DNA from: Haloarcula rubra
Lineage (GTDB): Archaea; Halobacteriota; Halobacteria; Halobacteriales; Haloarculaceae
Direction of reading: 5' to 3'
Assembly: GCF_019599465.1 (NCBI RefSeq)
Contig: NZ_RKLR01000001.1
Location: 1-64,000 of the forward strand
Length of the DNA: 64,000 nt
The notes beneath the pieces were generated by a model. That model did no database searches and was not told where the DNA came from. It saw nothing but the letters and a program-made list of their open reading frames with translations. Below are positions 1 to 64,000 of the stretch, piece after piece. Numbering within the stretch: the stretch's first letter is position 1; every line of letters starts with the position of its first letter. The translations under genes and the position numbers were made by a program.

Positions 1-114
1 TCACCACCGCCGCTGTTGGAGCGGTTGATCGAAGATGCACAGAAGATCCATCAACAGCGACCGATCTTACAGGAGACGCTCGCTACCGCTACGCAACCGA
101 GGTGTGAGTCTTAG
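1..114 (+). CDS. C-terminal fragment of an unidentified protein (cut by window start)
   Basis: Frame 1 is open from the first base to a TAG at 112-114 and gives 37 residues. The stretch is mostly helical-looking (LLERLIEDAQKIHQQRP) and unlike the acidic composition of the neighbouring genes. No family can be recognised from so short a piece. It lies directly before the truncated halocyanin fragment, so it may belong to a mobile element or rearranged gene whose body lies to the left. It could also be a chance open frame. Confidence 0.25.
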   Translation, partial: SPPPLLERLIEDAQKIHQQRPILQETLATATQPRCES

Positions 115-124
115 CTAAAGACGA

Positions 125-340
125 ATGATTACTCCCGATACCACGATAACCTGGGAATGGACAGGACGCGGTGGCGAGCATACAGTGACAGAAGAGCACA
201 ACAGAGAGTTTAGGAGTCAATCCATCGCGGAAGAAGGATTTATGTTTAGTATAACATACACCGGTGAGAGTAATATCTGGTATTATTGCGAGAATCATAG
301 AGATGATGAAATGAAAGGCGGTATTATGCTTGATTTATAA
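125..340 (+). pseudogene. Truncated halocyanin (type-1 copper protein) fragment
   Basis: The 71-residue frame matches the C-terminal two thirds of a plastocyanin/halocyanin domain. It has a first histidine at residue 19 in a GGEHTV context and then C55-x2-H58-x4-M63, the usual spacing of a type-1 copper site. The family normally has a lipoprotein or Tat leader and the first beta strands before this point. Here an in-frame TAA at 116-118 lies just upstream and no leader is encoded, so the product could not be exported as usual. Base composition is AT-rich and codon use differs from the rest of the window. I read it as the remains of a halocyanin gene cut by a rearrangement. A short cytoplasmic copper-binding peptide is possible but less likely. 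Confidence 0.6.
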
Positions 341-698
341 CTCTCTGCCGAAACGAACACACATATATCTTATTTTCAACGTTTAAAATTAGCAAACGAC
401 AAATCTACTGGCCCTTTGATTCATCAGAGTTTTTGTGAGATGGTTCGTAACTGGCTGCTGACTACACGCTCTGTATCGGGCACGCTGCTTCTGACAGCGT
501 TCGGTGAGGTTTCTGCAGCTGTGCTGCAGACTGGGCGCATCGTCAGCACGTTCAGTACTCGGAGTACATGAACATACCCAGTATTTCGACTCTGTTGGGC
601 CGAACTGTTCAACTGCAACACCAATCTTCCAGTTTGTTCGTCAACGGCCCGTCTGTAGAGTGCGTCAGAGAGAGAAACCAATAGGTCTGTTCGGTGTG
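341..698. other. AT-rich gene-poor stretch, probably decayed mobile or acquired DNA
   Basis: No reading frame here has haloarchaeal codon use. The open frames on both strands (for example a 43-codon frame starting at 440) give cysteine- and serine-rich nonsense. There are imperfect palindromes, such as CTGCAG repeated around 513-530 and a GTACTC/GAGTAC pair near 552-565. The composition resembles the truncated halocyanin region. This may be the scar of an insertion-sequence or integration event, but no terminal repeats or transposase motifs can be identified by eye. Confidence 0.4.
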
Positions 699-710
699 AT
701 GTTCCGGCCA

Positions 711-1199
711 ATGACCGACTCGCTCTGGTATCCGTCGGCCGACGACGTTCTCGACATCCACGAGGACATCGTCTCCGAGTATCCCGACACCAGTCCCGGC
801 GTCCAGCGCCGCGGAGACATCGAATTCGCCCTGACGTACGTCAGCGAGGGGAGTTTCGGTAAGGTCCCCGAGACGATTCACGAGAAAGCGTTCCACCTGC
901 TTCGACTTCTCGTGGCCAATCACCCGTTCGTGGACGGTAACAAGCGAACCGCGCTCAACACGACGACAGTGTTCTATCTGCTCAACGGCCACCGATTCAG
1001 GTACGACAACGTAATCAGGGAGATACTGAAGCAGTTCGGAACGGACGAGAAGACGGTCGACGAGGACCACGTGATCGACTATCTTCGCACGCACACCACT
1101 GAGGTCGACCTGAACGAAGTAATCGAACGATGGCGAGGCGACCTCGTCGAGTACGGTCTCGATCAACTGTCCGACGACTCGACAGACCCGAACGATTAA
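711..1199 (+). CDS. doc: Fic/Doc-family toxin (death-on-curing type)
   Basis: The 162-residue protein carries the Fic core motif HPFVDGNKR at residues 71-79, preceded by the helical LLRLLVAN segment typical of the fold. The lysine at the second glycine position of the classic HxFx(D/E)GNGR motif is the Doc variant. Phage P1 Doc with that motif phosphorylates the translation factor EF-Tu instead of transferring AMP. Doc proteins are usually about 125-150 residues, so the length fits with a short C-terminal tail. The start at 711 is chosen because codon use becomes haloarchaeal there; 699 is an alternative. A Phd-type antitoxin would be expected directly upstream and none is visible. A 46-residue ORF follows 25 bases downstream. 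A domesticated Fic enzyme is the main alternative. Confidence 0.82.
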   Translation: MTDSLWYPSADDVLDIHEDIVSEYPDTSPGVQRRGDIEFALTYVSEGSFGKVPETIHEKAFHLLRLLVANHPFVDGNKRTALNTTTVFYLLNGHRFRYDNVIREILKQFGTDEKTVDEDHVIDYLRTHTTEVDLNEVIERWRGDLVEYGLDQLSDDSTDPND

Positions 1200-1224
1200 C
1201 CGGACTCGTAGACAACAATCACCC

Positions 1225-1365
1225 ATGGCGACGGAAGAGCAGACTGGCGACCGCACTCCACTCGACGACGTGATGGACGACATCCGTCGGGAACTGGTGT
1301 TACGGGTCGCCAAGGCGGACCGGGACGAACACCGCGACATCTACGACGCCCTCGAAAACGAGTAG
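1225..1365 (+). CDS. Small acidic protein downstream of Doc, unknown function
   Basis: An ATG at 1225 opens a 46-residue frame ending at TAG 1363-1365. The peptide is strongly charged, with helical patterning in the middle (VMDDIRRELVLRVAKAD). Codon use is haloarchaeal and it follows the Doc gene on the same strand after 25 bases, so co-transcription is likely. It could be an antitoxin placed after its toxin, or simply an unrelated small protein. No DNA-binding motif is evident at this length. Confidence 0.5.
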   Translation: MATEEQTGDRTPLDDVMDDIRRELVLRVAKADRDEHRDIYDALENE

Positions 1366-1581
1366 GTACCCACGTAACTCGGCTTTTCACCTACCGACTC
1401 TTCAGTATTCCACTTCCATCGAGCCTACTAGTTGATTCTCGTCCGGTAGTGTTCCGGGCGACACCTTCCACGATTCCGCGAGCGGTGCGTCCCCTCGTGT
1501 GCGCTCTGCATCTGGGAGCACCGCCAGCCTCCTAACCAGTTAGGACCCATCGGTAGGCCCCGTCTCGATGTACACGGTAGT

Positions 1582-1836
1582 ATGACGGCGAGCAAGGCGA
1601 TAGCCTGTGAACGAGGCGACGTACAGAGCGAACTCCGGCGCGCGGCCGACGGCATCCCCGGCGTGACGATATCCGGCGTCGGGAGCGATTCGGTGACCGT
1701 CGAAGGGCCGGAGGAGCGCGTGGCACTGCTCGTCCGGGAACTCTGGACTCGTGAGGTGTCCGCCCGCGAGTACGGACAGCACACGCTGGCCGAGGCCGAC
1801 CGGACGGCACGGACCAGCGTCCAGAACGCCGTGTAG
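1582..1836 (+). CDS. Small hypothetical protein, 84 residues
   Basis: I do not recognise a family. The frame has haloarchaeal amino-acid use and is more plausible than the arginine-rich opposite-strand frames. It predicts alternating beta strands and helices: an N-terminal helix around residues 11-23, strands near VTISGVG and SVTVEG, and a helix around LLVRELW. It stands alone, about 50 bases before the next plus-strand gene. The start at ATG 1582 is the only one that keeps the helical N-terminus. The 216 bases before it show nothing I can name. Confidence 0.5.
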   Translation: MTASKAIACERGDVQSELRRAADGIPGVTISGVGSDSVTVEGPEERVALLVRELWTREVSAREYGQHTLAEADRTARTSVQNAV

Positions 1837-1885
1837 CCGGCGCGACTGACCCACCTTTTTGCCCGTCTGTCGCCACGTCGGAGGT

Positions 1886-2185
1886 ATGCCCGACGACGCC
1901 GACCCGGAGGCCAACCTGAAGCAGTGGAAGACGGCGATGCAGGCCGAACACGAGGACGCCATCGCCAACCCGGACCCGAGCGAGGAGCACCGCATCGAGG
2001 GCGTCACACAGATAAGCTACCGCGTCACGTTCGCGTACGACCCGGCGACGGACTCGCTCGAACGCGACGAGCGAGAGCAGGTCGACGAACTGACCGACCC
2101 GGAACTGCTCTCGTGTGCCTGCGGCGTCCGCGGGATGACGCCCGAGGAAGCCCGGACACACGTCCGGGCGGCCCGCGACGGCTAG
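1886..2185 (+). CDS. Conserved-looking small haloarchaeal protein, 99 residues
   Basis: The protein is acidic, with no membrane segment or signal. Two cysteines sit in a SCACG context near residue 77 and could bind a metal or form a redox pair. The TTTTT stretch at 1856-1861 lies about 27 bp before the ATG at 1886, as expected for a nearly leaderless transcript, and supports this start. The neighbouring flavin oxidoreductase is convergent. I cannot assign a function. Confidence 0.6.
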   Translation: MPDDADPEANLKQWKTAMQAEHEDAIANPDPSEEHRIEGVTQISYRVTFAYDPATDSLERDEREQVDELTDPELLSCACGVRGMTPEEARTHVRAARDG

Positions 2186-2193
2186 TGACCGCC

Positions 2194-3108
2194 TCAGACC
2201 GCTTCGAGGACGTCCTCGGCGAGACGCGTCAGTTCCCGCTCCGGGTCGTCGCCCGGTGTCGAGACGACGACGTGGTCGACGCCCGCCGCCCGGAGGTCAC
2301 GGAAGTACTCGGCGAACCACTCGCTGCCGGCCCGGTACCCCTGATGGACCGGTTCGGGGTCCGCAGTCGGGTCGTCGGCGAGGTGCGTACGGACGACCAT
2401 CGCGTAGGGCTTCTCGCCCGCGGCGGCGCGCCACTCGTCGAGATACGACGTCAGCGTCTCCATCGGGAGGTGGTAGAACAACCAGCCGTCGCCGCGCTCG
2501 GCTATCCACGCGACGGACTGGCGGGCGTTGCCCGTCGGCAAGAGCGGAATCGTCTCGCCGGCTGGCTTCGGGACCACGTCGAGGTCGCCGTCTAACGACC
2601 CCCAGCGACCCTCCGCGGTCGGGAACGCCTCGCGCCACGCGGTCCTGAGGAGGTCGACCGACTCCCGAAACAGCGCGCCGCGGTCGTCCGCGTCCACGTC
2701 GAACGCCGGGTACTCCGGGTCCCGGTCGCCGGTGGCGATGCCCATCACGAGGCGGCCGTCGGAGAGGCGGTCGACGGAGGCCGCGCTCTTCGCGACGTGC
2801 AGCGGGTGTCTGAGCGGCAGGACGACGCTTGCGGTTCCGAGCGCCACGTCGTCCGTGTGAGCGGCCGCGTGACTGAGCCACGACCACGTCTCGAACGTCT
2901 GGCCGGCGTCGCCAAAGCGGGGCCAGTACAGCGGGACGTCCCGCGCCCAGAGGGCGTCGAAGCCGAGTGACTCGGCGTGGGCCGCCAGTCGCATCTCGTC
3001 GTCGACGTCCGGGCGCGACTCGCTGGCGGCCGTCAGCGGGAAGCCGACGCCGACAGTGAGGTCGTCGCTTCCGAACAGGCGGTCGTAGCCGGCGTTGAAC
3101 TCCGGCAT
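2194..3108 (-). CDS. LLM-class flavin-dependent oxidoreductase (luciferase-like monooxygenase)
   Basis: The 304-residue protein has the bacterial-luciferase TIM-barrel pattern: an early strand with VGVGFPL, a LGFDALWARDVP segment, and the SVDRLSDGRLVMGIATGD loop characteristic of the family. Members use FMN or F420 for oxidoreductions of small organic substrates. The substrate cannot be read from the sequence, and haloarchaea contain F420, so either cofactor is possible. The gene is followed on its left by a convergent small ORF and begins 4 bases from the end of the CPBP protease gene, so the two are probably co-transcribed (protease first). Confidence 0.85.
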   Translation of the reverse strand: MPEFNAGYDRLFGSDDLTVGVGFPLTAASESRPDVDDEMRLAAHAESLGFDALWARDVPLYWPRFGDAGQTFETWSWLSHAAAHTDDVALGTASVVLPLRHPLHVAKSAASVDRLSDGRLVMGIATGDRDPEYPAFDVDADDRGALFRESVDLLRTAWREAFPTAEGRWGSLDGDLDVVPKPAGETIPLLPTGNARQSVAWIAERGDGWLFYHLPMETLTSYLDEWRAAAGEKPYAMVVRTHLADDPTADPEPVHQGYRAGSEWFAEYFRDLRAAGVDHVVVSTPGDDPERELTRLAEDVLEAV

Positions 3109-3112
3109 CGTC

Positions 3113-3964
3113 TCAGACCGGGACGCCGAGGGTCATCTGCTGTGGCAACTGGTCGCCGTACTTGACGACCACGTACAGTATCGTGAACAGCGTCGCGTTG
3201 TAGAGGCCGTGAATCATCGACGGGACGACGATGTTGTCCGTGTACTCGTAGGCGACGCCGAAGACGAGCGCCGGGACGACGAGGACGCCCAGAGCCACGA
3301 GGTTCCCCTGCGGCGACCCGCCGCTGAGCGCGAACCAGTGGAGGCCGGCGAAGATGACGCTCGGGATGAGGATGCCCGGGACCGGGCTGAACGCCTCGCG
3401 GATGCGGCCCTGGACCACGCCCCGGAACAGCATCTCCTCGCCGGGGCCGATGACGAGAATCGACGCCGGAATCAGCAGGAGCAGTACCTCTGGGTTCTCC
3501 ATCCCTATCTGTGCGGCCTGATTCGTCCCGGTCTCTAGCTCGGTTCCGGTGAGTCGCTGGACGAGCGTAATCGCGGCCGAACCGAGGACCGCACCGCCTA
3601 TCGCGAGGAAGTACCCCCCGATTATCGTCGCGCCGTCGCGCAGGTCCGGGACGGCGGCCGGGATATCGAACGCGGGGACGGCCCCGGGAATCTGCAGGAG
3701 GTCCCGGACCCGTCCGGCGAGATGGGGCCGCACTTTGTAGTAACTCAGGGCGACGCCGGCACAGCCGATACCTTGCACGAAGACGAGGCTGAGGACGATA
3801 CTCAGGGCCGGCGAGAGTTCGAGGCCGACGCCGACGATGAGGAGCCCCGCCACCAGAAACGTCAGACCGAAGCCGAGGAGCAGGCCGCCGGCACCGAGGA
3901 GGAGGCCGGCGACCAACGCCACGACCGACTGGAGGAACGGTCGCTCGCGCGTCACGTGAGACAT
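3113..3964 (-). CDS. CPBP-family intramembrane glutamic protease
   Basis: The 283-residue protein has about eight hydrophobic segments. The three abi/CPBP motifs are visible in the C-terminal half: GEEMLFRGVVQGRI (EExxxR), a HWFAL histidine motif, and the final MIHGLYNA motif. The family includes Rce1-type CAAX proteases and bacteriocin-immunity proteins. Archaeal members act in the membrane on unknown substrates. The start at 3964 begins with a basic stretch before the first membrane helix, as expected. It precedes the luciferase-like gene by only 4 bases on the same strand. Confidence 0.85.
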   Translation of the reverse strand: MSHVTRERPFLQSVVALVAGLLLGAGGLLLGFGLTFLVAGLLIVGVGLELSPALSIVLSLVFVQGIGCAGVALSYYKVRPHLAGRVRDLLQIPGAVPAFDIPAAVPDLRDGATIIGGYFLAIGGAVLGSAAITLVQRLTGTELETGTNQAAQIGMENPEVLLLLIPASILVIGPGEEMLFRGVVQGRIREAFSPVPGILIPSVIFAGLHWFALSGGSPQGNLVALGVLVVPALVFGVAYEYTDNIVVPSMIHGLYNATLFTILYVVVKYGDQLPQQMTLGVPV

Positions 3965-4016
3965 ACCGACCGATAGCGGCGACAGCCTGAAAACAGTTCG
4001 CTCCGCGGACGGACCC

Positions 4017-4556
4017 TCAGGCCGTCCGCTCGCCGGCCTCGACAGTCGTCTCCAGCCAGTTCGTCTCGGGCGGGAGCGGACAGGAGAACGTGTCGCTGTA
4101 CGCGCAGAAGGGCGCGTACGCGAGGTTGAAGTCCAGCGTGACGGTATCGCCGTCGGTCAGTCCCTCCTCCGCTTCGAGTTCCATGTAGCGGCCGCGGTGG
4201 TAGGTCTGCTGGCCGCTGGTCTTGTCCCGGAACGGGAGGAAGAAGGTGCCCGGGTCGTCGCCCGCCTGCCGGTAGCCAGCGAGTTCGTGTGACTCCCCGT
4301 CGAGTTCGAAGGCGAAGGTGACGACGTGGAGGTACCGGACGGTCCGCCCGTCGGTGGTGTCCATCTCGACCGGGTCGGGGTCGTCGTGTCGCGTCACCAT
4401 CGCCTCGACGCGGTACGCCGGGTCCGGGTCGAAGTACGCCAGTCCGTCGAACGCCTCGCGCTCGTCCGGCGGGATGGGAGACTGCGGATGCTCCGCGAAG
4501 AACTCGTCTTTCTCGGCCCGGTTCTCTCGGAGTCGCTCGGCCCATGCGTCGGTCAT
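4017..4556 (-). CDS. DUF1684-family protein
   Basis: The 179-residue protein shows the DUF1684 landmarks: an N-terminal helix with WAERLRENRAEKDEFF, the segment FLPFRDKTSGQQTYHRGRY near residue 110, and FNLAYAPFCAYS with a following CPLPPE near the C-terminus. The family is widespread in bacteria and haloarchaea. No biochemical activity is established to my knowledge. There is no signal peptide or membrane segment. It reads toward the CPBP gene with a gap of about 50 bases and may form a loose unit with it. Confidence 0.85.
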   Translation of the reverse strand: MTDAWAERLRENRAEKDEFFAEHPQSPIPPDEREAFDGLAYFDPDPAYRVEAMVTRHDDPDPVEMDTTDGRTVRYLHVVTFAFELDGESHELAGYRQAGDDPGTFFLPFRDKTSGQQTYHRGRYMELEAEEGLTDGDTVTLDFNLAYAPFCAYSDTFSCPLPPETNWLETTVEAGERTA

Positions 4557-4596
4557 GGGTGCCGTAGCGGGGCGAGCAGTTTGAGTCCGGCGGTCC

Positions 4597-7248
4597 TCAC
4601 TCCTCGAAGCCGGTAATCTCGAACCGTGCGCCGCCGGCCGCCCCGTCGGTGACCCGTATCTCCCAGCCGTGGGCCTCGACTATCTGCTCGACGATGGCGA
4701 GGCCGAAGCCGTTGCCGCCCTCGGAGTGGGTGTAGCCGGACGTGAACACGTCGTCGCGTTCGTCCTCGGGGATGCCCGGGCCGTCGTCTTCGAGGAAGAT
4801 GCCGGCCGCGTCGTCGAGGTCGCCGACGCGGATGGTCGGACCGTCTCCACCGTGTGCGACGGCGTTGCCGAGGAGGTTCTCGAACACCCGCCTGAGTCGG
4901 TCACGGTCGGCCTCGACCGTCCGGTCGGTCGTCACCGAGAGGGACGCGCTCTCGGCCTGTATCCCCATCCAGCAGTCCGTGACGAGGTCCGGGATCGACA
5001 CCGGTTCGGTGTCTTCGACGGTCACGCCCTCGCGGGCCCACGCGAGGACGTCGCTGACGAGGTCGGACATCCGGTCGTGGGCCGCCGCGACGCGGTCGAG
5101 GTGCTCGCGGTCGGCGTCGCCCTCCCCCTCGGTCGCCAGTTCGAGGTGGACGGCCGCGAGGTCCAGCGGCGTCCGGAGGTCGTGGGAGACGATAGAGGCG
5201 AACTCGTCGAGCCGTTCGTTCTGTCGGGCCAGCGCCTGCTCTCTGTCCCGGAGCGTCTGTTCCCGCTCTACCTGCTGGAGCGCCGACTGGATGTTCGCCG
5301 CCAGCACGTTCCCGAGCGAGCGGTCCGCGTCGTCGAACGCGCCGGGCTCGGTCGACGCCGGCAACAGGATGCCGCGGTCGCCCAGCGGTAACACCATCTC
5401 CGAGCGCACCGGCGTCTCCGGGTTCAGCACGTCGGCGTCCTCGCGCACGTCCTCTCTGACGACGGCCTCGCCGCGCTCGAAGGCCCGCCACGCGATGCTG
5501 TCGCCCTCGGTGAACGTCGGCACCTCGCCGAACAGTTCGTCCGTACACTCCGTCGTCGCGACCGGGACCAGTCCCCCGGTCGCCTCGTCGTAGAGGTGGA
5601 TAGCGTTGATGTCGTGGCCGAGGATGTCGCGGGCCGCCCTCAGCCCGATGTCCAGTACCTCGTCGGTCGACTCGGCGGTCATCAGGCGGCGTGCGGTCTC
5701 GTGGAGGGCCGTCAACCGCTCCTCGTAGGCCGTCCGCTCCGTGATGTCGGTGTAGACGCCGTAGGCGAGCACCTCGCCGTCGTCGTGTTCGATGGGGACG
5801 TTCCTGAACAGGAAGTCCCGTTGGTCGCCGTCGGCCGTCTCGCGACGCACTTCCCGGGAGACGCGCTCGCCGTTCAACACGGCACGGTCTATCTCCGCGG
5901 CCCCGTCGGCGTGGCCGTCGGGCACGAGGAGGTCGTTGACAGACTCGCCCACGACCGCCTCGGCGTCGTACCCGAACACCCGTTCGAACGCGCCGTTGGC
6001 CCGCCGAATCCTCGGTTCACCGTCGTCGAAGTCGGTGACGACCGTCGGGTCGGGGAGGTTGTCGAACAGCGCTCGGTACCTGTCCGTGGCACGCTGTCGG
6101 TCACTCCTGTCACGGACGGTCCCGACGAACACCGCTTCCGGCCCCTGGAGCGTCGCCGGTCGCCCTTCGACCGTGACCGTCTCGCCGTCGACGAGCACCG
6201 ACTGCTCGGCGGCGAACCGGTCGACGTCGTCGGCATCGGACAGGTCTACGAACAGGTCACAGTCCCCGCTCCCGCCGACCGGGACCGCGAACTCCGAGTA
6301 GTGGGTCCCGGGGATGGCGTCCGGGTCACGCCCGACCAGTTCGCCGACTCGGTCGTTGGCGTAGACGAACTCTCCGTCCTCGTCGAGCGCGAACACCGGG
6401 TCGGAGAGCGCGTCGAGGAGTCGGTCTTTCGGGACGTGGTCCCCGCCCCGTCCGGGTTCGCTGACGCGGCCGCCGTCGGTCGCCGGCGGCGGCACTTCGT
6501 CCGACACTCTGAGGATGCCGACCGAGCCACGGAACGACTCGCCCTCGTAGGGGAGGACGCCCATGTGGTCGCGACAGTCGACGAGGTCGCCAGACGCCGT
6601 CTCGATGGTCGCACGGAACCTGGCGGTGTCCGGTCCGGAACTCGACAGCAACTGCCCGAGTACGTCTTCGGCGCGCTGGACGGTCTCCTCGGGCTTGACG
6701 AACGACGTCGGCTGTCCGAGTATCTCCGCCCGGTCGTACCCCGTCATCGCCGCGAACGGTTCGTTGACGAACCTGAACGTTCCCCTCTCGTCGACGACGT
6801 ACACGGGGTAGTCGAGCGCGTCGATGACCGTCTCGTAGCGGTCGGCTTTCACCTGCGCCCGGTACTGGTCGGTGGCGTTGTGGACGCGGTTGGCGAGCAA
6901 GTCGTACTGTTCGGGACCGCCCTTCTGGAGATAGCCGGTGACGCCGGCGTTCAGCGCGTCGGCGGCGATGCTCTCGCTCCCGCGGCCGGTGAACAGGATG
7001 TAGGGGAAGTCGGCGTGGTCGAACTGTCCGGAGAGCCGTTCGTACAGTTCCAGCCCGTCCATCTCGGGCATCTCGTAGTCGCTGACGACGCAGTCGAACT
7101 CGGCGGCCTCGAACCGGTCGAGCACGGCCTCCGGGTCGTTGCGTGTCGTGACACGGATGTCCGAGTCCCGTTCGAGCATCGTCGCGGCGAGGTCGGTGAT
7201 GGATGGGTCGTCGTCGACGTGGAGAACGTGGATATCACCGGCAGCCAT
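4597..7248 (-). CDS. Hybrid sensor histidine kinase: REC-PAS-PAS-PAS-GAF-HisKA-HATPase
   Basis: An 883-residue protein begins with a receiver domain (about 5-120) with acidic residues D12-D14, phospho-acceptor D57 and a conserved lysine in GYLQKG. Three PAS domains follow at roughly 140-250, 285-390 and 405-520. A GAF domain comes next (about 525-670). The HisKA box is FASIVSHDLRTPL near 700, and the ATPase has NLLGNAVAHGG, DDGPGIPEDE and GFGLAIVEQIVEAHGW. There are no membrane segments, so the sensor is cytosolic. The start at 7248 puts MAAGDIHVLHVDDD at the normal receiver start; the longer frame to 7341 adds 31 residues unlike any domain. Haloarchaea have many such kinases and the signal cannot be inferred. 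No separate response regulator is adjacent. Confidence 0.9.
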   Translation of the reverse strand: MAAGDIHVLHVDDDPSITDLAATMLERDSDIRVTTRNDPEAVLDRFEAAEFDCVVSDYEMPEMDGLELYERLSGQFDHADFPYILFTGRGSESIAADALNAGVTGYLQKGGPEQYDLLANRVHNATDQYRAQVKADRYETVIDALDYPVYVVDERGTFRFVNEPFAAMTGYDRAEILGQPTSFVKPEETVQRAEDVLGQLLSSSGPDTARFRATIETASGDLVDCRDHMGVLPYEGESFRGSVGILRVSDEVPPPATDGGRVSEPGRGGDHVPKDRLLDALSDPVFALDEDGEFVYANDRVGELVGRDPDAIPGTHYSEFAVPVGGSGDCDLFVDLSDADDVDRFAAEQSVLVDGETVTVEGRPATLQGPEAVFVGTVRDRSDRQRATDRYRALFDNLPDPTVVTDFDDGEPRIRRANGAFERVFGYDAEAVVGESVNDLLVPDGHADGAAEIDRAVLNGERVSREVRRETADGDQRDFLFRNVPIEHDDGEVLAYGVYTDITERTAYEERLTALHETARRLMTAESTDEVLDIGLRAARDILGHDINAIHLYDEATGGLVPVATTECTDELFGEVPTFTEGDSIAWRAFERGEAVVREDVREDADVLNPETPVRSEMVLPLGDRGILLPASTEPGAFDDADRSLGNVLAANIQSALQQVEREQTLRDREQALARQNERLDEFASIVSHDLRTPLDLAAVHLELATEGEGDADREHLDRVAAAHDRMSDLVSDVLAWAREGVTVEDTEPVSIPDLVTDCWMGIQAESASLSVTTDRTVEADRDRLRRVFENLLGNAVAHGGDGPTIRVGDLDDAAGIFLEDDGPGIPEDERDDVFTSGYTHSEGGNGFGLAIVEQIVEAHGWEIRVTDGAAGGARFEITGFEE

Positions 7249-7354
7249 TGGGATGTATTCGGGGACCAAACACTTCAACGCGGTGGGTCCGTTATCAATC
7301 GAGAGAGCAGAGCCTGTCGTGCGAGCGTCGCCGAACGGCACCGTCCCGGGGTGC

Positions 7355-9331
7355 TCAGCTCCCGTCGGTGTAGTCGTCGCCGTAAATCGCTTCGAGTTTC
7401 TCGTCGAACGCCTCGCGTATGTTCCGGCGTTTCTTCTTCATCGAGGGGGTCAGCAGGTCGTTCTCGGCCGTCCACTCCCGCGGGACGAGTTCGAACTGCT
7501 TGATGCGCTCTATCTTCTCCAGTTCGGCGTTGGTCTCGTCGACGGCCGTCTGCATCCACGCGCGGACTCGGTCGTCCTCGCACTTCGCGTAGTCGTCTGC
7601 CGGCAAGTCGACACCTTCGGCGTCGGCCCACCGCTCCAGTTCCTCGAAGTTGGGGACGATGAGCGCGGCGACGAACTTCTGGTCGTCGCCGACGACCATT
7701 ATCTGCTCGACGCGGTCGTTGGTCGAGAACAGGTCTTCGATGGGTTGCGGTGCGACGTTCTTCCCGGTCGAGAGGACGAGCAACTCCTTCAAGCGGTCGT
7801 GGTAGACGAGGAAGTCGTCGTCTCGCTGTTCGACGATGTCGCCGGTCCGGAACCACTCCGTGCCGTCGATTTCGGTGAACGCCCGTTCGGTCGCGCCGGG
7901 TTCGTTCCAGTAGCCGTCCGTGACGTTCGGGCCGTCGACGAGCAGTTCGCCGAGCGGCCCGCTCACGTCCTCGAACTCCGAGTCGTCGACGACGTCGGTG
8001 TCGAGACGGACGTCCATGTCGGCGACGGGCACACCGAGCGTCCCCGGCTGGACGTCCTCCGGGGGGTTGACGGTGACGACCGGGGACGTCTCGGTGAGAC
8101 CGTACCCCTCGACGATGGTGAGTCCCATCCCGAGGAACGTCTCACAGAGCCGTTTCGAGAGGCTCCCGCCGCCGCTGACCATGAACTCGACGTTACCGCC
8201 GAGTTTCTCCTTGACCGTACTGTACACCAGACGGTCGGCGAGGCCGTGTTTGAGTTCGAGGACGGTCCCGGGGTCTTCGGTCCGGGCGTAGTCGCGGGCC
8301 ACTCCTATCGCCCAGTCGAAGATGCGTTGCTTCGCCGCCGAGTCGCTGGCCTGTTCGCGCATGTTGGCGAAGATGCGCTCGTAGACGCGTGGGACGCTGG
8401 AACCGGTGTTCGGCCGTATCTGCTGGATGTCGTCGGCCAGCGTGTCCGGGTTCTCGACGTAGCCGACGGTCGCGCCAGACCCGAACATGAAGAAGTGTCC
8501 GGATAGGCGCTCGAAGACGTGTGCCAGCGGGAGAAACGCGATAGAGGTCGTCTCCGGCGTGACGGCCGGAACGTCGGGGTGCTTGTCCGGTCGCGGAGCG
8601 AGTCGTTTCCGCGTCTGGTTGACGTTCGACCGGAAGTTCCTGTGCGTGAGTCGGACGCCTTTCGGTTGGCCGGTGGTCCCGGACGTGTAGATGAGACTCG
8701 CGAGGTCGTTCGGGTCCCGGTGGGCCAGCCACGACCGGTATCGCTCCTCGTCGAACGTCTCTCGACCCCATCGGTACACCTCGTTGAGCGAGTAGACGTA
8801 GTCGCGGTCCACGTCGTAGTCGTCCACGACGACGACGAACGAGAGCGAGAGGTCGTCCTCGACTTCGAGGACGCGCTGGAGCAGTTCCTCGTTCTCGACG
8901 ACGACGGCCTCGGCGTCCGGGTCGTCCAGCAGGTACCGGACCTGCTTCGGCGACGACTCCGTGTACACCGTCGTCACGACGGCGCCGGCCGAGAGCAACG
9001 CGAAGTCCGAGAGCGCCCACTCCATCCGCGTACTCGAGAACAGGCCAACCCGCGTGTCGGCCGCGACGCCGAGGTCACGGAACCCCGCGGCGAGGTACTT
9101 CACGACGTCGTGCATCTCCCCGTAGGTGATGCTGGCGTACTCGCCCGGCGGTGCCTCGGGGATAGCGTCGCCAGTCAGCGAGCGGTCGTACACCCCACCC
9201 TTGTACATCTGTGCCTCGCTGTCGGCGTTGCGCTCCGCGCTCGCGGCGAACAGTTCACCTAGTGTATCGTCACCGACGACCTCGTCCGTGTACGACGCTT
9301 CGGCCGCCCGCCAGCCCGGTGTCCCTGCCAT
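7355..9331 (-). CDS. fadD: Long-chain acyl-CoA synthetase (AMP-forming)
   Basis: The 658-residue protein activates a fatty acid with ATP and CoA. Adenylate-forming motifs are clear: the P-loop LIYTSGTTGQPKGVRL, the A5 motif EGYGLTETSP, WFRTGDIV, and the KELLVLSTGKNVAPQPIED segment that marks the long-chain branch. The chain continues to a lysine-rich C-terminus. The start at 9331 (MAGTPGW) is preferred; 9358 would add nine residues. Haloarchaea use fatty acids catabolically because their membrane lipids are isoprenoid. No beta-oxidation genes are adjacent. Confidence 0.88.
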   Translation of the reverse strand: MAGTPGWRAAEASYTDEVVGDDTLGELFAASAERNADSEAQMYKGGVYDRSLTGDAIPEAPPGEYASITYGEMHDVVKYLAAGFRDLGVAADTRVGLFSSTRMEWALSDFALLSAGAVVTTVYTESSPKQVRYLLDDPDAEAVVVENEELLQRVLEVEDDLSLSFVVVVDDYDVDRDYVYSLNEVYRWGRETFDEERYRSWLAHRDPNDLASLIYTSGTTGQPKGVRLTHRNFRSNVNQTRKRLAPRPDKHPDVPAVTPETTSIAFLPLAHVFERLSGHFFMFGSGATVGYVENPDTLADDIQQIRPNTGSSVPRVYERIFANMREQASDSAAKQRIFDWAIGVARDYARTEDPGTVLELKHGLADRLVYSTVKEKLGGNVEFMVSGGGSLSKRLCETFLGMGLTIVEGYGLTETSPVVTVNPPEDVQPGTLGVPVADMDVRLDTDVVDDSEFEDVSGPLGELLVDGPNVTDGYWNEPGATERAFTEIDGTEWFRTGDIVEQRDDDFLVYHDRLKELLVLSTGKNVAPQPIEDLFSTNDRVEQIMVVGDDQKFVAALIVPNFEELERWADAEGVDLPADDYAKCEDDRVRAWMQTAVDETNAELEKIERIKQFELVPREWTAENDLLTPSMKKKRRNIREAFDEKLEAIYGDDYTDGS

Positions 9332-9436
9332 GGGACTCCGTTCAACAGCGGCCGTCAAATATGTCAGGGATGTTCACAGGTAACACGTTTGCAAAAGTTT
9401 CCGCACCGAACGCAACCAACTGGGGACCGGAGTGAA

Positions 9437-9865
9437 TCACTCGATGTCGATGGCCGACCCCGCTATCTCGTCGTCCTCGTCGACGGTGAAGCGAACTTCG
9501 AGGACGCCGTTGCGGTACGTCGCGCTCGCGTCTTCGGGGTCGACGTGGGCCGGGAGCGTGATGGACTCCGTGACGGTCCGGCTCCGGTAGCCCATCCCGT
9601 CGCCGACCTCGTGCTCACCGCTGAGGTGGAGGCGGTCGTCGTGGAGGCGCAGGGAGAGTTCGTCGCGCTCGAACCCCGGGAGGTCCGCGAGCACCACGAA
9701 GCCGTCGTCGGTCTCCTCGATGGAGACGCCGGCGTCCCAGCCACCCTCGCCCTCGAAGCCGGTTTCGTCTCCGAGCGCGGGTGTATTCCACGAGCCGAGC
9801 ATGTCGTTTCGCATCTGGTCGAACAGTCGCTCCATGCTGTCGAAGGGGTATCGTCGTCCTCTCAT
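9437..9865 (-). CDS. Small heat-shock protein, Hsp20/alpha-crystallin family
   Basis: The 142-residue protein has an alpha-crystallin domain at about 45-135. It shows the A-DLPGF motif (FVVLADLPGFERDEL), the GEH segment, and the closing NGVLEVRFTV (G-V-L motif). The N-terminal arm is rich in arginine and phenylalanine, as usual. Such proteins bind unfolding proteins as oligomers without ATP. A TTTATC element at about 9893-9899 lies 28-34 bp upstream of the ATG and fits a haloarchaeal promoter. Confidence 0.9.
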   Translation of the reverse strand: MRGRRYPFDSMERLFDQMRNDMLGSWNTPALGDETGFEGEGGWDAGVSIEETDDGFVVLADLPGFERDELSLRLHDDRLHLSGEHEVGDGMGYRSRTVTESITLPAHVDPEDASATYRNGVLEVRFTVDEDDEIAGSAIDIE

Positions 9866-10029
9866 AACATATCCTAATACGTCGGACGAGATGATAAAGG
9901 AGTATGGACACGTGATAGCAGGCGGCTGGTAGAGGGGCTAAGACGCCACGAATAGCCACTTCGTCGCGTTCGCCGACCGGAGCCGTCCCAATCGCGGGGC
10001 TTTTTCGCGTCGGGTGCGCACCGGCGAGT

Positions 10030-10866
10030 ATGACAGACGGGTGGTTCGCCGGTATCGACCCCGGCGACGAGGCGGCCGCGGCCGAGCGCGTCAGGAGTGG
10101 CCGGGCCGACGGGCCCGACGACTGGTCCCAGCGGGCCGTCGACGCCGGGTTCGCGAGCGACGAGGCCGACTACTACGACCAGTTGCACGCGGCGACGATG
10201 GCGGCGACGCGGGCCGCCGTCGCGGAACGTGAGACTGCCGACGACCAGCAACTCGTCCACGCGATTCGGGCGATGGCCGACTGCGAACGGACGGCCAACG
10301 AACTCGCCGAACGCGTCGCGGAGTGGGCCGGCAGTCGGTACGGCGAGAGCGGGAGCGGCGTCGACTACGCACGAGAGCTCTGCGACCGGGAGGCAGTCGA
10401 CGAAGGCGACGCCGCACTCCAGTCGCTCGCCGAGCGGACTGTCGCCGTCGCCGACGAGGCCGACGACCTGCGGACCTACGTCGAACAGACGGCACCGGCC
10501 GTCGCGCCCAACCTCTCGGCGCTGGCCGGCCCCGTGCTGGCGGCGCGTCTCGTCTCGCTGGCGGGCGGCCTCGAAGCCCTCGCCAAACAGCCCAGCGGCA
10601 CCGTGCAGGTGCTCGGGGCCGAGGACGCCCTGTTCGCCCACCTCCGTGGGGGTGCGCCGTCGCCGAAGCACGGTATCATCTTCACCCACGAGTACGTCAG
10701 CGGGACCCGTCCCGAGGAGCGCGGGTCGGCGGCGCGGGCGCTGGCCGGGAAGTTGAGCATCGCCGCGCGAGTCGACCACTACAGCGGCGACCTGCGGCCG
10801 GAGTTGGAGGCGGAACTCGACGAGCGAATCGAACGCATCCGCTCGCGCGGGGGTGACGAGGAGTGA
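10030..10866 (+). CDS. nop5: Nop5 (Nop56/58), box C/D sRNP core protein
   Basis: The 278-residue protein is the archaeal Nop5 scaffold that joins L7Ae-bound C/D guide RNAs to fibrillarin for 2'-O-methylation of rRNA and tRNA. The Nop domain signature is in the second half: GPVLAARLVSLAGGLEALAKQPSGTVQVLGAEDALF, then the GIIFTHEYV segment. The C-terminus ends in an arginine/glutamate-rich tail. It is followed by fibrillarin with a 4-base overlap, the usual archaeal pair. A TTTTTCG element about 30 bp upstream (near 10000) supports the start. Confidence 0.93.
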   Translation: MTDGWFAGIDPGDEAAAAERVRSGRADGPDDWSQRAVDAGFASDEADYYDQLHAATMAATRAAVAERETADDQQLVHAIRAMADCERTANELAERVAEWAGSRYGESGSGVDYARELCDREAVDEGDAALQSLAERTVAVADEADDLRTYVEQTAPAVAPNLSALAGPVLAARLVSLAGGLEALAKQPSGTVQVLGAEDALFAHLRGGAPSPKHGIIFTHEYVSGTRPEERGSAARALAGKLSIAARVDHYSGDLRPELEAELDERIERIRSRGGDEE

Positions 10867-11492
10867 GCCTCCCCGACGGCGTCGAGCGACACGCCTTCGG
10901 CGGGACGACGAGCATCGCCACACGGGGCCACCCCGAGTACGGCGAGCGGACCGACGGCGAGTGGCGCCGCTGGGACCCCCACCGCTCGAAACTGGGAGCG
11001 ATGCTGGAAATCGGGATGGAGACAGGGCTGACTGCCGACCAGAAGGCGCTGTATCTGGGCGCGGCCGCCGGCACGACGGCCAGCCACGTGGCAGACTTCG
11101 GCGGCCCGACGTACGCCGTCGAGTTCGCCCCGCGACCGACGCGTGACCTGCTCGACGTGGCCGAGCGCCGCCCGAATCTCTTCCCACTGCTGAAAGACGC
11201 CAGGAAGCCTGAGACGTACGCGCACGTGGTCGAACCGGTCGACGTGCTCGTGCAGGACGTCGCGACCCGGGGACAGGGCCGTGTCGCGACGCTGAACCGG
11301 CAGTTCCTCCGCGAGGACGGCTACCTGCTGGCCGCTATCAAGGCGCGGAGCGAAGACGTGACCGCCGACCCGGAAGACGTGTTCGACGACGTGGTGTCGG
11401 ACATCGGCGACGCCTACGACGTGGTGGCGACGGAATCGCTCGCGCCGTACCACGACGACCACCTCGGCGTCGTCGCCCGGCCCCGACGGTAG
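10863..11492 (+). CDS. flpA: Fibrillarin-like rRNA/tRNA 2'-O-methyltransferase
   Basis: The 209-residue enzyme is the catalytic subunit of the C/D box RNP. It has the SAM-binding motif [17 protein letters not shown] near residue 65, an acidic VEFAPRP strand end, and VLVQDVA at the catalytic aspartate region. The K-D-K-H type residues are plausibly placed, with KAR near the C-terminal end. The start is GTG at 10863, overlapping the TGA of nop5 (GTGA), which points to translational coupling. Length and order are normal for archaea. Confidence 0.93.
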
Positions 11493-11518
11493 TGAGCGGT
11501 CGTCGGGCCCGGACGGAA

Positions 11519-11526
11519 GGCTTTAG
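11519..11526 (+). promoter_or_regulatory. TATA-like element of gshA
   Basis: GCTTTAGC lies 26-33 bp upstream of the ATG at 11552. At haloarchaeal spacing this would start transcription at or very near that ATG. This favours 11552 over the upstream ATG at 11540. Confidence 0.5.
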
Positions 11527-11551
11527 CACATCGGTTGCCATGCACCAGTCG

Positions 11552-12634
11552 ATGGATGAGACGGGGTCTCCCGAGAACTTCACCCGGATGAGTACGTTGG
11601 GCATCGAAGAGGAGTTCTACGTCGTCGACGACTACGGTCGGCCGACCTCCGGGACGGACGAACTCGTCTACGAATCGGAGCCACCGGACCTGCTGGACGG
11701 CCGCCTCGACCACGAACTGTTCAAGTGCGTCATCGAGACCCAGACGCCGCGTATCGAGGACCCGAACGACGCACGCGAGCAGTTGCTCGCGGTGCGGGAG
11801 GCGCTGGCGGACCACGCCGACCGACACGGGTTCGGCATCGCCGCCGCCGGCCTCCACCCGGTCGCGAAGTGGCGCGAACTCGAACACGCCGAGAAACCGC
11901 GCTACCGGGCCCAACTGGACCGTATCCAGTACCCCCAACACCGGAACACGACCGCGGGCCTGCACGTCCACGTCGGCGTCGACGACCCGGACAAGGCCGT
12001 CTGGGTCGCCAACGAACTCCGGTGGTACATGCCGGTCATGCTCGCACTCTCCGCGAACTCGCCGTACTGGAACGGGTTCGACACCGGTCTGCAGTCCGCC
12101 CGCGCGAAGATTTTCGAGGGGCTGCCAAACACCGGGATGCCGACCGCGTTCGAGGACTACGAGGCGTTCGAGCGGTACGAACGGTGGATGATAGAGAGCG
12201 ACAGCATCGACGACCGCGGTGAACTCTGGTTCGACGTGCGGCCCCACTCCGGCCACGGCACCGTCGAAGTGCGTGCACCGGACGGACAGGCCGACCCGGA
12301 TACCGTCCTCGCGTTCGTCGAGTACGTCCACGCCCTCGTCGAGGATCTCGCCGCTCGCTACGAGGACGGCGAATCGGGGACGAGACTCCGTCGAGAGCTC
12401 TTAGACGAGAACAAGTGGCGCGCCATCCGACACGGTCAGTCGGCGTCGCTGCTCACCCCCGAACCCGGGGAGACGCTCCCGTTAGAGGACATCGTCGCAC
12501 GCGAATCCGATAGACTGGACGTCGACGGTCTGTGGACGCTACTGGAAGGCGAGAGTGGTGCGACTCGCCAGCGTCGCATCCGTCGGGAGGAAGGCGTCGC
12601 CGAACTCTGTGAGTCGCTGTTGCTCGAGTACTGA
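11552..12634 (+). CDS. gshA: Glutamate-cysteine ligase (gamma-glutamylcysteine synthesis)
   Basis: The 360-residue protein belongs to the carboxylate-amine ligase YbdK-like branch. It shows [11 protein letters not shown] at the N-terminus, [10 protein letters not shown], and the [16 protein letters not shown] metal/nucleotide segment near 130-145, with the family's ...[16 protein letters not shown] near 230. Haloferax volcanii GshA of this type makes gamma-glutamylcysteine, the main low-molecular-weight thiol of haloarchaea in place of glutathione. The start at 11552 is chosen from the promoter position and from the short N-terminal arm seen in relatives. A GCCGGT/ACCGGC hairpin follows the stop codon. 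Confidence 0.9.
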
Positions 12635-12640
12635 CGCTGT

Positions 12641-12657
12641 GCCGGTCCGAAACCGGC
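12641..12657 (+). terminator. Hairpin just after gshA
   Basis: A 6-bp stem GCCGGT/ACCGGC with a 5-base loop begins 7 bases after the gshA stop. No T-run follows directly, so its role as a terminator or as a 3'-end stabiliser is uncertain. Confidence 0.35.
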
Positions 12658-13028
12658 ATCGTGACGATAGGCTTTGGCTGCCACCACTACCCCCGGTGCC
12701 CCCACACCAATCAGGAGTGGCGTTCCGGCCGTGGTCTCGTCTCACGGACGTCGGTGGCCGGAGACTGTCGACAACGGTTCCCCCGCCCCGTCGTACGACG
12801 ATATATCCTTTCGAGTACTGTAGTAAAATAGTAGTGGGTCACTCTCACGGGCGATAGTCAGACCGCGTTTTCGGGGTCGTTTAAGTACGCTCCGCGGACG
12901 TCTGTAGAAACACACACCGTTTCTGCACGTTTGGGACAGGCAGTGCCGGTTGCTGCCGGTTCACTCGGTCGACGCACTGCCCCGTCGCCGACGGCGTGTA
13001 GGCGGTCCCCTCAGTCCCCGAGGCAAGG
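12658..13028. other. Intergenic region with an AT-rich island and a second TATA-like element
   Basis: About 370 bases without a credible ORF. An AT-rich island at about 12800-12840 (GATATATCC, then TAGTAAAATAGTAG) and a GTTTAAGTA element near 12878-12886 stand out from the GC-rich flanks. The second could start a transcript toward the winged-helix gene, giving a leader of about 160 bases, or a small RNA. No riboswitch consensus is recognised. Confidence 0.35.
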
Positions 13029-13036
13029 TTTTTATC
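13029..13036 (+). promoter_or_regulatory. TATA box of the winged-helix regulator
   Basis: TTTTTATC is centred 37 bp upstream of the ATG at 13070. It predicts a transcript with a leader of about ten bases. Confidence 0.5.
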
Positions 13037-13069
13037 CGAAAGTCACTTTCGTCCTCACAGAGACAACGC

Positions 13070-13579
13070 ATGTCCGCAGACGACGACCCAGACGACGAAA
13101 CGGAGGAGACGGGGGACGTTCGCGAGCGAATCGAGCAAGAGGCCGACCGCGCGGTAGAGCAGTTCGACGAGGGTATCGTCGACTTGCTCGCCTGGCTACT
13201 GGACACCGAAACACGGGCGCGCATCTACGTCAGCCTGCGCCAGAACCCCGAGAGCACGAGCGACGAGATATCCGAGGCGACGGGCCTCTACCCCAGCACC
13301 GTCCGGGAAGCCCTCGCGGCACTCCACGAGGAGGGGACGGTCACCCGCCAGAAGCGCGAGAGCGACGGCGCCGGCAACAACCCCTACGAGTACAGCGCGA
13401 TTTCGCCGAGCGAACTCGTCAACACCGTCGTCGGCGACATCCAGTCGGAACTGAACACCGTGTTCAATCTGGACGACCACCTCGGTAGCGACGACGACGA
13501 ACCACTCTCCGGCGACGAACCGGTCACCATCTCCGTCGAAGACGCCGACGAGGACGGCGACGAAGACGACGACACGTAA
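13070..13579 (+). CDS. Winged-helix DNA-binding protein (haloarchaeal)
   Basis: The 169-residue protein has an acidic N-terminus and then a helix-turn-helix/wing at about 45-105 (ARIYVSLRQNPESTSDEISEA, LYPSTVREALAALHEEGTVTRQ). The C-terminus ends in a long run of aspartate and glutamate. The layout matches small haloarchaeal ArsR/TrmB-like regulators. The ligand and targets are unknown. The start at 13070 matches the TATA element. It precedes coaD by about 95 bases on the same strand, but coaD has its own TATA-like element. Confidence 0.75.
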   Translation: MSADDDPDDETEETGDVRERIEQEADRAVEQFDEGIVDLLAWLLDTETRARIYVSLRQNPESTSDEISEATGLYPSTVREALAALHEEGTVTRQKRESDGAGNNPYEYSAISPSELVNTVVGDIQSELNTVFNLDDHLGSDDDEPLSGDEPVTISVEDADEDGDEDDDT

Positions 13580-13673
13580 CGACAGATTGGGTCGCTGTCT
13601 GGTCGCGTGTCACGTTTTCTCGAAGGTTGCTGAAGACGACACCACTAAATCAGACGATGCCGTTGCCCGGGGT

Positions 13674-14162
13674 ATGATGGTCGCACTGGGTGGTACGTTC
13701 GACCCCATCCACGATGGACACCGCGCGCTGTTCGAGCGCGCGTTCGAACTGGGTGACGTGACGGTCGGCCTCACCAGTGACGACCTCGCGCCGAAGACAC
13801 GCCACGACGAACGGCACGTCCGCTCGTTCGCCGAGCGACGTGACGACCTCGCGGCGGAACTGTCGAGATTCGCCGAGCAGACGGACCGCGACTGGGAGAT
13901 TCGCGAACTCTCCGAACCGACCGGCATCGCGACAGAACCGCAGTTCGACGTCCTCGTCGTCTCGCCGGAGACGGAGACGGGTGGCAAGCGCATCAACGAG
14001 ATTCGTCGCGAACGCGGTCACGACCCACTGGAGATAGCGGTCGTTCCCCACGTCTACGCCGACGACGGGGACATCATCTCCTCGACGCGCATCGTCAAGG
14101 GCGAAATCGACGAACACGGGAACGTGACGCCCGAGCGCGAAGGCCGCGGGCAGCCCTCGTAG
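13674..14162 (+). CDS. coaD: Phosphopantetheine adenylyltransferase, archaeal type
   Basis: The 162-residue enzyme makes dephospho-CoA from phosphopantetheine and ATP. The nucleotidyltransferase signature is FDPIHDGH at residues 9-16 (the HxGH-type motif) and the C-terminal substrate loop is IISSTRIVKGEI. Archaeal PPATs of this length are standard. A CACTAAATC element about 27 bp upstream of ATG 13674 fits a leaderless promoter. The next gene is convergent and its coding region abuts at 14163. Confidence 0.9.
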   Translation: MMVALGGTFDPIHDGHRALFERAFELGDVTVGLTSDDLAPKTRHDERHVRSFAERRDDLAAELSRFAEQTDRDWEIRELSEPTGIATEPQFDVLVVSPETETGGKRINEIRRERGHDPLEIAVVPHVYADDGDIISSTRIVKGEIDEHGNVTPEREGRGQPS

Positions 14163-14471
14163 TCACCAGTCGGGCGCTTCCAGCCCCGCCCGCTCCAGCA
14201 AGTCCTTCCAGCGCTGCTGTATCGTCAACCGTGAGACGTCGGTCGCGTCGGCGACGGCGGTCTGGGACCGCTCCTCGCCGGCCACGAGCGCGCCGACGTA
14301 GACGCTCGCCGCCATCGTCGCTCGCTTCGAGCGGTCGTCATCGGGGAGCGTCGAGAGAAACAGGTCGACGGCGTGGGACCGCGCCTGCGTCCCGAGGTCG
14401 AGCGTCTCCGCGGCCGTCTCTATCTCCGACAGCCACTCGTTCTGTTGGACCCGGTAGCTGGCGCGATACAT
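14163..14471 (-). CDS. TFB-like protein with a single cyclin fold
   Basis: The 102-residue protein resembles one cyclin repeat of transcription factor B: a helical segment with WLSEIETAAETLDLG, then a region ending in VADATDVSRLTIQQRWKDLLERAGL like the TFB DNA-recognition helices. Full TFBs have a zinc ribbon and two repeats (about 320 residues). Here neither the zinc ribbon nor the second repeat is present. Haloarchaea carry many TFBs, and short relatives annotated as TFIIB-family are known. It could modulate promoter choice or be a DNA-binding adaptor. A GATTTAGG element about 27-30 bp upstream supports the start. Confidence 0.7.
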   Translation of the reverse strand: MYRASYRVQQNEWLSEIETAAETLDLGTQARSHAVDLFLSTLPDDDRSKRATMAASVYVGALVAGEERSQTAVADATDVSRLTIQQRWKDLLERAGLEAPDW

Positions 14472-14557
14472 GGACGCGTCTTGCCCCCCGACCTACCTAA
14501 ATCTTCGTCGCCGGCAAGCGAAGGGTTCTTGACGACATCGTGGGAACGAGTGACTGC

Positions 14558-14641
14558 GCGCGGGTTGCCGAGCCAGGAAAAGGCGTAGCGCTTAGGACGC
14601 TATCCCGTAGGGGTCCGCCGGTTCAAATCCGGTCCCGCGCA
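14558..14641 (+). tRNA. tRNA-Leu (anticodon UAG)
   Basis: An 84-base class II tRNA folds with acceptor GCGCGGG (14558-14564) against CCCGCGC (14634-14640) and discriminator A at 14641. The anticodon stem is TAGCG/CGCTA with loop CTTAGGA, giving anticodon TAG. A long variable arm (TCCCGTAGGGG) and the T-loop TTCAAAT complete it. CCA is not encoded and no intron is seen. It reads CUA and, by wobble, other CUN leucine codons. Confidence 0.95.
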
Positions 14642-14665
14642 CTTCTCCGCGAACGAGAGCCGAGG

Positions 14666-14890
14666 CTACTTGTGCGTGAACAGCACCACGTTGTCGTCGT
14701 GGATGGCCGTACAGAGGTCCATCTCGAAGTCGAGGTTGAGCGACGTGAACGCCTGCTTGCAGACGACCATGTCGTCGAACGGTTGCTCGCAGGCCGGACA
14801 GGCGACTGCGGTGGTGTTCTGGTACGATTTGATGGCCTCGTTGTCCTCGCGCGGCGTCAGCGACGACACGAGTTCTTCGAAGTCCTCCAT
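14666..14890 (-). CDS. Small zinc-finger-like protein (DUF7385-type)
   Basis: The 74-residue protein has a CPACEQPF (CxxC) pair near residue 30, a second cysteine in VVCKQ, and one in DLCTAIHD before the C-terminal LFTHK. These could hold one zinc ion. The family is widespread in haloarchaea without known function. ATG 14890 is chosen over 14911 because a TTTAAG element lies about 26-31 bp upstream of it, giving a leaderless transcript. It is transcribed toward the tRNA. Confidence 0.75.
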   Translation of the reverse strand: MEDFEELVSSLTPREDNEAIKSYQNTTAVACPACEQPFDDMVVCKQAFTSLNLDFEMDLCTAIHDDNVVLFTHK

Positions 14891-15000
14891 ACCGGGTCTG
14901 GCGGCCCACATTGCTTAAATCATACGCTGGGGCCAGAGCGGCCGCAGTCCCGAGGCCGCCACCGGTGGGATAAAGTGGGCTTGCACTACTTCAAACGAGT

Positions 15001-16032
15001 ATGGAACGCTCGCCCGACGGAACCCGGTTCGTCCTCGTCGCGGGGACGACGGCGACAGCGGAGAGAGACGGTATCAGCGCCGCCGGTGCCGACCCGGACC
15101 TGATGACGACGACGCCTGCGGCCGACGCGGAACTGCTCACGTACGGGCGGCCCGTGCGGACGGAGACGGTGCCGCTGAGTCCGAGTGGCTGTCCGACCCC
15201 GGCGCTTGTCACGCGCGCAGTCCGTGAGGTCCTCGGCTTCGACGTGGCCGTCGTCGACGGCGGTCTCGTGGAACCGACGGCCGCACCGACGGTCACGGTC
15301 GGCGCCGGAGCGGGCCGGGACGTCGCCGAACAGGACCCCGTACCGACGGCCCACGGTGCCTTCGAGGCGGCCAGACAGTTCGGCCGGAAACTGCCGGCCG
15401 ACGAACTGTGGCTGGCGGAGACGATTCCCGGCGGCACGACGACGGCACTCGGGGTCCTGCGGGCGCTGGGCGAAGACGCGATGGTCTCCTCCTCGCTCCC
15501 CGAGAACCCGGTCGCACAGAAGGAACGGGCCGTGGAGGCGGGCCTCGAAGCCAGTTCGCTCACGCCCGGCGACGCCGCCGGCCAACCGAAGCGGGCCGTC
15601 CGTCGGATGGGTGACCCCGTGCTGGCGACGGTGGCCGGACTGACCGCCGGCGCCGTCGAGTCCGATACGGCGGTGACACTCGCCGGCGGGACACAGCAAC
15701 TCGCCGCCGCGGCGCTGGTCCGCCACGGCGGCTACGAGGGGCGACTGGGACTGGCGACGACGGCCTACGTCGCCGACGACCCGACGGCGAATCTCCGAGA
15801 GAGCGCGGCCGAACTGGACCTCGACCTGACCGTGACCGACCCCGGCTTCGAGCAGTCTGACCACGTCGCCATGGAGCGGTTCGTCGCCGGCGAGGCCAAG
15901 GAGGGCGTCGGGATGGGCGGGGCGCTGGCGCTGGCAGACCGGGCCGGCGTCTCGATGGCCGACGTTCGCGAGCAGTTCGCCGCGGTGTACGACGACCTCG
16001 TCGACGAGGCGACCGTCGGTGGTGCGCCGTGA
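15001..16032 (+). CDS. cobT: CobT-like nicotinate-nucleotide phosphoribosyltransferase (archaeal)
   Basis: The 343-residue protein matches the archaeal TIGR00303-type CobT family, which acts in activation of the lower-ligand base of cobamides. It shows [12 protein letters not shown] near the start, an acidic catalytic region around [30 protein letters not shown], and a C-terminal glycine-rich loop [21 protein letters not shown]. Archaeal members are more distant from bacterial CobT and are often annotated as nicotinate mononucleotide-dependent. The next gene, cbiA, follows after 16 bases and belongs to the same pathway, supporting the call. A TAAAGTGGG stretch about 30 bp upstream may be the promoter. 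Confidence 0.85.
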
Positions 16033-16048
16033 CGGTGGGTGACCGGTC

Positions 16049-17341
16049 GTGAAGGGCGTCGTCCTCGCGGGCACGGCCTCGAACGTCGGGAAGACGGTGG
16101 CGACGCTGGCGACGCTCTCGGCGCTCGACCGGGCGGGCTACGACCCCCAACCCGCGAAGGCCGGGCCGGACTTCATCGACCCGAGCCACCACGAGGCGCT
16201 CGTCGGCAAACCCTCGCGGTCGCTGGACCCGTGGCTCGCCGGCGAGGCGGGGACGCTGCGGACCTACTGGCGCGGCGAGGGCGACGTCTGCGTCGTCGAG
16301 GGGATGATGGGCCTCTACGACGGCACGAAGGCGTCGACGGCCCGCGTCGCCGAGGTGCTGGACCTGCCCGTCGTCCTCGTCGTCGACGCCAAAGCCGGGA
16401 TGGAGAGCGTCGGCGCGACGGCGCTCGGGTTCCAGCAGTACGCCGAGCGCATCGACCGTGACGTGGACGTGGTCGGCGTCCTCGCCCAACGTGCCCACGG
16501 CGGGCGCCACGCCGAGGGTATCCGCGACGCCCTGCCAGAAGAACTGACGTATCTGGGCCGGATTCCCCCGACGTCGGACCTCGAAATCCCGGAGCGACAC
16601 CTCGGCCTCCAGATGGGGGACGAGGCGGCGCTAGACGAGGCGGCCATAGCGTCGGCCGGCGAGGCCATCGACGCCGACGGGATCGCCGAGATAGCACGGG
16701 AACCACCGAGCGTCTCGCCCGCCGAACCAGTGACGGAGGACCGAACTATCGCCATCGCCCGCGACGCGGCGTTCTGTTTCGTCTACCCGAGTACGGTCGA
16801 ACGACTCCGTGAGCGGGGGACGGTGACGACGTTCTCGCCGCTGGCCGGTGACCCGGTCCCCGAGGCCGACGCCGTCTACCTACCGGGCGGCTACCCGGAA
16901 CTCCACGCCGCGGACCTCGAATCGTCGGCGACGCTCGACGAACTCGGGACGCTGGCGGCCGACGGCCTGCCGGTGTACGGCGAGTGTGGCGGTTTGATGG
17001 CGCTCTCCCAGACGCTGACGACGGCCGACGGCGACACCCACGAGATGGCGGGCGTGTTGCCGGCCGACGTGGAGATGCGAGAGCGGTATCAGGCACTGGA
17101 CCACGTCGAACTGGAAGCGGCGCGTGACACGCCCGTGGCCGCGTCGGGTGCCAGACGTCGGGGCCACGAGTTCCACTACTCCTCTGCGACGGTCGACGCG
17201 GACGCCCGCTTCGCCTTCGAGACGGTTCGCGGAGAGGGCATCGACGGCGACCACGACGGCCTGACGGAGTACGAGACGGTCGGCACGTACTGTCACGCCC
17301 ACGCCGCGAGCGGCGCGTTCGACCGGCTACTGTCAGACTGA
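16049..17341 (+). CDS. cbiA: Cobyrinate a,c-diamide synthase
   Basis: The 430-residue enzyme amidates cobyrinate side chains a and c with glutamine and ATP. The N-terminal P-loop domain is GTASNVGKTV at 8-17 with FIDPSHHE and the Walker B-like VVEGMMGLYDG. The C-terminal triad glutamine amidotransferase domain has the nucleophile in VYGECGGLMALSQ near 310 and the late THCHAHA-type histidine in TYCHAHAASGAF. The start is GTG at 16049. It forms a unit with cobT. No other corrinoid genes are in the window. Confidence 0.92.
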   Translation: MKGVVLAGTASNVGKTVATLATLSALDRAGYDPQPAKAGPDFIDPSHHEALVGKPSRSLDPWLAGEAGTLRTYWRGEGDVCVVEGMMGLYDGTKASTARVAEVLDLPVVLVVDAKAGMESVGATALGFQQYAERIDRDVDVVGVLAQRAHGGRHAEGIRDALPEELTYLGRIPPTSDLEIPERHLGLQMGDEAALDEAAIASAGEAIDADGIAEIAREPPSVSPAEPVTEDRTIAIARDAAFCFVYPSTVERLRERGTVTTFSPLAGDPVPEADAVYLPGGYPELHAADLESSATLDELGTLAADGLPVYGECGGLMALSQTLTTADGDTHEMAGVLPADVEMRERYQALDHVELEAARDTPVAASGARRRGHEFHYSSATVDADARFAFETVRGEGIDGDHDGLTEYETVGTYCHAHAASGAFDRLLSD

Positions 17342-17437
17342 GTATATCACGGGCGTCGGCGAACGCGTCGGGTGAGTGGCAGACGGGCGGCTGACGGCCC
17401 ACAAACTTTTTTCGTGTCTGCAATCGTGATACGTACA

Positions 17438-18247
17438 ATGAACGAGTTGCGCGACCTGTTGGACGGCGTGGTCGCAGACGCGAACGCAGTGTTCCTCTTC
17501 TCGCCGAGTTCGGCGGAGTTCGAACGGTTCGCCGACGCCGAGGAACCCGTCGTGGTCGTCGGCCCCGAGAACGCCGTCGAGGCGGAGTCGTTCGTCGAAC
17601 TCCCCATCGACTTCACCGACCTCGAAGGCCGGATTCGGTTCGGCATCGAGGGCGCCCTCGACAAGGAACTCGTCGAGGAGGGCGACGAAGTCGTCTGCGT
17701 GAGCGGGTTCATGGGTGGGACGGCGAACACCGTCGCCCGCATCGAGACGACAGAGTTCACGCCCTCGGGAGTCTACGACCTGTTCGTCAACTCGCGGGCC
17801 GAACCCGGCGTCGTCCGGGACGTCTTCGAGGTGGCCGTCGAACTCGGGAAGAAGGGTCAGAAGGGGAAGCCAGTCGGCGCGCTGTTCGTCGTCGGCGACG
17901 CCGGCAAGGTGATGAACAAGTCCCGCCCGCTCTCGTACAACCCCTTCGAGAAGTCCCACGTCCACGTCGGCGACCCCATCGTCAACGTGATGCTCAAGGA
18001 GTTCTCGCGGCTGGACGGCGCGTTCGTCATCTCCGACGCCGGGAAGATCGTCTCGGCGTACCGGTACCTCGAACCCTCCGCCGAGGGCGTCGACATCCCG
18101 AAGGGCCTCGGGGCCCGACACATGGCCGGCGGGGCCATCACCCGTGACACGAACGCGACGGCCATCGTCCTCTCGGAGAGCGACGGACTCGTGCGTGCGT
18201 TCAAAGGCGGGGAACTCGTCCTCGAGATCGACCCCGAGGAGTACTGA
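17438..18247 (+). CDS. dacZ: Diadenylate cyclase (c-di-AMP synthase)
   Basis: The 269-residue protein has the archaeal DacZ layout: an N-terminal domain (about 1-120) and a C-terminal DAC domain (about 130-269). The catalytic segments LDGAFVISDAGKIVSAYRYLEP and LGARHMAGGAITRDTNATAIVLSES carry the DGA and RHMAG motifs. DacZ makes c-di-AMP, which in Haloferax volcanii is essential and linked to osmotic balance. The gene is followed after 2 bases by an MscS channel gene, so the two are likely co-transcribed. TrkH lies nearby. An AAACTTTTTTCG stretch upstream (17403-17414) is a possible TATA region. Confidence 0.92.
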   Translation: MNELRDLLDGVVADANAVFLFSPSSAEFERFADAEEPVVVVGPENAVEAESFVELPIDFTDLEGRIRFGIEGALDKELVEEGDEVVCVSGFMGGTANTVARIETTEFTPSGVYDLFVNSRAEPGVVRDVFEVAVELGKKGQKGKPVGALFVVGDAGKVMNKSRPLSYNPFEKSHVHVGDPIVNVMLKEFSRLDGAFVISDAGKIVSAYRYLEPSAEGVDIPKGLGARHMAGGAITRDTNATAIVLSESDGLVRAFKGGELVLEIDPEEY

Positions 18248-18249
18248 CC

Positions 18250-19044
18250 ATGCAGTTCGGATTCGACTGGCCGAACTTCATCCGGACACTGTTCTCGCCC
18301 GAGGGGACGTTCGTCATCTCCCTGCTGGTGCTGGGACTGGGCATCCTCGTCGGCTTCCTCGTCTGGCGAGCGTCGCGGGAGTTCATGCGGGAACTGGGCG
18401 TGCCCGAGACTGTCGAGGGGACGCCGTTCGAACGGACCGCCCGGAGTCTCGGGACGTCGACGGTGGGCATCGTCTCGAACCTCGCCGCGCTGTTCGTCTA
18501 CATCCTCGCCATCACCGTCGCGCTGAACATCGCCCAACTCGTCAGTCCCGAAGCGTACTGGACGCGGTTTACCGCCTTCCTCCCGAACCTGTTCATCGCC
18601 GTCTTCGCCCTCATCATCGGCCTCATCGCCGGCGACAAGGCCAGACTCGTCGTCTCCGAACGGCTCCGGAGCGTGAAACTCCCGGAGGCCGGCGTCCTCC
18701 CGGAACTCGTCAAGTACAGCATCTTCTTCCTCGCCATCCTCGTCGCGCTGGACCAACTCGGCGTCGAGACGATGGCCCTGCTCATCCTGCTCGCGGCGTA
18801 CTCCTTCGGCATCGTCTTCCTCGCGGGACTGGCGTTGAAAGACCTGCTCGCGTCGAGCGCGGCCGGTCTCTACCTCCTCCTGACCGAACCGTACAGCATC
18901 GGCGACGAGGTGGTCATCGGCGACCAGCAGGGCATCGTGCAGGAGGTCGACATGTTCGTCACGCACGTCGAGAGCGAGGGCAAGGAACACATCATCCCGA
19001 ACCAGCAGGTGATGCAGTCCGGTATCGTCCGAGTCCGGGACTAG
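18250..19044 (+). CDS. Mechanosensitive channel, MscS-like
   Basis: The 264-residue protein has about four to five membrane segments. The last holds the pore-lining small residues in LLAAYSFGIVFLAGLALKDLLASSAAGLYL, followed by the beta domain opening YSIGDEVVIGDQQGIVQEVDMFVTHV and IIPNQQVM. It would vent solutes on hypo-osmotic shock. The C-terminal alpha/beta domain of long MscS proteins is missing, so it is a short type. It starts 2 bases after dacZ, suggesting that c-di-AMP production and channel synthesis are coupled. It overlaps the convergent acyltransferase by 4 bases. Confidence 0.85.
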   Translation: MQFGFDWPNFIRTLFSPEGTFVISLLVLGLGILVGFLVWRASREFMRELGVPETVEGTPFERTARSLGTSTVGIVSNLAALFVYILAITVALNIAQLVSPEAYWTRFTAFLPNLFIAVFALIIGLIAGDKARLVVSERLRSVKLPEAGVLPELVKYSIFFLAILVALDQLGVETMALLILLAAYSFGIVFLAGLALKDLLASSAAGLYLLLTEPYSIGDEVVIGDQQGIVQEVDMFVTHVESEGKEHIIPNQQVMQSGIVRVRD

Positions 19045-19571
19045 TCCTCGGGGTCCAGCGGTACCGCGGGAACGCCCGCGACGGTCGTCCCCGGCGGGAC
19101 GTCCTCGGTGACCAGTGAGTTCGCCGCGACCTGTGCGTCGGCGCCGATTTCGACGCCGGGGAGGACGACGGCACCGGCTCCGATCATCGCACGCTCGCCG
19201 ACGACGACTTCGCCGGTCCGGTACTCGTCCTGGAGGAACTCGTGACAGAGCAGGGTGGCGTCGTAGCCGACGATAGCGTCGTCACGGACGGTGATGAGTT
19301 CGGGCCAGAACACGTCCGGCGTCGACTCTAACCCCCACGCGACGCCGGTCCCGACGGTCGTACCGAGACGTCGCAACAGCCAGTTCTTCAGTTGCAGACT
19401 GGGCGAGACTCTGCACATCCAGATGACGACGTAGTTGACCATCACACGGAGCGGGTGCTTCGCGCTCGGCCACGAGAACAGGGAGTTGCGGGGGCCGGGC
19501 GTCGGATGGCGGTCGAGGTCGTCGTGTCGTGGGCCGCTCACGCCTGCCAGTTGCGTCCCAGTCGTAATCAA
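19041..19571 (-). CDS. Acyltransferase with left-handed beta-helix (hexapeptide repeats)
   Basis: The 176-residue protein has hexapeptide-repeat residues in the second half: ITVRDDAIVGYDATLL, then EVVVGERAMIGAGAVVLPGVEIGADAQVAANSLVTEDVPPGTTVAGVPAVPL. That pattern is typical of maltose/galactoside O-acetyltransferase-type enzymes using an acyl donor. A hydrophobic helix near MVNYVVIWMCRVSPSLQLKNWLLRR precedes it and may anchor it to the membrane. The substrate is unknown. The gene lies 20 bases after trkH on the same strand and overlaps mscS convergently. Confidence 0.8.
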   Translation of the reverse strand: MITTGTQLAGVSGPRHDDLDRHPTPGPRNSLFSWPSAKHPLRVMVNYVVIWMCRVSPSLQLKNWLLRRLGTTVGTGVAWGLESTPDVFWPELITVRDDAIVGYDATLLCHEFLQDEYRTGEVVVGERAMIGAGAVVLPGVEIGADAQVAANSLVTEDVPPGTTVAGVPAVPLDPED

Positions 19572-19590
19572 ACCACTCGGAACCGGCGGC

Positions 19591-21090
19591 TCACGGTCGG
19601 CGCCAGAACGTCGGCGTCAACAGCACCATCACCGGGATAATCTCGATGCGGCCGACCCACATCAGGAGGACCATCAGGAGTTTGCTCGACCGGGTGAACC
19701 CGTCGTAGGTACCGTAGGGGCCCGCCTGTCCGAACGCCGGGCCGATGTTGAAGAACATCGACGCGGCGGCCGAGAGCGCCTCGAACTCCGTGATTGGGTC
19801 GCCGACCCGTTCGGCGTCCGCCACCAGCAGGACGGTGCCGACGATGAAGATGACCAACGCGACCAGCGTGTAGGCGTACACGTCCCGAATCGTGCTCTCG
19901 CTGACGACCTCCCGACCGACTCTGACCGCGCGGACGCTCCGCGGGTGTGCCGAGACGTTCAGGTCCCGCCAGAATGACTTCGTGACGATGAGCCACCGGA
20001 GCGTCTTGATAGAGCAGGTCGTCGACCCGGCCATCCCGCCGCTGAACATGGCGACGAAGAGAACGTTCTTCGCGGCGGCCGACCACGTGTTGAAGTCCGT
20101 CGAGGCGTACCCCGTCGTCGTCACGATGGAGGCGACCTGAAACGTCGCGTGTCGGAGCGTCGTCTCTGGGTCGGCGGTGAACCGTGGGTCGGCGACGAGC
20201 AATCCCCCGACGAGGAACGTCCCGAGCGCGAGGATACCGAGGTAGAATCGGAACTCCTCGCTCCGCAAGAGTCGCCGTCCGTCACCCCGCAGGAGGGCGT
20301 ACAGCAACACGAAGTTCGTCGCGCCGACGACCATGAACAGGGTGACGGCCCACTGGACCGCCGGCGAGAACGCCCCGACGCTCTCGGCCCGGGGCGAGAA
20401 CCCCGCCGTCGCGATGGCGGTCAGCGCGTGCGCGACGGCGTCGAAGGGGGTCATCGCGGGTGCGAGGCCGACGGCGTTCAGCAGGAGGAGGGCGAGGGCC
20501 GCCCCGGCGGTCAGCAGGAGGTAGACGAGCGCCAGAATCTTCGCCGTCTGGGCGATGCCGGGCGTGAGTTTCGTGACGTCCTTCGTCCGCGTCTCCGTCT
20601 CCATCAACTGTGCCCCAGCGACCGAGAGGCGCGAGAGGACCGCCGTCGCGAGGAGGAGAACCCCGAGGCCGCCCAGCCACTGGAGGACCTGTCGCCACAT
20701 CAGGAGGGCCTGCGAGTGGGCGTCGAAGTCGCGGATGACCGTCGCGCCCGTGGTCGTGATGCCGCTCATTCCCTCGAACAGTGCGTTGACCGGACTGGCG
20801 AACACACCCGTCCCCTCGACGTACAGCGGGATGGCACCGACGACGGCGATACCCAGCCACGCCAGCGAGACGGTGAGGAACGCCTCCCGGTCGTGGATAC
20901 GGTTCCGCTCGAACTGGGCGAGGGCGGTGCCGACGCCGACCGTCGCGGCGATAGCGAGCAGGTACGGCACCGGCGACTCGCCGTAGAGGAGCGCGACCAC
21001 CACGGGGACGGCGAGCGGAACGGCCAGCCACTGGAGTATCCGTCCGAGAACGTTCAGCGACGACCGAACGTCGACCGTCGTCAGTGCCAC
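19591..21090 (-). CDS. trkH: TrkH-family potassium uptake channel subunit
   Basis: The 499-residue protein has the repeated two-helix pore architecture of the Trk/Ktr superfamily. Selectivity-filter-like loops are FEGMSGITTTGATVI, a middle one around ALTAIATAGFSPR, VASIVTTTGYASTDF and a late SAAASMFFNIGPAFG, each centred on a glycine. It imports potassium, normally with a TrkA/KTN regulatory subunit that is not in the window. Its closeness to dacZ and mscS fits the c-di-AMP/potassium link known elsewhere. The start at 21090 is the first ATG of the hydrophobic frame. The next gene (purD) is on the same strand 107 bases upstream. Confidence 0.92.
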   Translation of the reverse strand: MALTTVDVRSSLNVLGRILQWLAVPLAVPVVVALLYGESPVPYLLAIAATVGVGTALAQFERNRIHDREAFLTVSLAWLGIAVVGAIPLYVEGTGVFASPVNALFEGMSGITTTGATVIRDFDAHSQALLMWRQVLQWLGGLGVLLLATAVLSRLSVAGAQLMETETRTKDVTKLTPGIAQTAKILALVYLLLTAGAALALLLLNAVGLAPAMTPFDAVAHALTAIATAGFSPRAESVGAFSPAVQWAVTLFMVVGATNFVLLYALLRGDGRRLLRSEEFRFYLGILALGTFLVGGLLVADPRFTADPETTLRHATFQVASIVTTTGYASTDFNTWSAAAKNVLFVAMFSGGMAGSTTCSIKTLRWLIVTKSFWRDLNVSAHPRSVRAVRVGREVVSESTIRDVYAYTLVALVIFIVGTVLLVADAERVGDPITEFEALSAAASMFFNIGPAFGQAGPYGTYDGFTRSSKLLMVLLMWVGRIEIIPVMVLLTPTFWRRP

Positions 21091-21197
21091 CGGCGCTCAC
21101 ATCCCGTCACTCCGACTGTCTCGACGCGCACAGCGCCACAGACAGGGGCGAACGGCTTCAATCCTGCGCGACAGAAGCGGAATCGGGGCCGCGAGGC

Positions 21198-22496
21198 TCA
21201 GTCCGCGCCGCCGCGAATCTCGTCCATGTGGTCGATGCGCTGCTGGACGAGGTCGGCCGTGCCGATGTCGTGGCGGACGCGCAGGCCCTCGGTGCCGGCC
21301 TGTTCCAGCGCGCCCTCGGCTATCGCCTCGGCCTCGCCGATGGTGTCGGCGACGCCGACGACGGCGTACGAGCGGGAGGTGGTCGTGTAGATGCCGTCCT
21401 CGCGCTGGTCGACGCTGGCGTAGTAGAGGATGGCCTCGCCCGCGTTGTCCTCGTCGATGGTCACCTTCGCGCCGGACTCCGGTTCGGTCGGGTAGCCGTC
21501 GGGGACGGCGTACTTACAGACCGTGGCCTGCGGCCGGAAAGACAGTTGCGGGAGCGAGAGGTCGTCGCGGGCCGCCGTCAGCACGTCGAGGAAGTCCGTG
21601 TTCAACACGGGGAGGGTGTTCATCGCCTCGGGGTCGCCGAAGCGGGCGTTGAACTCGACGACGCGCGGGCCCGTCTCGGTCAGCATGAACTGCCCGTAGA
21701 GGACGCCCTTGTAGCCGTCAAGCGCGTCCACCGTGGCGCGGAGCACGTCGACGGCGTCGGTGTAGTCGTCCTCGGTCATGAACGGGAGTTCGAGGCTGGC
21801 GTCGGTGTAGCTCCCCATCCCGCCGGTGTTCGGCCCTTCGTCGCCCTCGTAGGCGCGCTTGTGGTCTTGCACGGCCGGCGTGACCCGGAGCTGGCCGTTG
21901 GCGACGAACGCCTGCACGGTGAACTCCTCGCCGACGAGGCGTTCCTCTAACACGACGCGGTCGTAGTCCGAGTCACGGAGGTACGCCTTCGCCTCCTCGG
22001 CGGTACACTGGTCGCCGATGACGCGGACGCCCTTCCCACCAGTGAGACCGGCGGGCTTGACCGCGAGGTCGCCGTCGTACTCGTCGATGTACTCGCAGGC
22101 GGCCTCCATGTCCTCGAACGTCTCGAAGTCCGGGCAGCCGGGGATGTCGTGCTCCCGCATGAAGCGGCGCTGGAACGCCTTGTCCGTCTCGATACGGGCC
22201 TCGTCGGCCTGCGGGCCGAAGGCGTAGATGCCGGCGTCGTCGAGGGCGTCGGCGACGCCCGCCGCGAGCGGTGCCTCTGGGCCGACGACGGCCAGCGTCG
22301 CGTCGACTTCGCGGGCGTACGTCGTGACGGCCTGCGGGTTCGTCGTGTCGAGCGTCTCGAACCCGTCGGCCAGCGCGACGATGCCCGGGTTGCGGTTGCC
22401 CGCACAGGCGTACAGGTCGGCGTCCGAGTCGGCGAGCGAACGAGCGACGGCGTGTTCTCGGCCGCCGCCACCCACCAGCAGCACTGTCTCTGTCAT
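21198..22496 (-). CDS. purD: Phosphoribosylamine-glycine ligase
   Basis: The 432-residue protein is the GAR synthetase of purine synthesis, an ATP-grasp enzyme. Hallmarks are the N-terminal LLVGGGGREHAVARSL, the ATP-grasp loop KPAGLTGGKGVRVIGD near 140, EFTVQAFVANGQL, GPNTGGMGSYTDASLE, and VEFNARFGDPEAM with metal ligands. The length is normal. A CAATACTTACG element lies 26-32 bp upstream of the ATG. No other pur genes are adjacent. Confidence 0.95.
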   Translation of the reverse strand: MTETVLLVGGGGREHAVARSLADSDADLYACAGNRNPGIVALADGFETLDTTNPQAVTTYAREVDATLAVVGPEAPLAAGVADALDDAGIYAFGPQADEARIETDKAFQRRFMREHDIPGCPDFETFEDMEAACEYIDEYDGDLAVKPAGLTGGKGVRVIGDQCTAEEAKAYLRDSDYDRVVLEERLVGEEFTVQAFVANGQLRVTPAVQDHKRAYEGDEGPNTGGMGSYTDASLELPFMTEDDYTDAVDVLRATVDALDGYKGVLYGQFMLTETGPRVVEFNARFGDPEAMNTLPVLNTDFLDVLTAARDDLSLPQLSFRPQATVCKYAVPDGYPTEPESGAKVTIDEDNAGEAILYYASVDQREDGIYTTTSRSYAVVGVADTIGEAEAIAEGALEQAGTEGLRVRHDIGTADLVQQRIDHMDEIRGGAD

Positions 22497-22634
22497 ATCT
22501 CAAGGCCGGATGGGCTCGGACGTAAGTATTGCTCTCTCAGTCCGCGGCGAGTCGCCGAGCAGCGGGTCGTCGCGTCGGCCGCGAGCGTCTCCGCCGCGCC
22601 GTCGGGTCGCGGGGGACACGGCGAAGCGACGCCG

Positions 22635-23018
22635 TCACCGTTCGATAGGCCACGACACGTCTTCTGCGAGGTCGTCGTGAGCGTCCTCTCTGAGGAACGG
22701 CACCAATTCGGAGAAGGCGGTGGCGTGGGTCAGCGAGTCCTCGGACTGGTCGTAGTCGACGACGTCGGCCGCGTCGAGTTTCGGGACGTGTGTGTGATAC
22801 AGCCGCATGTACACCGACAGTCGTTCGTCGGGAACCGTCGGCGCGGGGACGCCGTGTTCGAACTCGGTGACGGTGTCGGCGACGGTCGCGAGCGAGACCG
22901 GCGCCGTGTAGAGGAACAGACAGTAGAGCAGGTATCGCCGCCACCGTGACGCGAGCAGCGAGTGCACCTCGTCTCGCGAGAGCGTCGTGCCGGGGCCGTC
23001 GTCGGAGACGGACGACAT
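22635..23018 (-). CDS. DUF7344-type winged-helix protein
   Basis: The 127-residue protein matches the haloarchaeal DUF7344 pattern: an N-terminal helix with VHSLLASRWRRYLLYCL, a middle segment with LATVADTVTEFEHGV, then VYMRLYHTHVPKLDAADVVDYDQSEDSLT. It reads like a winged helix ending in a wing and beta strand, as in other HTH-type haloarchaeal regulators. The start at 23018 is taken because the upstream frame becomes arginine-rich. The companion regulator gene lies 94 bases upstream on the same strand, so the two are likely co-transcribed. Confidence 0.7.
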   Translation of the reverse strand: MSSVSDDGPGTTLSRDEVHSLLASRWRRYLLYCLFLYTAPVSLATVADTVTEFEHGVPAPTVPDERLSVYMRLYHTHVPKLDAADVVDYDQSEDSLTHATAFSELVPFLREDAHDDLAEDVSWPIER

Positions 23019-23112
23019 CACACGCCTCCCTCCCGTTCGGCGTGTCGCGAGTCCGCTCGCTCCGCTGTCGCTCCGAGGAGGCGGGTCCGGGCGGAGGGGC
23101 TGTCGGTCGTCA

Positions 23113-23706
23113 TCACTCCGCTCCGACGGCCGCCGAGTCGGTCGCTGGGTCCTCCACCGTAGTGTCTCTGATGGCCTCGTAGAACTGTTCGACAGTGTAC
23201 ACGGTCCCGTCGCGTCGAGTGGGGGCCACGCCGGCCAGTCCCGCGTCGTCGTGGACTGCCAGACAGACGATGGGGAGTGTGAGTTCCTCGCGTCGGTGGC
23301 CGGACAGCGGCGAGCGGACGACCCGTCGCTGAAACGCCGGAGCGAGACTGTAGCCGTTCTCTTCGGCCCACGTCTCCATCTCACGGACCGCCCGGTGGAC
23401 CGTGTCCGACACTGACGGCCCGTCGTCGTCGCGGAAGAGTCGCGTCGGCCACCTCCGAACCGTCACCTCTCCGACCCGCGGAGTCGACTCCAGCGCCGTC
23501 GCCTGCTCTCTGTACTGGGTCTGCACGTCGCGTACGGTGTGTCCGGTCCCGTCCCGAAGCCAGAGCGCGATTCGCAGGGTTCCCGTCGACCGTTCGAGCA
23601 GGCGGTCGATACACACGCGACGGTCGGTCTGTTCGGTATCCGGTGTCGCGTCGTTCGAACCGTCCGTTCGATAGTATTCGACAGATCTCATGTTCGTGCC
23701 TTGCAT
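23113..23706 (-). CDS. Haloarchaeal HTH-family regulatory protein (unassigned)
   Basis: The 197-residue protein resembles haloarchaeal proteins found next to DUF7344 genes. It has a beta-rich N-terminal part (TLRIALWLRDGTGHTVRDV, VTVRRWPTR), a helix VHRAVREMETWAEENGYSL near 110-130, and a C-terminal strand-rich part ending in TVYTVEQFYEAI. No membrane segment or metal motif is visible. ATG 23691 is a possible alternative start. It lies upstream of the DUF7344 gene and downstream of the Bat-like sensor in the same transcription direction. The exact role is unknown; a DNA-binding or signalling partner of the DUF7344 protein is the best guess. Confidence 0.55.
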   Translation of the reverse strand: MQGTNMRSVEYYRTDGSNDATPDTEQTDRRVCIDRLLERSTGTLRIALWLRDGTGHTVRDVQTQYREQATALESTPRVGEVTVRRWPTRLFRDDDGPSVSDTVHRAVREMETWAEENGYSLAPAFQRRVVRSPLSGHRREELTLPIVCLAVHDDAGLAGVAPTRRDGTVYTVEQFYEAIRDTTVEDPATDSAAVGAE

Positions 23707-23914
23707 TGTTCTGTGTTGGTAGCGTCTCCCCGGGGTGCAGTCGTCCACGCGGTGGTACCCACCCACTCTGCGAGAGCGTACAGTAGAGTCGGAGTGTGTC
23801 GTCGGGCAGAAAGGTTCGCTACAAATAACTAGAGTGCCCCTCGCCCGGACGCCGCCGTGCGCCCGGCGGTCGCGACCGGCCAAGACGTCAGAACAGGCCG
23901 ACCGTGGGCCGTTC

Positions 23915-26464
23915 TCACTCCGGGATGCCGTCGTAGTCTTCCTCGTAATAGGTTTCGAGGAGCGCCCGGAGCGCGTTCCGGAGGTGGAAGTGAACCGTCG
24001 ACGAGGAGACGTCGAACGAGGCGGCGATGTCTTCGGCGGTACTCTCGCGTGGCCACTCGAAGTAGCCCGCGAGGTACGCGCTGTGGAGGACGTCGACCTG
24101 CCGGTCGGTCAGCCTGTCGGCCAGCGACTCCCGGAACTGCTGGACCGTCCGGACCGGGCGGTCCAGTTCGCGCTTCCTGACGAGTTTCGCACCCGGACAG
24201 GCGTCTTCGAGGTTCGAGACGAGCGAGCGCACCTCGGTATCGGGCGCGACTTCGGCGACGATACGAGCGACCCCACCGTCGACGGACGCGGACCGTATCG
24301 TCGCACCGTACGCGACGAGGACGTGTATCGCCGACTGGCCGTCGACGTGGCACTCGAACAGTCCGCCGTCGGCGCCGCCGGATATCGTTCTGACCGACTC
24401 GACGGCCGGCGACGACGCTGCGCGTTCGACCAACTGCTCGGCCGGGACGCCGTCGGCGTCGACGTAGAAGATTAGCTGGTCGGAGTCGGCCGGGACGAGT
24501 CCTTCGAGGGCGAGTCGGCAGTCGAACTCGGCGGCGACGGTCTGGAAGAACGAGTCCGGGCCGGCCACTTCGAACTCCAGTTCGGTCGCCGTGTCGGTCA
24601 GGAGCGTCTTGCGCGTCTCCGCGGCCCGAATCGCCCGGCCTATCATCTGCCCGAGTTCTCTGAGGACCGTCAGGAACTCCTCGTCGAACACCGACGGGTC
24701 GTCGGTGAACAGCAGGAGTGCCCCGTAGGCGGCGTTTCCGGAGACGAGCGGGACGGCGACGACGGCCTCGACGCCCGCGCCGTGTAGCGTCTCGTACCAC
24801 GGCCCGGTGTCGCCGCGCTCGTCGGTGTCGCGTTCGACCCGGACCGTCTCGGTTCCGGTGGTCGACGCCAGGAGGTCACCGAGGAACGGCGCGTCGACGT
24901 GGTCGCCGGCGTCGCCGGTGGCCCGACTGTCGGCGGCGCCCGCCGACTCGCGTATCCGGACGCTGTCACCGGACGACTGCCCACAGATAGCGGCCGCGAG
25001 GTAGGCGTCCTCGGCGGTGAATCGCTCACAGACGTTGCGCTGGATGGCCTCTCGACTCGTCGTCGCGGCCACCTCGGTGTTGATGTCCCTGATGACGGCG
25101 TTGAGTCGAGAGAGGTCGGACAGCCGCTCGTTCTGGCGTTCGAGGCGGGCTTCGCGTTCGGTCTGTCCGAGGCCAGCCTCGGTGATGGCGGTCAGGATGT
25201 CGGCGTACCGCTCTGTCTCATCGCCGAACACGTCGTCGGTGCGGGCTCCGAACACCAACACGCCGTAGCCGCCGAGCGGCGCGACCCGGCCGCTCTGGAC
25301 GTCCGTCTGGACCTGCAAGAGGTCCGCGAGTGCGTCGTCGCAGGCGCTCCGGCGCTCGTTCGCGAACGAGTCCCAGACGGGGTTCTCCGAATCGCCGATA
25401 GGTGCGGGCGCGTCCAGCGACGCCTCGTCGGCGGCGTACGCTATCGGGCTGAGGGCGTCGTCGCCGTCGTCGGGGACGTAGACACAGGCGACGGACGTCC
25501 CCAGTGCGTCGATGGCGGTCTGGACCGCTATCTCGGCGACTGCCTCGCTGGTAGTCGCACCCAGCATCGACTGGGTGGCGTCGTAGAGGGACGCTCGCAA
25601 CCGTTCGCGCACCTTCCGGTCGGTGACGTCCTCGGCGATGCCGGCGACTCTGACGACGTTCCCCTCGTCGTCGGTGATGGACACCGCTCGGTCCCGAACC
25701 CACCGCGTCGTCCCGTCCGGGCGCCGTATCCGGTACTCCTCGTCGTACTCCCCGTCCGGCTGTCGGTCGAGCGACGCACGGACCCGTTCCCGGTCGTCCG
25801 GATGGATGGCGTCGAGGAACGCGAGGGGGTTCTCCGAGAGACGGTCGCGGGACTGTCCCCAGACCTCCTCGTACGCGGGATTGACGTATATCATCTCGTC
25901 TTTCTCGGGGTCGGTCATCCAGACGACCTCCTCGATGTTGTCGATTATCTGTCGGAACGGCGTCTCGCGCCCGAACTCACGAGTGTCGTCGGATTCCGCG
26001 TCCGCCGCTCCGCCGTCGTACTCGTCGAGCGCACCGCTCCCGGTCTCGCGGACGTGCGGCGAGAGGTCGTGGTCGCGACACGCCTCGAGGAAGTCCGTCA
26101 GCGTCGCTTCGTCGGGCGCCCGGAGTCTGAACACCCACTCACAGGCCGTGGCGTGTGCACGCTCGACGACGACGTCGTGTGCCGTCAGCAAGGAGAGCAC
26201 GTCGGCCTCCTCGACCGACCACGAGATGCGATACCTGAGACACGTCCCGTCGTCGTGGCGCTTCGCCGCGGCGACGGCCCGGTCGGTCCGCAACGCCGCG
26301 TCGAAGGCCTCGGGGGCGTCCGTCTCGACCCGGACGTACCGGGCCAGTCCGCCGTCGTCGTAGACGGACGGTTCGAGTTCGACGCGAGTCGATTCGCTCA
26401 CCGCGACCGCCTCGGCTAACCCGACTGCGTCCGTCGGGAGACCGACGCTCACACAGACCGTCAT
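23915..26464 (-). CDS. PAS-GAF sensor with Bat-type HTH output
   Basis: The 849-residue protein has no kinase domain. An N-terminal region of about 190 residues is related to haloarchaeal output-type folds. A PAS domain follows at about 195-310 (IIDNIEEVVWMTDPEKDEMIYVNPAYEEVWG ... GIAEDVTDRK). One or two GAF domains lie at about 320-650. The C-terminal bacterio-opsin activator part ends in LTDRQVDVLHSAYLAGYFEWPRESTAEDIAASFDVSSSTVHFHLRNALRALL, the HTH_10 motif. It therefore couples sensing of a small molecule, light or redox state directly to DNA binding. Which genes it controls is unknown; the two HTH genes downstream are candidates. Confidence 0.88.
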   Translation of the reverse strand: MTVCVSVGLPTDAVGLAEAVAVSESTRVELEPSVYDDGGLARYVRVETDAPEAFDAALRTDRAVAAAKRHDDGTCLRYRISWSVEEADVLSLLTAHDVVVERAHATACEWVFRLRAPDEATLTDFLEACRDHDLSPHVRETGSGALDEYDGGAADAESDDTREFGRETPFRQIIDNIEEVVWMTDPEKDEMIYVNPAYEEVWGQSRDRLSENPLAFLDAIHPDDRERVRASLDRQPDGEYDEEYRIRRPDGTTRWVRDRAVSITDDEGNVVRVAGIAEDVTDRKVRERLRASLYDATQSMLGATTSEAVAEIAVQTAIDALGTSVACVYVPDDGDDALSPIAYAADEASLDAPAPIGDSENPVWDSFANERRSACDDALADLLQVQTDVQSGRVAPLGGYGVLVFGARTDDVFGDETERYADILTAITEAGLGQTEREARLERQNERLSDLSRLNAVIRDINTEVAATTSREAIQRNVCERFTAEDAYLAAAICGQSSGDSVRIRESAGAADSRATGDAGDHVDAPFLGDLLASTTGTETVRVERDTDERGDTGPWYETLHGAGVEAVVAVPLVSGNAAYGALLLFTDDPSVFDEEFLTVLRELGQMIGRAIRAAETRKTLLTDTATELEFEVAGPDSFFQTVAAEFDCRLALEGLVPADSDQLIFYVDADGVPAEQLVERAASSPAVESVRTISGGADGGLFECHVDGQSAIHVLVAYGATIRSASVDGGVARIVAEVAPDTEVRSLVSNLEDACPGAKLVRKRELDRPVRTVQQFRESLADRLTDRQVDVLHSAYLAGYFEWPRESTAEDIAASFDVSSSTVHFHLRNALRALLETYYEEDYDGIPE

Positions 26465-26767
26465 TCCGACGGCGTCACAGCGGACGGTACGACAGTCCGA
26501 GTCGCCGTCTCGGGAGGTGCTGAGCAGAGTTCGACCGTGAAATCGACCATCGGGAGTACTGAGATTCGAACCATTGAAATCACTTAGTCGTAGCCCACTC
26601 GACCGTCCTGACGACAGATAGGGCAGGGAGAGTCGCCGGCGCCGCCACGGGAGGGTCGAGGAGCACAGTGTCGATTGGTCGTGTAATTCGTTGAGACTTT
26701 TCTATCTTTGCATCACTGACGGTGGTGAAGGTGGCCGCTTTTCAGTTCGGCGTGCGGACTGTCTACC
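26465..26767. other. Divergent intergenic region between the Bat-like sensor and the YyaL-type gene
   Basis: 303 bases with no credible ORF. A CTTTTCAG stretch near 26735-26742 sits about 28 bp before the ATG at 26768 and may be the promoter for the plus-strand gene. An AT-richer patch (TTTTCTATCTTTGC) lies at about 26698-26711. No clear TATA is seen for the minus-strand sensor. Confidence 0.4.
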
Positions 26768-28906
26768 ATGACAGACGACGCCGACCCGACGAGACGGAAC
26801 CGCCTCGACGCAGAGGAGAGTCCGTACCTCCGCCAGCACGCCGACAACCCGGTGAACTGGCAGCCGTGGGACGAACGGGCGCTCGAAGCCGCGAAGGAAC
26901 GAGACGTGCCCATCTTCCTCTCTATCGGCTACGCGGCCTGTCACTGGTGTCACGTCATGGAGGAGGAGAGCTTCGAGGACGAGGCCATCGCCGAGACGCT
27001 GAACGAGAACTTCGTCCCGGTGAAAGTCGACCGGGAGGAACGACCGGACCTCGACTCGGTGTACATGAGCATCTGTCAGCAGGTCACGGGTGGTGGCGGG
27101 TGGCCGCTGTCTGCGTGGCTCACCCCCGACGGCAAGCCGTTCTACGTCGGGACGTACTTCCCGCCGGAGGAGAAGCGAGGCCAACCGGGCTTTCACGACC
27201 TGCTGAAGCAACTGTCGAACTCGTGGTCCGACCCCGAACAGCGCGGGGAGATGGAGAACCGCGCCCAGCAGTGGACCGACGCCATCGAGAGCGACCTCGA
27301 AGCGACGACCGGCGACTCCAGCGACCCCGACGACAACCTCGTCCAGACGGCGGCGACCATCGCCCACCGCGGCGCCGACCGAGACAACGGCGGGTGGGGG
27401 TCGGGCGGCCCGAAGTTCCCGCAGACGGGGCGCGTCCACGCCCTACTCCGCGCGCACGCCGACGGTGGACAGGAAGACTACCTGAACGTCGTCGAGGAGA
27501 CGCTGAACGCGATGGCCGACCGGGGCCTGTACGACCACGTCGGCGGCGGGTTCCACCGCTACTCGACGGACCCGCAGTGGGGCGTCCCCCACTTCGAGAA
27601 GATGCTGTACGACAACGCCGAGATTCCGCGGGCCTTCCTCGCCGGCTATCAGGCGCTGGGCAACGAGCGCTACGCCGCCGTCGTCCGGGAGACGTTCGCG
27701 TTCGTCCAGCGGGAACTCCAGCACGAAGACGGCGGGTTCTTCAGTACGCTGGATGCGGTGAGCCGACCGCCCGACGACCCCGACGGCGAGACGGAAGAGG
27801 GCGCGTTCTACGTCTGGACGCCCGAACAGGTCCACGACGCCGTCGACGACGAGACGGCCGCCGACGTCTTCTGTGAGTACTACGGCGTCACGGAACGCGG
27901 CAACTTCGAGGGTGCGACCGTGCTGGCGGTTCGCAAGCCCGTCCCCGTCCTCGCCGAGGAGTACGACCTGAGCGAGGACGAGATTACCGAGAAGCTACGG
28001 CAGGCGCTCGACGAGACGTTCGCGGCCCGGGAGGAACGCCCCCGTCCGGCCCGCGACGAGAAGGTGCTGGCCGGGTGGAACGGGCTGATGATTTCGACGC
28101 TCGCCGAGGGTGCCGTCGTGTTGGACGACGGCTACGCCGACGTGGCCGCCGACGCGCTGGGATTCGTCCGCGAAAACCTCTGGGACGAAGACGCACAGCG
28201 CCTCAGCCGCCGGTTCAAGGACGGCGACGTGGCCATCGACGGCTATCTGGAGGACTACGCGTTCCTCGCTCGCGGCGCGTTCGACCTGTTCGAGGCGACG
28301 GGCGACGTCGACTACCTCGACTTCGCGATGGACCTCGCCGAGGCCGTCACCGAGGCGTTCTGGGACGACGCCGAGGAGACGCTCTACTTCACCCCCACCG
28401 GCGGCGAGGCGCTGGTCGCCCGGCCGCAGGAACTCACCGACCAGTCCACGCCGTCGAGTACCGGCGTCGCCGTCGAACTCCTGCTGGAACTCACGCACTT
28501 CCGGGACGACGACCGGTTCGGCGACGTGGCCGAGAAGGTCCTGCGCACGCACGCCGACCGCGTCTCCTCGAACCCGCTCCAGCACGCGTCGCTGACGCTC
28601 GCGACAGATACCTACGAGCAGGGGTCGCTGGAACTGACCCTCGTCTGTGACCCGGCGGACCCGCCCGCCGAGTGGACGGCCACGCTGGCCGAGACGTACG
28701 TCCCCCGTCGGCTACTGGCGTGGCGGCCCGACGACGCCGAGACGTTCGACGCGTGGCTCGACACGCTGAGCGTCGACGAGGCGCCGCCAATCTGGGCCGG
28801 TCGCGACGCCGCGGACGGCGACCCCACGGTGTACGCCTGTCGGAACTTCGCGTGTTCCCCGCCGAAACACGACCTCTCGGCGGCGCTCTCGTGGGGACAG
28901 GACTAG
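26768..28906 (+). CDS. YyaL-type thioredoxin-domain protein (DUF255)
   Basis: The 712-residue protein has an N-terminal thioredoxin-like DUF255 domain with NRLDAEESPYLRQHADNPVNWQPW, the cysteine pair YAACHWCHVM near residue 58-61, and EERPDLDSVYM. A long six-hairpin-glycosidase-like alpha barrel follows (GGGFHRYSTDPQWGVPHFEKMLYDNA, LAGWNGLMISTLAEG, DYAFLARG). The family (human spermatogenesis-associated 20, bacterial YyaL) is widespread and its function is unclear. The CxxC suggests a redox role. A small thioredoxin gene lies convergent with a shared end. Confidence 0.9.
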   Translation: MTDDADPTRRNRLDAEESPYLRQHADNPVNWQPWDERALEAAKERDVPIFLSIGYAACHWCHVMEEESFEDEAIAETLNENFVPVKVDREERPDLDSVYMSICQQVTGGGGWPLSAWLTPDGKPFYVGTYFPPEEKRGQPGFHDLLKQLSNSWSDPEQRGEMENRAQQWTDAIESDLEATTGDSSDPDDNLVQTAATIAHRGADRDNGGWGSGGPKFPQTGRVHALLRAHADGGQEDYLNVVEETLNAMADRGLYDHVGGGFHRYSTDPQWGVPHFEKMLYDNAEIPRAFLAGYQALGNERYAAVVRETFAFVQRELQHEDGGFFSTLDAVSRPPDDPDGETEEGAFYVWTPEQVHDAVDDETAADVFCEYYGVTERGNFEGATVLAVRKPVPVLAEEYDLSEDEITEKLRQALDETFAAREERPRPARDEKVLAGWNGLMISTLAEGAVVLDDGYADVAADALGFVRENLWDEDAQRLSRRFKDGDVAIDGYLEDYAFLARGAFDLFEATGDVDYLDFAMDLAEAVTEAFWDDAEETLYFTPTGGEALVARPQELTDQSTPSSTGVAVELLLELTHFRDDDRFGDVAEKVLRTHADRVSSNPLQHASLTLATDTYEQGSLELTLVCDPADPPAEWTATLAETYVPRRLLAWRPDDAETFDAWLDTLSVDEAPPIWAGRDAADGDPTVYACRNFACSPPKHDLSAALSWGQD

Positions 28907-29302
28907 TTACTCGAGTTTCGCTTCGATTTCGTTCGCGAGGTAGACGGCGATGGGGACCGGTTCCTCCTCCACGAACCGGGCTATCTCCTCGCCGTCGCGT
29001 TCGACGACGACGGTCGGGATGTACTCGACGCCGTACTCCTCTACCTTCGGCCCGGTCTTCGAGCCGTCGTCCTCCTTCTCGGTCGGGTAGTGGTGAATCT
29101 TCGACTTGGGGATTTCGGCGGCCTCCAGCGCCGCACCGAAGTCGGGGAGTTGCGCCCGGCAGTCCTTACACCAGTCGCCACCCCAGACGTGGTACTCCAG
29201 TTCGGCAGCGTGGCGGGCGAGGACGTCGACGGTGTCGGAGTAGGCGTCCTTCACCCAGACCGGGTTCGGTTCCATCGTTTCGAGCGTTCCGCTCTCACTC
29301 AT
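28907..29302 (-). CDS. Thioredoxin-family protein with CKDC active site
   Basis: The 131-residue protein has a thioredoxin fold with active-site sequence WGGDWCKDCRAQLPDF (C-K-D-C near residues 45-48). Its cis-proline comes in GVEYIPTVVVERDGEEIARF. The CKDC dipeptide differs from the CGPC of thioredoxin and is more like disulphide-handling or peroxiredoxin-like relatives. There is no signal peptide, so it is cytosolic. It ends head-to-head with the DUF255 protein gene, directly abutting at 28907. Confidence 0.85.
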   Translation of the reverse strand: MSESGTLETMEPNPVWVKDAYSDTVDVLARHAAELEYHVWGGDWCKDCRAQLPDFGAALEAAEIPKSKIHHYPTEKEDDGSKTGPKVEEYGVEYIPTVVVERDGEEIARFVEEEPVPIAVYLANEIEAKLE

Positions 29303-29344
29303 AGCACCCCGTAACGCGGCGAGTGGCTTGAACCCCCCGACTGT

Positions 29345-29779
29345 TCAGGACCGTTCGAGCCGTGCACGGAGGCGTTCGCGGAGGAGCGTCCGGTGACAGC
29401 GCTTGCGCTCGCCCTCGAAGCAGACGAGCACGACCGTCTCACCGTCCCGAACCCGGTCGGCGAGGTCTGTGATGGCCTGCTGGGCCGCCTCGCTCTCGTC
29501 GAGGTGGGTCCGATAGCGGTCGGCGAAGTCCGTCTCGTCCCACGCGGCGTTGTGCGCGCCCTCCTCGCAGAGGCCCTGCATCTGCAGGTCCTCGGCACGC
29601 CGTTTCGTCTCGGCGAGGAGGTCCGACGGGGGCCCCAGTTCGGGGCGGTTCTCGTCGACGGCGGCGTGGAACCACCCCGTCGGTTCGCGGACGACGCCGA
29701 CCAGCGTCTCGTCGCCCGAGAGGTCGGCGAGGCCGTGCTGAATCGCCGCGACGTAGGTATCGCGGACGCCACCGCTCAT
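29345..29779 (-). CDS. DUF488-like protein
   Basis: The 144-residue protein carries the DUF488 C-terminal motif VVLVCFEGERKRCHRTLLRERL near residue 120, with conserved cysteines flanking a histidine. The function of DUF488 is not established; a nucleic-acid or small-molecule role has been suggested for relatives. The start at 29779 (MSGGVRDTY) is taken because the longer frame begins with an arginine-rich stretch. It is 42 bases from the thioredoxin gene on the same strand. Confidence 0.7.
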   Translation of the reverse strand: MSGGVRDTYVAAIQHGLADLSGDETLVGVVREPTGWFHAAVDENRPELGPPSDLLAETKRRAEDLQMQGLCEEGAHNAAWDETDFADRYRTHLDESEAAQQAITDLADRVRDGETVVLVCFEGERKRCHRTLLRERLRARLERS

Positions 29780-29858
29780 GGCCGACCGGACGGCCAGACG
29801 GCGGAAAAGTCTGCCGGCAACGCGCACCACCCACAGGAATCGGGGGCTCCACTAGGGG

Positions 29859-29865
29859 TTTTAAG
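29859..29865 (+). promoter_or_regulatory. TATA box of cysK
   Basis: TTTTAAG lies 24-30 bp before the ATG at 29889 and predicts a leaderless transcript. Confidence 0.6.
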
Positions 29866-29888
29866 CGGGGCTGGCGTACGCGACGCCA

Positions 29889-30812
29889 ATGCACGAGACA
29901 CTACACGAGTCTATCGCCGACGCTATCGGGTCCCCGCTGGTGTCGGTTCGGGCCCCCGAGGGCGCGACGGTGGCGGCGAAGGTGGAGTCGTTCAACCCCG
30001 GTGGGTCCGCGAAAGACCGACCGGCGAAGTTCATGATAGAAGGCGCCGAGGCGGAGGGCGTCCTCACCCCCGGTGACACCCTCGTGGAACCGACCAGCGG
30101 CAACACCGGCATCGGCATGGCGATGGTCGGGGCCGCGAAGGGGTACGACGTCGTCCTCGTGATGCCGTCCTCGAAGTCCCCCGAGCGCCGCGAGATTATG
30201 CGGGCCTACGGCGCCGACATCGAACTCGTCGAGGGCGACATCTCCGACGCGAAGGACCGCGCGGACGAACTCACCGACCAGAGCGGCTACGTCCAGTTGC
30301 GCCAGTTCGAGAACTCTGCCAACCCCGAGGCCCACTACGAGACGACGGGGCCGGAGATTGTCGAACAGGTCGGGGACCGCACCGTCGACGCCCTCGTGGC
30401 CGGCGTCGGCACGGGCGGCACCATCACGGGCACCGGCCGGCGACTCCGCGAGGCGTTCCCCGAACTCGACGTGGTCGCGGTCGAACCAGCGGACAACGCC
30501 GTCCTCTCGGGGATGGAACCGGGGACCGGCGAGGACAGTTTCCAGGGGATGGGCCCCGGATTCGTCAGCGACAACCTCGACGTGGACCTGTTGGACGACG
30601 TTCGCACCGTCGAACTCGACGACGCCGAGGCGGAGTGTCGTCGCCTCGCCCGCGAGGAGGGCATCCTCGTCGGGCAGTCCTCGGGAGCCTCGAACCTCGC
30701 GGCCCGCGAGGTGGCCGAGGAACTCGTCGCGGCGGGCGTCGACGACCCCCTGGTCGTCACCGTCTACTGGGACAGCGGCGAGCGCTACATGTCGACCGGG
30801 ATGTTCGACTAA
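29889..30812 (+). CDS. cysK: Cysteine synthase (O-acetylserine sulfhydrylase type)
   Basis: The 307-residue PLP enzyme shows FNPGGSAKDRPAKFMI with the PLP lysine, the substrate loop PTSGNTGIGMA, and GVGTGGTITGTGRRL for phosphate binding. It would form cysteine from O-acetylserine (or a phosphoserine-type donor) and sulphide. The length is typical for CysK/CysM and there is no CBS extension. The 3' end overlaps the convergent regulator by 4 bases. The neighbouring genes do not reveal the sulphur source. Confidence 0.9.
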   Translation: MHETLHESIADAIGSPLVSVRAPEGATVAAKVESFNPGGSAKDRPAKFMIEGAEAEGVLTPGDTLVEPTSGNTGIGMAMVGAAKGYDVVLVMPSSKSPERREIMRAYGADIELVEGDISDAKDRADELTDQSGYVQLRQFENSANPEAHYETTGPEIVEQVGDRTVDALVAGVGTGGTITGTGRRLREAFPELDVVAVEPADNAVLSGMEPGTGEDSFQGMGPGFVSDNLDVDLLDDVRTVELDDAEAECRRLAREEGILVGQSSGASNLAAREVAEELVAAGVDDPLVVTVYWDSGERYMSTGMFD

Positions 30813-31573
30813 GCGAGGCGCCGGGCCGCGTCTTTGAACCGTTCGTACTGCTCGCGTGCCCACTCGTTCATCGCCTCGGTGTCGTTGTTGACGACGCCGA
30901 CGATGCCGGTGTCGTCGTAGACGACGATGCCGCTGACGGTGGTCTCCGGCTTCTCGGCGGTCCAGACGGCGTAGGGCATCGTCTGTTCGGTGACGAAAAC
31001 CGAGAGGCCGTCGGCCCCGCTGAGCGTGTCCATGCCGTCGGGATACACGTCGGAGAGCGCCTCTACCACGTCGTCGGTGAGGACCAGTTCTATCTCCGCA
31101 CCGCCGCCCTCGACGAGCGAGGCGACCACGTCGATGTAGCGCGGGACGACGGCCGGACCGGTTCCGCAGAACCGCTCGGCTCCGCGGACCCGTTCGACGT
31201 TGGCTTCCACCGGGCGTTCGGGGGCCGCCGGCGTCGACTCGACGACCTGTGCGTCCTCGAGGATAGCGGGGTCGACGTCGACGTCGGGCGGGAGTGCAGC
31301 GAGGACCGACTGCGCCTCGCTCAACGCGTCGAGTCGCCCGAGGAACCGGTCGTAGGCCGACAGCGCCTCACGCCCCGCGTAGGTCGCCACGTACCGACTC
31401 TCTCGTCGCTCGACGAGTGACTCGTCGGTCAGTGCGTCGATAGCCCTGTCGACGGTCGAGCGCGACGCGCCGAGTCGTTCCACGAGTTCCGGTTTCGTCG
31501 TCGGAGTCGACAGTGCTCGCAGTACGTCTCGACGCTTCGCGACGACGTCGGCGGTGTCCGGAACTGTGACCAT
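30809..31573 (-). CDS. Winged-helix transcriptional regulator (haloarchaeal)
   Basis: The 254-residue protein has an N-terminal winged helix (about 10-70: VVAKRRDVLRALSTPTTKPELVERLGASRSTVDRAIDAL). A C-terminal alpha/beta region with VVSGIVVYDDTGIVGVVNNDTEAMNEW resembles the methanogen regulator-type DUF1724 domain. The effector is unknown. It overlaps the end of cysK by 4 bases in convergent orientation, so it is separately transcribed. The upstream side carries a short imperfect palindrome near 31681. Confidence 0.75.
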   Translation of the reverse strand: MVTVPDTADVVAKRRDVLRALSTPTTKPELVERLGASRSTVDRAIDALTDESLVERRESRYVATYAGREALSAYDRFLGRLDALSEAQSVLAALPPDVDVDPAILEDAQVVESTPAAPERPVEANVERVRGAERFCGTGPAVVPRYIDVVASLVEGGGAEIELVLTDDVVEALSDVYPDGMDTLSGADGLSVFVTEQTMPYAVWTAEKPETTVSGIVVYDDTGIVGVVNNDTEAMNEWAREQYERFKDAARRLA

Positions 31574-31680
31574 CGACGGGAACGTGTCAGGGCTGACGGA
31601 TGCATCTTCTGGTCACTCGACGCCGACCAGAGCGCGGGTACTGGCGGAATATCGGGGTCCGGTGATTTTCCCGAACCGTC

Positions 31681-31694
31681 GGTATAAGTATACC
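31681..31694. promoter_or_regulatory. Imperfect 14-bp palindrome
   Basis: GGTATAAGTATACC pairs at all but its two central bases. It is flanked by CCG and CGG on the outer sides. It lies about 110 bp upstream of the winged-helix gene start and could be an operator or a TATA region. The link to the regulator is only positional. Confidence 0.3.
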
Positions 31695-31837
31695 TCGGCC
31701 CGATGTAACAACCGGGGTACATCGATACGACAGCGTCGGTACCCCGCAGGAGTGTCCACTCGGTCGGCCCACCGTGCCTCTGACAGCCAGTCGAACCGAC
31801 CACGCCTCTGACATCTGGACACCCGCCGTGCCTTTCC

Positions 31838-32368
31838 TCACGCGCCGAACTCCGACTCGGTGACCCTGACGACCAGCGTATCGTCCACGTCTCGCAGGTC
31901 GTACTCCGGAATCGTCTCGCCGGTACGTGTCAGTAACATCGGTTCGACGAGGCGTGGCGGCCGTTCCGCTGCCGGTTCGGTCGTCGAGTCGTCGTCGGTC
32001 TCGGCAGTCGTCTCGCCGTCGTCGTCCGTCTCGCTCTCGACGACGCCGTACACCTTGAGGAACCGACCAGTGTCCTCGGGCGCTATCTGGTCGTCCCGGA
32101 TAGCCGTCGCGATGTCCCGCGAGAGCCACTCCGTCTCGCTGACGGAGGGTTCCCTGACGAACGCGGCGTCGACGAACCGGACGAGGTACCAGTTCAGGTC
32201 GTTCAGGAGGGCGACGGCGGCACCGAGGCTCACGGTCTCCAGTCGGAGCGTGTTCTCGAACGGTTCCCGGAGGTCGTAGGTGGCCAGCGCGTTCCGGGCG
32301 GTCTCTCGCGAGAGCAGTTCGTACTGGAGGTTCACGTCCTCGCTCCCGACGAGACAGACCTGCGTCAT
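31838..32368 (-). CDS. DUF5804-type haloarchaeal protein
   Basis: The 176-residue protein begins MTQVCLVGSEDVNLQYELLSRETARNALATYDL and has a LLNDLNWYLVRFVDAAFV segment near 60. A low-complexity acidic stretch of threonine, aspartate and glutamate spans about 115-135, before a short C-terminal part with VEPMLLTRTGETIP. The family is restricted to haloarchaea and its function is not known. It follows thiI in the same direction after 27 bases and may be co-transcribed. Confidence 0.7.
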   Translation of the reverse strand: MTQVCLVGSEDVNLQYELLSRETARNALATYDLREPFENTLRLETVSLGAAVALLNDLNWYLVRFVDAAFVREPSVSETEWLSRDIATAIRDDQIAPEDTGRFLKVYGVVESETDDDGETTAETDDDSTTEPAAERPPRLVEPMLLTRTGETIPEYDLRDVDDTLVVRVTESEFGA

Positions 32369-32395
32369 GGGTCGTCCGTGGCCCGCCCCGGAGAT

Positions 32396-33583
32396 TTAGC
32401 TTTCGATAGCCTCGACCGTCCGCGTCCGTGCACACTCCCGCGCACGCTCGAACAGGTCGTCGGGTTCGGCCTCACGGACCGCCGCCAGCGACGCGTTCGT
32501 CTCGGGCAGTTCGGGAGCGACCCGGTTACACCCGGTGTCGACCGTCGAGTCCTCGAACGTGCCGACGTCGCGGGCGAGGTTCGTTATCTCGGCCTTGTCC
32601 GCCGTCAGGTTCGGTCGGTGGACCGGGAGGTCGGTCGCGACGTCGGTGACGGCGACGTTCGCGCTGGTCTGACTCGACTTCTGGCCGATTGCCTCGCCGG
32701 TGACGACGCCGACGGCACCCTCCTCCTCGGCGACCGCTTCGGCCGTCGCGAGCATGAACCGGCGGAGCGCGAGCATCCGCAGGTCGGTCAGAGACGCGGC
32801 GAGGTCGGTGACCACGTCGCCAGCGTCCACGACGTGCATCGCCATCGGTCGCCCGGGCGCGTACTCGGCCAGCGTCTCGACGGTCGCTCTCGCCCGCGCC
32901 CGGTGGTCCGGCCCGCCGTAGTCCCCGAGGTCGACGTACACCGGAATCACGGGACAGCCTCGGCGCATCGCCTTCCACGCGGCGACCGGCGAGTCGATGC
33001 CGCCGCTGACGAGCGCCACGACGGGGCGCTGGGTGCCGAGCGGCATCCCGCCGGGACCGGATTGCTTCGTCAAGAATACGTAGGCCGTGTCCGGGCGGCA
33101 CTCGACGTACAGTCGGAAGTCGGGGTCGTCGAGGTCCACCTCGGGCGTCTCGCCGAGCGACTCGACGGCGTCCCAGACGGCGGCCCCACCTTCGGATTCG
33201 ATGTCGGTGCTGGCGAACGGATGGGCGTCGCTCGGGCCGGCGCGTCGGGCGTCGACGGCGAAGGTGCCCCCGTCGTAGCGGGCCTCGGTCGCCGCACGCA
33301 GGGCGTCGCAGATGGCGTCTAGCGTCGGGTCGACGGTGACCGCCGCCGACGCGGAGACGACGCCGAAGGTGTCCGTGACGGCGTCGGTGACGTCCGCTGG
33401 CCGGTCGGTGTGGACGAACAGGCGGTTGCGGCGACGCTCGACGTCGCCGGCGAGGCCACGGGCGTCGAACATCGCGGCGAGGTTCTCGGCGAGTCGGTCC
33501 TCCATCCGCCGGCGGACCTGTTCGCTCTTGACGCCGACCTCGCCGTGGCGGACGACGACGACGTCGGCGTCGGGCGGGTGCAT
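32396..33583 (-). CDS. thiI: ThiI-type tRNA 4-thiouridine / thiamine sulfurtransferase
   Basis: The 395-residue protein has an N-terminal ferredoxin-like and THUMP region (about 1-170), then the PP-loop VALVSGGIDSPVAAWKAM at about 185-202, followed by LRRFMLATAEAVAEEEGAVGVVTGEAIGQKSSQT. The family adenylates U8 of tRNA for 4-thiouridine formation and in some organisms passes sulphur to thiamine. The C-terminal rhodanese domain of E. coli ThiI is absent, as is usual in archaea. No signal for a sulphur donor gene lies next to it. Confidence 0.9.
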   Translation of the reverse strand: MHPPDADVVVVRHGEVGVKSEQVRRRMEDRLAENLAAMFDARGLAGDVERRRNRLFVHTDRPADVTDAVTDTFGVVSASAAVTVDPTLDAICDALRAATEARYDGGTFAVDARRAGPSDAHPFASTDIESEGGAAVWDAVESLGETPEVDLDDPDFRLYVECRPDTAYVFLTKQSGPGGMPLGTQRPVVALVSGGIDSPVAAWKAMRRGCPVIPVYVDLGDYGGPDHRARARATVETLAEYAPGRPMAMHVVDAGDVVTDLAASLTDLRMLALRRFMLATAEAVAEEEGAVGVVTGEAIGQKSSQTSANVAVTDVATDLPVHRPNLTADKAEITNLARDVGTFEDSTVDTGCNRVAPELPETNASLAAVREAEPDDLFERARECARTRTVEAIES

Positions 33584-33630
33584 ACCCGCCTTTGCCGAAT
33601 CGCAGATAAAGGGGTGTCGGCTTCGGGGAT

Positions 33631-34035
33631 TCAGTCGTCCGCCATCTGTTCTTCGAGGTGGTCGGCCACCTGCGCCATCTTGACCTTGAACTCGTCGAGG
33701 TCGGTCTCTTGAGCGTGGAGCATGGCACTGTACCGCGAGGTGAGACTCGCCAGCGAGGCGGCCTCGGCGAGTTCCTCGTCAGTCGCCCCGTGCATCGCCG
33801 CCGCCTTCCGGTGGAAGTGGATGCAGTACGGACACTTGATGTTGGCCGCGACGGCCAGTCCCATCAGTTCCCGGTACTTCGGTGGAATCTCGGACTCGCC
33901 GACGGTGTACTTGTGGAAGAAGTGCCACTCGCCGACCATGTCGTCCTCGGGAATCGTGTCCAGCGGTGGTGGGACCATCCCGAACGTCTCCGTAATCTCC
34001 TCCTCGACCTCTGTGGGTTGTTGCTGTGTCGCCAT
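33631..34035 (-). CDS. Carboxymuconolactone decarboxylase / AhpD-like protein
   Basis: The 134-residue protein has the AhpD-type motif CPYCIHFHRKAAAMHG near residue 65, i.e. C-x2-C-x3-H. That motif gives a redox pair with a catalytic histidine in AhpD. The preceding stretch EIPPKYRELMGLAVAANIK is the family signature. Peroxide defence or a decarboxylation reaction are both possible. The start at 34035 is chosen because the frame above it is unlike the family; a TATAACTA element lies about 80 bp upstream. Confidence 0.85.
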   Translation of the reverse strand: MATQQQPTEVEEEITETFGMVPPPLDTIPEDDMVGEWHFFHKYTVGESEIPPKYRELMGLAVAANIKCPYCIHFHRKAAAMHGATDEELAEAASLASLTSRYSAMLHAQETDLDEFKVKMAQVADHLEEQMADD

Positions 34036-34265
34036 GATTGGTGGGTCGCTCGCTGTTCGGTCGTGCAGTACCGCTGTTCGTGGTGTCTCGCGAGTAGCCG
34101 TTGGCCGCTCGACGGCATAGTTATACGTTGACATTTGACGGGCCGGCCCGCGTCCCGTCTTCTTACCCGGACATAGGCGACAGCAGACTGGCAGTTTCGT
34201 CGTCGACGGCCGCCGCCCGCTGGCGGTCGAAAACCTCGGAGAAACGGCCCGGTATGGTCAGCCGT

Positions 34266-35468
34266 TCAGAACGTCGAGACGTCGCCCTCGATGACCTGTC
34301 GGGTCACGTCGGTGACGCTCGCGAGTTCCGCGTCGACGGCATCGCGTACCTCGGCCTCGATGTCGCTCACGGCCACGCCCTCCTCGGTGACGAGCATGGC
34401 GTCGGCGACGTGGGGTTCGTCGATGGGCGAGCCGATTTGCGAGAGCAGTCGAAGCTGGAGCTGTCGGATACCGTCCACCTCTTCGACGACGGACTGGGCG
34501 ATCTCCGTCGAGAGGAGGTTGTAGATCTTCCCGATGTGGTTGACGGGGTTCTTCCCGGAGGTGGCCTCCATGCTCATCGGCCGGTTCGGCGTGATGAGGC
34601 CGTTGGCGCGGTTGCCGCGGCCGACGGAGCCGTCGTCGCCCTGTTCGGCGCTCGTGCCCGTGGTGGTGAGGTAGATTGACTCCTCGTCGTAGTCGTCGGC
34701 GGTGTTGACGTGGACGGTCACGTCGCGGTCAGTGTACTCCGTCGCCAGCGTCGTGACGTACTCGCGGACGTCCTCGACGGCCTGCTCGTAGGCCAGCAGG
34801 TCCTCAACGTGTTCGTCGACCATCGCGACGGCGACGGTGACGTCGATGTGGTCACCCTCGCGCTTGCCCATCACCTTCACGTCCTGTCCGACGACGGGGT
34901 TCTCGGCGGCGTACTCGCCGGTGAGTTTCCGCTCGGTGTTGTAGACGATCTGCTCCGTCTCGGAGAGCGGCGCGTGGCCGACCCCGTAGCTCGTGTCGTT
35001 GGCCATCGGGACGGTCCCCTCCTCGCCGAAGACGCTCTGGAGGTCGCCCGACCCCTCGCCGAGTTCCACGTCGACGATGATGTCGCCGCCGACGTCGAGG
35101 TACGGGAAGTTCTCCTCAAGGTATGCGCGGGCGGCCTTCAGGGCGATGCTCTCCGCGGGAATCCGCTGCCCCTCGTACTCCTTGGTCGCGCGGCCGACGA
35201 TGAGGAGGTAGATAGGTTCGAGGACTTCGCCGCCGCCGTAGGCGGGTGCCGCAGTACCGGCGACGAGTTGCGTCTCGTCGGTGTTGTAGTGGAGGACTTT
35301 GCCCACGCGGTCGAGGTACGTCTGAGCGAGCGCACGAGAGACGCTCTCGGCGACGCCGTCGCAGATGGAGTCCGGGTGGCCGATACCCTTGCGCTCGACG
35401 ATTTCGACGTTCTGGTCCTCGACTGCCAACCCGCTCTCGGGCTGGACGTGGATGTTCCGGTCGGTCAT
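34266..35468 (-). CDS. mat: S-adenosylmethionine synthetase, archaeal type
   Basis: The 400-residue protein is the archaeal MAT, which is diverged from bacterial MetK. It starts [41 protein letters not shown] and contains [35 protein letters not shown] and [35 protein letters not shown], all family marks. It makes SAM from methionine and ATP. A GTTATAGA element at about 35491-35498 lies 24-31 bp upstream of the ATG and fits a leaderless promoter. Confidence 0.95.
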
Positions 35469-35534
35469 TGCCCGGACCTTTGCTGTGCCCGCTTCTATAA
35501 CTTACGGGAACCGCTCGCCGGAGAAAGATTACCT

Positions 35535-36074
35535 TCACGCATCTTCGAGGAGCAGGCCGAGGTACGACGTCCGGGTCTGGTCCTCGGGATTCAGTCCGAG
35601 TTCCCGCAGGATCGCGTACGCACCCTCGCGGGCCTCCTCGACGCCGCTCTCGTCGGTCTCGGTCTCTACCTCGACGAACTCGCCGACGTCCTCGACGTCG
35701 TCCAGCGTGACGGTGTAGCCGTCGTAGCGGTAGAACCGCCGGTCCTTGCGCACCGTCGCCGCCGGGTCGAACCCGAGGTTCGCGAAGATGGCGTCGGCCG
35801 TCTCGCCGTCGTCGACGCCCGTCTCGACTTCCTCGCGCGTCTTCGACTCTGCCTCGACGAGTGGTCCCTTGTAGGTGATGCGGGCCGTCGTCGCTCCGTC
35901 GCGCGTCTCGCGGCGGACCCGGAGCGCCTCGTCCGTCTCCGCGAAGTCGCGGTGCGGTGCGTCGTAGTAGGTGTCGACCTGGAGGACGTCCCCGGTCTGT
36001 TCGGCCCCCAGTTCGTCGAGTCGGTCGGCGACGACCGCGAGGTCGGCGGCCACCTTGACTTCGACTTCGTACAT
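35535..36074 (-). CDS. cyaB: CYTH-domain protein (class IV adenylate cyclase / thiamine triphosphatase type)
   Basis: The 179-residue protein opens with the EVEVK signature (MYEVEVKVAADL), then LQVDTYYDAPHRDF, ALRVRRE and ITYKGP, the charged strands of the CYTH tunnel. It ends with VGEFVEVETE and YLGLLLE. CYTH proteins bind triphosphates with metal ions; archaeal members may be cyclases or triphosphatases. Activity is not predictable. The start at 36074 puts the EVEVK motif at the start. It lies 66 bases upstream of mat on the same strand. Confidence 0.82.
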   Translation of the reverse strand: MYEVEVKVAADLAVVADRLDELGAEQTGDVLQVDTYYDAPHRDFAETDEALRVRRETRDGATTARITYKGPLVEAESKTREEVETGVDDGETADAIFANLGFDPAATVRKDRRFYRYDGYTVTLDDVEDVGEFVEVETETDESGVEEAREGAYAILRELGLNPEDQTRTSYLGLLLEDA

Positions 36075-36223
36075 GGCTGTGTCCTCTGTCGGGGCCGGCA
36101 AAAGCGATTGCATCCCGCCTCGGCGTCCTGCGGGTATCGATTGTCGTCGCTGCGACCGTCGCGGAGTAACGACCGCCTACCACGGACCGCGAGTTTTAGT
36201 GTCCCTGCCTCCGGGGTAGGTGT

Positions 36224-37258
36224 ATGGACGGTCGCTACGAACCTGTCGAGTCCCCCGACGAGACGACCGTCTTCCCGTATCACGACCTGACGCCGCCGAC
36301 GACGGCCGACGTGGCCCGGGCGCGCAAGGTCGTCCGCCAGCACCTCCCGACGACGCCGCTCGTCCGGAGCGAGACGCTGTCGGCCGACCTCGACGCGGAG
36401 GTCTACCTCAAGCGGGAAGACACGCTCCCGACCGGCGCGTTCAAAGTACGGGGTGGCGTGAACCTCGTCTCGTCGCTCTCCGCGGAGTTCCGCGAGGCGG
36501 GGCTCATCACCGCGAGTTCGGGGAACCACGGCCAGTCTATCGCGTGGGCCGGGCGGGAGTTCGACGTGCCCGTCACCATCGGCGTACCGGCGGAGGCCAA
36601 CGACGGGAAGGTGGCCGCGATGGAACGTCTCGGTGCCGAGGTCATCAGACACGGCCCGGACTACGACGCGGCCCGCGAACACATCGAGCGACTGGCCGTG
36701 GAACGCGGCGCCCGGTACGTCCACTCGGGCAACGAACCGAAACTGGTCGCCGGCGTGGGGACCGCGGGGCTGGAAGTCGTCAACGAACTACCCGACGTGG
36801 ACCGCGTGTTCTGCCCGGTCGGCGGCGGCACCTCCGCCGCAGGCTACTGTCTCACCGTCGGCGAACTGACCGACGCCGACGTCGTGGGCGTCCAGTCCGA
36901 GGCCGCCCCGGCCATGCACCGCGCGTGGACCGACGGGTCGCTCGAACCCCACGACCGGATGGAGACGACGGCGGAGGGCGTCGCGACGCGGGTCCCCTTC
37001 GCGCTCACGATGGGCGTCCTCGGAGACGGACTGGCCGACTTCCGCCTCGTCAGCGAGGACGCCATCCGTGACGGCGTGGCCCGACTGTTCGCGGACGAGC
37101 GCATCGTCATGGAGGGCGCGTGTGCGACGGCCGTGGCCGCCGCCGTCGAAGCCGGAGACGAAATCGCCGGCGAGACGGTCGTCGTCCCCGTCTCCGGCCG
37201 GAACATCGACCTCGCGAAACTCGACCGGATGCTCGCGGAGAGCGAGTACTCCGCGTGA
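36224..37258 (+). CDS. ilvA: Threonine/serine dehydratase (PLP enzyme)
   Basis: The 344-residue enzyme belongs to the fold-type II PLP family. The PLP lysine lies in LPTGAFKVRGGVNLV near residue 72, the SGNHGQSIAWA loop binds the substrate carboxylate, and CPVGGGTSAAGYCL binds the phosphate. It lacks the C-terminal ACT regulatory domains of classical IlvA, so it would not be allosterically inhibited by isoleucine in that way. Catabolic threonine or serine dehydration is possible. It stands alone before the FKBP gene. Confidence 0.82.
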   Translation: MDGRYEPVESPDETTVFPYHDLTPPTTADVARARKVVRQHLPTTPLVRSETLSADLDAEVYLKREDTLPTGAFKVRGGVNLVSSLSAEFREAGLITASSGNHGQSIAWAGREFDVPVTIGVPAEANDGKVAAMERLGAEVIRHGPDYDAAREHIERLAVERGARYVHSGNEPKLVAGVGTAGLEVVNELPDVDRVFCPVGGGTSAAGYCLTVGELTDADVVGVQSEAAPAMHRAWTDGSLEPHDRMETTAEGVATRVPFALTMGVLGDGLADFRLVSEDAIRDGVARLFADERIVMEGACATAVAAAVEAGDEIAGETVVVPVSGRNIDLAKLDRMLAESEYSA

Positions 37259-37309
37259 GCGCCGACGGGAAACGTTGTTCTTAAGAGTGCCACGACTGAC
37301 GAACACGGT

Positions 37310-38263
37310 ATGAGCAACGACTCCGAGGCCGAGGACGTAGAAGAAGAAGTCGAAGCAGAGACGGCCGACGAAGAGACCGAGAGCGGCCTGCAGGAGGGCG
37401 ACGTCGTCAAACTCGCCTACACCGCCCGCACCGTCGAGGAGGGCCAGCTCGTCGACACCACAGACGAAGAAATCGCCGCTGACGAGGGTATCGACACCGA
37501 ACAGCAGGAGTTCGGGCCCCGCGTCATCGTGCTCGGCGAGAACCACATCTTCCCCGACGTCGAGGAGGACATCTACGGGAAGGACGTCGGCGACGAGGGG
37601 AGCGTCACCATCGCCGCGGCCGACGCGTTCGGCGAGTACGACGAGAGCGAAGTCCGCACCGTCTCGAAGGACAAGATTCCGGAAGACGACCGCTACCCCG
37701 GCGCGCACGTCGACGTCGACGGCGAGCACGGCCACGTCGAGACCATCATCGGCGGCCGCGCCCGCGTGGACTTCAACCACCCGCTGGCCGGCGAGGACGT
37801 CGAGTACGACTACGAAATCGTCGCGGAGGTCACCGACCGCGAGGAGAAGGCACAGGGCATCATCGAGATGATGCTCGACATGAAGCTCGACCTCTGGTTC
37901 GAGACTGACACCGTCGAGGAAGAGCAGGTCGTCGAGTCCGACGACGAGGACGAGGAGGGTGAACCCGAGTACGAGACCGTCGAGGTCGAGAAGGACACGC
38001 TCTACATCGAGGCGACGCCGCAGCTGACCATGAACCAGCAGTGGATGATGGGCAAACAGCAGATAGCTCAGCAGCTCACCCAGCTTCTGGACGTCGACCG
38101 CATCATCGTCCAGGAAGAGCTCGGCGGCGGCATGGGTATGGGCATGGGCGGCATGATGGGCGGCATGGGCGGCGCCGGTGGCGCCGACATCGAGGAGGCC
38201 CTCGAAGACGCCGACGTCGACGCCGAGGAGATCGTCGACGAGATCGAAGGCGCAGAAGAGTAA
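37310..38263 (+). CDS. FKBP-type peptidyl-prolyl isomerase, SlyD-like
   Basis: The 317-residue protein has an acidic N-terminal arm (about 1-25), an FKBP core (about 26-90 and 150-180: VVKLAYTARTVEEGQLVDTT, FGPRVIVLGENHIFPDVEEDIYGKDVGDEG, FNHPLAGEDVEYDYEIVAEV) with an IF-domain insert, and a long C-terminal extension. The extension contains methionine- and glycine-rich repeats (residues about 270-290) and an acidic tail. This is the archaeal SlyD-like chaperone layout. A TTCTTAAG element at 37275-37282 lies about 28-35 bp before the ATG. Confidence 0.9.
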   Translation: MSNDSEAEDVEEEVEAETADEETESGLQEGDVVKLAYTARTVEEGQLVDTTDEEIAADEGIDTEQQEFGPRVIVLGENHIFPDVEEDIYGKDVGDEGSVTIAAADAFGEYDESEVRTVSKDKIPEDDRYPGAHVDVDGEHGHVETIIGGRARVDFNHPLAGEDVEYDYEIVAEVTDREEKAQGIIEMMLDMKLDLWFETDTVEEEQVVESDDEDEEGEPEYETVEVEKDTLYIEATPQLTMNQQWMMGKQQIAQQLTQLLDVDRIIVQEELGGGMGMGMGGMMGGMGGAGGADIEEALEDADVDAEEIVDEIEGAEE

Positions 38264-38306
38264 CTCGACCGCAGAACGTCTCCGTTTTCGACGCCGATAG
38301 CGTCGG

Positions 38307-38447
38307 CTAGCGAGGAATCGCCCTGTCGGTCATCCGACCACCACACTTCGGACAGCTGAGGCCTCGACTCGGGGCCGTCGTCCGGAAGGAACAGTTTTCG
38401 CACTGGAACTGCCGTTGCTCTTTGGCGAGCGGGTCTCGTCCACTCAT
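38307..38447 (-). CDS. 46-residue zinc-ribbon protein (rubrerythrin-like domain)
   Basis: The minus-strand frame from ATG 38447 to TAG 38309-38307 gives 46 residues with two CxxC pairs: FQCENCSFRTT near residue 16-19 and GLSCPKCGGRM near 32-35. It is a rubredoxin/zinc-ribbon layout of the kind annotated in haloarchaea as rubrerythrin-like. Codon use is normal. It could bind zinc or iron. It starts next to the RAD55-like gene region but in the same orientation, about 120 bases downstream of it. Confidence 0.75.
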   Translation of the reverse strand: MSGRDPLAKEQRQFQCENCSFRTTAPSRGLSCPKCGGRMTDRAIPR

Positions 38448-38568
38448 GTAGATTCAATAACACCTATGTCGTGTTAAGTGTTACCAATGCACTGCCGGCG
38501 TCGGCGAGAGCGGCGCTACGAGTGAGACTGTCGACCGGAGCGTCGGCGGCCAGAGGGTCCGACCGTCG

Positions 38569-39198
38569 TCAGGCGATGTCGCGGGAGGTGTCGATGCTGA
38601 CCTCCTCGACGAGGTCGAGTTTGATGACGTCGTTGGGCGCTCGGCCGCCCCGGAACTTCGGGATGGCGAGGCGGTTCTCCACCTCGTCGGTGTTCGTGGT
38701 CGTCTTGAGTTGGAACACCACGTCGGCGAAGTGCTCGGTCGTATCACGGAGCGGTGGGACGTCCCGGCCGTCCAGACAGTGCAGAATGGCCAGACTCCCG
38801 GTGTTGACGATGTGGTTCTGCAGGTCGTTCATGAACGCGCGGAAGCGGGAGTGTGGCTCCTGAGCCTCGAGGACGTCGAGCGGGTCGACGATGAGGTTCG
38901 ACGTCTCGGGGAGCGCCGAGACGAGTTTACCCGCGTTGTCCAGTGGCGCTTCGCCCGAGATGTGTCGGACCGTCGGGTCGCCGGTGTTGGCCGGCGTCTG
39001 TTCGATGCTCGCGACGACGGACTGTGCGGTCCGGTCGAGGGAGAGCCACAGCGTCCCGCGCGTGGCGGTGAGTTCGTAGAGGAACAGCTCCGCCTGGCTG
39101 GCCGGCTGGGCAGTGAGGGCGACGATGCTCCCGGCTGGAATCCCCCCGTCGAGCTTCCGGTCGAGAACGTCGATGCCCGTTCGAAGCCGGTTCACCAT
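38569..39198 (-). CDS. RAD55/KaiC-like protein with degenerate P-loop
   Basis: The 209-residue protein has the RecA/KaiC-like fold of RAD55-family proteins: VNRLRTGIDVLDRKLDGGIPAGSIVALTAQPASQAELFLYEL, then LWLSLDRTAQSV, NLIVDPLDVLE and FADVVFQLKTT near the C-terminus. The Walker A position reads AQPASQAEL instead of GxxGxGK(T/S), so the catalytic lysine is missing and ATP hydrolysis is doubtful. It follows the ParA-like gene by 29 bases on the same strand. The haloarchaeal family is widely annotated as RAD55-type and its role is unknown. Confidence 0.75.
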   Translation of the reverse strand: MVNRLRTGIDVLDRKLDGGIPAGSIVALTAQPASQAELFLYELTATRGTLWLSLDRTAQSVVASIEQTPANTGDPTVRHISGEAPLDNAGKLVSALPETSNLIVDPLDVLEAQEPHSRFRAFMNDLQNHIVNTGSLAILHCLDGRDVPPLRDTTEHFADVVFQLKTTTNTDEVENRLAIPKFRGGRAPNDVIKLDLVEEVSIDTSRDIA

Positions 39199-39227
39199 GC
39201 CATTTCGAGACAAGCATACCCACCCGA

Positions 39228-39857
39228 TTAAATATTCCGCTTGGACAGGATTTTCGCACACTTCAGGTACCGAGACGCCGATTCCTCGGTTTCGAGTGGA
39301 GGTTCCGGGAGTTCCGGGACGTGTACGACGCGCTGACAGTCGAACAGGGGGCTCGGGTCGGTGGTCCCGTCGCTTCGCGGGAGCACCACCACCGCCGGCG
39401 GGGCGTCGAGGTGCCGCGCCATCGCCGCCGTCTTCGCCGCGTCCCGGAGGCTCTGGCTGGTCGGCGTCGAGACGAGGACCGTCCGGTCGGCGGCGCGGAG
39501 AGGGGCCGCGGCGTCGGGGCCGGCACCGGCCGCGCAATCGAGCACGACGGGACGGTCACACCGCCGGAGGCGGGCGAACGCCGACGCGGCCGTCGACGGG
39601 GACGCGTCGCGGCACGGCAGTACGTCGACGCCAGCGACCCGCGGTGACCGCTGTGCAACGGCCGCAGGTCGGTCGCCGTCGGCGACGGCGGCGAGGGCGG
39701 CTCCCGGGTCCGTCCCCGTCCGATGGTGGACGTCGGGCATGTCGAGGTCGGCGTCGACGAGGAGCGGTCGTTCGCCGAGCGCCGCGAGTGCTCTGGCTAC
39801 GCCCAGCGCCGTCGTCGTCTTCCCACACCCACCTTTTCCGCCGGCGATAGCGAGCAT
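39228..39857 (-). CDS. ParA/MinD-like ATPase
   Basis: The 209-residue protein has the deviant Walker A motif [14 protein letters not shown] at about 6-19 and [13 protein letters not shown] for the Walker A' region. The remainder is shorter than MinD. The chain ends near an arginine/lysine-rich segment [10 protein letters not shown]. Such ATPases form nucleotide-dependent dimers and position other proteins or DNA. It is followed by the RAD55-like protein, and the two likely function together. The start at 39857 puts the P-loop at the N-terminus. Confidence 0.82.
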
Positions 39858-39944
39858 AGCGGGTGTGGGCACGGCACCGGATTTGAACGTTCGCCCGGCC
39901 GTGTCGGGAGATTCAAGAGCGTCGGGGGCGCGGTACCGTGTAAG

Positions 39945-40862
39945 ATGCGGCACGACCACATCATCAGCGCGAAACAACTGTCGCGGGCCGACATCGAGGC
40001 GGTGCTCGACCACGCGGCCGCCATCGCCGAGGAACCGGGGGCGTACTCGGACCGGCACGCGGACACGCTGCTCGGGATGCTCTTCTTCGAACCGAGCACC
40101 CGGACCAAGATGAGTTTCACGACGGCGATGAAACGGCTGGGTGGCGACATCGTCGACATGGGTTCGGTGGAGTCGTCGAGCGTCAAGAAAGGCGAGTCGC
40201 TGGCCGACACGGTGCGCGTCGTCGAGGGGTACGCCGACGCACTGGTGTTGCGCCACCCGATGGAGGGGTCGGCGAAGATGGCCAGCGAGTTCGTCGACGT
40301 CCCACTCGTGAACGCCGGCGACGGCGCGGGTCAGCACCCGACACAGACCCTGCTCGACCTCTACACCATCCGGGAGAGCGCCGGGTTCGACGACCTGACT
40401 ATCGGCATCATGGGGGACCTGAAGTACGGTCGCACCGTCCACTCGCTGGCCCACGCGCTGACGAACGTCGACGCCCGCCAGCACTTCGTCAGCCCCGAGT
40501 CGCTGCAGTTGCCGCGGTCGGTCCGCTACGACCTGCATCAGGAGGGGGCCGAGGTCAGGGAACACACCGACCTCGACGAGATTCTGCCGGAACTCGACGT
40601 GCTCTACGTCACGCGCATCCAGCGCGAGCGGTTCCCCGACGAGGGCGAGTACCGCGAAGTCGCCGGCCAGTACCAGATAGACAGCGAGACGCTGGCGGCC
40701 GCGAAAGACGACCTGACCGTGATGCACCCACTCCCGCGAGTGGACGAAATCGCCCACGACGTCGACGACACCGACCACGCGAAGTACTTCCAGCAGGCCC
40801 ACAACGGGGTGCCGGTGCGGATGGCGTTGCTGGACCTGATGCTCGGAGGTGAGCCAGAATGA
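39945..40862 (+). CDS. pyrB: Aspartate carbamoyltransferase catalytic chain
   Basis: The 305-residue enzyme of pyrimidine synthesis has the carbamoyl-phosphate motif [12 protein letters not shown] near residue 46, [41 protein letters not shown] and the aspartate-binding TRIQRERF with HPLPRVDEI. It is followed by pyrI with a 4-base overlap, so it works as the regulated ATCase holoenzyme. The start at 39945 is the natural length. Confidence 0.95.
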
Positions 40863-41326
40863 GCGACGACGACCAACAACTCCGCGTCTCGAAGATTCGC
40901 AACGGCACCGTCATCGACCACATCACCGGCGGACAGGCCCTGAACGTCCTCGCCATCCTCGGCATCGACGGCACCAGCGGCGAGTCCGTCTCCGTCGCGA
41001 TGAACATGCCCTCGGACCGCCTCGGCAAGAAAGACATCGTGAAAGTCGAGGGCCGCGAACTCTCTCAGAACGAGGTCGACGTGCTCTCGCTCATCGCTCC
41101 CGCCGCGTCCATCAACATCGTCCGGGAGTACGACGTCGTTGAGAAACACCGCGTCGAGCGCCCGTCGATGGTCGAAGGCGTGCTCGAGTGTCCGAACCAC
41201 AACTGCATCACGACCGAAGACGAACCCGTCGAGTCGCGCTTCGCCGTGGTCGACGACGGCGTGCGCTGTGAGTACTGCGACACCATCATCCGCGACAACC
41301 TGCCCGCGCACATCCTCGCGGACTGA
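40859..41326 (+). CDS. pyrI: Aspartate carbamoyltransferase regulatory chain
   Basis: The 155-residue protein has the allosteric domain [29 protein letters not shown] and the C-terminal zinc domain with ECPNHNCIT and RCEYCDTII, giving four cysteines for zinc. It binds nucleotide effectors and the catalytic trimers. The start ATG overlaps the pyrB stop (ATGA), a sign of translational coupling. Normal length. Confidence 0.95.
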
Positions 41327-41357
41327 CGCCTCGTATTCTCCGCTGGGACGGCGTCTG

Positions 41358-42599
41358 TCAGGGGACGACCGTCTCCAGCACCCAGTCGTCCGGCGTCGCC
41401 CGCCGGACCTCGAACGGGTCGAACGCCTCCCGCGGGGCCTCCGCCAGACGACCGAGGAAGGCCCCGACCGGCGTCGGGTCGCGGTCGCTCACGAGAACGA
41501 ACTCCTCGCCGCCGTCGCGGTCGGTGAACGCCTCCCGGACCCGGTCTTTGCGGTCCTCCGGGGGCAAACCGCGGATGTCGACGGCGTGGTCCGGGACCTC
41601 GACCTCACCGGCCGTCTCGACGGCGTCGACGACGGCGTCGCCGAGGTCCGCCATCGCCTCAGGGACGTCGCAGGGGGCGGGCGTGCCCTGCAACTCGTGG
41701 GTGAACGGGAGTTCCGCCAGCACGGGGGCGTCGAGGTCACCGAGCGCGTCGTCCTCGAACAGGTCGTTGGGTTCGCCACAGCAGTCACAGACGTACTCGG
41801 CCATGTTGACCACCGTTCCGAGGACCGGGACGTCGTTGTCGCGGAACAGTTCGACGGTCCGACTCGTGTCGCTGACGCTGGCGTGGAACGGCGTCGTCAC
41901 GACGACGACACCGTCGACGGGGACCTCCTGCAGGGTCGTCAGGACGACGTCGCCGGTGCCCGGTGGGAGGTCCACGACGAGGACGTCGTCGTTTCGCCAC
42001 GCGGTGTTCGTAAAGAGGTCGTCCAGTGCGTCGTGGGCCATCGCGCCACGCCACGCGAGCGGTGCACCGTCCTCCATCAGGCCGACGCTCATCACGTCCA
42101 TCCCGTCGGTCCGAATCGGGAGCGGGTCGCCCTCGTCGCTGGAGTGGACGGGTCCCGAGACGTCCAGCAGTCCGGGGACGTTCGGGCCGTGGATGTCGGC
42201 GTCGAACAGGGCCACGTCGTTCGCTGCGGCCAGCGCACACGCGAGGTACGTCGCCGTCGTCGACTTCCCGACGCCGCCTTTCGCACTGGCGACGGCGATG
42301 ACGTGGTCGAACGACTCGACGCTCGCCCGGTCCTCGCTGGAGGGCGTCGCGCTCTCGACGTGGACGCTCTCGACGCCGTCTACGTCGTCGACGGCCCGCA
42401 ACATCGCTTCGATAACCTGATTGCTGGTGTCGCCGTCCAGCGAGGTCAGGTCGGCCTCGACGGTCACCTCACTGCCGTCGACGGCGATGTCCTCGACGAA
42501 TCCGGCTTCGAAGACGGAGAGGTCGGCCTGCGGGTCGCGAACACTGCGTAACTGTGCTTCGACGCGGTCGGTCAGGGTCGTACTGGCGTTCTCGGTCAT
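41358..42599 (-). CDS. apbC: Mrp/NBP35-type P-loop ATPase with C-terminal DUF2249
   Basis: The 413-residue protein starts with a DUF59/MIP18-type domain (about 10-85), then the P-loop AVASAKGGVGKSTTATYLAC near 97-113 and the usual MSVGLMEDGAPLAWRG, ADVVVVDLPPGTGDV-like segments. A CDCC motif (YVCDCCGEPNDLF) is present where Mrp proteins bind an Fe-S cluster. The C-terminal 85 residues, HAVDIRGLPPEDRKDRVREAFTDR onward, match a DUF2249 sulphur-related domain, an unusual fusion. The family loads or carries Fe-S clusters. It is the last gene of the nar operon direction, so a role in nitrate reductase cluster assembly is plausible. Confidence 0.85.
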   Translation of the reverse strand: MTENASTTLTDRVEAQLRSVRDPQADLSVFEAGFVEDIAVDGSEVTVEADLTSLDGDTSNQVIEAMLRAVDDVDGVESVHVESATPSSEDRASVESFDHVIAVASAKGGVGKSTTATYLACALAAANDVALFDADIHGPNVPGLLDVSGPVHSSDEGDPLPIRTDGMDVMSVGLMEDGAPLAWRGAMAHDALDDLFTNTAWRNDDVLVVDLPPGTGDVVLTTLQEVPVDGVVVVTTPFHASVSDTSRTVELFRDNDVPVLGTVVNMAEYVCDCCGEPNDLFEDDALGDLDAPVLAELPFTHELQGTPAPCDVPEAMADLGDAVVDAVETAGEVEVPDHAVDIRGLPPEDRKDRVREAFTDRDGGEEFVLVSDRDPTPVGAFLGRLAEAPREAFDPFEVRRATPDDWVLETVVP

Positions 42600-42615
42600 T
42601 GTCGTGGGGTGGGAG

Positions 42616-43491
42616 TCATAGGTCGGGCATCCTGTTTAGTCGGTCCTCGCCGGGCAGGAGGCGGGCGTCGGCCTCCAGCGCCCCCCCGAACTGCCGACGG
42701 AAGCGACCGGGGTCGGCTTCCAGCGAGCGCTCGGCGGTCTGTCGAACCACCGTCGCCGGGTCGTCGGTCATCTCTCGGAGTCGGTCGCGGGCGGCGTCGC
42801 TGTCCACGCCGCCCAGCATGTGGGTGGCCCACTCGCGGAGGCGCTCGCTCTCGTCGTGGGTCAGGTCTAGTAGCGTGTCGGCCATCGCCTCCCCGCGGAG
42901 TTTGAACAGCGAGATAGCTGCGTTCCGGCGGACCGCGTGGTGGTCGTCGGCGGCAAGCGTCGCGGCGACGTCGTCCTCGTGGGCCTCGCGAGCGAGGTTG
43001 TCGAGCGCGACCACCGCCTCGGCGCGGACCCACGGGTCGGGGTCGTCCAGTAGTTCGACGGCGACGGCCGCGGCCCGTTCGTCGCCGTGGGCGGTCAGCG
43101 CCTCGACGGCGAACTGGCGGACGTCGCTGTCCTCGTCCGTGGTCGCCGCCCTCGCGAGGCCCGCGACCACCGCGTCCTCGGTCGGGACGTCCTGTAACGC
43201 GAGGGCGGCCCGACGCCGGTCGACGTGGCTCCCGTCGGAGAGGTCCGCGAGCAGGTCGGCGGCGTCCGAACCCTCGACCGGTTCCGTGTCGGCGGCCGCC
43301 AGTTCTTCGGGCGTGGCCTCCCCGATGGTCACGTCCTCGCGACTCACTTCGATGTCTTCCAGCGCGTCGACGTCGGTGTGCATCCCCGGACTGCGTTCGG
43401 GGTCGAGTTGCGGGTCCGGGTCCTCTCGGAGGTGTTTCTCGAACTCCTCGTCGCCACACCCGCCGTCGCCACAGCCACAGTCGTCGCTCAT
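42616..43491 (-). CDS. HEAT-repeat protein with cysteine-rich N-terminus
   Basis: The 291-residue protein begins MSDDCGCGDGGCGDEEFEKHL, which holds three cysteines that may bind a metal. The rest from about residue 90 is a string of HEAT/PBS-lyase-like repeats (DRRRAALALQDVPTEDAVVAGL, DSDVRQFAVEALTAHGDERAA, DPWVRAEAVVALDNLA, HHAVRRNAAISLFKLRGEAM, ERLREWATHML, ATVVRQTAERSLEADP). Such a scaffold binds other proteins. It is placed between the membrane protein and the Mrp gene in the nar cluster; ORFs of unknown role in this position are reported in other haloarchaeal nar clusters. Confidence 0.8.
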   Translation of the reverse strand: MSDDCGCGDGGCGDEEFEKHLREDPDPQLDPERSPGMHTDVDALEDIEVSREDVTIGEATPEELAAADTEPVEGSDAADLLADLSDGSHVDRRRAALALQDVPTEDAVVAGLARAATTDEDSDVRQFAVEALTAHGDERAAAVAVELLDDPDPWVRAEAVVALDNLAREAHEDDVAATLAADDHHAVRRNAAISLFKLRGEAMADTLLDLTHDESERLREWATHMLGGVDSDAARDRLREMTDDPATVVRQTAERSLEADPGRFRRQFGGALEADARLLPGEDRLNRMPDL

Positions 43492-44321
43492 CGCGCCACC
43501 TCCAGCGAGACGAGCGCCGCGACGCCGAGGGCGAAGGGGACCGCCCGGTCCAGCGTCACCGGGACGCCGGCGAACGCGAGCAGTGCGACGGCGGCCAGTA
43601 GCGCCCAGCGTCGCTCCCGACCCGCGGCGCTGGCCGTCGTGACCGCGCCACCGGCCGCGAGAGCGACGACGGGCAAGGAGGTGCCGACGGCCCCGGTGCC
43701 GACCAGCGTCACCGCGCCGGCGACGAACGGCATCGAGAGACCGACGACGACGACGGCGCCGAACGCGAGACACCCGCGGACGAGCGCGGAACTATCGGTT
43801 GCCGCGACGACCGGCGTGACGCCGATGCCAGCCAGCGCCAGCGTCGACGCGAGCGGTCGGAGCGACGCGACGCCCCCGACCCCGCTCGCGAGGCCGACGC
43901 CGAGGGCGAGGACGAGCAACCCGGCGACAGCGCCGGTCCCCGCGTCCAACATGTCGCGGTGGGCGACGGTCACGACGGCGGTGCCGGCCACCACGGCAAC
44001 GGCGGCGGGCGTGGCGGCCGCCGCAGAGAGGAGCGAGAGGATGCCGAAGACGCCGACGAACAGGAGGCCGACGCCGGCGACCGGGTCCCGTTCTGTGAAA
44101 CCAACAACGACGGCCGCCAGCGCCGCCAGCGCCGTCGCGACGGGCGTGAGTAACCCCACGGGGGCGGCCGCGGGCGCAGTCGGGACGTTGACGGTCAGCG
44201 CCGCGAGGAACCGCCCGGCGAGGGCGGCCGCCGCGAGTGCAGTCACCGCGACGGCGGCCCGCCGGTGGTCGACACCGGCTATCCGGGGGAGGACCGTCCG
44301 GAGCGTCGGGCGAGTGCTCAT
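43488..44321 (-). CDS. Polytopic membrane protein of the nar cluster
   Basis: The 277-residue protein has about eight hydrophobic segments and is rich in alanine, valine and glycine. It starts with a basic stretch and shows no recognisable transport or redox motif. It lies between narJ and the HEAT-repeat protein and overlaps both: its start overlaps the narJ stop by 4 bases and its end overlaps the start of the HEAT gene by 4. It must be part of the nar transcription unit. Role unknown; a membrane partner of the enzyme or a quinone-side component are guesses. Confidence 0.7.
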   Translation of the reverse strand: MSTRPTLRTVLPRIAGVDHRRAAVAVTALAAAALAGRFLAALTVNVPTAPAAAPVGLLTPVATALAALAAVVVGFTERDPVAGVGLLFVGVFGILSLLSAAAATPAAVAVVAGTAVVTVAHRDMLDAGTGAVAGLLVLALGVGLASGVGGVASLRPLASTLALAGIGVTPVVAATDSSALVRGCLAFGAVVVVGLSMPFVAGAVTLVGTGAVGTSLPVVALAAGGAVTTASAAGRERRWALLAAVALLAFAGVPVTLDRAVPFALGVAALVSLEVAR

Positions 44322-44995
44322 CGTTGGCCCTCCAGTCGCTCCGCGATGTCGTTCCTGTCCGCGCGGACGAACCCCTCCAGCAGTTCGCCGAGCGCGCCGT
44401 AGACGTCGGTCCCGGGTTCCTCCGCGAGGCGGTCGGCGACGCCGGCGGCGGCGTGGCCGAGGTGCCGGTCGTGGAAGTCCAGTCGGGCCGTCGCGGCGTC
44501 GTCGCCGACGGCCGCCTCCCGCCGACAGAGGTAGCCCGCGAACTCCAGTTCGTAGGCCAACGCGTCGTGGTTGTCGCGCTCGTCCTGGTCGATTTCGAGG
44601 CCGTAGTGACGGTACGCCCGCGCCAAATCGAGGTTCACGTCGTTCCACGACTGGTCGGGCCGGTACTTCGACTCGTACAGCGGGACCGGCGGCCCCTCGG
44701 CGTCTAGCGACCCGTCGGTCCGGTCGGTGTACTCGCTGTAGCCCAGTTCGAAGACGTCGTTGTACCGGGCCGCGAGCGTCTCGTAGTCGTCGTCGGTGCC
44801 GAGTTCGGGCACGGTCACGTCGAGCGTCGTCTGGTCGATACACGCTCGCACGTCCGCGTCCAGCGACCCCTCCGCTGCCGCGGCGTGGAACTCTTCGTCC
44901 GGGTAGCGGAACGCCGCTGCCAGCACCCGGTACACCGTCCCGCGAGCGGCCGCGTCCGGGTCGACGTCGTCGACCCCGTCGCTCGTCGCGGCCAT
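44318..44995 (-). CDS. narJ: Nitrate reductase chaperone of TorD/NarJ family
   Basis: The 225-residue protein is all-helical with the TorD-type pattern: RGTVYRVLAAAFRYPDEEFH near 20-40, YNDVFELGYSEYTDRTDGS, and the motif PPVPLYESKYRPDQSWNDVNLDLARAYRHYGLEI near 100-135. A later EFAGYLCRREAAVG follows. It holds the NarG subunit for Mo-cofactor insertion before Tat export. It overlaps the EbdC-like gene upstream and the membrane protein gene downstream, both by 4 bases or fewer. Confidence 0.87.
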   Translation of the reverse strand: MAATSDGVDDVDPDAAARGTVYRVLAAAFRYPDEEFHAAAAEGSLDADVRACIDQTTLDVTVPELGTDDDYETLAARYNDVFELGYSEYTDRTDGSLDAEGPPVPLYESKYRPDQSWNDVNLDLARAYRHYGLEIDQDERDNHDALAYELEFAGYLCRREAAVGDDAATARLDFHDRHLGHAAAGVADRLAEEPGTDVYGALGELLEGFVRADRNDIAERLEGQR

Positions 44996-45837
44996 CAGTT
45001 CATCCCTCCTCTGGAGCGGTGGACGCCGAACGCCGTCACGGCGACGACGCCGACGATGGCGATGCCGGCGATGGTCCACAGCACCGTCTCGTAGGGCGGC
45101 CCCTCTGGACCGGGCCCGAACGGGAAGTAGTGCCACTCGCTGACGGACTTCCGGCCAGCCCGCTCGCTGTTCGATCCGTTCCAGACGGCGAAGGCCACGT
45201 CTAGGTCCCCGTCGTCGGCGATGGTCGTCCGGTTCGCGCCGGGGGCGTCCACGTCGCGGGTGTAGACGACGGTCCACGTCGCGTTCTCGCCGCTCCCGCG
45301 GTGGACGGCGCTCGCGTTCACCGACGGACTCTGGAGCTCGGTCGTCGAGCCAGCACCGCCGGCCAGCAGTTCCTCGGTGCCGGTCGCGCCGCTCCAGTAC
45401 CAGACGTTGACGCGGTTGGTCGGACCGCCCATCGCTATCGGCGGCCGTGAACTGGTGTTGACCGGGAACTGGACGGCGACGGAGTCGGCGAACGCCCGCG
45501 TCTCGTTGGTCGCCACGTCCCGGGTGGCGTCGTGCCACTGGAGGCGGAGGTACAGTCGGCCGTCGCCGCGGGCCGCCTGCACGTGGACGCGCTCGATGCT
45601 CGTCTGGTCGGCGTTGGGCACGCTACTCGGTGCGCTGGCGAGGGGCACCGTCGCCGCGGGGACGTCCTCCCATCCGTCGGTGGTCGGGCCGGAGAGGTCG
45701 CCGCTCGCCGGGGCGACCGGTATCTCGTGTGCTGGTCGCGCGCTGGCAAGCGGGGCCGCCACCGCCGAGAGCGTGACGAGGACGGCGACGGCGGCCGCCG
45801 CGAACAGGGTTCGTCGTCGGGTGGTGGTGTCAGGCAT
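44995..45837 (-). CDS. EbdC/DMSO-type haem b protein of the nar cluster
   Basis: The 280-residue protein has an N-terminal signal peptide (RRRTLFAAAAVAVLVTLSAVAAPLASA), a beta-rich middle with DGRLYLRLQWHDATRDVATNETRAFADSVAVQFPV near 90-125, and a C-terminal membrane helix (WTIAGIAIVGVVAVTAF) with a short basic tail. The middle is the ethylbenzene-dehydrogenase gamma-type domain that binds haem b with Met and Lys ligands. It would replace NarI or accept electrons outside the membrane. The ATG lies 9 bases after a strong GGAGGTG sequence and is duplicated from the narH end. Confidence 0.8.
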   Translation of the reverse strand: MPDTTTRRRTLFAAAAVAVLVTLSAVAAPLASARPAHEIPVAPASGDLSGPTTDGWEDVPAATVPLASAPSSVPNADQTSIERVHVQAARGDGRLYLRLQWHDATRDVATNETRAFADSVAVQFPVNTSSRPPIAMGGPTNRVNVWYWSGATGTEELLAGGAGSTTELQSPSVNASAVHRGSGENATWTVVYTRDVDAPGANRTTIADDGDLDVAFAVWNGSNSERAGRKSVSEWHYFPFGPGPEGPPYETVLWTIAGIAIVGVVAVTAFGVHRSRGGMN

Positions 45838-45913
45838 CGTCGAACACCTCCAGAGCGAAGCTCTGCCGAGCTCGACGATGCGTCACGCCGCTACGCATCG
45901 TCGAACACCTCCA
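45834..45913. repeat. 19-bp direct repeat and two hairpins between narH and the haem-protein gene
   Basis: The 19-mer GCATCGTCGAACACCTCCA occurs at 45834-45852 and 45895-45913. One copy spans the narH 3' end; the other spans the start of the downstream gene. Between them are a perfect 12-bp inverted repeat (45872-45883 with 45893-45904, loop of 9) and a 6-bp stem with a 3-base loop (45851-45865). The transcript could fold in this region. On the minus strand each repeat carries GGAGGTG, and the copy at 45834-45852 puts it before the ATG of the downstream gene. Confidence 0.7.
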
Positions 45914-46967
45914 AACGGTACTGTTTCGCGGGGTTCTTGTGCTGGAGCAGTTCCATCAGTTCGCTCTCGCCGCCCTGCCGGACGCGCTGGCGCTCGCGCT
46001 CGATGGTGTCCAGCGCGTCGTGGACGCGCTCGCCGAACAGTTCTTCGAGGTACTCCCGGGGGATGCGCTCGACGTCGACCGTCTCCCCCTCGTCGGTGTG
46101 CTGTGGCGGTGCGTAGGGCGGGATGTAGTAGACGTTCGGCTGGGTCTGGAACTCGGGATGCAGCGGCAGGGCTACCTCGTACTCCTCGACGAGTTTGTAG
46201 ATGGGACCTGCCTCGTCGTCGAGGAACCCGACCAACCGGAGCTGTGGCGGGCACTCCTCCGCGCAGGCCGGCGCGTACGTCTCGCCGTCGGGGCCCTCCC
46301 CCTCCAGCCGGGGGTAACAGAAGATGCACTTCTCGGACTGCTTCGAGACGGTGTTGTAGTACACCTTCTTGTAGGGACACCCCTCGACGCAGTAGCGGTA
46401 GCCCCGACACCGGTCCTGGTCGACGAGGACGATGCCGTCCTCCGCGCGCTTGTAGATGGCCGAACGCGGGCAGGCCTCGACGCAGGAGGGGTGGGTGCAG
46501 TGGTTGCAGATGCGCGGGAGGTAGAAGTAGTAGCTGTTGGGGTACTCGCCGGCCCCCTGGTCCTCGTCCCAGTTGGGGCCCCACTCCGCGCCCTCGCGTG
46601 GGCGTAGGGGTTCGTCACTTCCCTCGTACATGATTTCGGAGTGGTTGAACTCCCAGGGGCGGCCGTACTCCTCCTCGGACGGAATCTCGCCGGTCTCGCG
46701 TTCCGAGTGTTCGCCGGACTTCCAGCCGCCGCCGGAGTCCTCCCAGCCACGGGGGTACCCCTCGCCGGGTTTGGTCTCGACGTTGTTCCAGTACATGTAC
46801 TCGCGGCCACCGCCCTCCGTCCAGAGGGACTTACAGGCGATGGTACAGGTCTGACAGCCGATGCACTTGTTCAGGTCCATCACCATCGCGACCTGATGGT
46901 CGACGCCGTCGGCGACGTTGACGTGCGTGTCCTCACTGCCGTCCTGTTGTTCGTTCTGACTACTCAT
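45891..46967 (-). CDS. narH: Respiratory nitrate reductase beta subunit
   Basis: The 358-residue protein carries four Fe-S cysteine groups: C35-x2-C38-x2-C41-x3-C45, ICNHCTHPSCVEACP, CRGYRYCVEGCP and KCIFCYPRLEG followed by CAEECP. In the third group the residue that is tryptophan in E. coli NarH (CRGWRMC) is tyrosine here, which still fits a three-iron cluster. It passes electrons from the membrane partner to NarG. The stop codon lies before the hairpins. Its start overlaps the end of narG by 4 bases. Confidence 0.95.
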   Translation of the reverse strand: MSSQNEQQDGSEDTHVNVADGVDHQVAMVMDLNKCIGCQTCTIACKSLWTEGGGREYMYWNNVETKPGEGYPRGWEDSGGGWKSGEHSERETGEIPSEEEYGRPWEFNHSEIMYEGSDEPLRPREGAEWGPNWDEDQGAGEYPNSYYFYLPRICNHCTHPSCVEACPRSAIYKRAEDGIVLVDQDRCRGYRYCVEGCPYKKVYYNTVSKQSEKCIFCYPRLEGEGPDGETYAPACAEECPPQLRLVGFLDDEAGPIYKLVEEYEVALPLHPEFQTQPNVYYIPPYAPPQHTDEGETVDVERIPREYLEELFGERVHDALDTIERERQRVRQGGESELMELLQHKNPAKQYRLEVFDDA

Positions 46968-49822
46968 TGACCGTCACCCCCGGTGGGGCGGACGTCCACG
47001 TTGACGTCGCTGTTGACCCCGGTCGGCCCCCAGTAGTTCGGGAAGAAGTACAGGTGCTCCCCGGTGTCCTCGGGGTACTGCACCAACTGGGTCGGCTTCA
47101 TGTACATCGGGACGAGCGTGTTGAAGTTGTCGTCGTCCGGGTACTGGAACTTCTCCCACGCGAAGTACTGGCGGGCCGTCCCGGGTTCGCTGGACGGGTA
47201 GATTTTGGCCTGCACCTCCACGCTCCCGAGGTCGTTGAACACCTCGACGGTGTCGCCGTCCTCGATACCTCGTTCCTCGGCGTCGTCGGGGTTGAGGTAG
47301 ACGACGGGTTCGCCCCGCTGGAGGCGGAGCATCTTCTCGCTGTCGCGCCACGTCGAGTGGATGGACCACCGGCCGTGGGGCGTGTTGTACGACAGCGGGT
47401 AGTCCCCGCCGGTATTCTCCGGTCCCTGCTTGTGGGTCGGCAGTTCCTCGCCCAGTTCGAGGAACCAGTCGTGGTCGACGTAGTACTGCTGGCGACCGGT
47501 GAAGGTGGGCCACGGCTCCTTGTCCTGTACGTAGCTCTGCCACGGGACGTACGCCTCGCCGTCCTCGATGTCCGAGGTCCAGTGGTCGCCCGCGGCGAGC
47601 AACCGCTGGGGCTGTTCCTCGGTGTCGGCGAAGGTTATCTGCTCGTCGGAGTCGCTGGGGTTGGACTCCTCGGAGTGTTCGAGGATGAACTCGGAGGCCG
47701 CGCGGCCCTCCTCCAGTGCGCCCTCCTCGCCGGTCTCCCAGTCGCGGACGTAGTCGTCGTAGATGGTGGTGAGGTCGATGGTGCGGTCGAACTTGCGGTC
47801 CTCGACGGGGGAGACACCGCGCGCTTTGGCCCGTTCCTGTATCTTCTCGGAGAGCAGGCGGAATATCTCCCAGTCGGTCTTGGCCTCGCCCAGCGGTTCG
47901 ACGGCGGGCGTGAACGGGTGCACGTAGGTGTGCATGTCCGTCATGTTCAGGTCGTACTTCTCGTAGTGGCTCGCGGCCGGGAGGACGATGTCGGAGTACA
48001 TCGCCGTCGAGTCCATCCGGAAGTTGATGTCGACGACGAGGTCCAGTTTGGGCCACAACTGCTCCTCGACGGCGACGTTGCCCTTGGCCTGATTGAAGAA
48101 GTTACCCCGCCAGACGAACATGGTCGAGGGGTCGGGCCGACTGCCGTCGTCGCGCTCCTCGGGGTACAGCGGCATCCACCCCTCGTCGATGGACTGCTGT
48201 ATCTTCTCGGCGGTGTCGGGGTCGGTGTTCTCCAGAATCCCCGCGTGGTAGTAGGTCCACAGCGTCGTCGGCACGCCGCGGACGCTCCCGGTCGGGAACG
48301 AGAGGACCTTCCAGCCGTGGAACGTCCATATCTTCTCCTGACCGACGTAGTGGTCGAGACCGGTGCCGGGTTCGCCGAGGTTGCCCGTCAGGGTGACGAG
48401 CAACTGGATGGCGCGGTTGCCGAGGTCGTTGTGGTACCAGTCGTTGACGCCCTTACCGTGGATTATCTTGGCGGCGTCGGCCTCGGCGAACTCGCGGGCG
48501 ACCCGCTGGTAGGTGCTCTCGCCGACGCCGGTCTCCTCGTGGACGTACTCGGGCGTGTACTGGGCGAGTTCGTCTCGCAGGTTCTCCCAGACCGAGCGGA
48601 CCCGCACTTCGCCGTCGTCGGTCTGGACGGCCCGCTCGACGCCCAACTGCGGGTCGAAGTCGAGTTCGATGCTCGCCGACGGGTCGTGCTGGCCGTCGCG
48701 TTCGCCGAGGGACCCCGGCGCTCGTCGGAGATTCCCGTCGTCGTCGACCATCACGAACACCTTCTCGGGGTCGTCGGCGTCCCCGGCGAGGCCGACCTCG
48801 CTGGCCCGGAGGAACTTCCCGGTGTCCTCTCGGACGAGCAGGGGCATGTCGGTCTGCTCTTTGAGGTGTGCCTCGTCGTACAGCCCTCGGTCGACGATGG
48901 TCTGGGCCATCCCCAGCGCGAGGGCGGTGTCGCTCCCGCCGTGGGGCGAGAGCCACTCGTCCGTGTGGATGGCCGTCTGCGAGTAGTCGGTGAAGACGCC
49001 GACGCGTTTGGTGCCGTCGTAGCCCGCGTCGAGGAAGTACTTCGCGTCGGGGATACGCGTGACGTTGATGTTCGACCCCCACGCGATGATGTAGTCGGCG
49101 TTGTGCCAGTCGGCGGACTCGGCGTTGTCCGTCTGGGTCCCCCACGTGATAGGCTGGCCCGGCGGCAGGTCGGAGTACCAGTCGTAGAAGGAGTGGGAGA
49201 CGCCGCCGAGCAGGTTGATGAGCCGGCTACCGCTGGCGAAGGAGACGGGGCTCATGGCCGGAATCGGGGTGAACCCGGAGATGGCGTCGTACCGGCCCGC
49301 CTGCACCTCGTCGATGACGTGGTCGGCTATCTCGGTCAGCGCCTCGTCCCAACTGATGCGCTCCCACTGGCCCTCGCCGCGTTCGCCGGTGCGACGGAGC
49401 GGATGCAGGACGCGCTGGTCGGCGTTGACGTAGTCGGTGTAGCAGGCCCCCTTCTGGCAGCCACGCGGGTTCGGGTCCGGGAGGCTCTCGTCGAAGGTCG
49501 GGTAGTCGCCGGCCTGCTCCTCGCGCCACACCTGTCCGTCCTTGACGAAGACGTTCCACGAGCACGAACCGGTGCAGTTGACGCTGTGGGTCGACCGGGC
49601 GATTGAGTCCCAGTCCCACTCCTCGCGGTAGAAGTCCTCCCAGTCGCGATACGGGTAGTTGCCGATGGGGTCGTCGACGGCTTCCAGTCCCTGCATGCCG
49701 TCGTCGGCAAAGGAGAGGCCGGTCGCCCCCAGCAGCGAGGCGGCGCCGAGGCCGCGCACGAAGTCGCGTCTACTGATTCCGGAACTGTCCGTCGCGTCGT
49801 CGGTGGGGTCGTGTCTACTCAT
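46964..49822 (-). CDS. narG: Respiratory nitrate reductase alpha subunit (Tat-exported)
   Basis: The 952-residue molybdenum enzyme reduces nitrate to nitrite. The Tat signal is SRRDFVRGLGAASLLGA (R18-R19), so the catalytic subunit faces outward, as is known in haloarchaea. The Fe-S site follows the H79-x3-C83-x3-C87-x34-C122 pattern. The Mo-binding aspartate is in YDWYSDLPPG (D218), followed by the matching QTDNAESADWHNADYIIAWGSN segment. The C-terminal cofactor domain includes NPDDAEERGIEDGDTVEVFNDLG. It is coded after the small orf and before narH with a 4-base overlap to narH. Confidence 0.96.
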   Translation of the reverse strand: MSRHDPTDDATDSSGISRRDFVRGLGAASLLGATGLSFADDGMQGLEAVDDPIGNYPYRDWEDFYREEWDWDSIARSTHSVNCTGSCSWNVFVKDGQVWREEQAGDYPTFDESLPDPNPRGCQKGACYTDYVNADQRVLHPLRRTGERGEGQWERISWDEALTEIADHVIDEVQAGRYDAISGFTPIPAMSPVSFASGSRLINLLGGVSHSFYDWYSDLPPGQPITWGTQTDNAESADWHNADYIIAWGSNINVTRIPDAKYFLDAGYDGTKRVGVFTDYSQTAIHTDEWLSPHGGSDTALALGMAQTIVDRGLYDEAHLKEQTDMPLLVREDTGKFLRASEVGLAGDADDPEKVFVMVDDDGNLRRAPGSLGERDGQHDPSASIELDFDPQLGVERAVQTDDGEVRVRSVWENLRDELAQYTPEYVHEETGVGESTYQRVAREFAEADAAKIIHGKGVNDWYHNDLGNRAIQLLVTLTGNLGEPGTGLDHYVGQEKIWTFHGWKVLSFPTGSVRGVPTTLWTYYHAGILENTDPDTAEKIQQSIDEGWMPLYPEERDDGSRPDPSTMFVWRGNFFNQAKGNVAVEEQLWPKLDLVVDINFRMDSTAMYSDIVLPAASHYEKYDLNMTDMHTYVHPFTPAVEPLGEAKTDWEIFRLLSEKIQERAKARGVSPVEDRKFDRTIDLTTIYDDYVRDWETGEEGALEEGRAASEFILEHSEESNPSDSDEQITFADTEEQPQRLLAAGDHWTSDIEDGEAYVPWQSYVQDKEPWPTFTGRQQYYVDHDWFLELGEELPTHKQGPENTGGDYPLSYNTPHGRWSIHSTWRDSEKMLRLQRGEPVVYLNPDDAEERGIEDGDTVEVFNDLGSVEVQAKIYPSSEPGTARQYFAWEKFQYPDDDNFNTLVPMYMKPTQLVQYPEDTGEHLYFFPNYWGPTGVNSDVNVDVRPTGGDGQ

Positions 49823-49997
49823 GGGTGAGGAATACGGTCGCAGTCGCGCAGGCGACGCCGGCGAGGGCGAGGACCAGGCCGGTCGGGGTCGACCCGCCGG
49901 CCTCCAGTCCGCCGGCGACGAGTGCGACGCCGAGCAGTTTGCTCGTCGCGTCCAGCAGGCGATACTGGCGGGCGGAGAGGGTCGCGAGGTCAGTCAT
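49815..49997 (-). CDS. Small membrane protein of the nar cluster
   Basis: The 60-residue protein has two hydrophobic segments ([13 protein letters not shown] and [19 protein letters not shown]). A GGAGGTG sequence on the minus strand lies 5 bases before ATG 49997, so this start is preferred to the GTG at 50006. It overlaps narC (its start is inside the narC end) and narG (its end overlaps the narG start by 8 bases). It corresponds in position to orf1 of other haloarchaeal nar clusters. Function unknown. Confidence 0.7.
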
Positions 49998-51393
49998 CGG
50001 AGTCACCTCCGTCGGTCTCTACGGGCGGGTCGTCGGGCCCGCCGTCGGCGGCCACACCCTGCTCGTCGGCCGGGGTCTCGCCGTCGCCGTCCCGGAGCAG
50101 GAGGTAGGTCAGACCACCGAAGAGCGGCGGGACGAGCAACAGCGCGGCTTGTAGGATTGGGTTGACGACGCCGGTGGTCGTTCCCAGCACCTGGTCGGCG
50201 AGGATGTTGTTCATCCCGGCGATGGAGGCTATCATGACGAAGGCGACGGCGGCGACGCCGACGCCGGTCTGCCACGGCCGCCGAAGCGGGTCGACGGTGA
50301 AGTGGGTCGGTTCGGGCGTCCGGTCGATGAACGGCCAGAGGGCGACGGCACCGAACACCAGTCCGGGGAGGACGATGCCGCCGATGAACTCGCCGCTGAC
50401 GTGGACGGGGCCGACGCTGAAACTCGCCCACGTCGGCAAGAGCTTCAGGAACCCGTACACCCACATCAGGAACCAATCGGGCATGATGAGTTCGGGCGTG
50501 CTCGCGGGGTCGTTCGGCCCGTAGTGAGCGATGTTGTGGACCGGGAGGAGGCCCGCGAGCGCCGACAGCGTCGCCGCCGTCAGGAAGAACACGACGGCGG
50601 AGACGGCGGCCTGATTCGGGAAGGCGGGCAGGCCGACGATGACGCTGTCGTCGTCCTCGTCGACGGTCTGCTCGCCCATCGTCAGGTCGTCGTCCCGCGG
50701 TGCTTCGGTGTGTTTCTGGCGTATCAGGATGGCCATGTGGACGGCTAATCCGACGGCGATGGCCGCCGGGATGACGAGGACGTGCAGGAAGTACAGGCGC
50801 GGAATCGTCGCGCTACTCGGGAACTCGCCGCCGAATATCACCTGCCCGAAGAAGTCCCCGACCAGCGGCACCGAGATAGTGAGGTTGTAGCCGATGCTGG
50901 TCGCGGTGGCGGCGAACTCGTCGAACGGGAGCGCGTAGCCCGTGTACGCCGCGCCCATCGCCAGCGCCGCGAGTCCCGTGCCGACTATCCAGTTCGGTTC
51001 CCGCGGGTTGCGGTACGCCCCGGTGAAGAACACCCGTAACATGTGCAACCCGATGGAGGCCACGAACAGGTGGGCCGCCCAGTGGTGGAGGCGGCGGATG
51101 AACATCCCGAAGGGGACGTCGTAGGTGATGTGCAGCACCGAGACGAACGCTTCGGGCATCTCCTCGCCCTGGAACTTCTGGACGCTGCCGTCGTACTCGA
51201 CGTCGGACGTGGAGGGTTCGAAGAAGAACCCGAGGAAGACGCCCGAGAGGACCAGCAGGAGGAAACAGAACAGCGCCACCTCCCCGAGCAGGAACGAGTC
51301 CTCGGCCGGGAACGCCTTCCCGAGGAACGTCTGTGCGTCCTCGACGTCCAGACGCGTGTCGAACCAGTCGTAGAGCTCTCTCGCGCGAGACAT
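49990..51393 (-). CDS. narC: Cytochrome b of the nar cluster
   Basis: The 467-residue protein has about nine membrane helices and resembles a fused cytochrome b/b6-subunit IV. Haem ligands are seen in [26 protein letters not shown] and in [22 protein letters not shown]. The quinol-site-like [16 protein letters not shown] comes in the C-terminal half. It would take electrons from menaquinol and pass them through the Rieske protein to the reductase. It follows narB at once (adjacent codons). Confidence 0.92.
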
Positions 51394-52044
51394 TCACCCA
51401 CCTCCGGGGCCGATGGGGCCCTCGAAGTCGCCGGTGGCGACGAGGAAGCCGTCGCTCGTGACGGTGATTGGCAGTTGTGGGAGCGGCCGTCCCGGCGGGC
51501 CGTCGGTCACCGCGGCGCCCTGCAACGGGTCGAACTTCCCGAAGTGACACGGGCAGACGAGCAGGTTGCCGTCCTCGTTGGCGACCATGCACCCGGCGTG
51601 AGTGCACACCTTCGAGAACGCGGCGTACCCGCTGACGGTGTACCCCATCTCGATGTCGCCGCCGTACTCGGACTCGGGGTAGCGCACCAACAGCGTGGGC
51701 GCGTCCTCGATGCCGGGCCGTGGCTCCGGGAAGACGGTCATCTTCTCGCCCTCCGAGAGTCGGTTCTCGCGGATGCGCTCGCCCTCGCTGTCGACGAGAT
51801 GGACGCCGTCGGAGTAGACGGGGCCCTCGTAACTGCGCTCGAACACCTGCGTGGTGCTGGCGAGCGGAGCCGTGAGGCTGGCGACGGCGGTCAGGCCGCC
51901 GACGCTGGCGAGGAACTTCGCGAAGTCCCGGCGGCGCAGTTCCGCCCGCGCGTCGCCGTACAGCGTCGGCGACACGGCGGGGGCGTCGCTACACGGACAG
52001 TCGTCGGCGTCGTCGCTGTCGTCGTCCGGTTTCGGGTAGTCCAT
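51394..52044 (-). CDS. narB: Rieske 2Fe-2S protein of the nar cluster
   Basis: The 216-residue protein has a twin-arginine-type leader (RRRDFAKFLASVGGLTAVASL at about 37-57) and the Rieske motifs CTHAGC (C147, H149, with C152) and CPCHFGKFD (C164, C166, H167), which place two cysteine and two histidine ligands and a disulphide pair. The unusual N-terminus with a CPC motif in an aspartate-rich stretch is in the cytoplasmic arm. Together with narC it forms a bc-like electron path. It follows narA by 3 bases. Confidence 0.93.
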   Translation of the reverse strand: MDYPKPDDDSDDADDCPCSDAPAVSPTLYGDARAELRRRDFAKFLASVGGLTAVASLTAPLASTTQVFERSYEGPVYSDGVHLVDSEGERIRENRLSEGEKMTVFPEPRPGIEDAPTLLVRYPESEYGGDIEMGYTVSGYAAFSKVCTHAGCMVANEDGNLLVCPCHFGKFDPLQGAAVTDGPPGRPLPQLPITVTSDGFLVATGDFEGPIGPGGG

Positions 52045-52047
52045 GGG

Positions 52048-52620
52048 TCAGTGCCCCCTGAGTTCGGCGACTTCGATGTGTGGCATGAACCAGGCGTAGT
52101 ACGCGACGGTCGAGAGCGCCAGCGAGACGAACATCCCCGTGGCGTAGAGGCCGAAGTACTGCGTCCGCGCCAGCGTGAGGTACTCGCCGGTGAACAGCGC
52201 CGCGAACACGATAGCGAGTACCGTCAGGCCGCCCATCGCCACGAGGCCCTCGATGGCGTCCGAGGCGTCGTGGTACTCGACGACCCAGCGCGTCTCGGTG
52301 TCGAGCCACGGGAGCGAGACAGTGCCCCCGTCGGCCACCGTCTCGGCGTCGTCCGGGGGCCGCACCGCCCGGTTCATGAACTGGTGGACGGCCGCCAGGA
52401 CGCCGACGAGGGCGAACAGCGCCACCCAGACGATGACGCCCACCTGACTGGGTGAGAGTTTGTTCGGGGTGTCGACGAACCCCTGCAGCGGCCGCTGTTC
52501 GGTGACGCTCTCGTCGATGGCTATCTCTTCGGACGGTGGCTCCCCGTGGAGGGCGACGAACCACATCGGGAGCAGTACCGCCGTTATCAGCAGGCCGATG
52601 AGTATCGTGTTGCGTCTCAT
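52048..52620 (-). CDS. narA: First nar-cluster gene, membrane protein
   Basis: The 190-residue protein has an N-terminal membrane segment (ILIGLLITAVLLPMWFVAL), another at LSPSQVGVIVWVALFALVGVLAAV, and two further near VAMGGLTVLAIVFAALF and YATGMFVSLALSTVAYYAWF. No cofactor motif is visible, although a histidine follows one segment (VHQFMNR). It is the first gene after the divergent narO promoter. ATG 52620 is chosen over GTG 52635. The name follows gene order in described haloarchaeal clusters (narABCGHJ). Confidence 0.7.
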   Translation of the reverse strand: MRRNTILIGLLITAVLLPMWFVALHGEPPSEEIAIDESVTEQRPLQGFVDTPNKLSPSQVGVIVWVALFALVGVLAAVHQFMNRAVRPPDDAETVADGGTVSLPWLDTETRWVVEYHDASDAIEGLVAMGGLTVLAIVFAALFTGEYLTLARTQYFGLYATGMFVSLALSTVAYYAWFMPHIEVAELRGH

Positions 52621-52721
52621 GGTTGCGGTCCACACTCACCCGGCGGAGGCCGGACGAGTGGTTCGCGTGTTCGGCCATTCACGAACCATCTCCCTGAACC
52701 ACGAGCCAGACATCTTAGGTG

Positions 52722-52728
52722 CTTTATC
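52722..52728 (-). promoter_or_regulatory. TATA-like element of the nar operon
   Basis: On the minus strand this reads GATAAAG. It lies about 100 bp upstream of the narA ATG and 16 bp from the CGAA palindrome, suggesting a transcript with a leader of about 80 bases. Confidence 0.4.
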
Positions 52729-52743
52729 AGGGCTCTTGTACCA

Positions 52744-52755
52744 CGAACATATTCG
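52744..52755. promoter_or_regulatory. CGAA-N4-TTCG palindrome between narA and narO
   Basis: CGAACATATTCG has the outer CGAA/TTCG pairing. It lies between the two divergent TATA elements, next to both. From memory, targets of the haloarchaeal regulator NarO carry a CGAAC-type inverted repeat. That makes this the likely NarO operator for both directions, but a binding test is lacking. Confidence 0.5.
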
Positions 52756-52763
52756 GGGTCAGC

Positions 52764-52768
52764 TATAA
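52764..52768 (+). promoter_or_regulatory. TATA box of narO
   Basis: TATAA is 27-31 bp upstream of ATG 52795. It predicts a leaderless narO transcript and lies about 8 bp after the CGAA palindrome. Confidence 0.6.
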
Positions 52769-52794
52769 CCGGGCCATCGGGCGAATTCGACCGT

Positions 52795-53451
52795 ATGCCC
52801 GACCGTGTCCTCGCCGAAGTGGAAGTGTTCGCCCCGCGGTCGTGTTACGTCGCTCCCAACGCCGACGACGAGTGGCACGTCACCGAAGTCTCGCGGAGCG
52901 CGCTCGGTGGTGCGGACGGGGAAGTGGTCGAAGAGTTCACGCTGGCGGGCGAGGACGCCGGGACGCCGCCCGCCGAGTCGAACGACGCCGTCGAAGCGGT
53001 GTTCGCCTACGACCACGAACGCGTCTACCGGTTCGCTCGCCCGGCCGACCAGGGGTGCGTCTGCGAACGCATCGAGAGCGCCGGGTGTGTGGTACAGTCG
53101 GTCGACGCCGACGAGGATTCGATGGTCGTCACGTTCCTCGTCGAAGACATCGCGACGCTCCGCGCGGTCGTCGAGGACCTGCGGGACGAGGGCGACAGTA
53201 TCAATCTCCGCCGACTCGTCGAGAGCGCCGAGAGCGACGGTGGCGGCCGGCCGGCGGTGCTCGACCGTGATACCCTGACGGACCGGCAGAACGAGGTACT
53301 GGAACGGGCCTACGAGATGGGGTACTTCGAGCATCCACGGGACGCGACCGCGGGCGAGGTGGCCGACGCCCTTGGCATCGCCACGACGACGTTCACCGAA
53401 CATCTGGCCGCCGCCCAGCGGAAACTGTTGGACGACTTGCTCGGGGCCTGA
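52795..53451 (+). CDS. narO: Regulator of nitrate respiration, NarO (Bat-type HTH)
   Basis: The 218-residue protein ends in the bacterio-opsin activator HTH: LTDRQNEVLERAYEMGYFEHPRDATAGEVADALGIATTTFTEHLAAAQRKLLDDLL. The N-terminal half holds cysteines C17, C88, C90 and C98, a C-xn-C-x-C-x7-C pattern that I recall for Haloferax volcanii NarO, where it activates nar, nir and related genes under oxygen-poor conditions. The cysteines may hold an oxygen-sensitive Fe-S cluster. It is divergent from the nar operon, and the start is fixed by a TATAA box at 52764. Confidence 0.85.
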   Translation: MPDRVLAEVEVFAPRSCYVAPNADDEWHVTEVSRSALGGADGEVVEEFTLAGEDAGTPPAESNDAVEAVFAYDHERVYRFARPADQGCVCERIESAGCVVQSVDADEDSMVVTFLVEDIATLRAVVEDLRDEGDSINLRRLVESAESDGGGRPAVLDRDTLTDRQNEVLERAYEMGYFEHPRDATAGEVADALGIATTTFTEHLAAAQRKLLDDLLGA

Positions 53452-53489
53452 CCCCGACCGTTTACTGCCGCCGAGCGAGTGATACGGGT

Positions 53490-54044
53490 ATGGACCACGA
53501 CGCGGACGGACACGACGAGGAGCATCAGCACCACGGCAACGGGGACGACCACGACGACCACCACGCACACGACGCGGAGGCCGTCGCCTTCGCGGTGGTG
53601 ACCGTCTCCTCCTCGCGGACGCTGGACGAGGACCCCGGTGGCGACGCCATCGAGTCGGCCCTCGAAGCGGCGGGCCACGACGTCGTCGACCGGTCGCTCG
53701 TGGCCGACGACGCGGCGGCCATCGCCGACGCCGTCGCCGCGGCCATGGACGACGGTGCCGACGTGGTGGTGACGACAGGTGGGACGGGACTGACCGACGA
53801 CGACGTGACTGTCGCTGCCGTCGGTGCGCTGTTCGACCGCGAGATTCCCGGGTTCGGCGAACTGTTCCGGTGGCTCTCCTACGAGGAAGTCGGGCCGATG
53901 GCGATGGCGTCGCGGGCGACGGCCGGCGTCGTCGACGACCGACTGGTGTTCTGTCTCCCCGGCAGCGAGAACGCCGCTCGGATGGGGAGCGAGGAGCTAA
54001 TCGCGCCCGCCGTGGGTCACCTCCTCGGACTCGTCAGGCGCTGA
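53490..54044 (+). CDS. moaB: Molybdenum cofactor protein MoaB with His-rich tail
   Basis: The 184-residue protein is a MoaB/MogA adenylyltransferase of molybdopterin synthesis. The core runs from about residue 32, with TVSSSRTLDEDPGGDAI, the TTGGTGLTDDDVTVAAV motif and the later FCLPGSENAARMG. The first 30 residues are a histidine/aspartate-rich tail (HDEEHQHHGNGDDHDDHH) which may store or deliver metal. It lies 38 bases after narO on the same strand, which fits a need for cofactor when NarG is made. Confidence 0.9.
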   Translation: MDHDADGHDEEHQHHGNGDDHDDHHAHDAEAVAFAVVTVSSSRTLDEDPGGDAIESALEAAGHDVVDRSLVADDAAAIADAVAAAMDDGADVVVTTGGTGLTDDDVTVAAVGALFDREIPGFGELFRWLSYEEVGPMAMASRATAGVVDDRLVFCLPGSENAARMGSEELIAPAVGHLLGLVRR

Positions 54045-54092
54045 CCGTCGCAGACCCGCACGGTTTTGGGCGGCGTCGCGCTATCGTTGAGT

Positions 54093-54572
54093 ATGCCCGA
54101 CGAGTTCACACACGTCGACGAGGACGGGGATGCACAGATGGTCGACGTCGGCGAGAAGGCCGACAGCCAGCGCCGCGCGGTCGCGCGCGGCGAGATTCGC
54201 CTCTCGGAGAGCACGCTCGACGCCATCGCCGCCGACGAGGTGGAGAAAGGCGACGTGCTGACGACGGCCCGTATCGGCGCGATTCAGGCCGTCAAACACA
54301 CGTGGGAGACGATTCCGATGTGTCACCAGATTCCCATCACGAACGTCGAGACGGGGTTCGAGGTGGGCGAGGAGGGTGTCGAACTGACCGTCGCCGTCGA
54401 GACGGTGGGCAAGACCGGCTGTGAGATGGAGGCCCTAGAGGGCGTGACGACGGGTCTGAACGTCGTCTGGGACATGGTGAAAGCCAACGAGAAAGACGCG
54501 GACGGCGAGTACCCGACCGCCGCTATCGAGGACGTGCGCGTCGTCGAGAAGTCGGTCGAGCGGGCCGAGTGA
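54093..54572 (+). CDS. moaC: Cyclic pyranopterin monophosphate synthase
   Basis: The 159-residue enzyme converts the MoaA product to cyclic pyranopterin. Motifs are FTHVDEDGDAQMVDVGEK at the start, KHTWETIPMCHQIPI near 70-84, and the KTGCEMEALEGVTTGLNVVWDMVK block near 110-135 with the active-site Lys/Asp residues. It follows moaB with a gap of about 48 bases. Its product feeds molybdopterin synthesis with MoaE of the next cofactor gene. Confidence 0.95.
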   Translation: MPDEFTHVDEDGDAQMVDVGEKADSQRRAVARGEIRLSESTLDAIAADEVEKGDVLTTARIGAIQAVKHTWETIPMCHQIPITNVETGFEVGEEGVELTVAVETVGKTGCEMEALEGVTTGLNVVWDMVKANEKDADGEYPTAAIEDVRVVEKSVERAE

Positions 54573-54573
54573 G

Positions 54574-55170
54574 TTACGCGTCGGTCGCGTTGCCGCCGGT
54601 CGTCGTCTCGTCGGTGTAGCGCACCTCGGTCTCCGAGGCGACGGGCTGGATGATGTAGCCAGTGTTACCCTTCTTGACGGGCGTGAAGTCGGCGACGAAG
54701 TGGGTCCGCTCGTCCGCCCGTATCTCGAACGACTGGTTGAACTTCAGTGGTGCCTCACCGGGCGTCGTCACGTTCGCGTCGCTGCCGTCGGAGAGCGTAC
54801 CCTCGACGCCGGTGACGTCGAGCTGTAGGAACTCGTACTCGCCCGTCTCGACGGACTCCTCGCCGACGAGTTGGGACTTCTCGCCCTGCAGTTCCGTCAG
54901 GTCGGCCTCCTGTGGCTCGTCGAACTCGACGTACTCACGGCCGTCGTCCTCGCCGTCACCGGTCGACGTGTCCGTCGTCTCCTCGCTCGCTGGCTTGACC
55001 CACAGGCCGGCCATGGTGACGACACAGGAGTCGAAGTCGCCGATGTCGCCGGGTTGGTCGCTGACGCTCGTCGCGAGCGTGCCGGTCGCCGTTCCGCCGC
55101 CGGAACAGCCAGCCAGCAAGCCAGTCGCGAGGAGCGTCCCAGTACCACTCAGGTAGGTTCGTCGGTCCAT
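54574..55170 (-). CDS. DUF4382 lipoprotein
   Basis: The 198-residue protein has a lipobox-type leader (RRTYLSGTGTLLATGLLAGCSGG, cysteine near 22) with a twin-arginine-like start, so it is probably a Tat-exported lipoprotein. The mature part has DUF4382 features: GTLATSVSDQPGDIGDFDSCVVTMAGLWVKP, then LTELQGEKSQLVGEESVETGEYEFLQLDVTGVEG, and ADFTPVKKGNTGYIIQPVAS. The family is extracytoplasmic with no fixed role. It lies between moaC and mobB-moaE but in the opposite orientation. Confidence 0.85.
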   Translation of the reverse strand: MDRRTYLSGTGTLLATGLLAGCSGGGTATGTLATSVSDQPGDIGDFDSCVVTMAGLWVKPASEETTDTSTGDGEDDGREYVEFDEPQEADLTELQGEKSQLVGEESVETGEYEFLQLDVTGVEGTLSDGSDANVTTPGEAPLKFNQSFEIRADERTHFVADFTPVKKGNTGYIIQPVASETEVRYTDETTTGGNATDA

Positions 55171-55333
55171 ACGCTAGTGTCTGGAGTCCCCAGTATCGGG
55201 CTGGTGGCCAACTAGTAAGGTGTGGTTCGGAGTGACTCGGTGGCGTGTCGCGGTCGCGTCTGACCCGACGGTCGAGGGAAGACCGGTGTAACCATCGGAA
55301 ACACATAGGTGGCCGCCGTCACAACGTGTATCC

Positions 55334-56167
55334 ATGCACGTCCTCGGTATCGCCGGCCACTCGGACACCGGCAAGACGACGCTGGTCGAGCGACTCGTAG
55401 AGCGCTGTTCGGCGTCCGGGTCGGTCGCGACGGTCAAGCACTGTACCCATTCGCCCGACGTCGACACGGACGGGAAAGATTCCGCGCGACACCGCGACGC
55501 AGGCGCGAGCCAGACGGTCGCAGTGACCGACGACGGCGAGTGGTTCGCGACCGGCGACGCCCACACGCTGACCGACACGCTCGACGGCCTCGCACCGGAC
55601 TACGACTACGCCTTCGTCGAGGGGTTCGGCGACGCGGCGATTCCGAAAGTCGTCCTCGGCGACCGGGAGGCGGCCGACCCGGTCCTCCACCGGGCCGAGA
55701 GCGGCGAGCAGACGGACGTCGACGCCGTCCTCGACGCCCTCCACGAGCGAGACCCGTACGTCACGCTCGAAACGCTCGTCGAGGAGGTCAAGCGCTCGCC
55801 CGACGAGGACCGAGCGGGTGCCATCGCGACGTTCACGGGCCGCGTCCGCGCGAAGGAGAGCGCGGACGACCGGCCCACGGAGTTTCTGGAGTTCGAACGC
55901 TACGACGAGGTGGCCGCCCAGCGGATGGCCGAGTTACGGACGGACCTCGAAGCCCGCGACGGCGTCCACGCGGTCCGCTTGCACCACAAGACCGGCGTGG
56001 TCGACGCGGGCGAGGACATCGTCTTCGTGGTGATTCTCGCGGGCCACCGCGGCGAGGCGTTCCGGGCCGTCGAGGACGGCATCAACCGCCTCAAGGAGGA
56101 AGTACCGCTGTTCAAGAAGGAAGTGACCGTGGACGACGAGTTCTGGGCCCACGAGCGGGACTGCTAG
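55334..56167 (+). CDS. MobB-MoaE fusion protein
   Basis: The 277-residue protein joins an N-terminal MobB-type GTPase (P-loop GHSDTGKTT at 8-16, YDYAFVEGFGDAAIPKVVLG) to a C-terminal MoaE domain from about residue 155 (AIATFTGRVRAKESADD, HKTGVVDAGEDIVFVVILAGHRGEAFRAVEDGINRLKEEVPLFKKEV). MoaE is the large subunit of molybdopterin synthase and the lysine of the FKKE stretch would act in catalysis. MobB aids GMP addition to the cofactor. Fusion of the two is found in haloarchaea. A MoaD partner is not in the window. Confidence 0.9.
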   Translation: MHVLGIAGHSDTGKTTLVERLVERCSASGSVATVKHCTHSPDVDTDGKDSARHRDAGASQTVAVTDDGEWFATGDAHTLTDTLDGLAPDYDYAFVEGFGDAAIPKVVLGDREAADPVLHRAESGEQTDVDAVLDALHERDPYVTLETLVEEVKRSPDEDRAGAIATFTGRVRAKESADDRPTEFLEFERYDEVAAQRMAELRTDLEARDGVHAVRLHHKTGVVDAGEDIVFVVILAGHRGEAFRAVEDGINRLKEEVPLFKKEVTVDDEFWAHERDC

Positions 56168-56964
56168 CGCCACGGCGTCGCCCGCAGTCCGTGGACCACG
56201 AGCAGGGTCCCCAGCGCGACGCTCAACAGGACCACGGCGACCGGGAGCGCCGCGTCGAGGCCGCTAGAGATAAACGACGCCCAAATCTGGACCGGCAGAG
56301 TCCGTGGGTAGTACGCGAGCATCATCGTCGCGCCGAACTCGCCCATAGCGCGAGCGAACGTGAGGACGAGACCGGCGAGGATGCCCGGTTTGGCGAGCGG
56401 AATCGTCACCGAACGCATCGTCTCGGGCCAACTGCGGCCGAGCGAGCGGGCGGCCTCCTCGAAGTGACTGTCGACGCCGTCGAAGGCCGCCTTCACCGTG
56501 ACGACGAAGAACGGCGCGGCGACGAACGTCTGGGCCGCGACGACGCCGACCAGCGAGCGCGTCAGGCGGAGGTCGGTGAGGCCGCCCAGCCCCTCCGGTC
56601 CGACGACGGTCAGGAGGAGCATCCCGCTGACGACCGGTGGCAGGACGAGGGGGAGGACCACGACGCCCAGCGCCACCGTGGCGAGGACGTGGTCGCTCCG
56701 CGAGAGCCAGTAGGCCAGCGGGAGGCCGAAGACGAACGCCAGCGTCGTACTCGACAGCGCCGCGAGCAGGGAGGTGGTCGCGGCGTCGACGACGTAGCCG
56801 GAGGCGAGATCCGCCAGCGCCGTCGGGGAGTACGTGACGACGAGGACGGCCACCGGGACCACGAAGTACAGCAGCAGGACGGCACCGAGAACCGGCACCA
56901 GATGCCGGAGTTCGAGCGCGCCGTTCCGCGTGACCGTCTCAGCCTCGGAGACCGTTCGGGACAT
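56164..56964 (-). CDS. ABC transporter permease, molybdate/tungstate type
   Basis: The 266-residue membrane protein has about six helices and the EAA loop EEAARSLGRSWPETMRSVTIPLAKPGILAGLVLTFARAMGEFGAT, as in WtpB/ModB. It follows the substrate-binding protein gene, overlapping its 3' end by 26 bases, and overlaps the end of the convergent mobB-moaE gene by 4 bases. No ATP-binding subunit is coded nearby, so it must pair with one from elsewhere. Confidence 0.87.
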   Translation of the reverse strand: MSRTVSEAETVTRNGALELRHLVPVLGAVLLLYFVVPVAVLVVTYSPTALADLASGYVVDAATTSLLAALSSTTLAFVFGLPLAYWLSRSDHVLATVALGVVVLPLVLPPVVSGMLLLTVVGPEGLGGLTDLRLTRSLVGVVAAQTFVAAPFFVVTVKAAFDGVDSHFEEAARSLGRSWPETMRSVTIPLAKPGILAGLVLTFARAMGEFGATMMLAYYPRTLPVQIWASFISSGLDAALPVAVVLLSVALGTLLVVHGLRATPWR

Positions 56965-57823
56965 CGCCCTCCATGCGTGGGTACTGGTCGCGGACGAGGA
57001 ACCCGTGGTCACGGAGCCACGCGCCCGCGAGTAGCGTCTCGAACACCCGTCTCGTCTCCGCGTCGTCGGCCCGGCGCGTCGCGGCGTACTCGATGGGCGC
57101 GCCGCGGGCGACGGTCCCGTCGGGGAGTTCGTACTGGACGTCGGCGTAGCTGTCGGCGTAGGCCGGGTCGCCGAGGTTGACCGCCGGCGGCAGTTCGCGG
57201 AAGGGGTAGTCGCGCTCGACGGCCATGCTCCGGTAGACGAACGCGGCGTCGATGCTCCCCGTCTCGAACTGCGCCAGCAGTTGCGTCTCGGGGTAACGCT
57301 GGTCCGGCGACAGCACCGACGCCGCGAAGCCCGGGTCGTCACGCCGTCGAGCGGCCAGTTCGAGCGCGAAGATGGTCCGGTAGCCCAGCGGGTCCAGGTC
57401 CGGGTCGGTCCGACCCAGCGAGACGTCCGCCCGGCCCAGCGGCGCCGTCCACGACTCCGCCTCGGCGACGCGACGGCCGCCGGGCGTCTCGGGGTTGTAC
57501 GCCAGCACGAGTTCGTTGCTCGCCACGATGGCGTACCACGGCGCCGACAGCAACCGCTCGAACAGTTCGGGGTCCGCGAGCGCCAGCACGTGCGGGTCCC
57601 GCTTCCCGTCGGCGACCAACCGCGCGGCGTGGACGGAGCCGTGCGCTTCGACGGCCAGTTCTGGGCGCGTCGTCGTCTGGAGCGTCTCGCTCGCGGCGGC
57701 CTGCAGACTGCCGGCCACGAGCGCTCGGACGCGCGACTGCCCGACGGCGCCACAGCCCGCGATACCGGCGGCGACACCGCTCCCGAGCAGGCCGAGGAAG
57801 CGCCGCCGATGGCAGGCCGTCAT
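56939..57823 (-). CDS. Substrate-binding lipoprotein for molybdate/tungstate
   Basis: The 294-residue protein has a leader with a Tat-like RRRFLG and a lipobox GIAGCGAVG (cysteine near 24), so it is an anchored binding protein. The mature part matches the WtpA/ModA type: ALVAGSLQAAASETLQ, VEAHGSVHAARLVADGKRDPHVLALADPELFERLL, YAIVASNELVLAYNPE and IFALELAARRRDD. The substrate is probably molybdate or tungstate, fitting the cofactor genes nearby. It overlaps the permease gene on its 3' side. Confidence 0.86.
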   Translation of the reverse strand: MTACHRRRFLGLLGSGVAAGIAGCGAVGQSRVRALVAGSLQAAASETLQTTTRPELAVEAHGSVHAARLVADGKRDPHVLALADPELFERLLSAPWYAIVASNELVLAYNPETPGGRRVAEAESWTAPLGRADVSLGRTDPDLDPLGYRTIFALELAARRRDDPGFAASVLSPDQRYPETQLLAQFETGSIDAAFVYRSMAVERDYPFRELPPAVNLGDPAYADSYADVQYELPDGTVARGAPIEYAATRRADDAETRRVFETLLAGAWLRDHGFLVRDQYPRMEGDVPNGLRG

Positions 57824-57904
57824 CGTTCCGTGCTTCGGCGTTCGGCCACTTGCTTGTTCGGATGGGTACCAACAATTGGCGGTGTTTTATGCCGACGGTA
57901 GTTT

Positions 57905-57931
57905 TATAACTAAGTGATATAACTAGGTTAT
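57905..57931 (+). promoter_or_regulatory. thiC promoter with repeated ATAAC motif
   Basis: TATAACTA occurs at 57905-57912 and again at 57918-57925. The first is 23-30 bp upstream of ATG 57935 and is a likely TATA box. The second forms an inverted repeat ATAAC-TAG-GTTAT (57919-57931) that overlaps the likely transcription start. This arrangement suggests an operator or regulator site. Confidence 0.5.
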
Positions 57932-57934
57932 CCG

Positions 57935-59353
57935 ATGACGCAACTGGCAGCCGCCCGACGTGGCACCGTCACCGAAGCGATGGAGCGAGTCGCAGAGCGG
58001 GAGCAGTGTGCGCCCGAGTTCGTCCGTCAGCAGGTGGCCGACGGACGGGCCGTGATTCCGGCCAACGTCGGCCACGACGCGCTGGACCCGATGGTAATCG
58101 GTCGCGAGTTCGGGACCAAAGTCAACGCGAACATCGGCAACAGCGAGGAGACGGGCGACGTCGACGGCGAACTGGAGAAACTCCACACCGCCGTCCACTA
58201 CGGCGCCGACACCGTGATGGACCTCTCGACGGGTGCGAACCTCGACGCCATTCGTGAGGCCAACGTCGAACACTCGCCGGTGCCGATAGGGACCGTCCCC
58301 ATCTACGAGGCGGTCAAGCGGGTCGACGACGTGGCCGACGTCACGCACGAACTACTGCTCGACGTCGTCGAGAAGCAGGCCGAACAGGGCGTCGACTACA
58401 TGACCATCCACGCGGGCGTCCTGCTGGAGCACCTGCCGCTGACCGACGGCCGGACGACCGGCATCGTCTCGCGCGGCGGGTCCATCCTCGCCCAGTGGAT
58501 AGAGGAGCGAGGGATGCAGAACCCGCTGTACACGACGTTCGAGGAGATATGCGAACTGTTCCGCGAGTACGACGTGACGTTCAGTCTCGGCGACGGCCTC
58601 CGTCCGGGGTGTCTGGCCGACGCCGGCGACGACGCCCAGTTCGCGGAACTGGACACGCTCGGCGACCTCACGCGGACGGCGTGGGAACACGACGTGCAGG
58701 TGATGGTCGAGGGTCCCGGCCACGTCCCGATGGACCAGATTGCCGACCAGGTCGAACGGCAACAGGACGTCTGTGACGGCGCGCCCTTCTACGTGCTGGG
58801 ACCGCTGGTGACCGACGTCGCACCGGGGTACGACCACATCACCAGCGCCATCGGGGCGACCGAGGCGGCCCGAGCCGGCGCGGCGATGCTCTGCTACGTC
58901 ACGCCCAAGGAGCATCTTGGACTGCCAGACCGCGAGGACGTGCGCGACGGCCTCGCGGCGTATCGCGTCGCCGCTCACGCCGCCGACGTAGCGAACGGCC
59001 GGGAGGGCGCTCGCGACTGGGACGACGCGCTCTCAGAGGCCCGCTACGCCTTCGACTGGGCCGAGCAGTTCGAGTTGGCGTTAGACCCCGACCGCGCCCG
59101 GTCCTACCACGACCAGACGCTCCCCGGCGACAACTACAAGGAGGCTCGCTTCTGCTCGATGTGCGGCGTCGACTTCTGCTCGATGCGCATCGACCAAGAC
59201 GCCCGGGAGGCGGGCGAGATGGCGACCATCGCGTCCGAGGACGAGGAGCGCACGGACCTCTCGACGTCGGTGGCCGCCGAGGTGAACCGCCCGCCGGTCG
59301 GCACGCACGAGAGCACGCCTGTCGACGAGGCTACCACGGCCGACGACGACTGA
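57935..59353 (+). CDS. thiC: Phosphomethylpyrimidine synthase ThiC
   Basis: The 472-residue radical SAM enzyme makes HMP-phosphate from AIR in thiamine synthesis. Motifs are [60 protein letters not shown], and the C-terminal radical-SAM cluster CSMCGVDFC (C-x2-C-x4-C). The last 40 residues are an acidic tail. The promoter has a repeated ATAAC element. It stands alone; other thi genes are not in the window. Confidence 0.95.
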
Positions 59354-59402
59354 CGCCAGTCCGGCGATAGTTCTTTGTGAGTGTGTCGCGTACTACGAAA
59401 CG

Positions 59403-59471
59403 ATGTCGAAGAAGGTACTCGCCGTCGTCGCTATCGTCGCCCTCGCACTGGTCTACTTCGCCAAGAAGTAA
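59403..59471 (+). CDS. 22-residue membrane microprotein
   Basis: The frame MSKKVLAVVAIVALALVYFAKK is a single hydrophobic helix with lysines at both ends. It starts 49 bases after thiC stops. A TTCTTTG sequence about 28-32 bp before the ATG may be a TATA element, suggesting a separate leaderless transcript. Lysine flanks and 15 hydrophobic residues make a membrane location likely. It is not recognisable as a known family. Confidence 0.45.
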   Translation: MSKKVLAVVAIVALALVYFAKK

Positions 59472-59550
59472 CGACAGAGGGTCCCCACTAGTACAGCCTA
59501 CGACCACCCTTTTCAGAACCCTTACCCCGGCCAGTGACCAACGGGACTCC

Positions 59551-60375
59551 ATGTACGGCGTCGTCACGCGCAACGAGGAGGAGACCGAGTGGTCGGAGTT
59601 CGACCGGGCGTTCTACGAGGTCAAGGACGTCACCGGCCGGGCCGTCGAACCGATTCCCGGCGCGGTGAACATGGTGTCGTGTTTCGGGGACAACGCCGTC
59701 GAGAGCGAGCAAGACCTGCTGGCGTTCGACGACGAGGGCACCGCCGCCACGCGGAACGAACCGTACTTCGACTGGACGTACGTCTGCCCGACCCACGAAC
59801 GCTATCGGGAAGGGTTGCTGGACATCGTCGAAGAGGCCGCCGAGGTCAACGAGGACGTCCGTCTGGACGACGTGGGCTTTCCCCGCGACGAGTACTGCCA
59901 CTGCGACCGGTGCGAACGGAAGTTCGCCGACAGCGAGTTCGAGGACTGGGCAGCGTGGCGGACGAACGTCATCACCTCCTTCGTCGCCGACGCCCGCGAG
60001 CGAGTGCCCGGCGACCTCTATCTCACGCTGTACCCCGACCCCTATCCGGGCCACCTTGAATCGCGGACCGGCGTCGACGTGGACGCTATCGACGAGTACG
60101 TCGACGAGTTCGTCGTCCCCATCTACGACATGGCCTACTCGACGACGTACTGGCTGGAGATTCTCGCGAAGGGGTTCGTCGACCGACTCGACACCCAGTT
60201 CAGCATCGAACTGTACGCCGTCGACGTCGACATCGACGACCTCGCGAAGGCCGTCAAGGTGGCCGCCGAGTACGGCCACACCGTCCTCTTCGGCTACGAC
60301 GCCAGCAACGCCCGCGCGACGGTCCGTCGACTCGACGCCGACGCACGCGAGGGGCAGTCGTTCGGCCCCGAGTGA
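59551..60375 (+). CDS. Conserved-looking hypothetical protein with CxCxxC motif
   Basis: The 274-residue protein has the segment LDDVGFPRDEYCHCDRCERKFADSEFEDW near 103-131, with a C-x-C-x2-C cysteine group. Strand-helix repeats (LTLYPDPYPGHLESRTGVDVDAIDEYVDEFVVPIYDMAYST, FSIELYAVDVDIDDLAKAVK, TVLFGYDAS) suggest a TIM-barrel-like hydrolase fold. The cysteine group after an aspartate-rich loop is reminiscent of glycoside-hydrolase-like proteins, which is a weak guess. No export signal is present. I cannot give a function. Confidence 0.6.
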   Translation: MYGVVTRNEEETEWSEFDRAFYEVKDVTGRAVEPIPGAVNMVSCFGDNAVESEQDLLAFDDEGTAATRNEPYFDWTYVCPTHERYREGLLDIVEEAAEVNEDVRLDDVGFPRDEYCHCDRCERKFADSEFEDWAAWRTNVITSFVADARERVPGDLYLTLYPDPYPGHLESRTGVDVDAIDEYVDEFVVPIYDMAYSTTYWLEILAKGFVDRLDTQFSIELYAVDVDIDDLAKAVKVAAEYGHTVLFGYDASNARATVRRLDADAREGQSFGPE

Positions 60376-60427
60376 CCGACGGTAGTCGGCAGATGCTTTT
60401 TTCCGTCCGACGCGTGTCGTGTCTGAT

Positions 60428-60667
60428 ATGAAAGCACGAATCAAGCGAACCGTCAGTCGCGCGAAGTACGCCGCAATCGGTGGCGCCGTCGGGGGCGCAC
60501 TGGGCGGCCTGATAGGGCGAAACGCCGCGAGTACGGCCGCCGGCCTCGGTGCCTTCGTCGGCGCTATCGTCGGCGAGAAGTGGGCGTCGGCCGCGCCGAT
60601 GGTCGAGAAGGCCAAATCGAGAGTCCCGAAGAAACAGCGGCCGGACGTGACCGAGGACGAGGCGTAA
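60428..60667 (+). CDS. Glycine-zipper small membrane protein
   Basis: The 79-residue protein has a basic N-terminus and then a glycine-rich hydrophobic stretch with a GxxxG pattern (YAAIGGAVGGALGGLIGRNAASTAAGLGAFVGAIVGEKW). This would insert in or associate with the membrane. The C-terminus is lysine-rich and acidic. Glycine-zipper proteins are diverse, so no function is assigned. A TTTTTTCCG stretch lies about 26-33 bp upstream. Confidence 0.6.
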   Translation: MKARIKRTVSRAKYAAIGGAVGGALGGLIGRNAASTAAGLGAFVGAIVGEKWASAAPMVEKAKSRVPKKQRPDVTEDEA

Positions 60668-60713
60668 CTTCTCCGCCTGATTTTTGCACTGTCCGCCGAA
60701 GCCGCGGTGTGCG

Positions 60714-61274
60714 TCAGTCGAACCGTCGGTCACGCCAGCGCAGAATCTCGTCGCGGTCCCGCGTGTCCGCTGGCAACTCGTCGAACCACCGGGCCGCGCT
60801 TATCTCGTGGTCGGGGTCGTCGACGACGGCGGTCGTCGTCTCGGCACGCGCCTCGAAGACCGGCAGGACGCCCCACGTGCTGTTGCCGTCACAGTGGAAC
60901 TCCACCCGGCCGAGCATCCCCAGTCCCTCGATAGTCGCCTCGATACCGCCTTCCTCGCCGAGTTCGCGGAGTGCGGCCTCGCGGAACGTCTCGCCGCCGT
61001 CGAGTTCGCCACCCGGGAGGACCCACTTACCGACGCCCTCATGGCGGACCAAGAGGAGGTCGCCGGAGGGGCGGTACGTCAGCGTGTGGGCACCGTAGGG
61101 TGCGCCGTGGTCGCGGGCGTCCTCGGCGACGGACCGAAACCGCGGTCGGGGGACCCGCCGGTGGCGCGTGAACTCGACGAAGTCGTCGTGTCGCTCCGTC
61201 AGGTCGTGGTAAGTCTGCTCGGCCTGCTGGCTGGCGACGTCGGCGAGGTACCACAGGTCGTCGACGGTGGTCAT
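60714..61274 (-). CDS. Nudix hydrolase
   Basis: The 186-residue protein has a Nudix box at about residue 95-117 (GGELDGGETFREAALRELGEEGGI), matching GX5EX7REUXEEXGU. An N-terminal helical region (about 1-60) with VASQQAEQTYHDLTERHDDF resembles that of haloarchaeal Nudix proteins. Substrates of this group (nucleotide or sugar diphosphates) cannot be read from the sequence. The start at 61274 is the first ATG with good codon use. A GTTATAGT element about 95 bp upstream would give a leader of about 70 bases. Confidence 0.88.
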   Translation of the reverse strand: MTTVDDLWYLADVASQQAEQTYHDLTERHDDFVEFTRHRRVPRPRFRSVAEDARDHGAPYGAHTLTYRPSGDLLLVRHEGVGKWVLPGGELDGGETFREAALRELGEEGGIEATIEGLGMLGRVEFHCDGNSTWGVLPVFEARAETTTAVVDDPDHEISAARWFDELPADTRDRDEILRWRDRRFD

Positions 61275-61472
61275 CTGTGGTCGCTGGAGGGGACGTGTCT
61301 GCCGCACGGGGACAGCGACTGGAGAGGCGTAGACGAACCGGTCATAGCCAGAGGTACGCGTGAGATTCACTATAACCCTTCGACACCTGTCCGGACACGG
61401 GACGTTCGACATCGACAGCGGCCGTCGGGGCGAATCAGTCCCTTTTTGACCGGGCACCCAGTACCGCCGGGC

Positions 61473-61655
61473 ATGGCATTCGAAGAAGACGACAGCGTCA
61501 TTCTCCACGACGAGCACAGCGACTACGACGGGCAGGAAGGCACCATCACACAGGTCGTCGAGACGATGTTCGGCGACGCCAACTACACCGTCTCCTTCGA
61601 GGACGGCCAGGAGCAGGGCGTCCCCGAAGACAACCTCGAAGCGGCCGAGGAGTAA
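61473..61655 (+). CDS. Small 60-residue protein with KOW/SH3-like fold
   Basis: The short protein has beta-strand patterns (DDSVILHDEHSDYDGQEGTITQVVETMFGDANYTVSFEDGQEQGV) with a GxEG-type turn, as in SH3-like or KOW-type small domains. It is acidic and soluble. CCCTTTTTG lies about 25-33 bp before the ATG as a TATA-like element. It is followed 7 bases later by the RNA-binding protein gene, so these may be co-transcribed. Confidence 0.7.
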   Translation: MAFEEDDSVILHDEHSDYDGQEGTITQVVETMFGDANYTVSFEDGQEQGVPEDNLEAAEE

Positions 61656-61662
61656 GGCCCAG

Positions 61663-62088
61663 ATGTCGTCGGTGCCGTTCCACTACGTCGACCTCCGGAC
61701 GTTCTGTTACGCCACGGAGGACGAGAGACGCGTCGCCGAAGCCCTGCGTACGTTCCTCCCGGAGGACTGGGAGCTAGAGCGGACGGAGAGCGAGGGCCAC
61801 TACGGCGACCGTATCGTCGTCCTCTCGGCCCGCGTCGAGAACGCCGACGACGTGCGCCACGTCCTCTCGCAGGTGGCGACCCTCGACGACATCGACGACG
61901 TGCGGGCGGAACTAGACGACAGGGTCGACGACAACTGCTCGTTCTTTCTCACCTTCGACAAACAGGCCGCCTTCGGCGGCGAGGTCCGCCGAGGCGACGG
62001 TATCACCCTGCGGGCCAAAGTCGAGGCCTACCCCGCGAAGCGGGAGAAGGCGGTCGCTAACGCCCGCGACCTGCTCGACGAACTGTGA
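61663..62088 (+). CDS. PF01877-type RNA-binding protein (exosome-associated)
   Basis: The 141-residue protein opens FHYVDLRTFCYATEDERRVAEALRTFLPEDWELERTESEGHYGDRIVVLSARVENADDVRHVL, typical of the COG1325/PF01877 family found with exosome and RNase P genes in archaea. It binds RNA, but its precise role is not known. The stop overlaps the ATG of rnp3 by one base (TGATG), so the two are translated together. Confidence 0.85.
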   Translation: MSSVPFHYVDLRTFCYATEDERRVAEALRTFLPEDWELERTESEGHYGDRIVVLSARVENADDVRHVLSQVATLDDIDDVRAELDDRVDDNCSFFLTFDKQAAFGGEVRRGDGITLRAKVEAYPAKREKAVANARDLLDEL

Positions 62089-62786
62089 TGTACGAGGCCG
62101 TCCACGCGCACCCGGACGGCGACAGTACCGTCGCCAGACAGGCGCTCACCGCGGCCGACTACGGCTTCGACGGTGTCGTCGTCCGCAACCACGGCGACGA
62201 ACCCGCCGACTACGACGCCGAGGCCGTCGCCGAGGCGTACGGTATCGACGTCGTCGAGGGCGTGGAGGTCCGGGCGGACACCCCCTCGCAGGCCAGCGGC
62301 CTCGTCGGGAACCACCGCTCGAAACACACCGTCGTCGTCGTCCACGGCGGCGACCGAGCCATCAATCGGTTCGCCGTCGAGAACCCGGCCGTCGACGTCC
62401 TCGCGCACCCGATGCGGGGCGACGGCGACTTCAACCACGTCCTCGCGAACGCCGCGGCCGACAACGGCGTCCGCGTCGAGTTCTCGCTGCGTCAGGTGCT
62501 GGGCGACAGCGGCGGGAGTCGGGTCCGGGCCTTGGGAGACCTGCGGAAACTGCGCGAACTCGTCGCCGACGCGGACGCTCCCTACGTCGTCTCCGCCGAC
62601 CCCCGGAGCCACCTCGAACTCCGGGCCCCGCGCGAACTCGTCGCGCTCGGGGAGGCCATCGGGTTCACCGGCGACCAGATGCGTGAGGGCCTCGAAGCGT
62701 GGAGCCGCCTCGCCGAACGGAACCGCCGAGTGACCGACGACTCGTTCGTCGAACCCGGCGTCCGGCTAGACGAGGACGACGGCTGA
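62088..62786 (+). CDS. rnp3: RNase P protein Rnp3 (Rpp30)
   Basis: The 232-residue protein has a TIM-like fold: YEAVHAHPDGDSTVARQALTAADYGFDGVVVRNHG, then VVEGVEVRADTPSQASGLVGNHRSKHTVVVVHGGDRAINRFAVENPAVDVLAHP and RVEFSLRQVLGDSGGSRVRALGDLRKLREL. With Rnp2 it supports the catalytic domain of RNase P RNA in 5' trimming of tRNA. The start overlaps the preceding gene by one base. The order PF01877-rnp3-rnp2-psmA is common in archaea. Confidence 0.92.
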   Translation: MYEAVHAHPDGDSTVARQALTAADYGFDGVVVRNHGDEPADYDAEAVAEAYGIDVVEGVEVRADTPSQASGLVGNHRSKHTVVVVHGGDRAINRFAVENPAVDVLAHPMRGDGDFNHVLANAAADNGVRVEFSLRQVLGDSGGSRVRALGDLRKLRELVADADAPYVVSADPRSHLELRAPRELVALGEAIGFTGDQMREGLEAWSRLAERNRRVTDDSFVEPGVRLDEDDG

Positions 62787-62845
62787 CTCTGTCGGCCGGT
62801 CGAACTATCGGGAGCATTTTTTACGGGGCGGTACTCGGCGGGAAC

Positions 62846-63248
62846 ACGACAGAGACGCGGCCGACGTTCGGTGCGCTCGTCCTCGCGTCGCTGGCGGGGG
62901 TCGTCGGTACGAAGTACCTGCTCGGCGGCGCACTGGCACTGATAACTGGGTCGGCGAACGGTTCGATGCTGGTGGCGGACTCCGTCGCGCTGACAGTCGG
63001 GTGCGGCGTCCTGCTGGCCGTCGTCGCCGGCGGTCTGGACTCGCTACGCCGCCTTTGCGGTATTCGGTCTCGTGGTCGGTCTCAGCGGCCCGACCGTCTT
63101 GGCCGGGAACTCGATAGTGGTCGCCGAGACCGTCGGGCTGGTGGCCGCCGTGGTCTATCTGGCGGTCCGGAACCCGGTGGACCGAATCGCGGACCCGGCC
63201 GTGGCGTCCGACGACAGCGCCAGTCGGTTCGGGTCGACGCTGCGCTGA
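62846..63248 (+). pseudogene. Decayed small membrane protein between rnp3 and rnp2
   Basis: Frame 2 from about 62846 encodes a hydrophobic protein (TETRPTFGALVLASLAGVVGTKYLLGG, then TGSANGSMLVADSVALTVGCGVLLAVVAGG). The hydrophobic sequence resumes after about 63036 in frame 3 (TRYAAFAVFGLVVGLSGPTVLAGNSIVVAETVGLVAAVVYLAVRNPVDRIAD) up to the TGA at 63246-63248. The switch is a one-base shift near 63033-63045. The expected start reads ACG at 62846-62848 instead of ATG, about 26 bp after a TTTTTTA element. Both point to a recently inactivated gene of about 130 residues. A sequencing error or a non-standard start would be the alternatives. Confidence 0.7.
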
Positions 63249-63268
63249 CCGGCGCCGACACCGCACCG

Positions 63269-63277
63269 TTCTTTACG
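63269..63277 (+). promoter_or_regulatory. TATA-like element before the rnp2 leader ORF
   Basis: TTCTTTACG lies 21-29 bp upstream of the ATG at 63298. It predicts a transcript starting at or near this upstream ORF. Confidence 0.45.
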
Positions 63278-63297
63278 CCGATACGCGAACGACAGGT

Positions 63298-63330
63298 ATG
63301 GGACAGTCACTGACGGAGGGAGGCCGATGA
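63298..63330 (+). other. 10-codon upstream ORF overlapping the rnp2 start
   Basis: ATG at 63298 opens [10 protein letters not shown] and stops at TGA 63328-63330, which overlaps the rnp2 ATG at 63327 (ATGA). A GGAGGGAGG sequence in this ORF lies 3-11 bases before the rnp2 ATG. This suggests rnp2 translation is coupled to that of the leader ORF. Confidence 0.5.
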
Positions 63331-63806
63331 AACACCTCCCGAAACACCTCCAGCCACGGTGGCGTTACCTCGCCGTCGAACTGGAGACGTGGCCCGACGC
63401 CGACGTGGACCGCCGGGCGTTCCAGCGCGAGGTGTGGTACGCCACGCAGAACTTGCTGGGCGACACCGGCAGTGCCGACGTCGACGCGACGGTCCTCCGG
63501 TTCGAACACGACGACGGAACCGGACACGCCATCGTCCGCGTCCGCCGGAACCACACCGACGCGGCCCGCGCGGCGCTGGCCTGTATCGACGCCGTCGACG
63601 GGGCCCCGGTGGGCTTGCGCGTGACGGGCACGAGCGGGACCGTGCGCGCCTGTGAAGAAAAATATATACGCGGGCCGGCGGAACCGTTCGGACAGAGACA
63701 CGTCGTGTTCGAGAACGCAGAACGGAGCGCCCTCGCCCGTCAGAAGCGAGTCGACGTGCGCACCGACCACTCGTTCGTGGGCGCGACAGACCTCGATTTC
63801 CGATAA
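63327..63806 (+). CDS. rnp2: RNase P protein Rnp2 (Pop5)
   Basis: The 159-residue protein has the Pop5 pattern [48 protein letters not shown], then [34 protein letters not shown], and VRACEEKYI as the C-terminal RNA-binding-like part. An additional 40 residues follow and may be a haloarchaeal extension. With Rnp3 it forms the heterotetramer that activates RNase P RNA. A 10-codon ORF overlaps its start. It is 2 bases from psmA. Confidence 0.92.
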
Positions 63807-63808
63807 CT

Positions 63809-64000
63809 ATGCAGGGACAAAATCAACAGCAGGCGTACGACCGCGGGATTACTATCTTCTCTCCGGACGGACGTCTCTATCAGGTAGAGTACGCCCGCGA
63901 AGCGGTCAAGCGGGGTACCGCGAGCATCGGCATCCGGACCAGCGACGGCGTGGTGCTGGCCGTCGACAAGCGCATCCGCTCGCCGCTGATGGAGCGCTCC
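63809..64000 (+). CDS. psmA: Proteasome alpha subunit (partial, cut by window end)
   Basis: The first 64 residues read [50 protein letters not shown], the proteasome A-type signature YDRxxTxFSPDGRLxQVEYAxEAV. The remainder lies outside the window. It is the outer-ring subunit that controls gate opening of the 20S core. It follows rnp2 closely as in many archaea. Confidence 0.97.

What the first reader, a model, noticed from the sequence alone, without database searches (positions are those of the whole stretch)
711..1365. Doc-type toxin without a visible upstream antitoxin, with a small downstream partner
The Doc-like protein has a complete HPFVDGNKR motif, but the usual Phd gene directly upstream is missing and the space there is AT-rich and coding-poor. 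A 46-residue charged ORF follows 25 bases later. Either the antitoxin has been lost with the truncated halocyanin region, or the order is reversed and the downstream ORF is a new antitoxin type.
Basis: partly seen in the sequence, partly recalled or inferred. Interest (0 to 1): 0.5.

Follow-up and report, generated by a model that had tools for sequence, protein, structure and literature searches.

The report
Haloarchaeal Doc with tail-only antitoxin
Salt-loving archaea carry a Doc-type toxin gene followed by a tiny, usually unannotated gene that looks like a stripped-down antidote: just the toxin-gripping tail of known bacterial antidotes, encoded after the toxin instead of before it and apparently switched on by its own promoter.

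Summary
The 46-codon ORF (1225-1365) is a real gene under purifying selection (mean pN/pS 0.17, 28 pairs). Relatives follow Doc across Halobacteria: 83 of 84 full-length Docs listed in a class-wide search have a profile match 25-48 nt downstream; the 84th has a partner too. In the family, 55 of 56 intact Docs have one (two fused); the last is masked. No conserved gene lies upstream, whereas 53 of 59 bacterial Doc loci have an upstream ORF.

The partner has no recognised DNA-binding domain. Its C-terminus (HRDIYDAL) carries the H-x3-[Y/L]-x2-L pattern of C-terminal tails of bacterial Doc antitoxins of the Phd, MazE and RHH types, including Salmonella Phd hot spots His63/Leu67/Leu70. An AlphaFold2 fusion model places it where class III Fic proteins keep their inhibitory helix. 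A conserved leaderless-promoter-like element at Doc's stop codon precedes the partner. Disrupted or missing Doc beside an intact partner: 14; the reverse: 0.

Toxicity, binding and neutralisation are untested. In passing: in several relatives the cassette lies in arrays of toxin-antitoxin cassettes separated by ~57-nt repeats.

The parts
680..684 (+). TATA-like stretch (aatag) of the Doc gene, 27-31 nt before the ATG at 711 (tentative)
   Evidence: Position read from the sequence; it matches the A/T peak at -30..-26 upstream of 282 mechanically called genes. Less conserved among relatives than the partner's element, by eye.
711..1199 (+). Doc-family toxin gene, 162 aa
   Evidence: Pfam Fic, TIGR01550 DOC_P1 and PHROG Doc-like toxin; AlphaFold2 model pLDDT 85, pTM 0.79; P1 Doc 3kh2_A Z 15.1, rmsd 2.5 A over 122 residues.
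921..947 (+). Doc active-site motif HPFVDGNKR
   Evidence: Sequence. The motif is kept in 56 of 56 intact family Docs; none has the further Arg at +3 of AMPylating Fic enzymes.
1188..1200 (+). CCGAACGATTAAC: promoter-like (BRE/TATA) element of the partner gene, -37 to -25 from its ATG, overlapping the last three codons and the stop codon of Doc
   Evidence: 13 columns, 11 identical in 23 of 23 clade A loci and two in 22 of 23; GAT as last codon in 22 of 23 while GAT is 121 of 397 Asp codons elsewhere in these genes; A/T at -30..-26 like leaderless genes.
1225..1365 (+). Small partner gene, 46 aa: proposed antitoxin consisting of the Doc-neutralising tail without a DNA-binding domain
   Evidence: Homology, linkage, selection, fusions and motif. 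No convincing match in Pfam, NCBIfam, PADLOC, PHROGs or PDB sequences.
1330..1353 (+). C-terminal motif H36-x3-Y40-x2-L43 of the partner, aligned with hot spots His63/Leu67/Leu70 of Salmonella Phd
1414..1469 (+). ~57-nt repeat element (with a 7-bp hairpin) that closes the cassette; in relatives it separates toxin-antitoxin cassettes in arrays
   Evidence: nhmmer E 1e-16 (the window copy is one of the 12 the model was built from); core pattern found in 73 of 146 family genomes; arrays.

Best explanation
The two genes form a type II toxin-antitoxin pair in reversed order. Doc (711-1199) is a Fic-fold protein kinase-type toxin. The 46-aa protein (1225-1365) is its antitoxin and consists of little more than the toxin-gripping C-terminal tail that Phd, MazE-like and ribbon-helix-helix Doc antitoxins carry behind their DNA-binding domains. 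The tail folds into helices on Doc where other Fic proteins keep their inhibitory helix, and blocks it. Because the antitoxin comes second and probably cannot repress the operon itself, it is transcribed from its own leaderless promoter whose TATA-like box is built into the end of the toxin gene. Shown by computation: homology of Doc, reality and linkage of the partner, absence of an upstream partner, shared tail motif, conserved promoter-like element. Inferred: that Doc is toxic, that the partner binds and neutralises it, that the element is a promoter. The cellular target is unknown; by analogy with bacterial Doc and EF-Tu it could be the archaeal elongation factor aEF1A.
For: (1) Linkage: 83 of the 84 full-length Docs taken from the class-wide listing have a partner-profile match starting 25-48 nt after the Doc match; the 84th, G061, has one in L088. 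19 of 20 haloarchaeal Doc loci from named genomes; in the 20th the contig ends. (2) No upstream antitoxin: 17 of 46 haloarchaeal loci have any ORF there and these are, with two small exceptions, not homologous to each other, against 53 of 59 bacterial loci, whose ORFs fall mainly into families of 30, 17 and 3 proteins; six of these proteins (two per type) match RHH, MazE and Phd models, some below cut-off. (3) Tail motif in 27 of 31 non-redundant bacterial Doc antitoxins, 16 of 16 partner representatives, 0 of 19 unrelated upstream ORFs, 1 of 208 window ORFs (the partner itself), 0.34% of shuffles. (4) Five natural Doc-partner fused ORFs. (5) Disrupted or missing Doc with intact partner 14 times, the reverse 0. 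(6) Fused model pLDDT 88, pTM 0.86, partner helices 93-96; NmFic 5ckl aligns over model 6..200 / chain 35..188 (132 residues), but Doc alone only over 6..132 / 35..168 (113). (7) Promoter-like element. (8) pN/pS 0.17.
Against: No toxicity, binding or neutralisation data. Some partner representatives outside clade A were picked with a C-terminal pattern, so '16 of 16' is partly circular; clade A was defined by similarity to the window ORF alone. A strict 14-column profile of bacterial tails did not score most of the acidic haloarchaeal tails well, the window's own included. The upstream hot spots of Salmonella Phd (Phe56, Ile59, Met60) have no ungapped counterparts. The structure model is a single-chain fusion from another clade, only four alignment rows contain the partner, its five models ranged from 73.6 to 88.0 in mean pLDDT, and the programme may favour a helix at that spot because it knows other Fic proteins. 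Toxin loss with antitoxin kept is partly expected because Doc is 3.5 times longer; with that weighting 14:0 has p of about 0.03 (own arithmetic).
Confidence: 0.83

Rival explanations
1. The small protein is an accessory subunit of Doc (chaperone, targeting or stability factor) rather than its inhibitor; Doc is a regulated enzyme, not an addiction toxin.
For: Obligate pairing and fusions fit any stable partner. No toxicity data exist.
Against: The tail carries the pattern of neutralising peptides of three antitoxin types, is modelled at the inhibitory-helix position, and partners persist without Doc, which an obligate accessory subunit should not. The second copy in the window's own genome also stands without Doc.
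Confidence: 0.1
2. The antitoxin was upstream and has been lost; the downstream ORF is unrelated.
For: Upstream DNA is poor in G+C, holds a truncated halocyanin ORF and lies at a contig start.
Against: 46 haloarchaeal loci of three Doc clades also lack a conserved upstream gene while bacterial Docs have one; the downstream ORF is linked and conserved.
Confidence: 0.02
3. The 46-codon ORF is not translated; the conserved DNA is an RNA antitoxin or a regulatory element only.
For: The DNA just before the ORF is extremely conserved.
Against: Codon-wise purifying selection (pN/pS 0.17), third positions free to vary, protein-level similarity between clades, and fusions in frame with Doc.
Confidence: 0.02
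4. The pair is no longer functional in this genome (decaying cassette).
For: The cassette sits beside gene debris, and many relatives have a broken Doc.
Against: Both ORFs are intact here, the active-site motif is complete and the promoter-like element is unchanged.
Confidence: 0.08

Closest known systems
Phd-Doc (phage P1, Salmonella, Enterococcus faecalis)
   Same: Same toxin family and fold (Z 15.1 to P1 Doc); the neutralising tail shows the same spacing of key residues (Salmonella Phd His63/Leu67/Leu70, PMC9207808; E. faecalis C-peptide SKQKHNELYKELVT, PMC13034048).
   Different: Gene order reversed; antitoxin has no recognised DNA-binding domain and is 46 aa (Salmonella Phd has 73, PMC9207808); own promoter-like element; found in Halobacteria only within the samples searched.
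MazE/AbrB-Doc and RHH-Doc pairs of bacteria
   Same: Doc paired with an antitoxin ending in the same kind of tail.
   Different: Antitoxin upstream and with a DNA-binding domain.
YhfG-Fic and FicA/VbhA-type class I Fic antitoxins
   Same: Small helical antitoxins of Fic-fold toxins.
   Different: Partner lacks the [S/T]xxxE[G/N] motif (0 of 23; motif recalled); Doc lacks the extra Arg it acts on (0 of 56); YhfG is reported only from enterobacteria (PMC2701414, passages).
Toxin-first systems mqsRA, higBA, hicAB, rnlAB
   Same: Toxin gene precedes antitoxin; mqsA has promoters of its own (PMC6918082, abstract start in the listing).
   Different: Unrelated toxins; MqsA itself carries a DNA-binding domain (PMC4803016, passages). 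Doc is not in the list of toxin-first systems in the passages seen.
Integrons (context of the array only)
   Same: Direct-oriented repeats separating small cassettes, one distinct site at one end, many toxin-antitoxin cassettes.
   Different: Core motif GTTRRRY in 1 of 12 element copies (motif recalled); no recombinase found beside the end site (one query only).

Membership tests
Doc toxins (Fic/Doc, TIGR01550) | Profile score above curated cut-off | tested here: met
   56.2 against 38.65 bits; Pfam Fic 43.1 against 24
Doc toxins (Fic/Doc, TIGR01550) | HxFx(D/N)(A/G)NKR motif without the second Arg of AMPylating Fic | tested here: met
   HPFVDGNKRTAL at 921 on; motif in 56 of 56 and second Arg in 0 of 56 intact family Docs
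Doc toxins (Fic/Doc, TIGR01550) | Minimal Fic fold as in P1 Doc | tested here: met
   Model of the window protein: Z 15.1, rmsd 2.5 A, 122 aligned residues, 23% identity to 3kh2_A
Doc toxins (Fic/Doc, TIGR01550) | Growth inhibition by phosphorylation of a translation factor | not testable with these tools
   No experiment possible
Phd antitoxin family | Phd/YefM-type DNA-binding domain | tested here: not met
   46 aa, no Pfam match at E<=1 for the window ORF
Phd antitoxin family | Gene directly upstream of doc | tested here: not met
   Nothing conserved upstream in 46 haloarchaeal loci
Phd antitoxin family | C-terminal Doc-neutralising tail | tested here: met
   H-x3-Y-x2-L within the last residues; sequence pattern only, neutralisation not shown
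Type II toxin-antitoxin systems | Conserved two-gene module of a toxin and a small partner protein | tested here: met
   83 of 84, 55 of 56
Type II toxin-antitoxin systems | Antitoxin protein binds and inhibits the toxin | tested here: inconclusive
   Fusion model pTM 0.86 with the tail at the inhibitory-helix position; prediction only
Type II toxin-antitoxin systems | Autorepression by the antitoxin | not testable with these tools
Class I Fic-FicA (VbhTA type) | Inhibitory motif [S/T]xxxE[G/N] in the antitoxin | tested here: not met
   0 of 23 clade A partners; motif recalled
Integron (array context) | Core site GTTRRRY in the repeats | tested here: not met
   1 of 12 copies; motif recalled
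Integron (array context) | Integrase gene next to the primary site | tested here: inconclusive
   None seen beside the end sites in 15 loci; phmmer with one haloarchaeal recombinase found only itself

The most novel reading that the evidence does not exclude
The Doc-tail pair is one cargo of a haloarchaeal cassette system. In Haloarculaceae, small toxin-antitoxin cassettes (HicAB, DUF433/DUF5615, UPF0175 and DUF3368, PemK-like, ParE-like, Doc-tail) are strung up between ~57-nt repeats of one orientation behind a conserved 'half-site', mostly next to a geranylgeranyl-reductase-like gene. This would be a site-specific recombination platform analogous to, but not homologous with, bacterial integrons and plasmid dif modules, run by a recombinase acting in trans.
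Probability: 0.5. Interest if true: 0.8.

Novelty: new variant of a known kind. Interest (0 to 1): 0.64.

Why it matters
Haloarchaeal Doc genes are annotated as toxins, while the partner is 'hypothetical protein' or not annotated at all in the five plasmid records read. This gives a partner for a toxin family present in 213 of 391 sampled Halobacteria genomes; the partner family itself is present in 253 of 391. It separates the two jobs of an antitoxin, neutralising and repressing: here only the neutralising tail is left. It also points to a promoter built into the end of a toxin gene. Makarova and co-workers wrote in 2009 that they found no archaea-specific toxin-antitoxin system (PMC2701414, passage); this would be one. 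The pair is small and testable in genetic model haloarchaea.

Tried and rejected
Upstream antitoxin: none conserved. Viral contigs: 55 pattern matches, none a relative. Pfam, NCBIfam, PADLOC and PHROGs for the partner: nothing convincing. PDB by sequence: best E 0.12, not convincing. A 14-column profile of bacterial tails was too strict for acidic haloarchaeal proteins; a looser pattern was then used, so its form was chosen after seeing the data. The idea that the ~57-nt repeats are canonical attC sites was rejected on core motif and single hairpin. A simple empty-site comparison did not give a clean junction: the DNA after the end site of G009 had no match to the other arrays at E 1e-10. A tyrosine recombinase at G000:C20:550-1731 (PF00589) was considered as the enzyme, but no homologue was found at the other arrays. 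Rows dropped: in the promoter and upstream counts 46 loci (23 clade A, 7 B, 16 C) were used, broken or odd loci left out; L155 was left out of the bacterial control because of its record label; eight non-homologous bacterial ORFs were removed before the motif count; G132a (10 N) was not counted among the 14 disrupted Docs; L090 (long N stretch) counts as not assessable. The linkage count used 84 Docs from the top of the listing, those with a model end of 158 or beyond; the clade C type further down was not counted there because the partner listing was cut.

Print check: the paper searches listed no paper describing a haloarchaeal Doc partner; two searches listed none on such arrays in haloarchaea. 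The library holds open-licence papers only. Papers seen: passages of PMC2701414, PMC9207808, PMC13034048, PMC8832971, PMC4803016, PMC9668308, PMC12029414; PMC6918082 only in a listing.

Full report
WHAT IS THERE. The window starts at base 1 of contig 11 of a 4.67-Mb genome in 37 contigs. The Doc gene is 711-1199 and the small ORF 1225-1365, with 25 nt between. Doc scores above the curated cut-offs of Pfam Fic and TIGR01550. The small ORF matches nothing convincing in Pfam, NCBIfam, PADLOC or PHROGs or among PDB sequences.

THE SMALL ORF IS REAL AND TIED TO DOC. Doc relatives occur in 70 of 146 family genomes and small-ORF relatives in 41 of 146. I fetched the Doc loci and read downstream of each. 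Of 56 intact Docs, 55 have a small partner directly downstream, two of them fused to Doc; the last, L090, runs into masked sequence. Three main forms exist: clade A (Doc 162 aa, partner 46 aa, gap 25 nt), clade B (Doc 181-184 aa, partner 45 aa, gap 2 nt) and clade C (Doc about 132 aa, partner 56 aa, gap 29-34 nt), plus several odd ones. A partner profile (A2) finds matches in 253 of 391 Halobacteria genomes and 71 of 86 genera, a Doc profile in 213 of 391. Of the 84 full-length Docs I took from the top of that listing, 83 have a listed partner match 25-48 nt downstream; the 84th has one too (L088). Among named genomes 19 of 20 haloarchaeal Docs have it, in Halorubrum, Halobellus, Haloferax, Natrinema, Natrialba, Haloarcula and others; in the 20th the contig ends. 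In a phylum-wide sample 31 of 246 genomes matched, all of them in the window's own order; none of the genomes from elsewhere in the phylum did. Selection acts on the protein: mean pN/pS 0.17 for the partner and 0.21 for Doc over 28 pairs.

THE ORDER IS REVERSED. With one mechanical rule (ORF of 40-400 aa ending within 40 nt of the Doc start), 53 of 59 bacterial Doc loci have an upstream ORF, mainly in homologous groups of 30, 17 and 3 proteins; 17 of 46 haloarchaeal loci have any, and among these only one group of four near-identical loci and one pair are homologous. Six of the bacterial proteins, two per type, match RHH, MazE and Phd models, some only below cut-off.

HOW IT LIKELY WORKS. All these bacterial antitoxins end alike although their DNA-binding domains differ, for example KENREAYEVLAQ, HEKYAELYAKLAE and EKYRPALNELAK. 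The haloarchaeal partners end in EHRDIYDALENE, EHEEIYDELATE or RHAEIYAALEDE. A pattern set by the Salmonella Phd hot spots His63, Leu67 and Leu70 (alanine scan, PMC9207808, passages) and the bacterial tails, [HNYFW]x3[YFL]x2L near the end, is met by 27 of 31 non-redundant (43 of 52 in all) bacterial antitoxins, 16 of 16 partner representatives, 0 of 19 haloarchaeal upstream ORFs and 1 of 208 window ORFs, which is the partner itself; shuffled partners meet it in 0.34%. Part of this is circular, because some non-clade-A partners were found with a similar pattern, and a stricter profile failed for most of them. The E. faecalis C-peptide SKQKHNELYKELVT (PMC13034048, passages) is the closest known tail by eye. 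Hence the partner looks like a neutralising tail without the DNA-binding half.

STRUCTURE. Clade C loci with Doc and partner in one frame let both be folded as one chain by reading the two stop codons between them as Gly. Result: mean pLDDT 88, pTM 0.86, partner helices 93-96, linker below 50 (the other four models 73.6-79.7). The Doc part matches P1 Doc at Z 14.4. Class III Fic proteins, which keep an inhibitory helix at their own C-terminus (recalled), align with this model through to their ends: 5ckl model 6..200, chain 35..188, 132 residues; a Neisseria Fic mutant named delta8 aligns only to 131. With the window Doc alone (pLDDT 85, pTM 0.79) the same 5ckl aligns over 6..132 and 35..168, 113 residues. 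So the partner tail is modelled where the inhibitory helix lies. Only ranges, not contacts, were visible to me.

EXPRESSION. In 23 clade A loci the 13 bases CCGAACGATTAAC before the partner are nearly invariant: 11 columns 23 of 23, two 22 of 23. They hold the last codons and stop of Doc. The last codon is GAT in 22 of 23, though GAT is 121 of 397 Asp codons elsewhere in these genes. As a control, of 40 codons whose amino acid is invariant, nine have a third base kept in at least 22 of 23, and the last three codons are among them. The motif recurs in clade B inside the Doc frame and, altered, in clade C between the genes. Over 282 mechanically called genes the A/T content peaks at -30 to -26 (0.49-0.61); in the partners it is 0.96-1.00 there. 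I read this as a leaderless promoter of the antitoxin. mqsA has promoters of its own in another toxin-first system (PMC6918082, listing only).

GENETICS OF LOSS. In clade A-type loci of the family, the partner is intact while Doc is truncated, frameshifted, stopped or missing 14 times (a 15th has N gaps); an intact Doc without partner was never seen. Three loci have both damaged. Doc is 3.5 times longer, so part of this is expected; p is about 0.03 by length weighting (own arithmetic). The window's own genome holds a second, clade C-type partner without Doc at C12:14373-14465. Five fused ORFs exist: G048, G064, G153, G155, G332; two (G153, G155) look like one-base losses at the end of Doc.

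A DISTANT GROUP. Nine more distant haloarchaeal Doc loci (HxFEDGNKR) were read; five have a downstream ORF with a similar tail, such as IDEDRALFDELDE or RDVLDELAD, four do not show one.

CONTEXT. Downstream of the partner lies a ~57-nt repeat (1414-1469) that recurs in relatives. A 19-base core with up to two mismatches occurs in 73 of 146 family genomes; the backwards control gave one match in all. In the 15 array loci read, the leftmost copy is always a partial 'half-site' and all copies scored on that strand follow it; a geranylgeranyl-reductase-like ORF lies upstream in 12 of 15. Between copies sit HicA, DUF433/DUF5615, UPF0175, DUF3368, PemK-like (below cut-off), ParE-like and Doc-tail modules as well as other genes. 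In the window's genome the half-site is about 740 nt from the end of contig 20, so the array probably spans the gap between contigs 20 and 11. One of 12 copies has the integron core motif and no integrase was seen beside the sites. Known archaeal integrons are reported from nine phyla (PMC9668308, passages; 'halobacter' does not occur in its main text).

VERDICT. Reversed-order Doc module with a tail-only antitoxin: a new variant of a known kind, well supported by comparison and untested at the bench.

Noticed in passing
window 1414-1469; G000:C20:8920-8946; loci L228-L245: Integron-like arrays in Haloarculaceae: ~57-nt repeats, in one orientation behind a conserved half-site (mostly next to a geranylgeranyl-reductase-like gene), separate cassettes rich in toxin-antitoxin modules; up to 8 copies in one genome.
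   Followed up: partly
G000:C20:8920-9680 and window 1-1469: The array probably spans the assembly gap between contigs 20 and 11, so the debris upstream of Doc (truncated halocyanin) may be remains of other cassettes.
   Followed up: partly
G000:C12:14373-14465 (L227): Orphan clade C-type partner without a Doc gene nearby in the window's own genome.
   Followed up: yes
L121-L180: Bacterial Doc antitoxins of three DNA-binding types (RHH, MazE, Phd) share one C-terminal tail pattern, so the neutralising tail seems to travel between DNA-binding domains.
   Followed up: partly
L112, L114, L117, L118 (clade C Docs): Tandem in-frame stop codons at the end of Doc with the partner in the same frame, and a TGATAA-containing element where the promoter box would be.
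   Followed up: no
L012, L013, L015, L019, L021, L023, downstream of the partner: In other genera a different conserved stretch (around ATCGAACGAAAGCA), in some loci followed by a tRNA-like sequence, follows the cassette; it may be another kind of insertion site.
   Followed up: no
G000:C20:550-1731 (L236): Tyrosine recombinase (PF00589, E 9.8e-16) 7 kb from the half-site; no homologue in the other array loci.
   Followed up: partly
L220, L221, L226: Distant haloarchaeal Docs with an upstream ORF overlapping their start (one with an HTH-like sequence, by eye) and no tail ORF seen downstream; possibly a different pairing.
   Followed up: no
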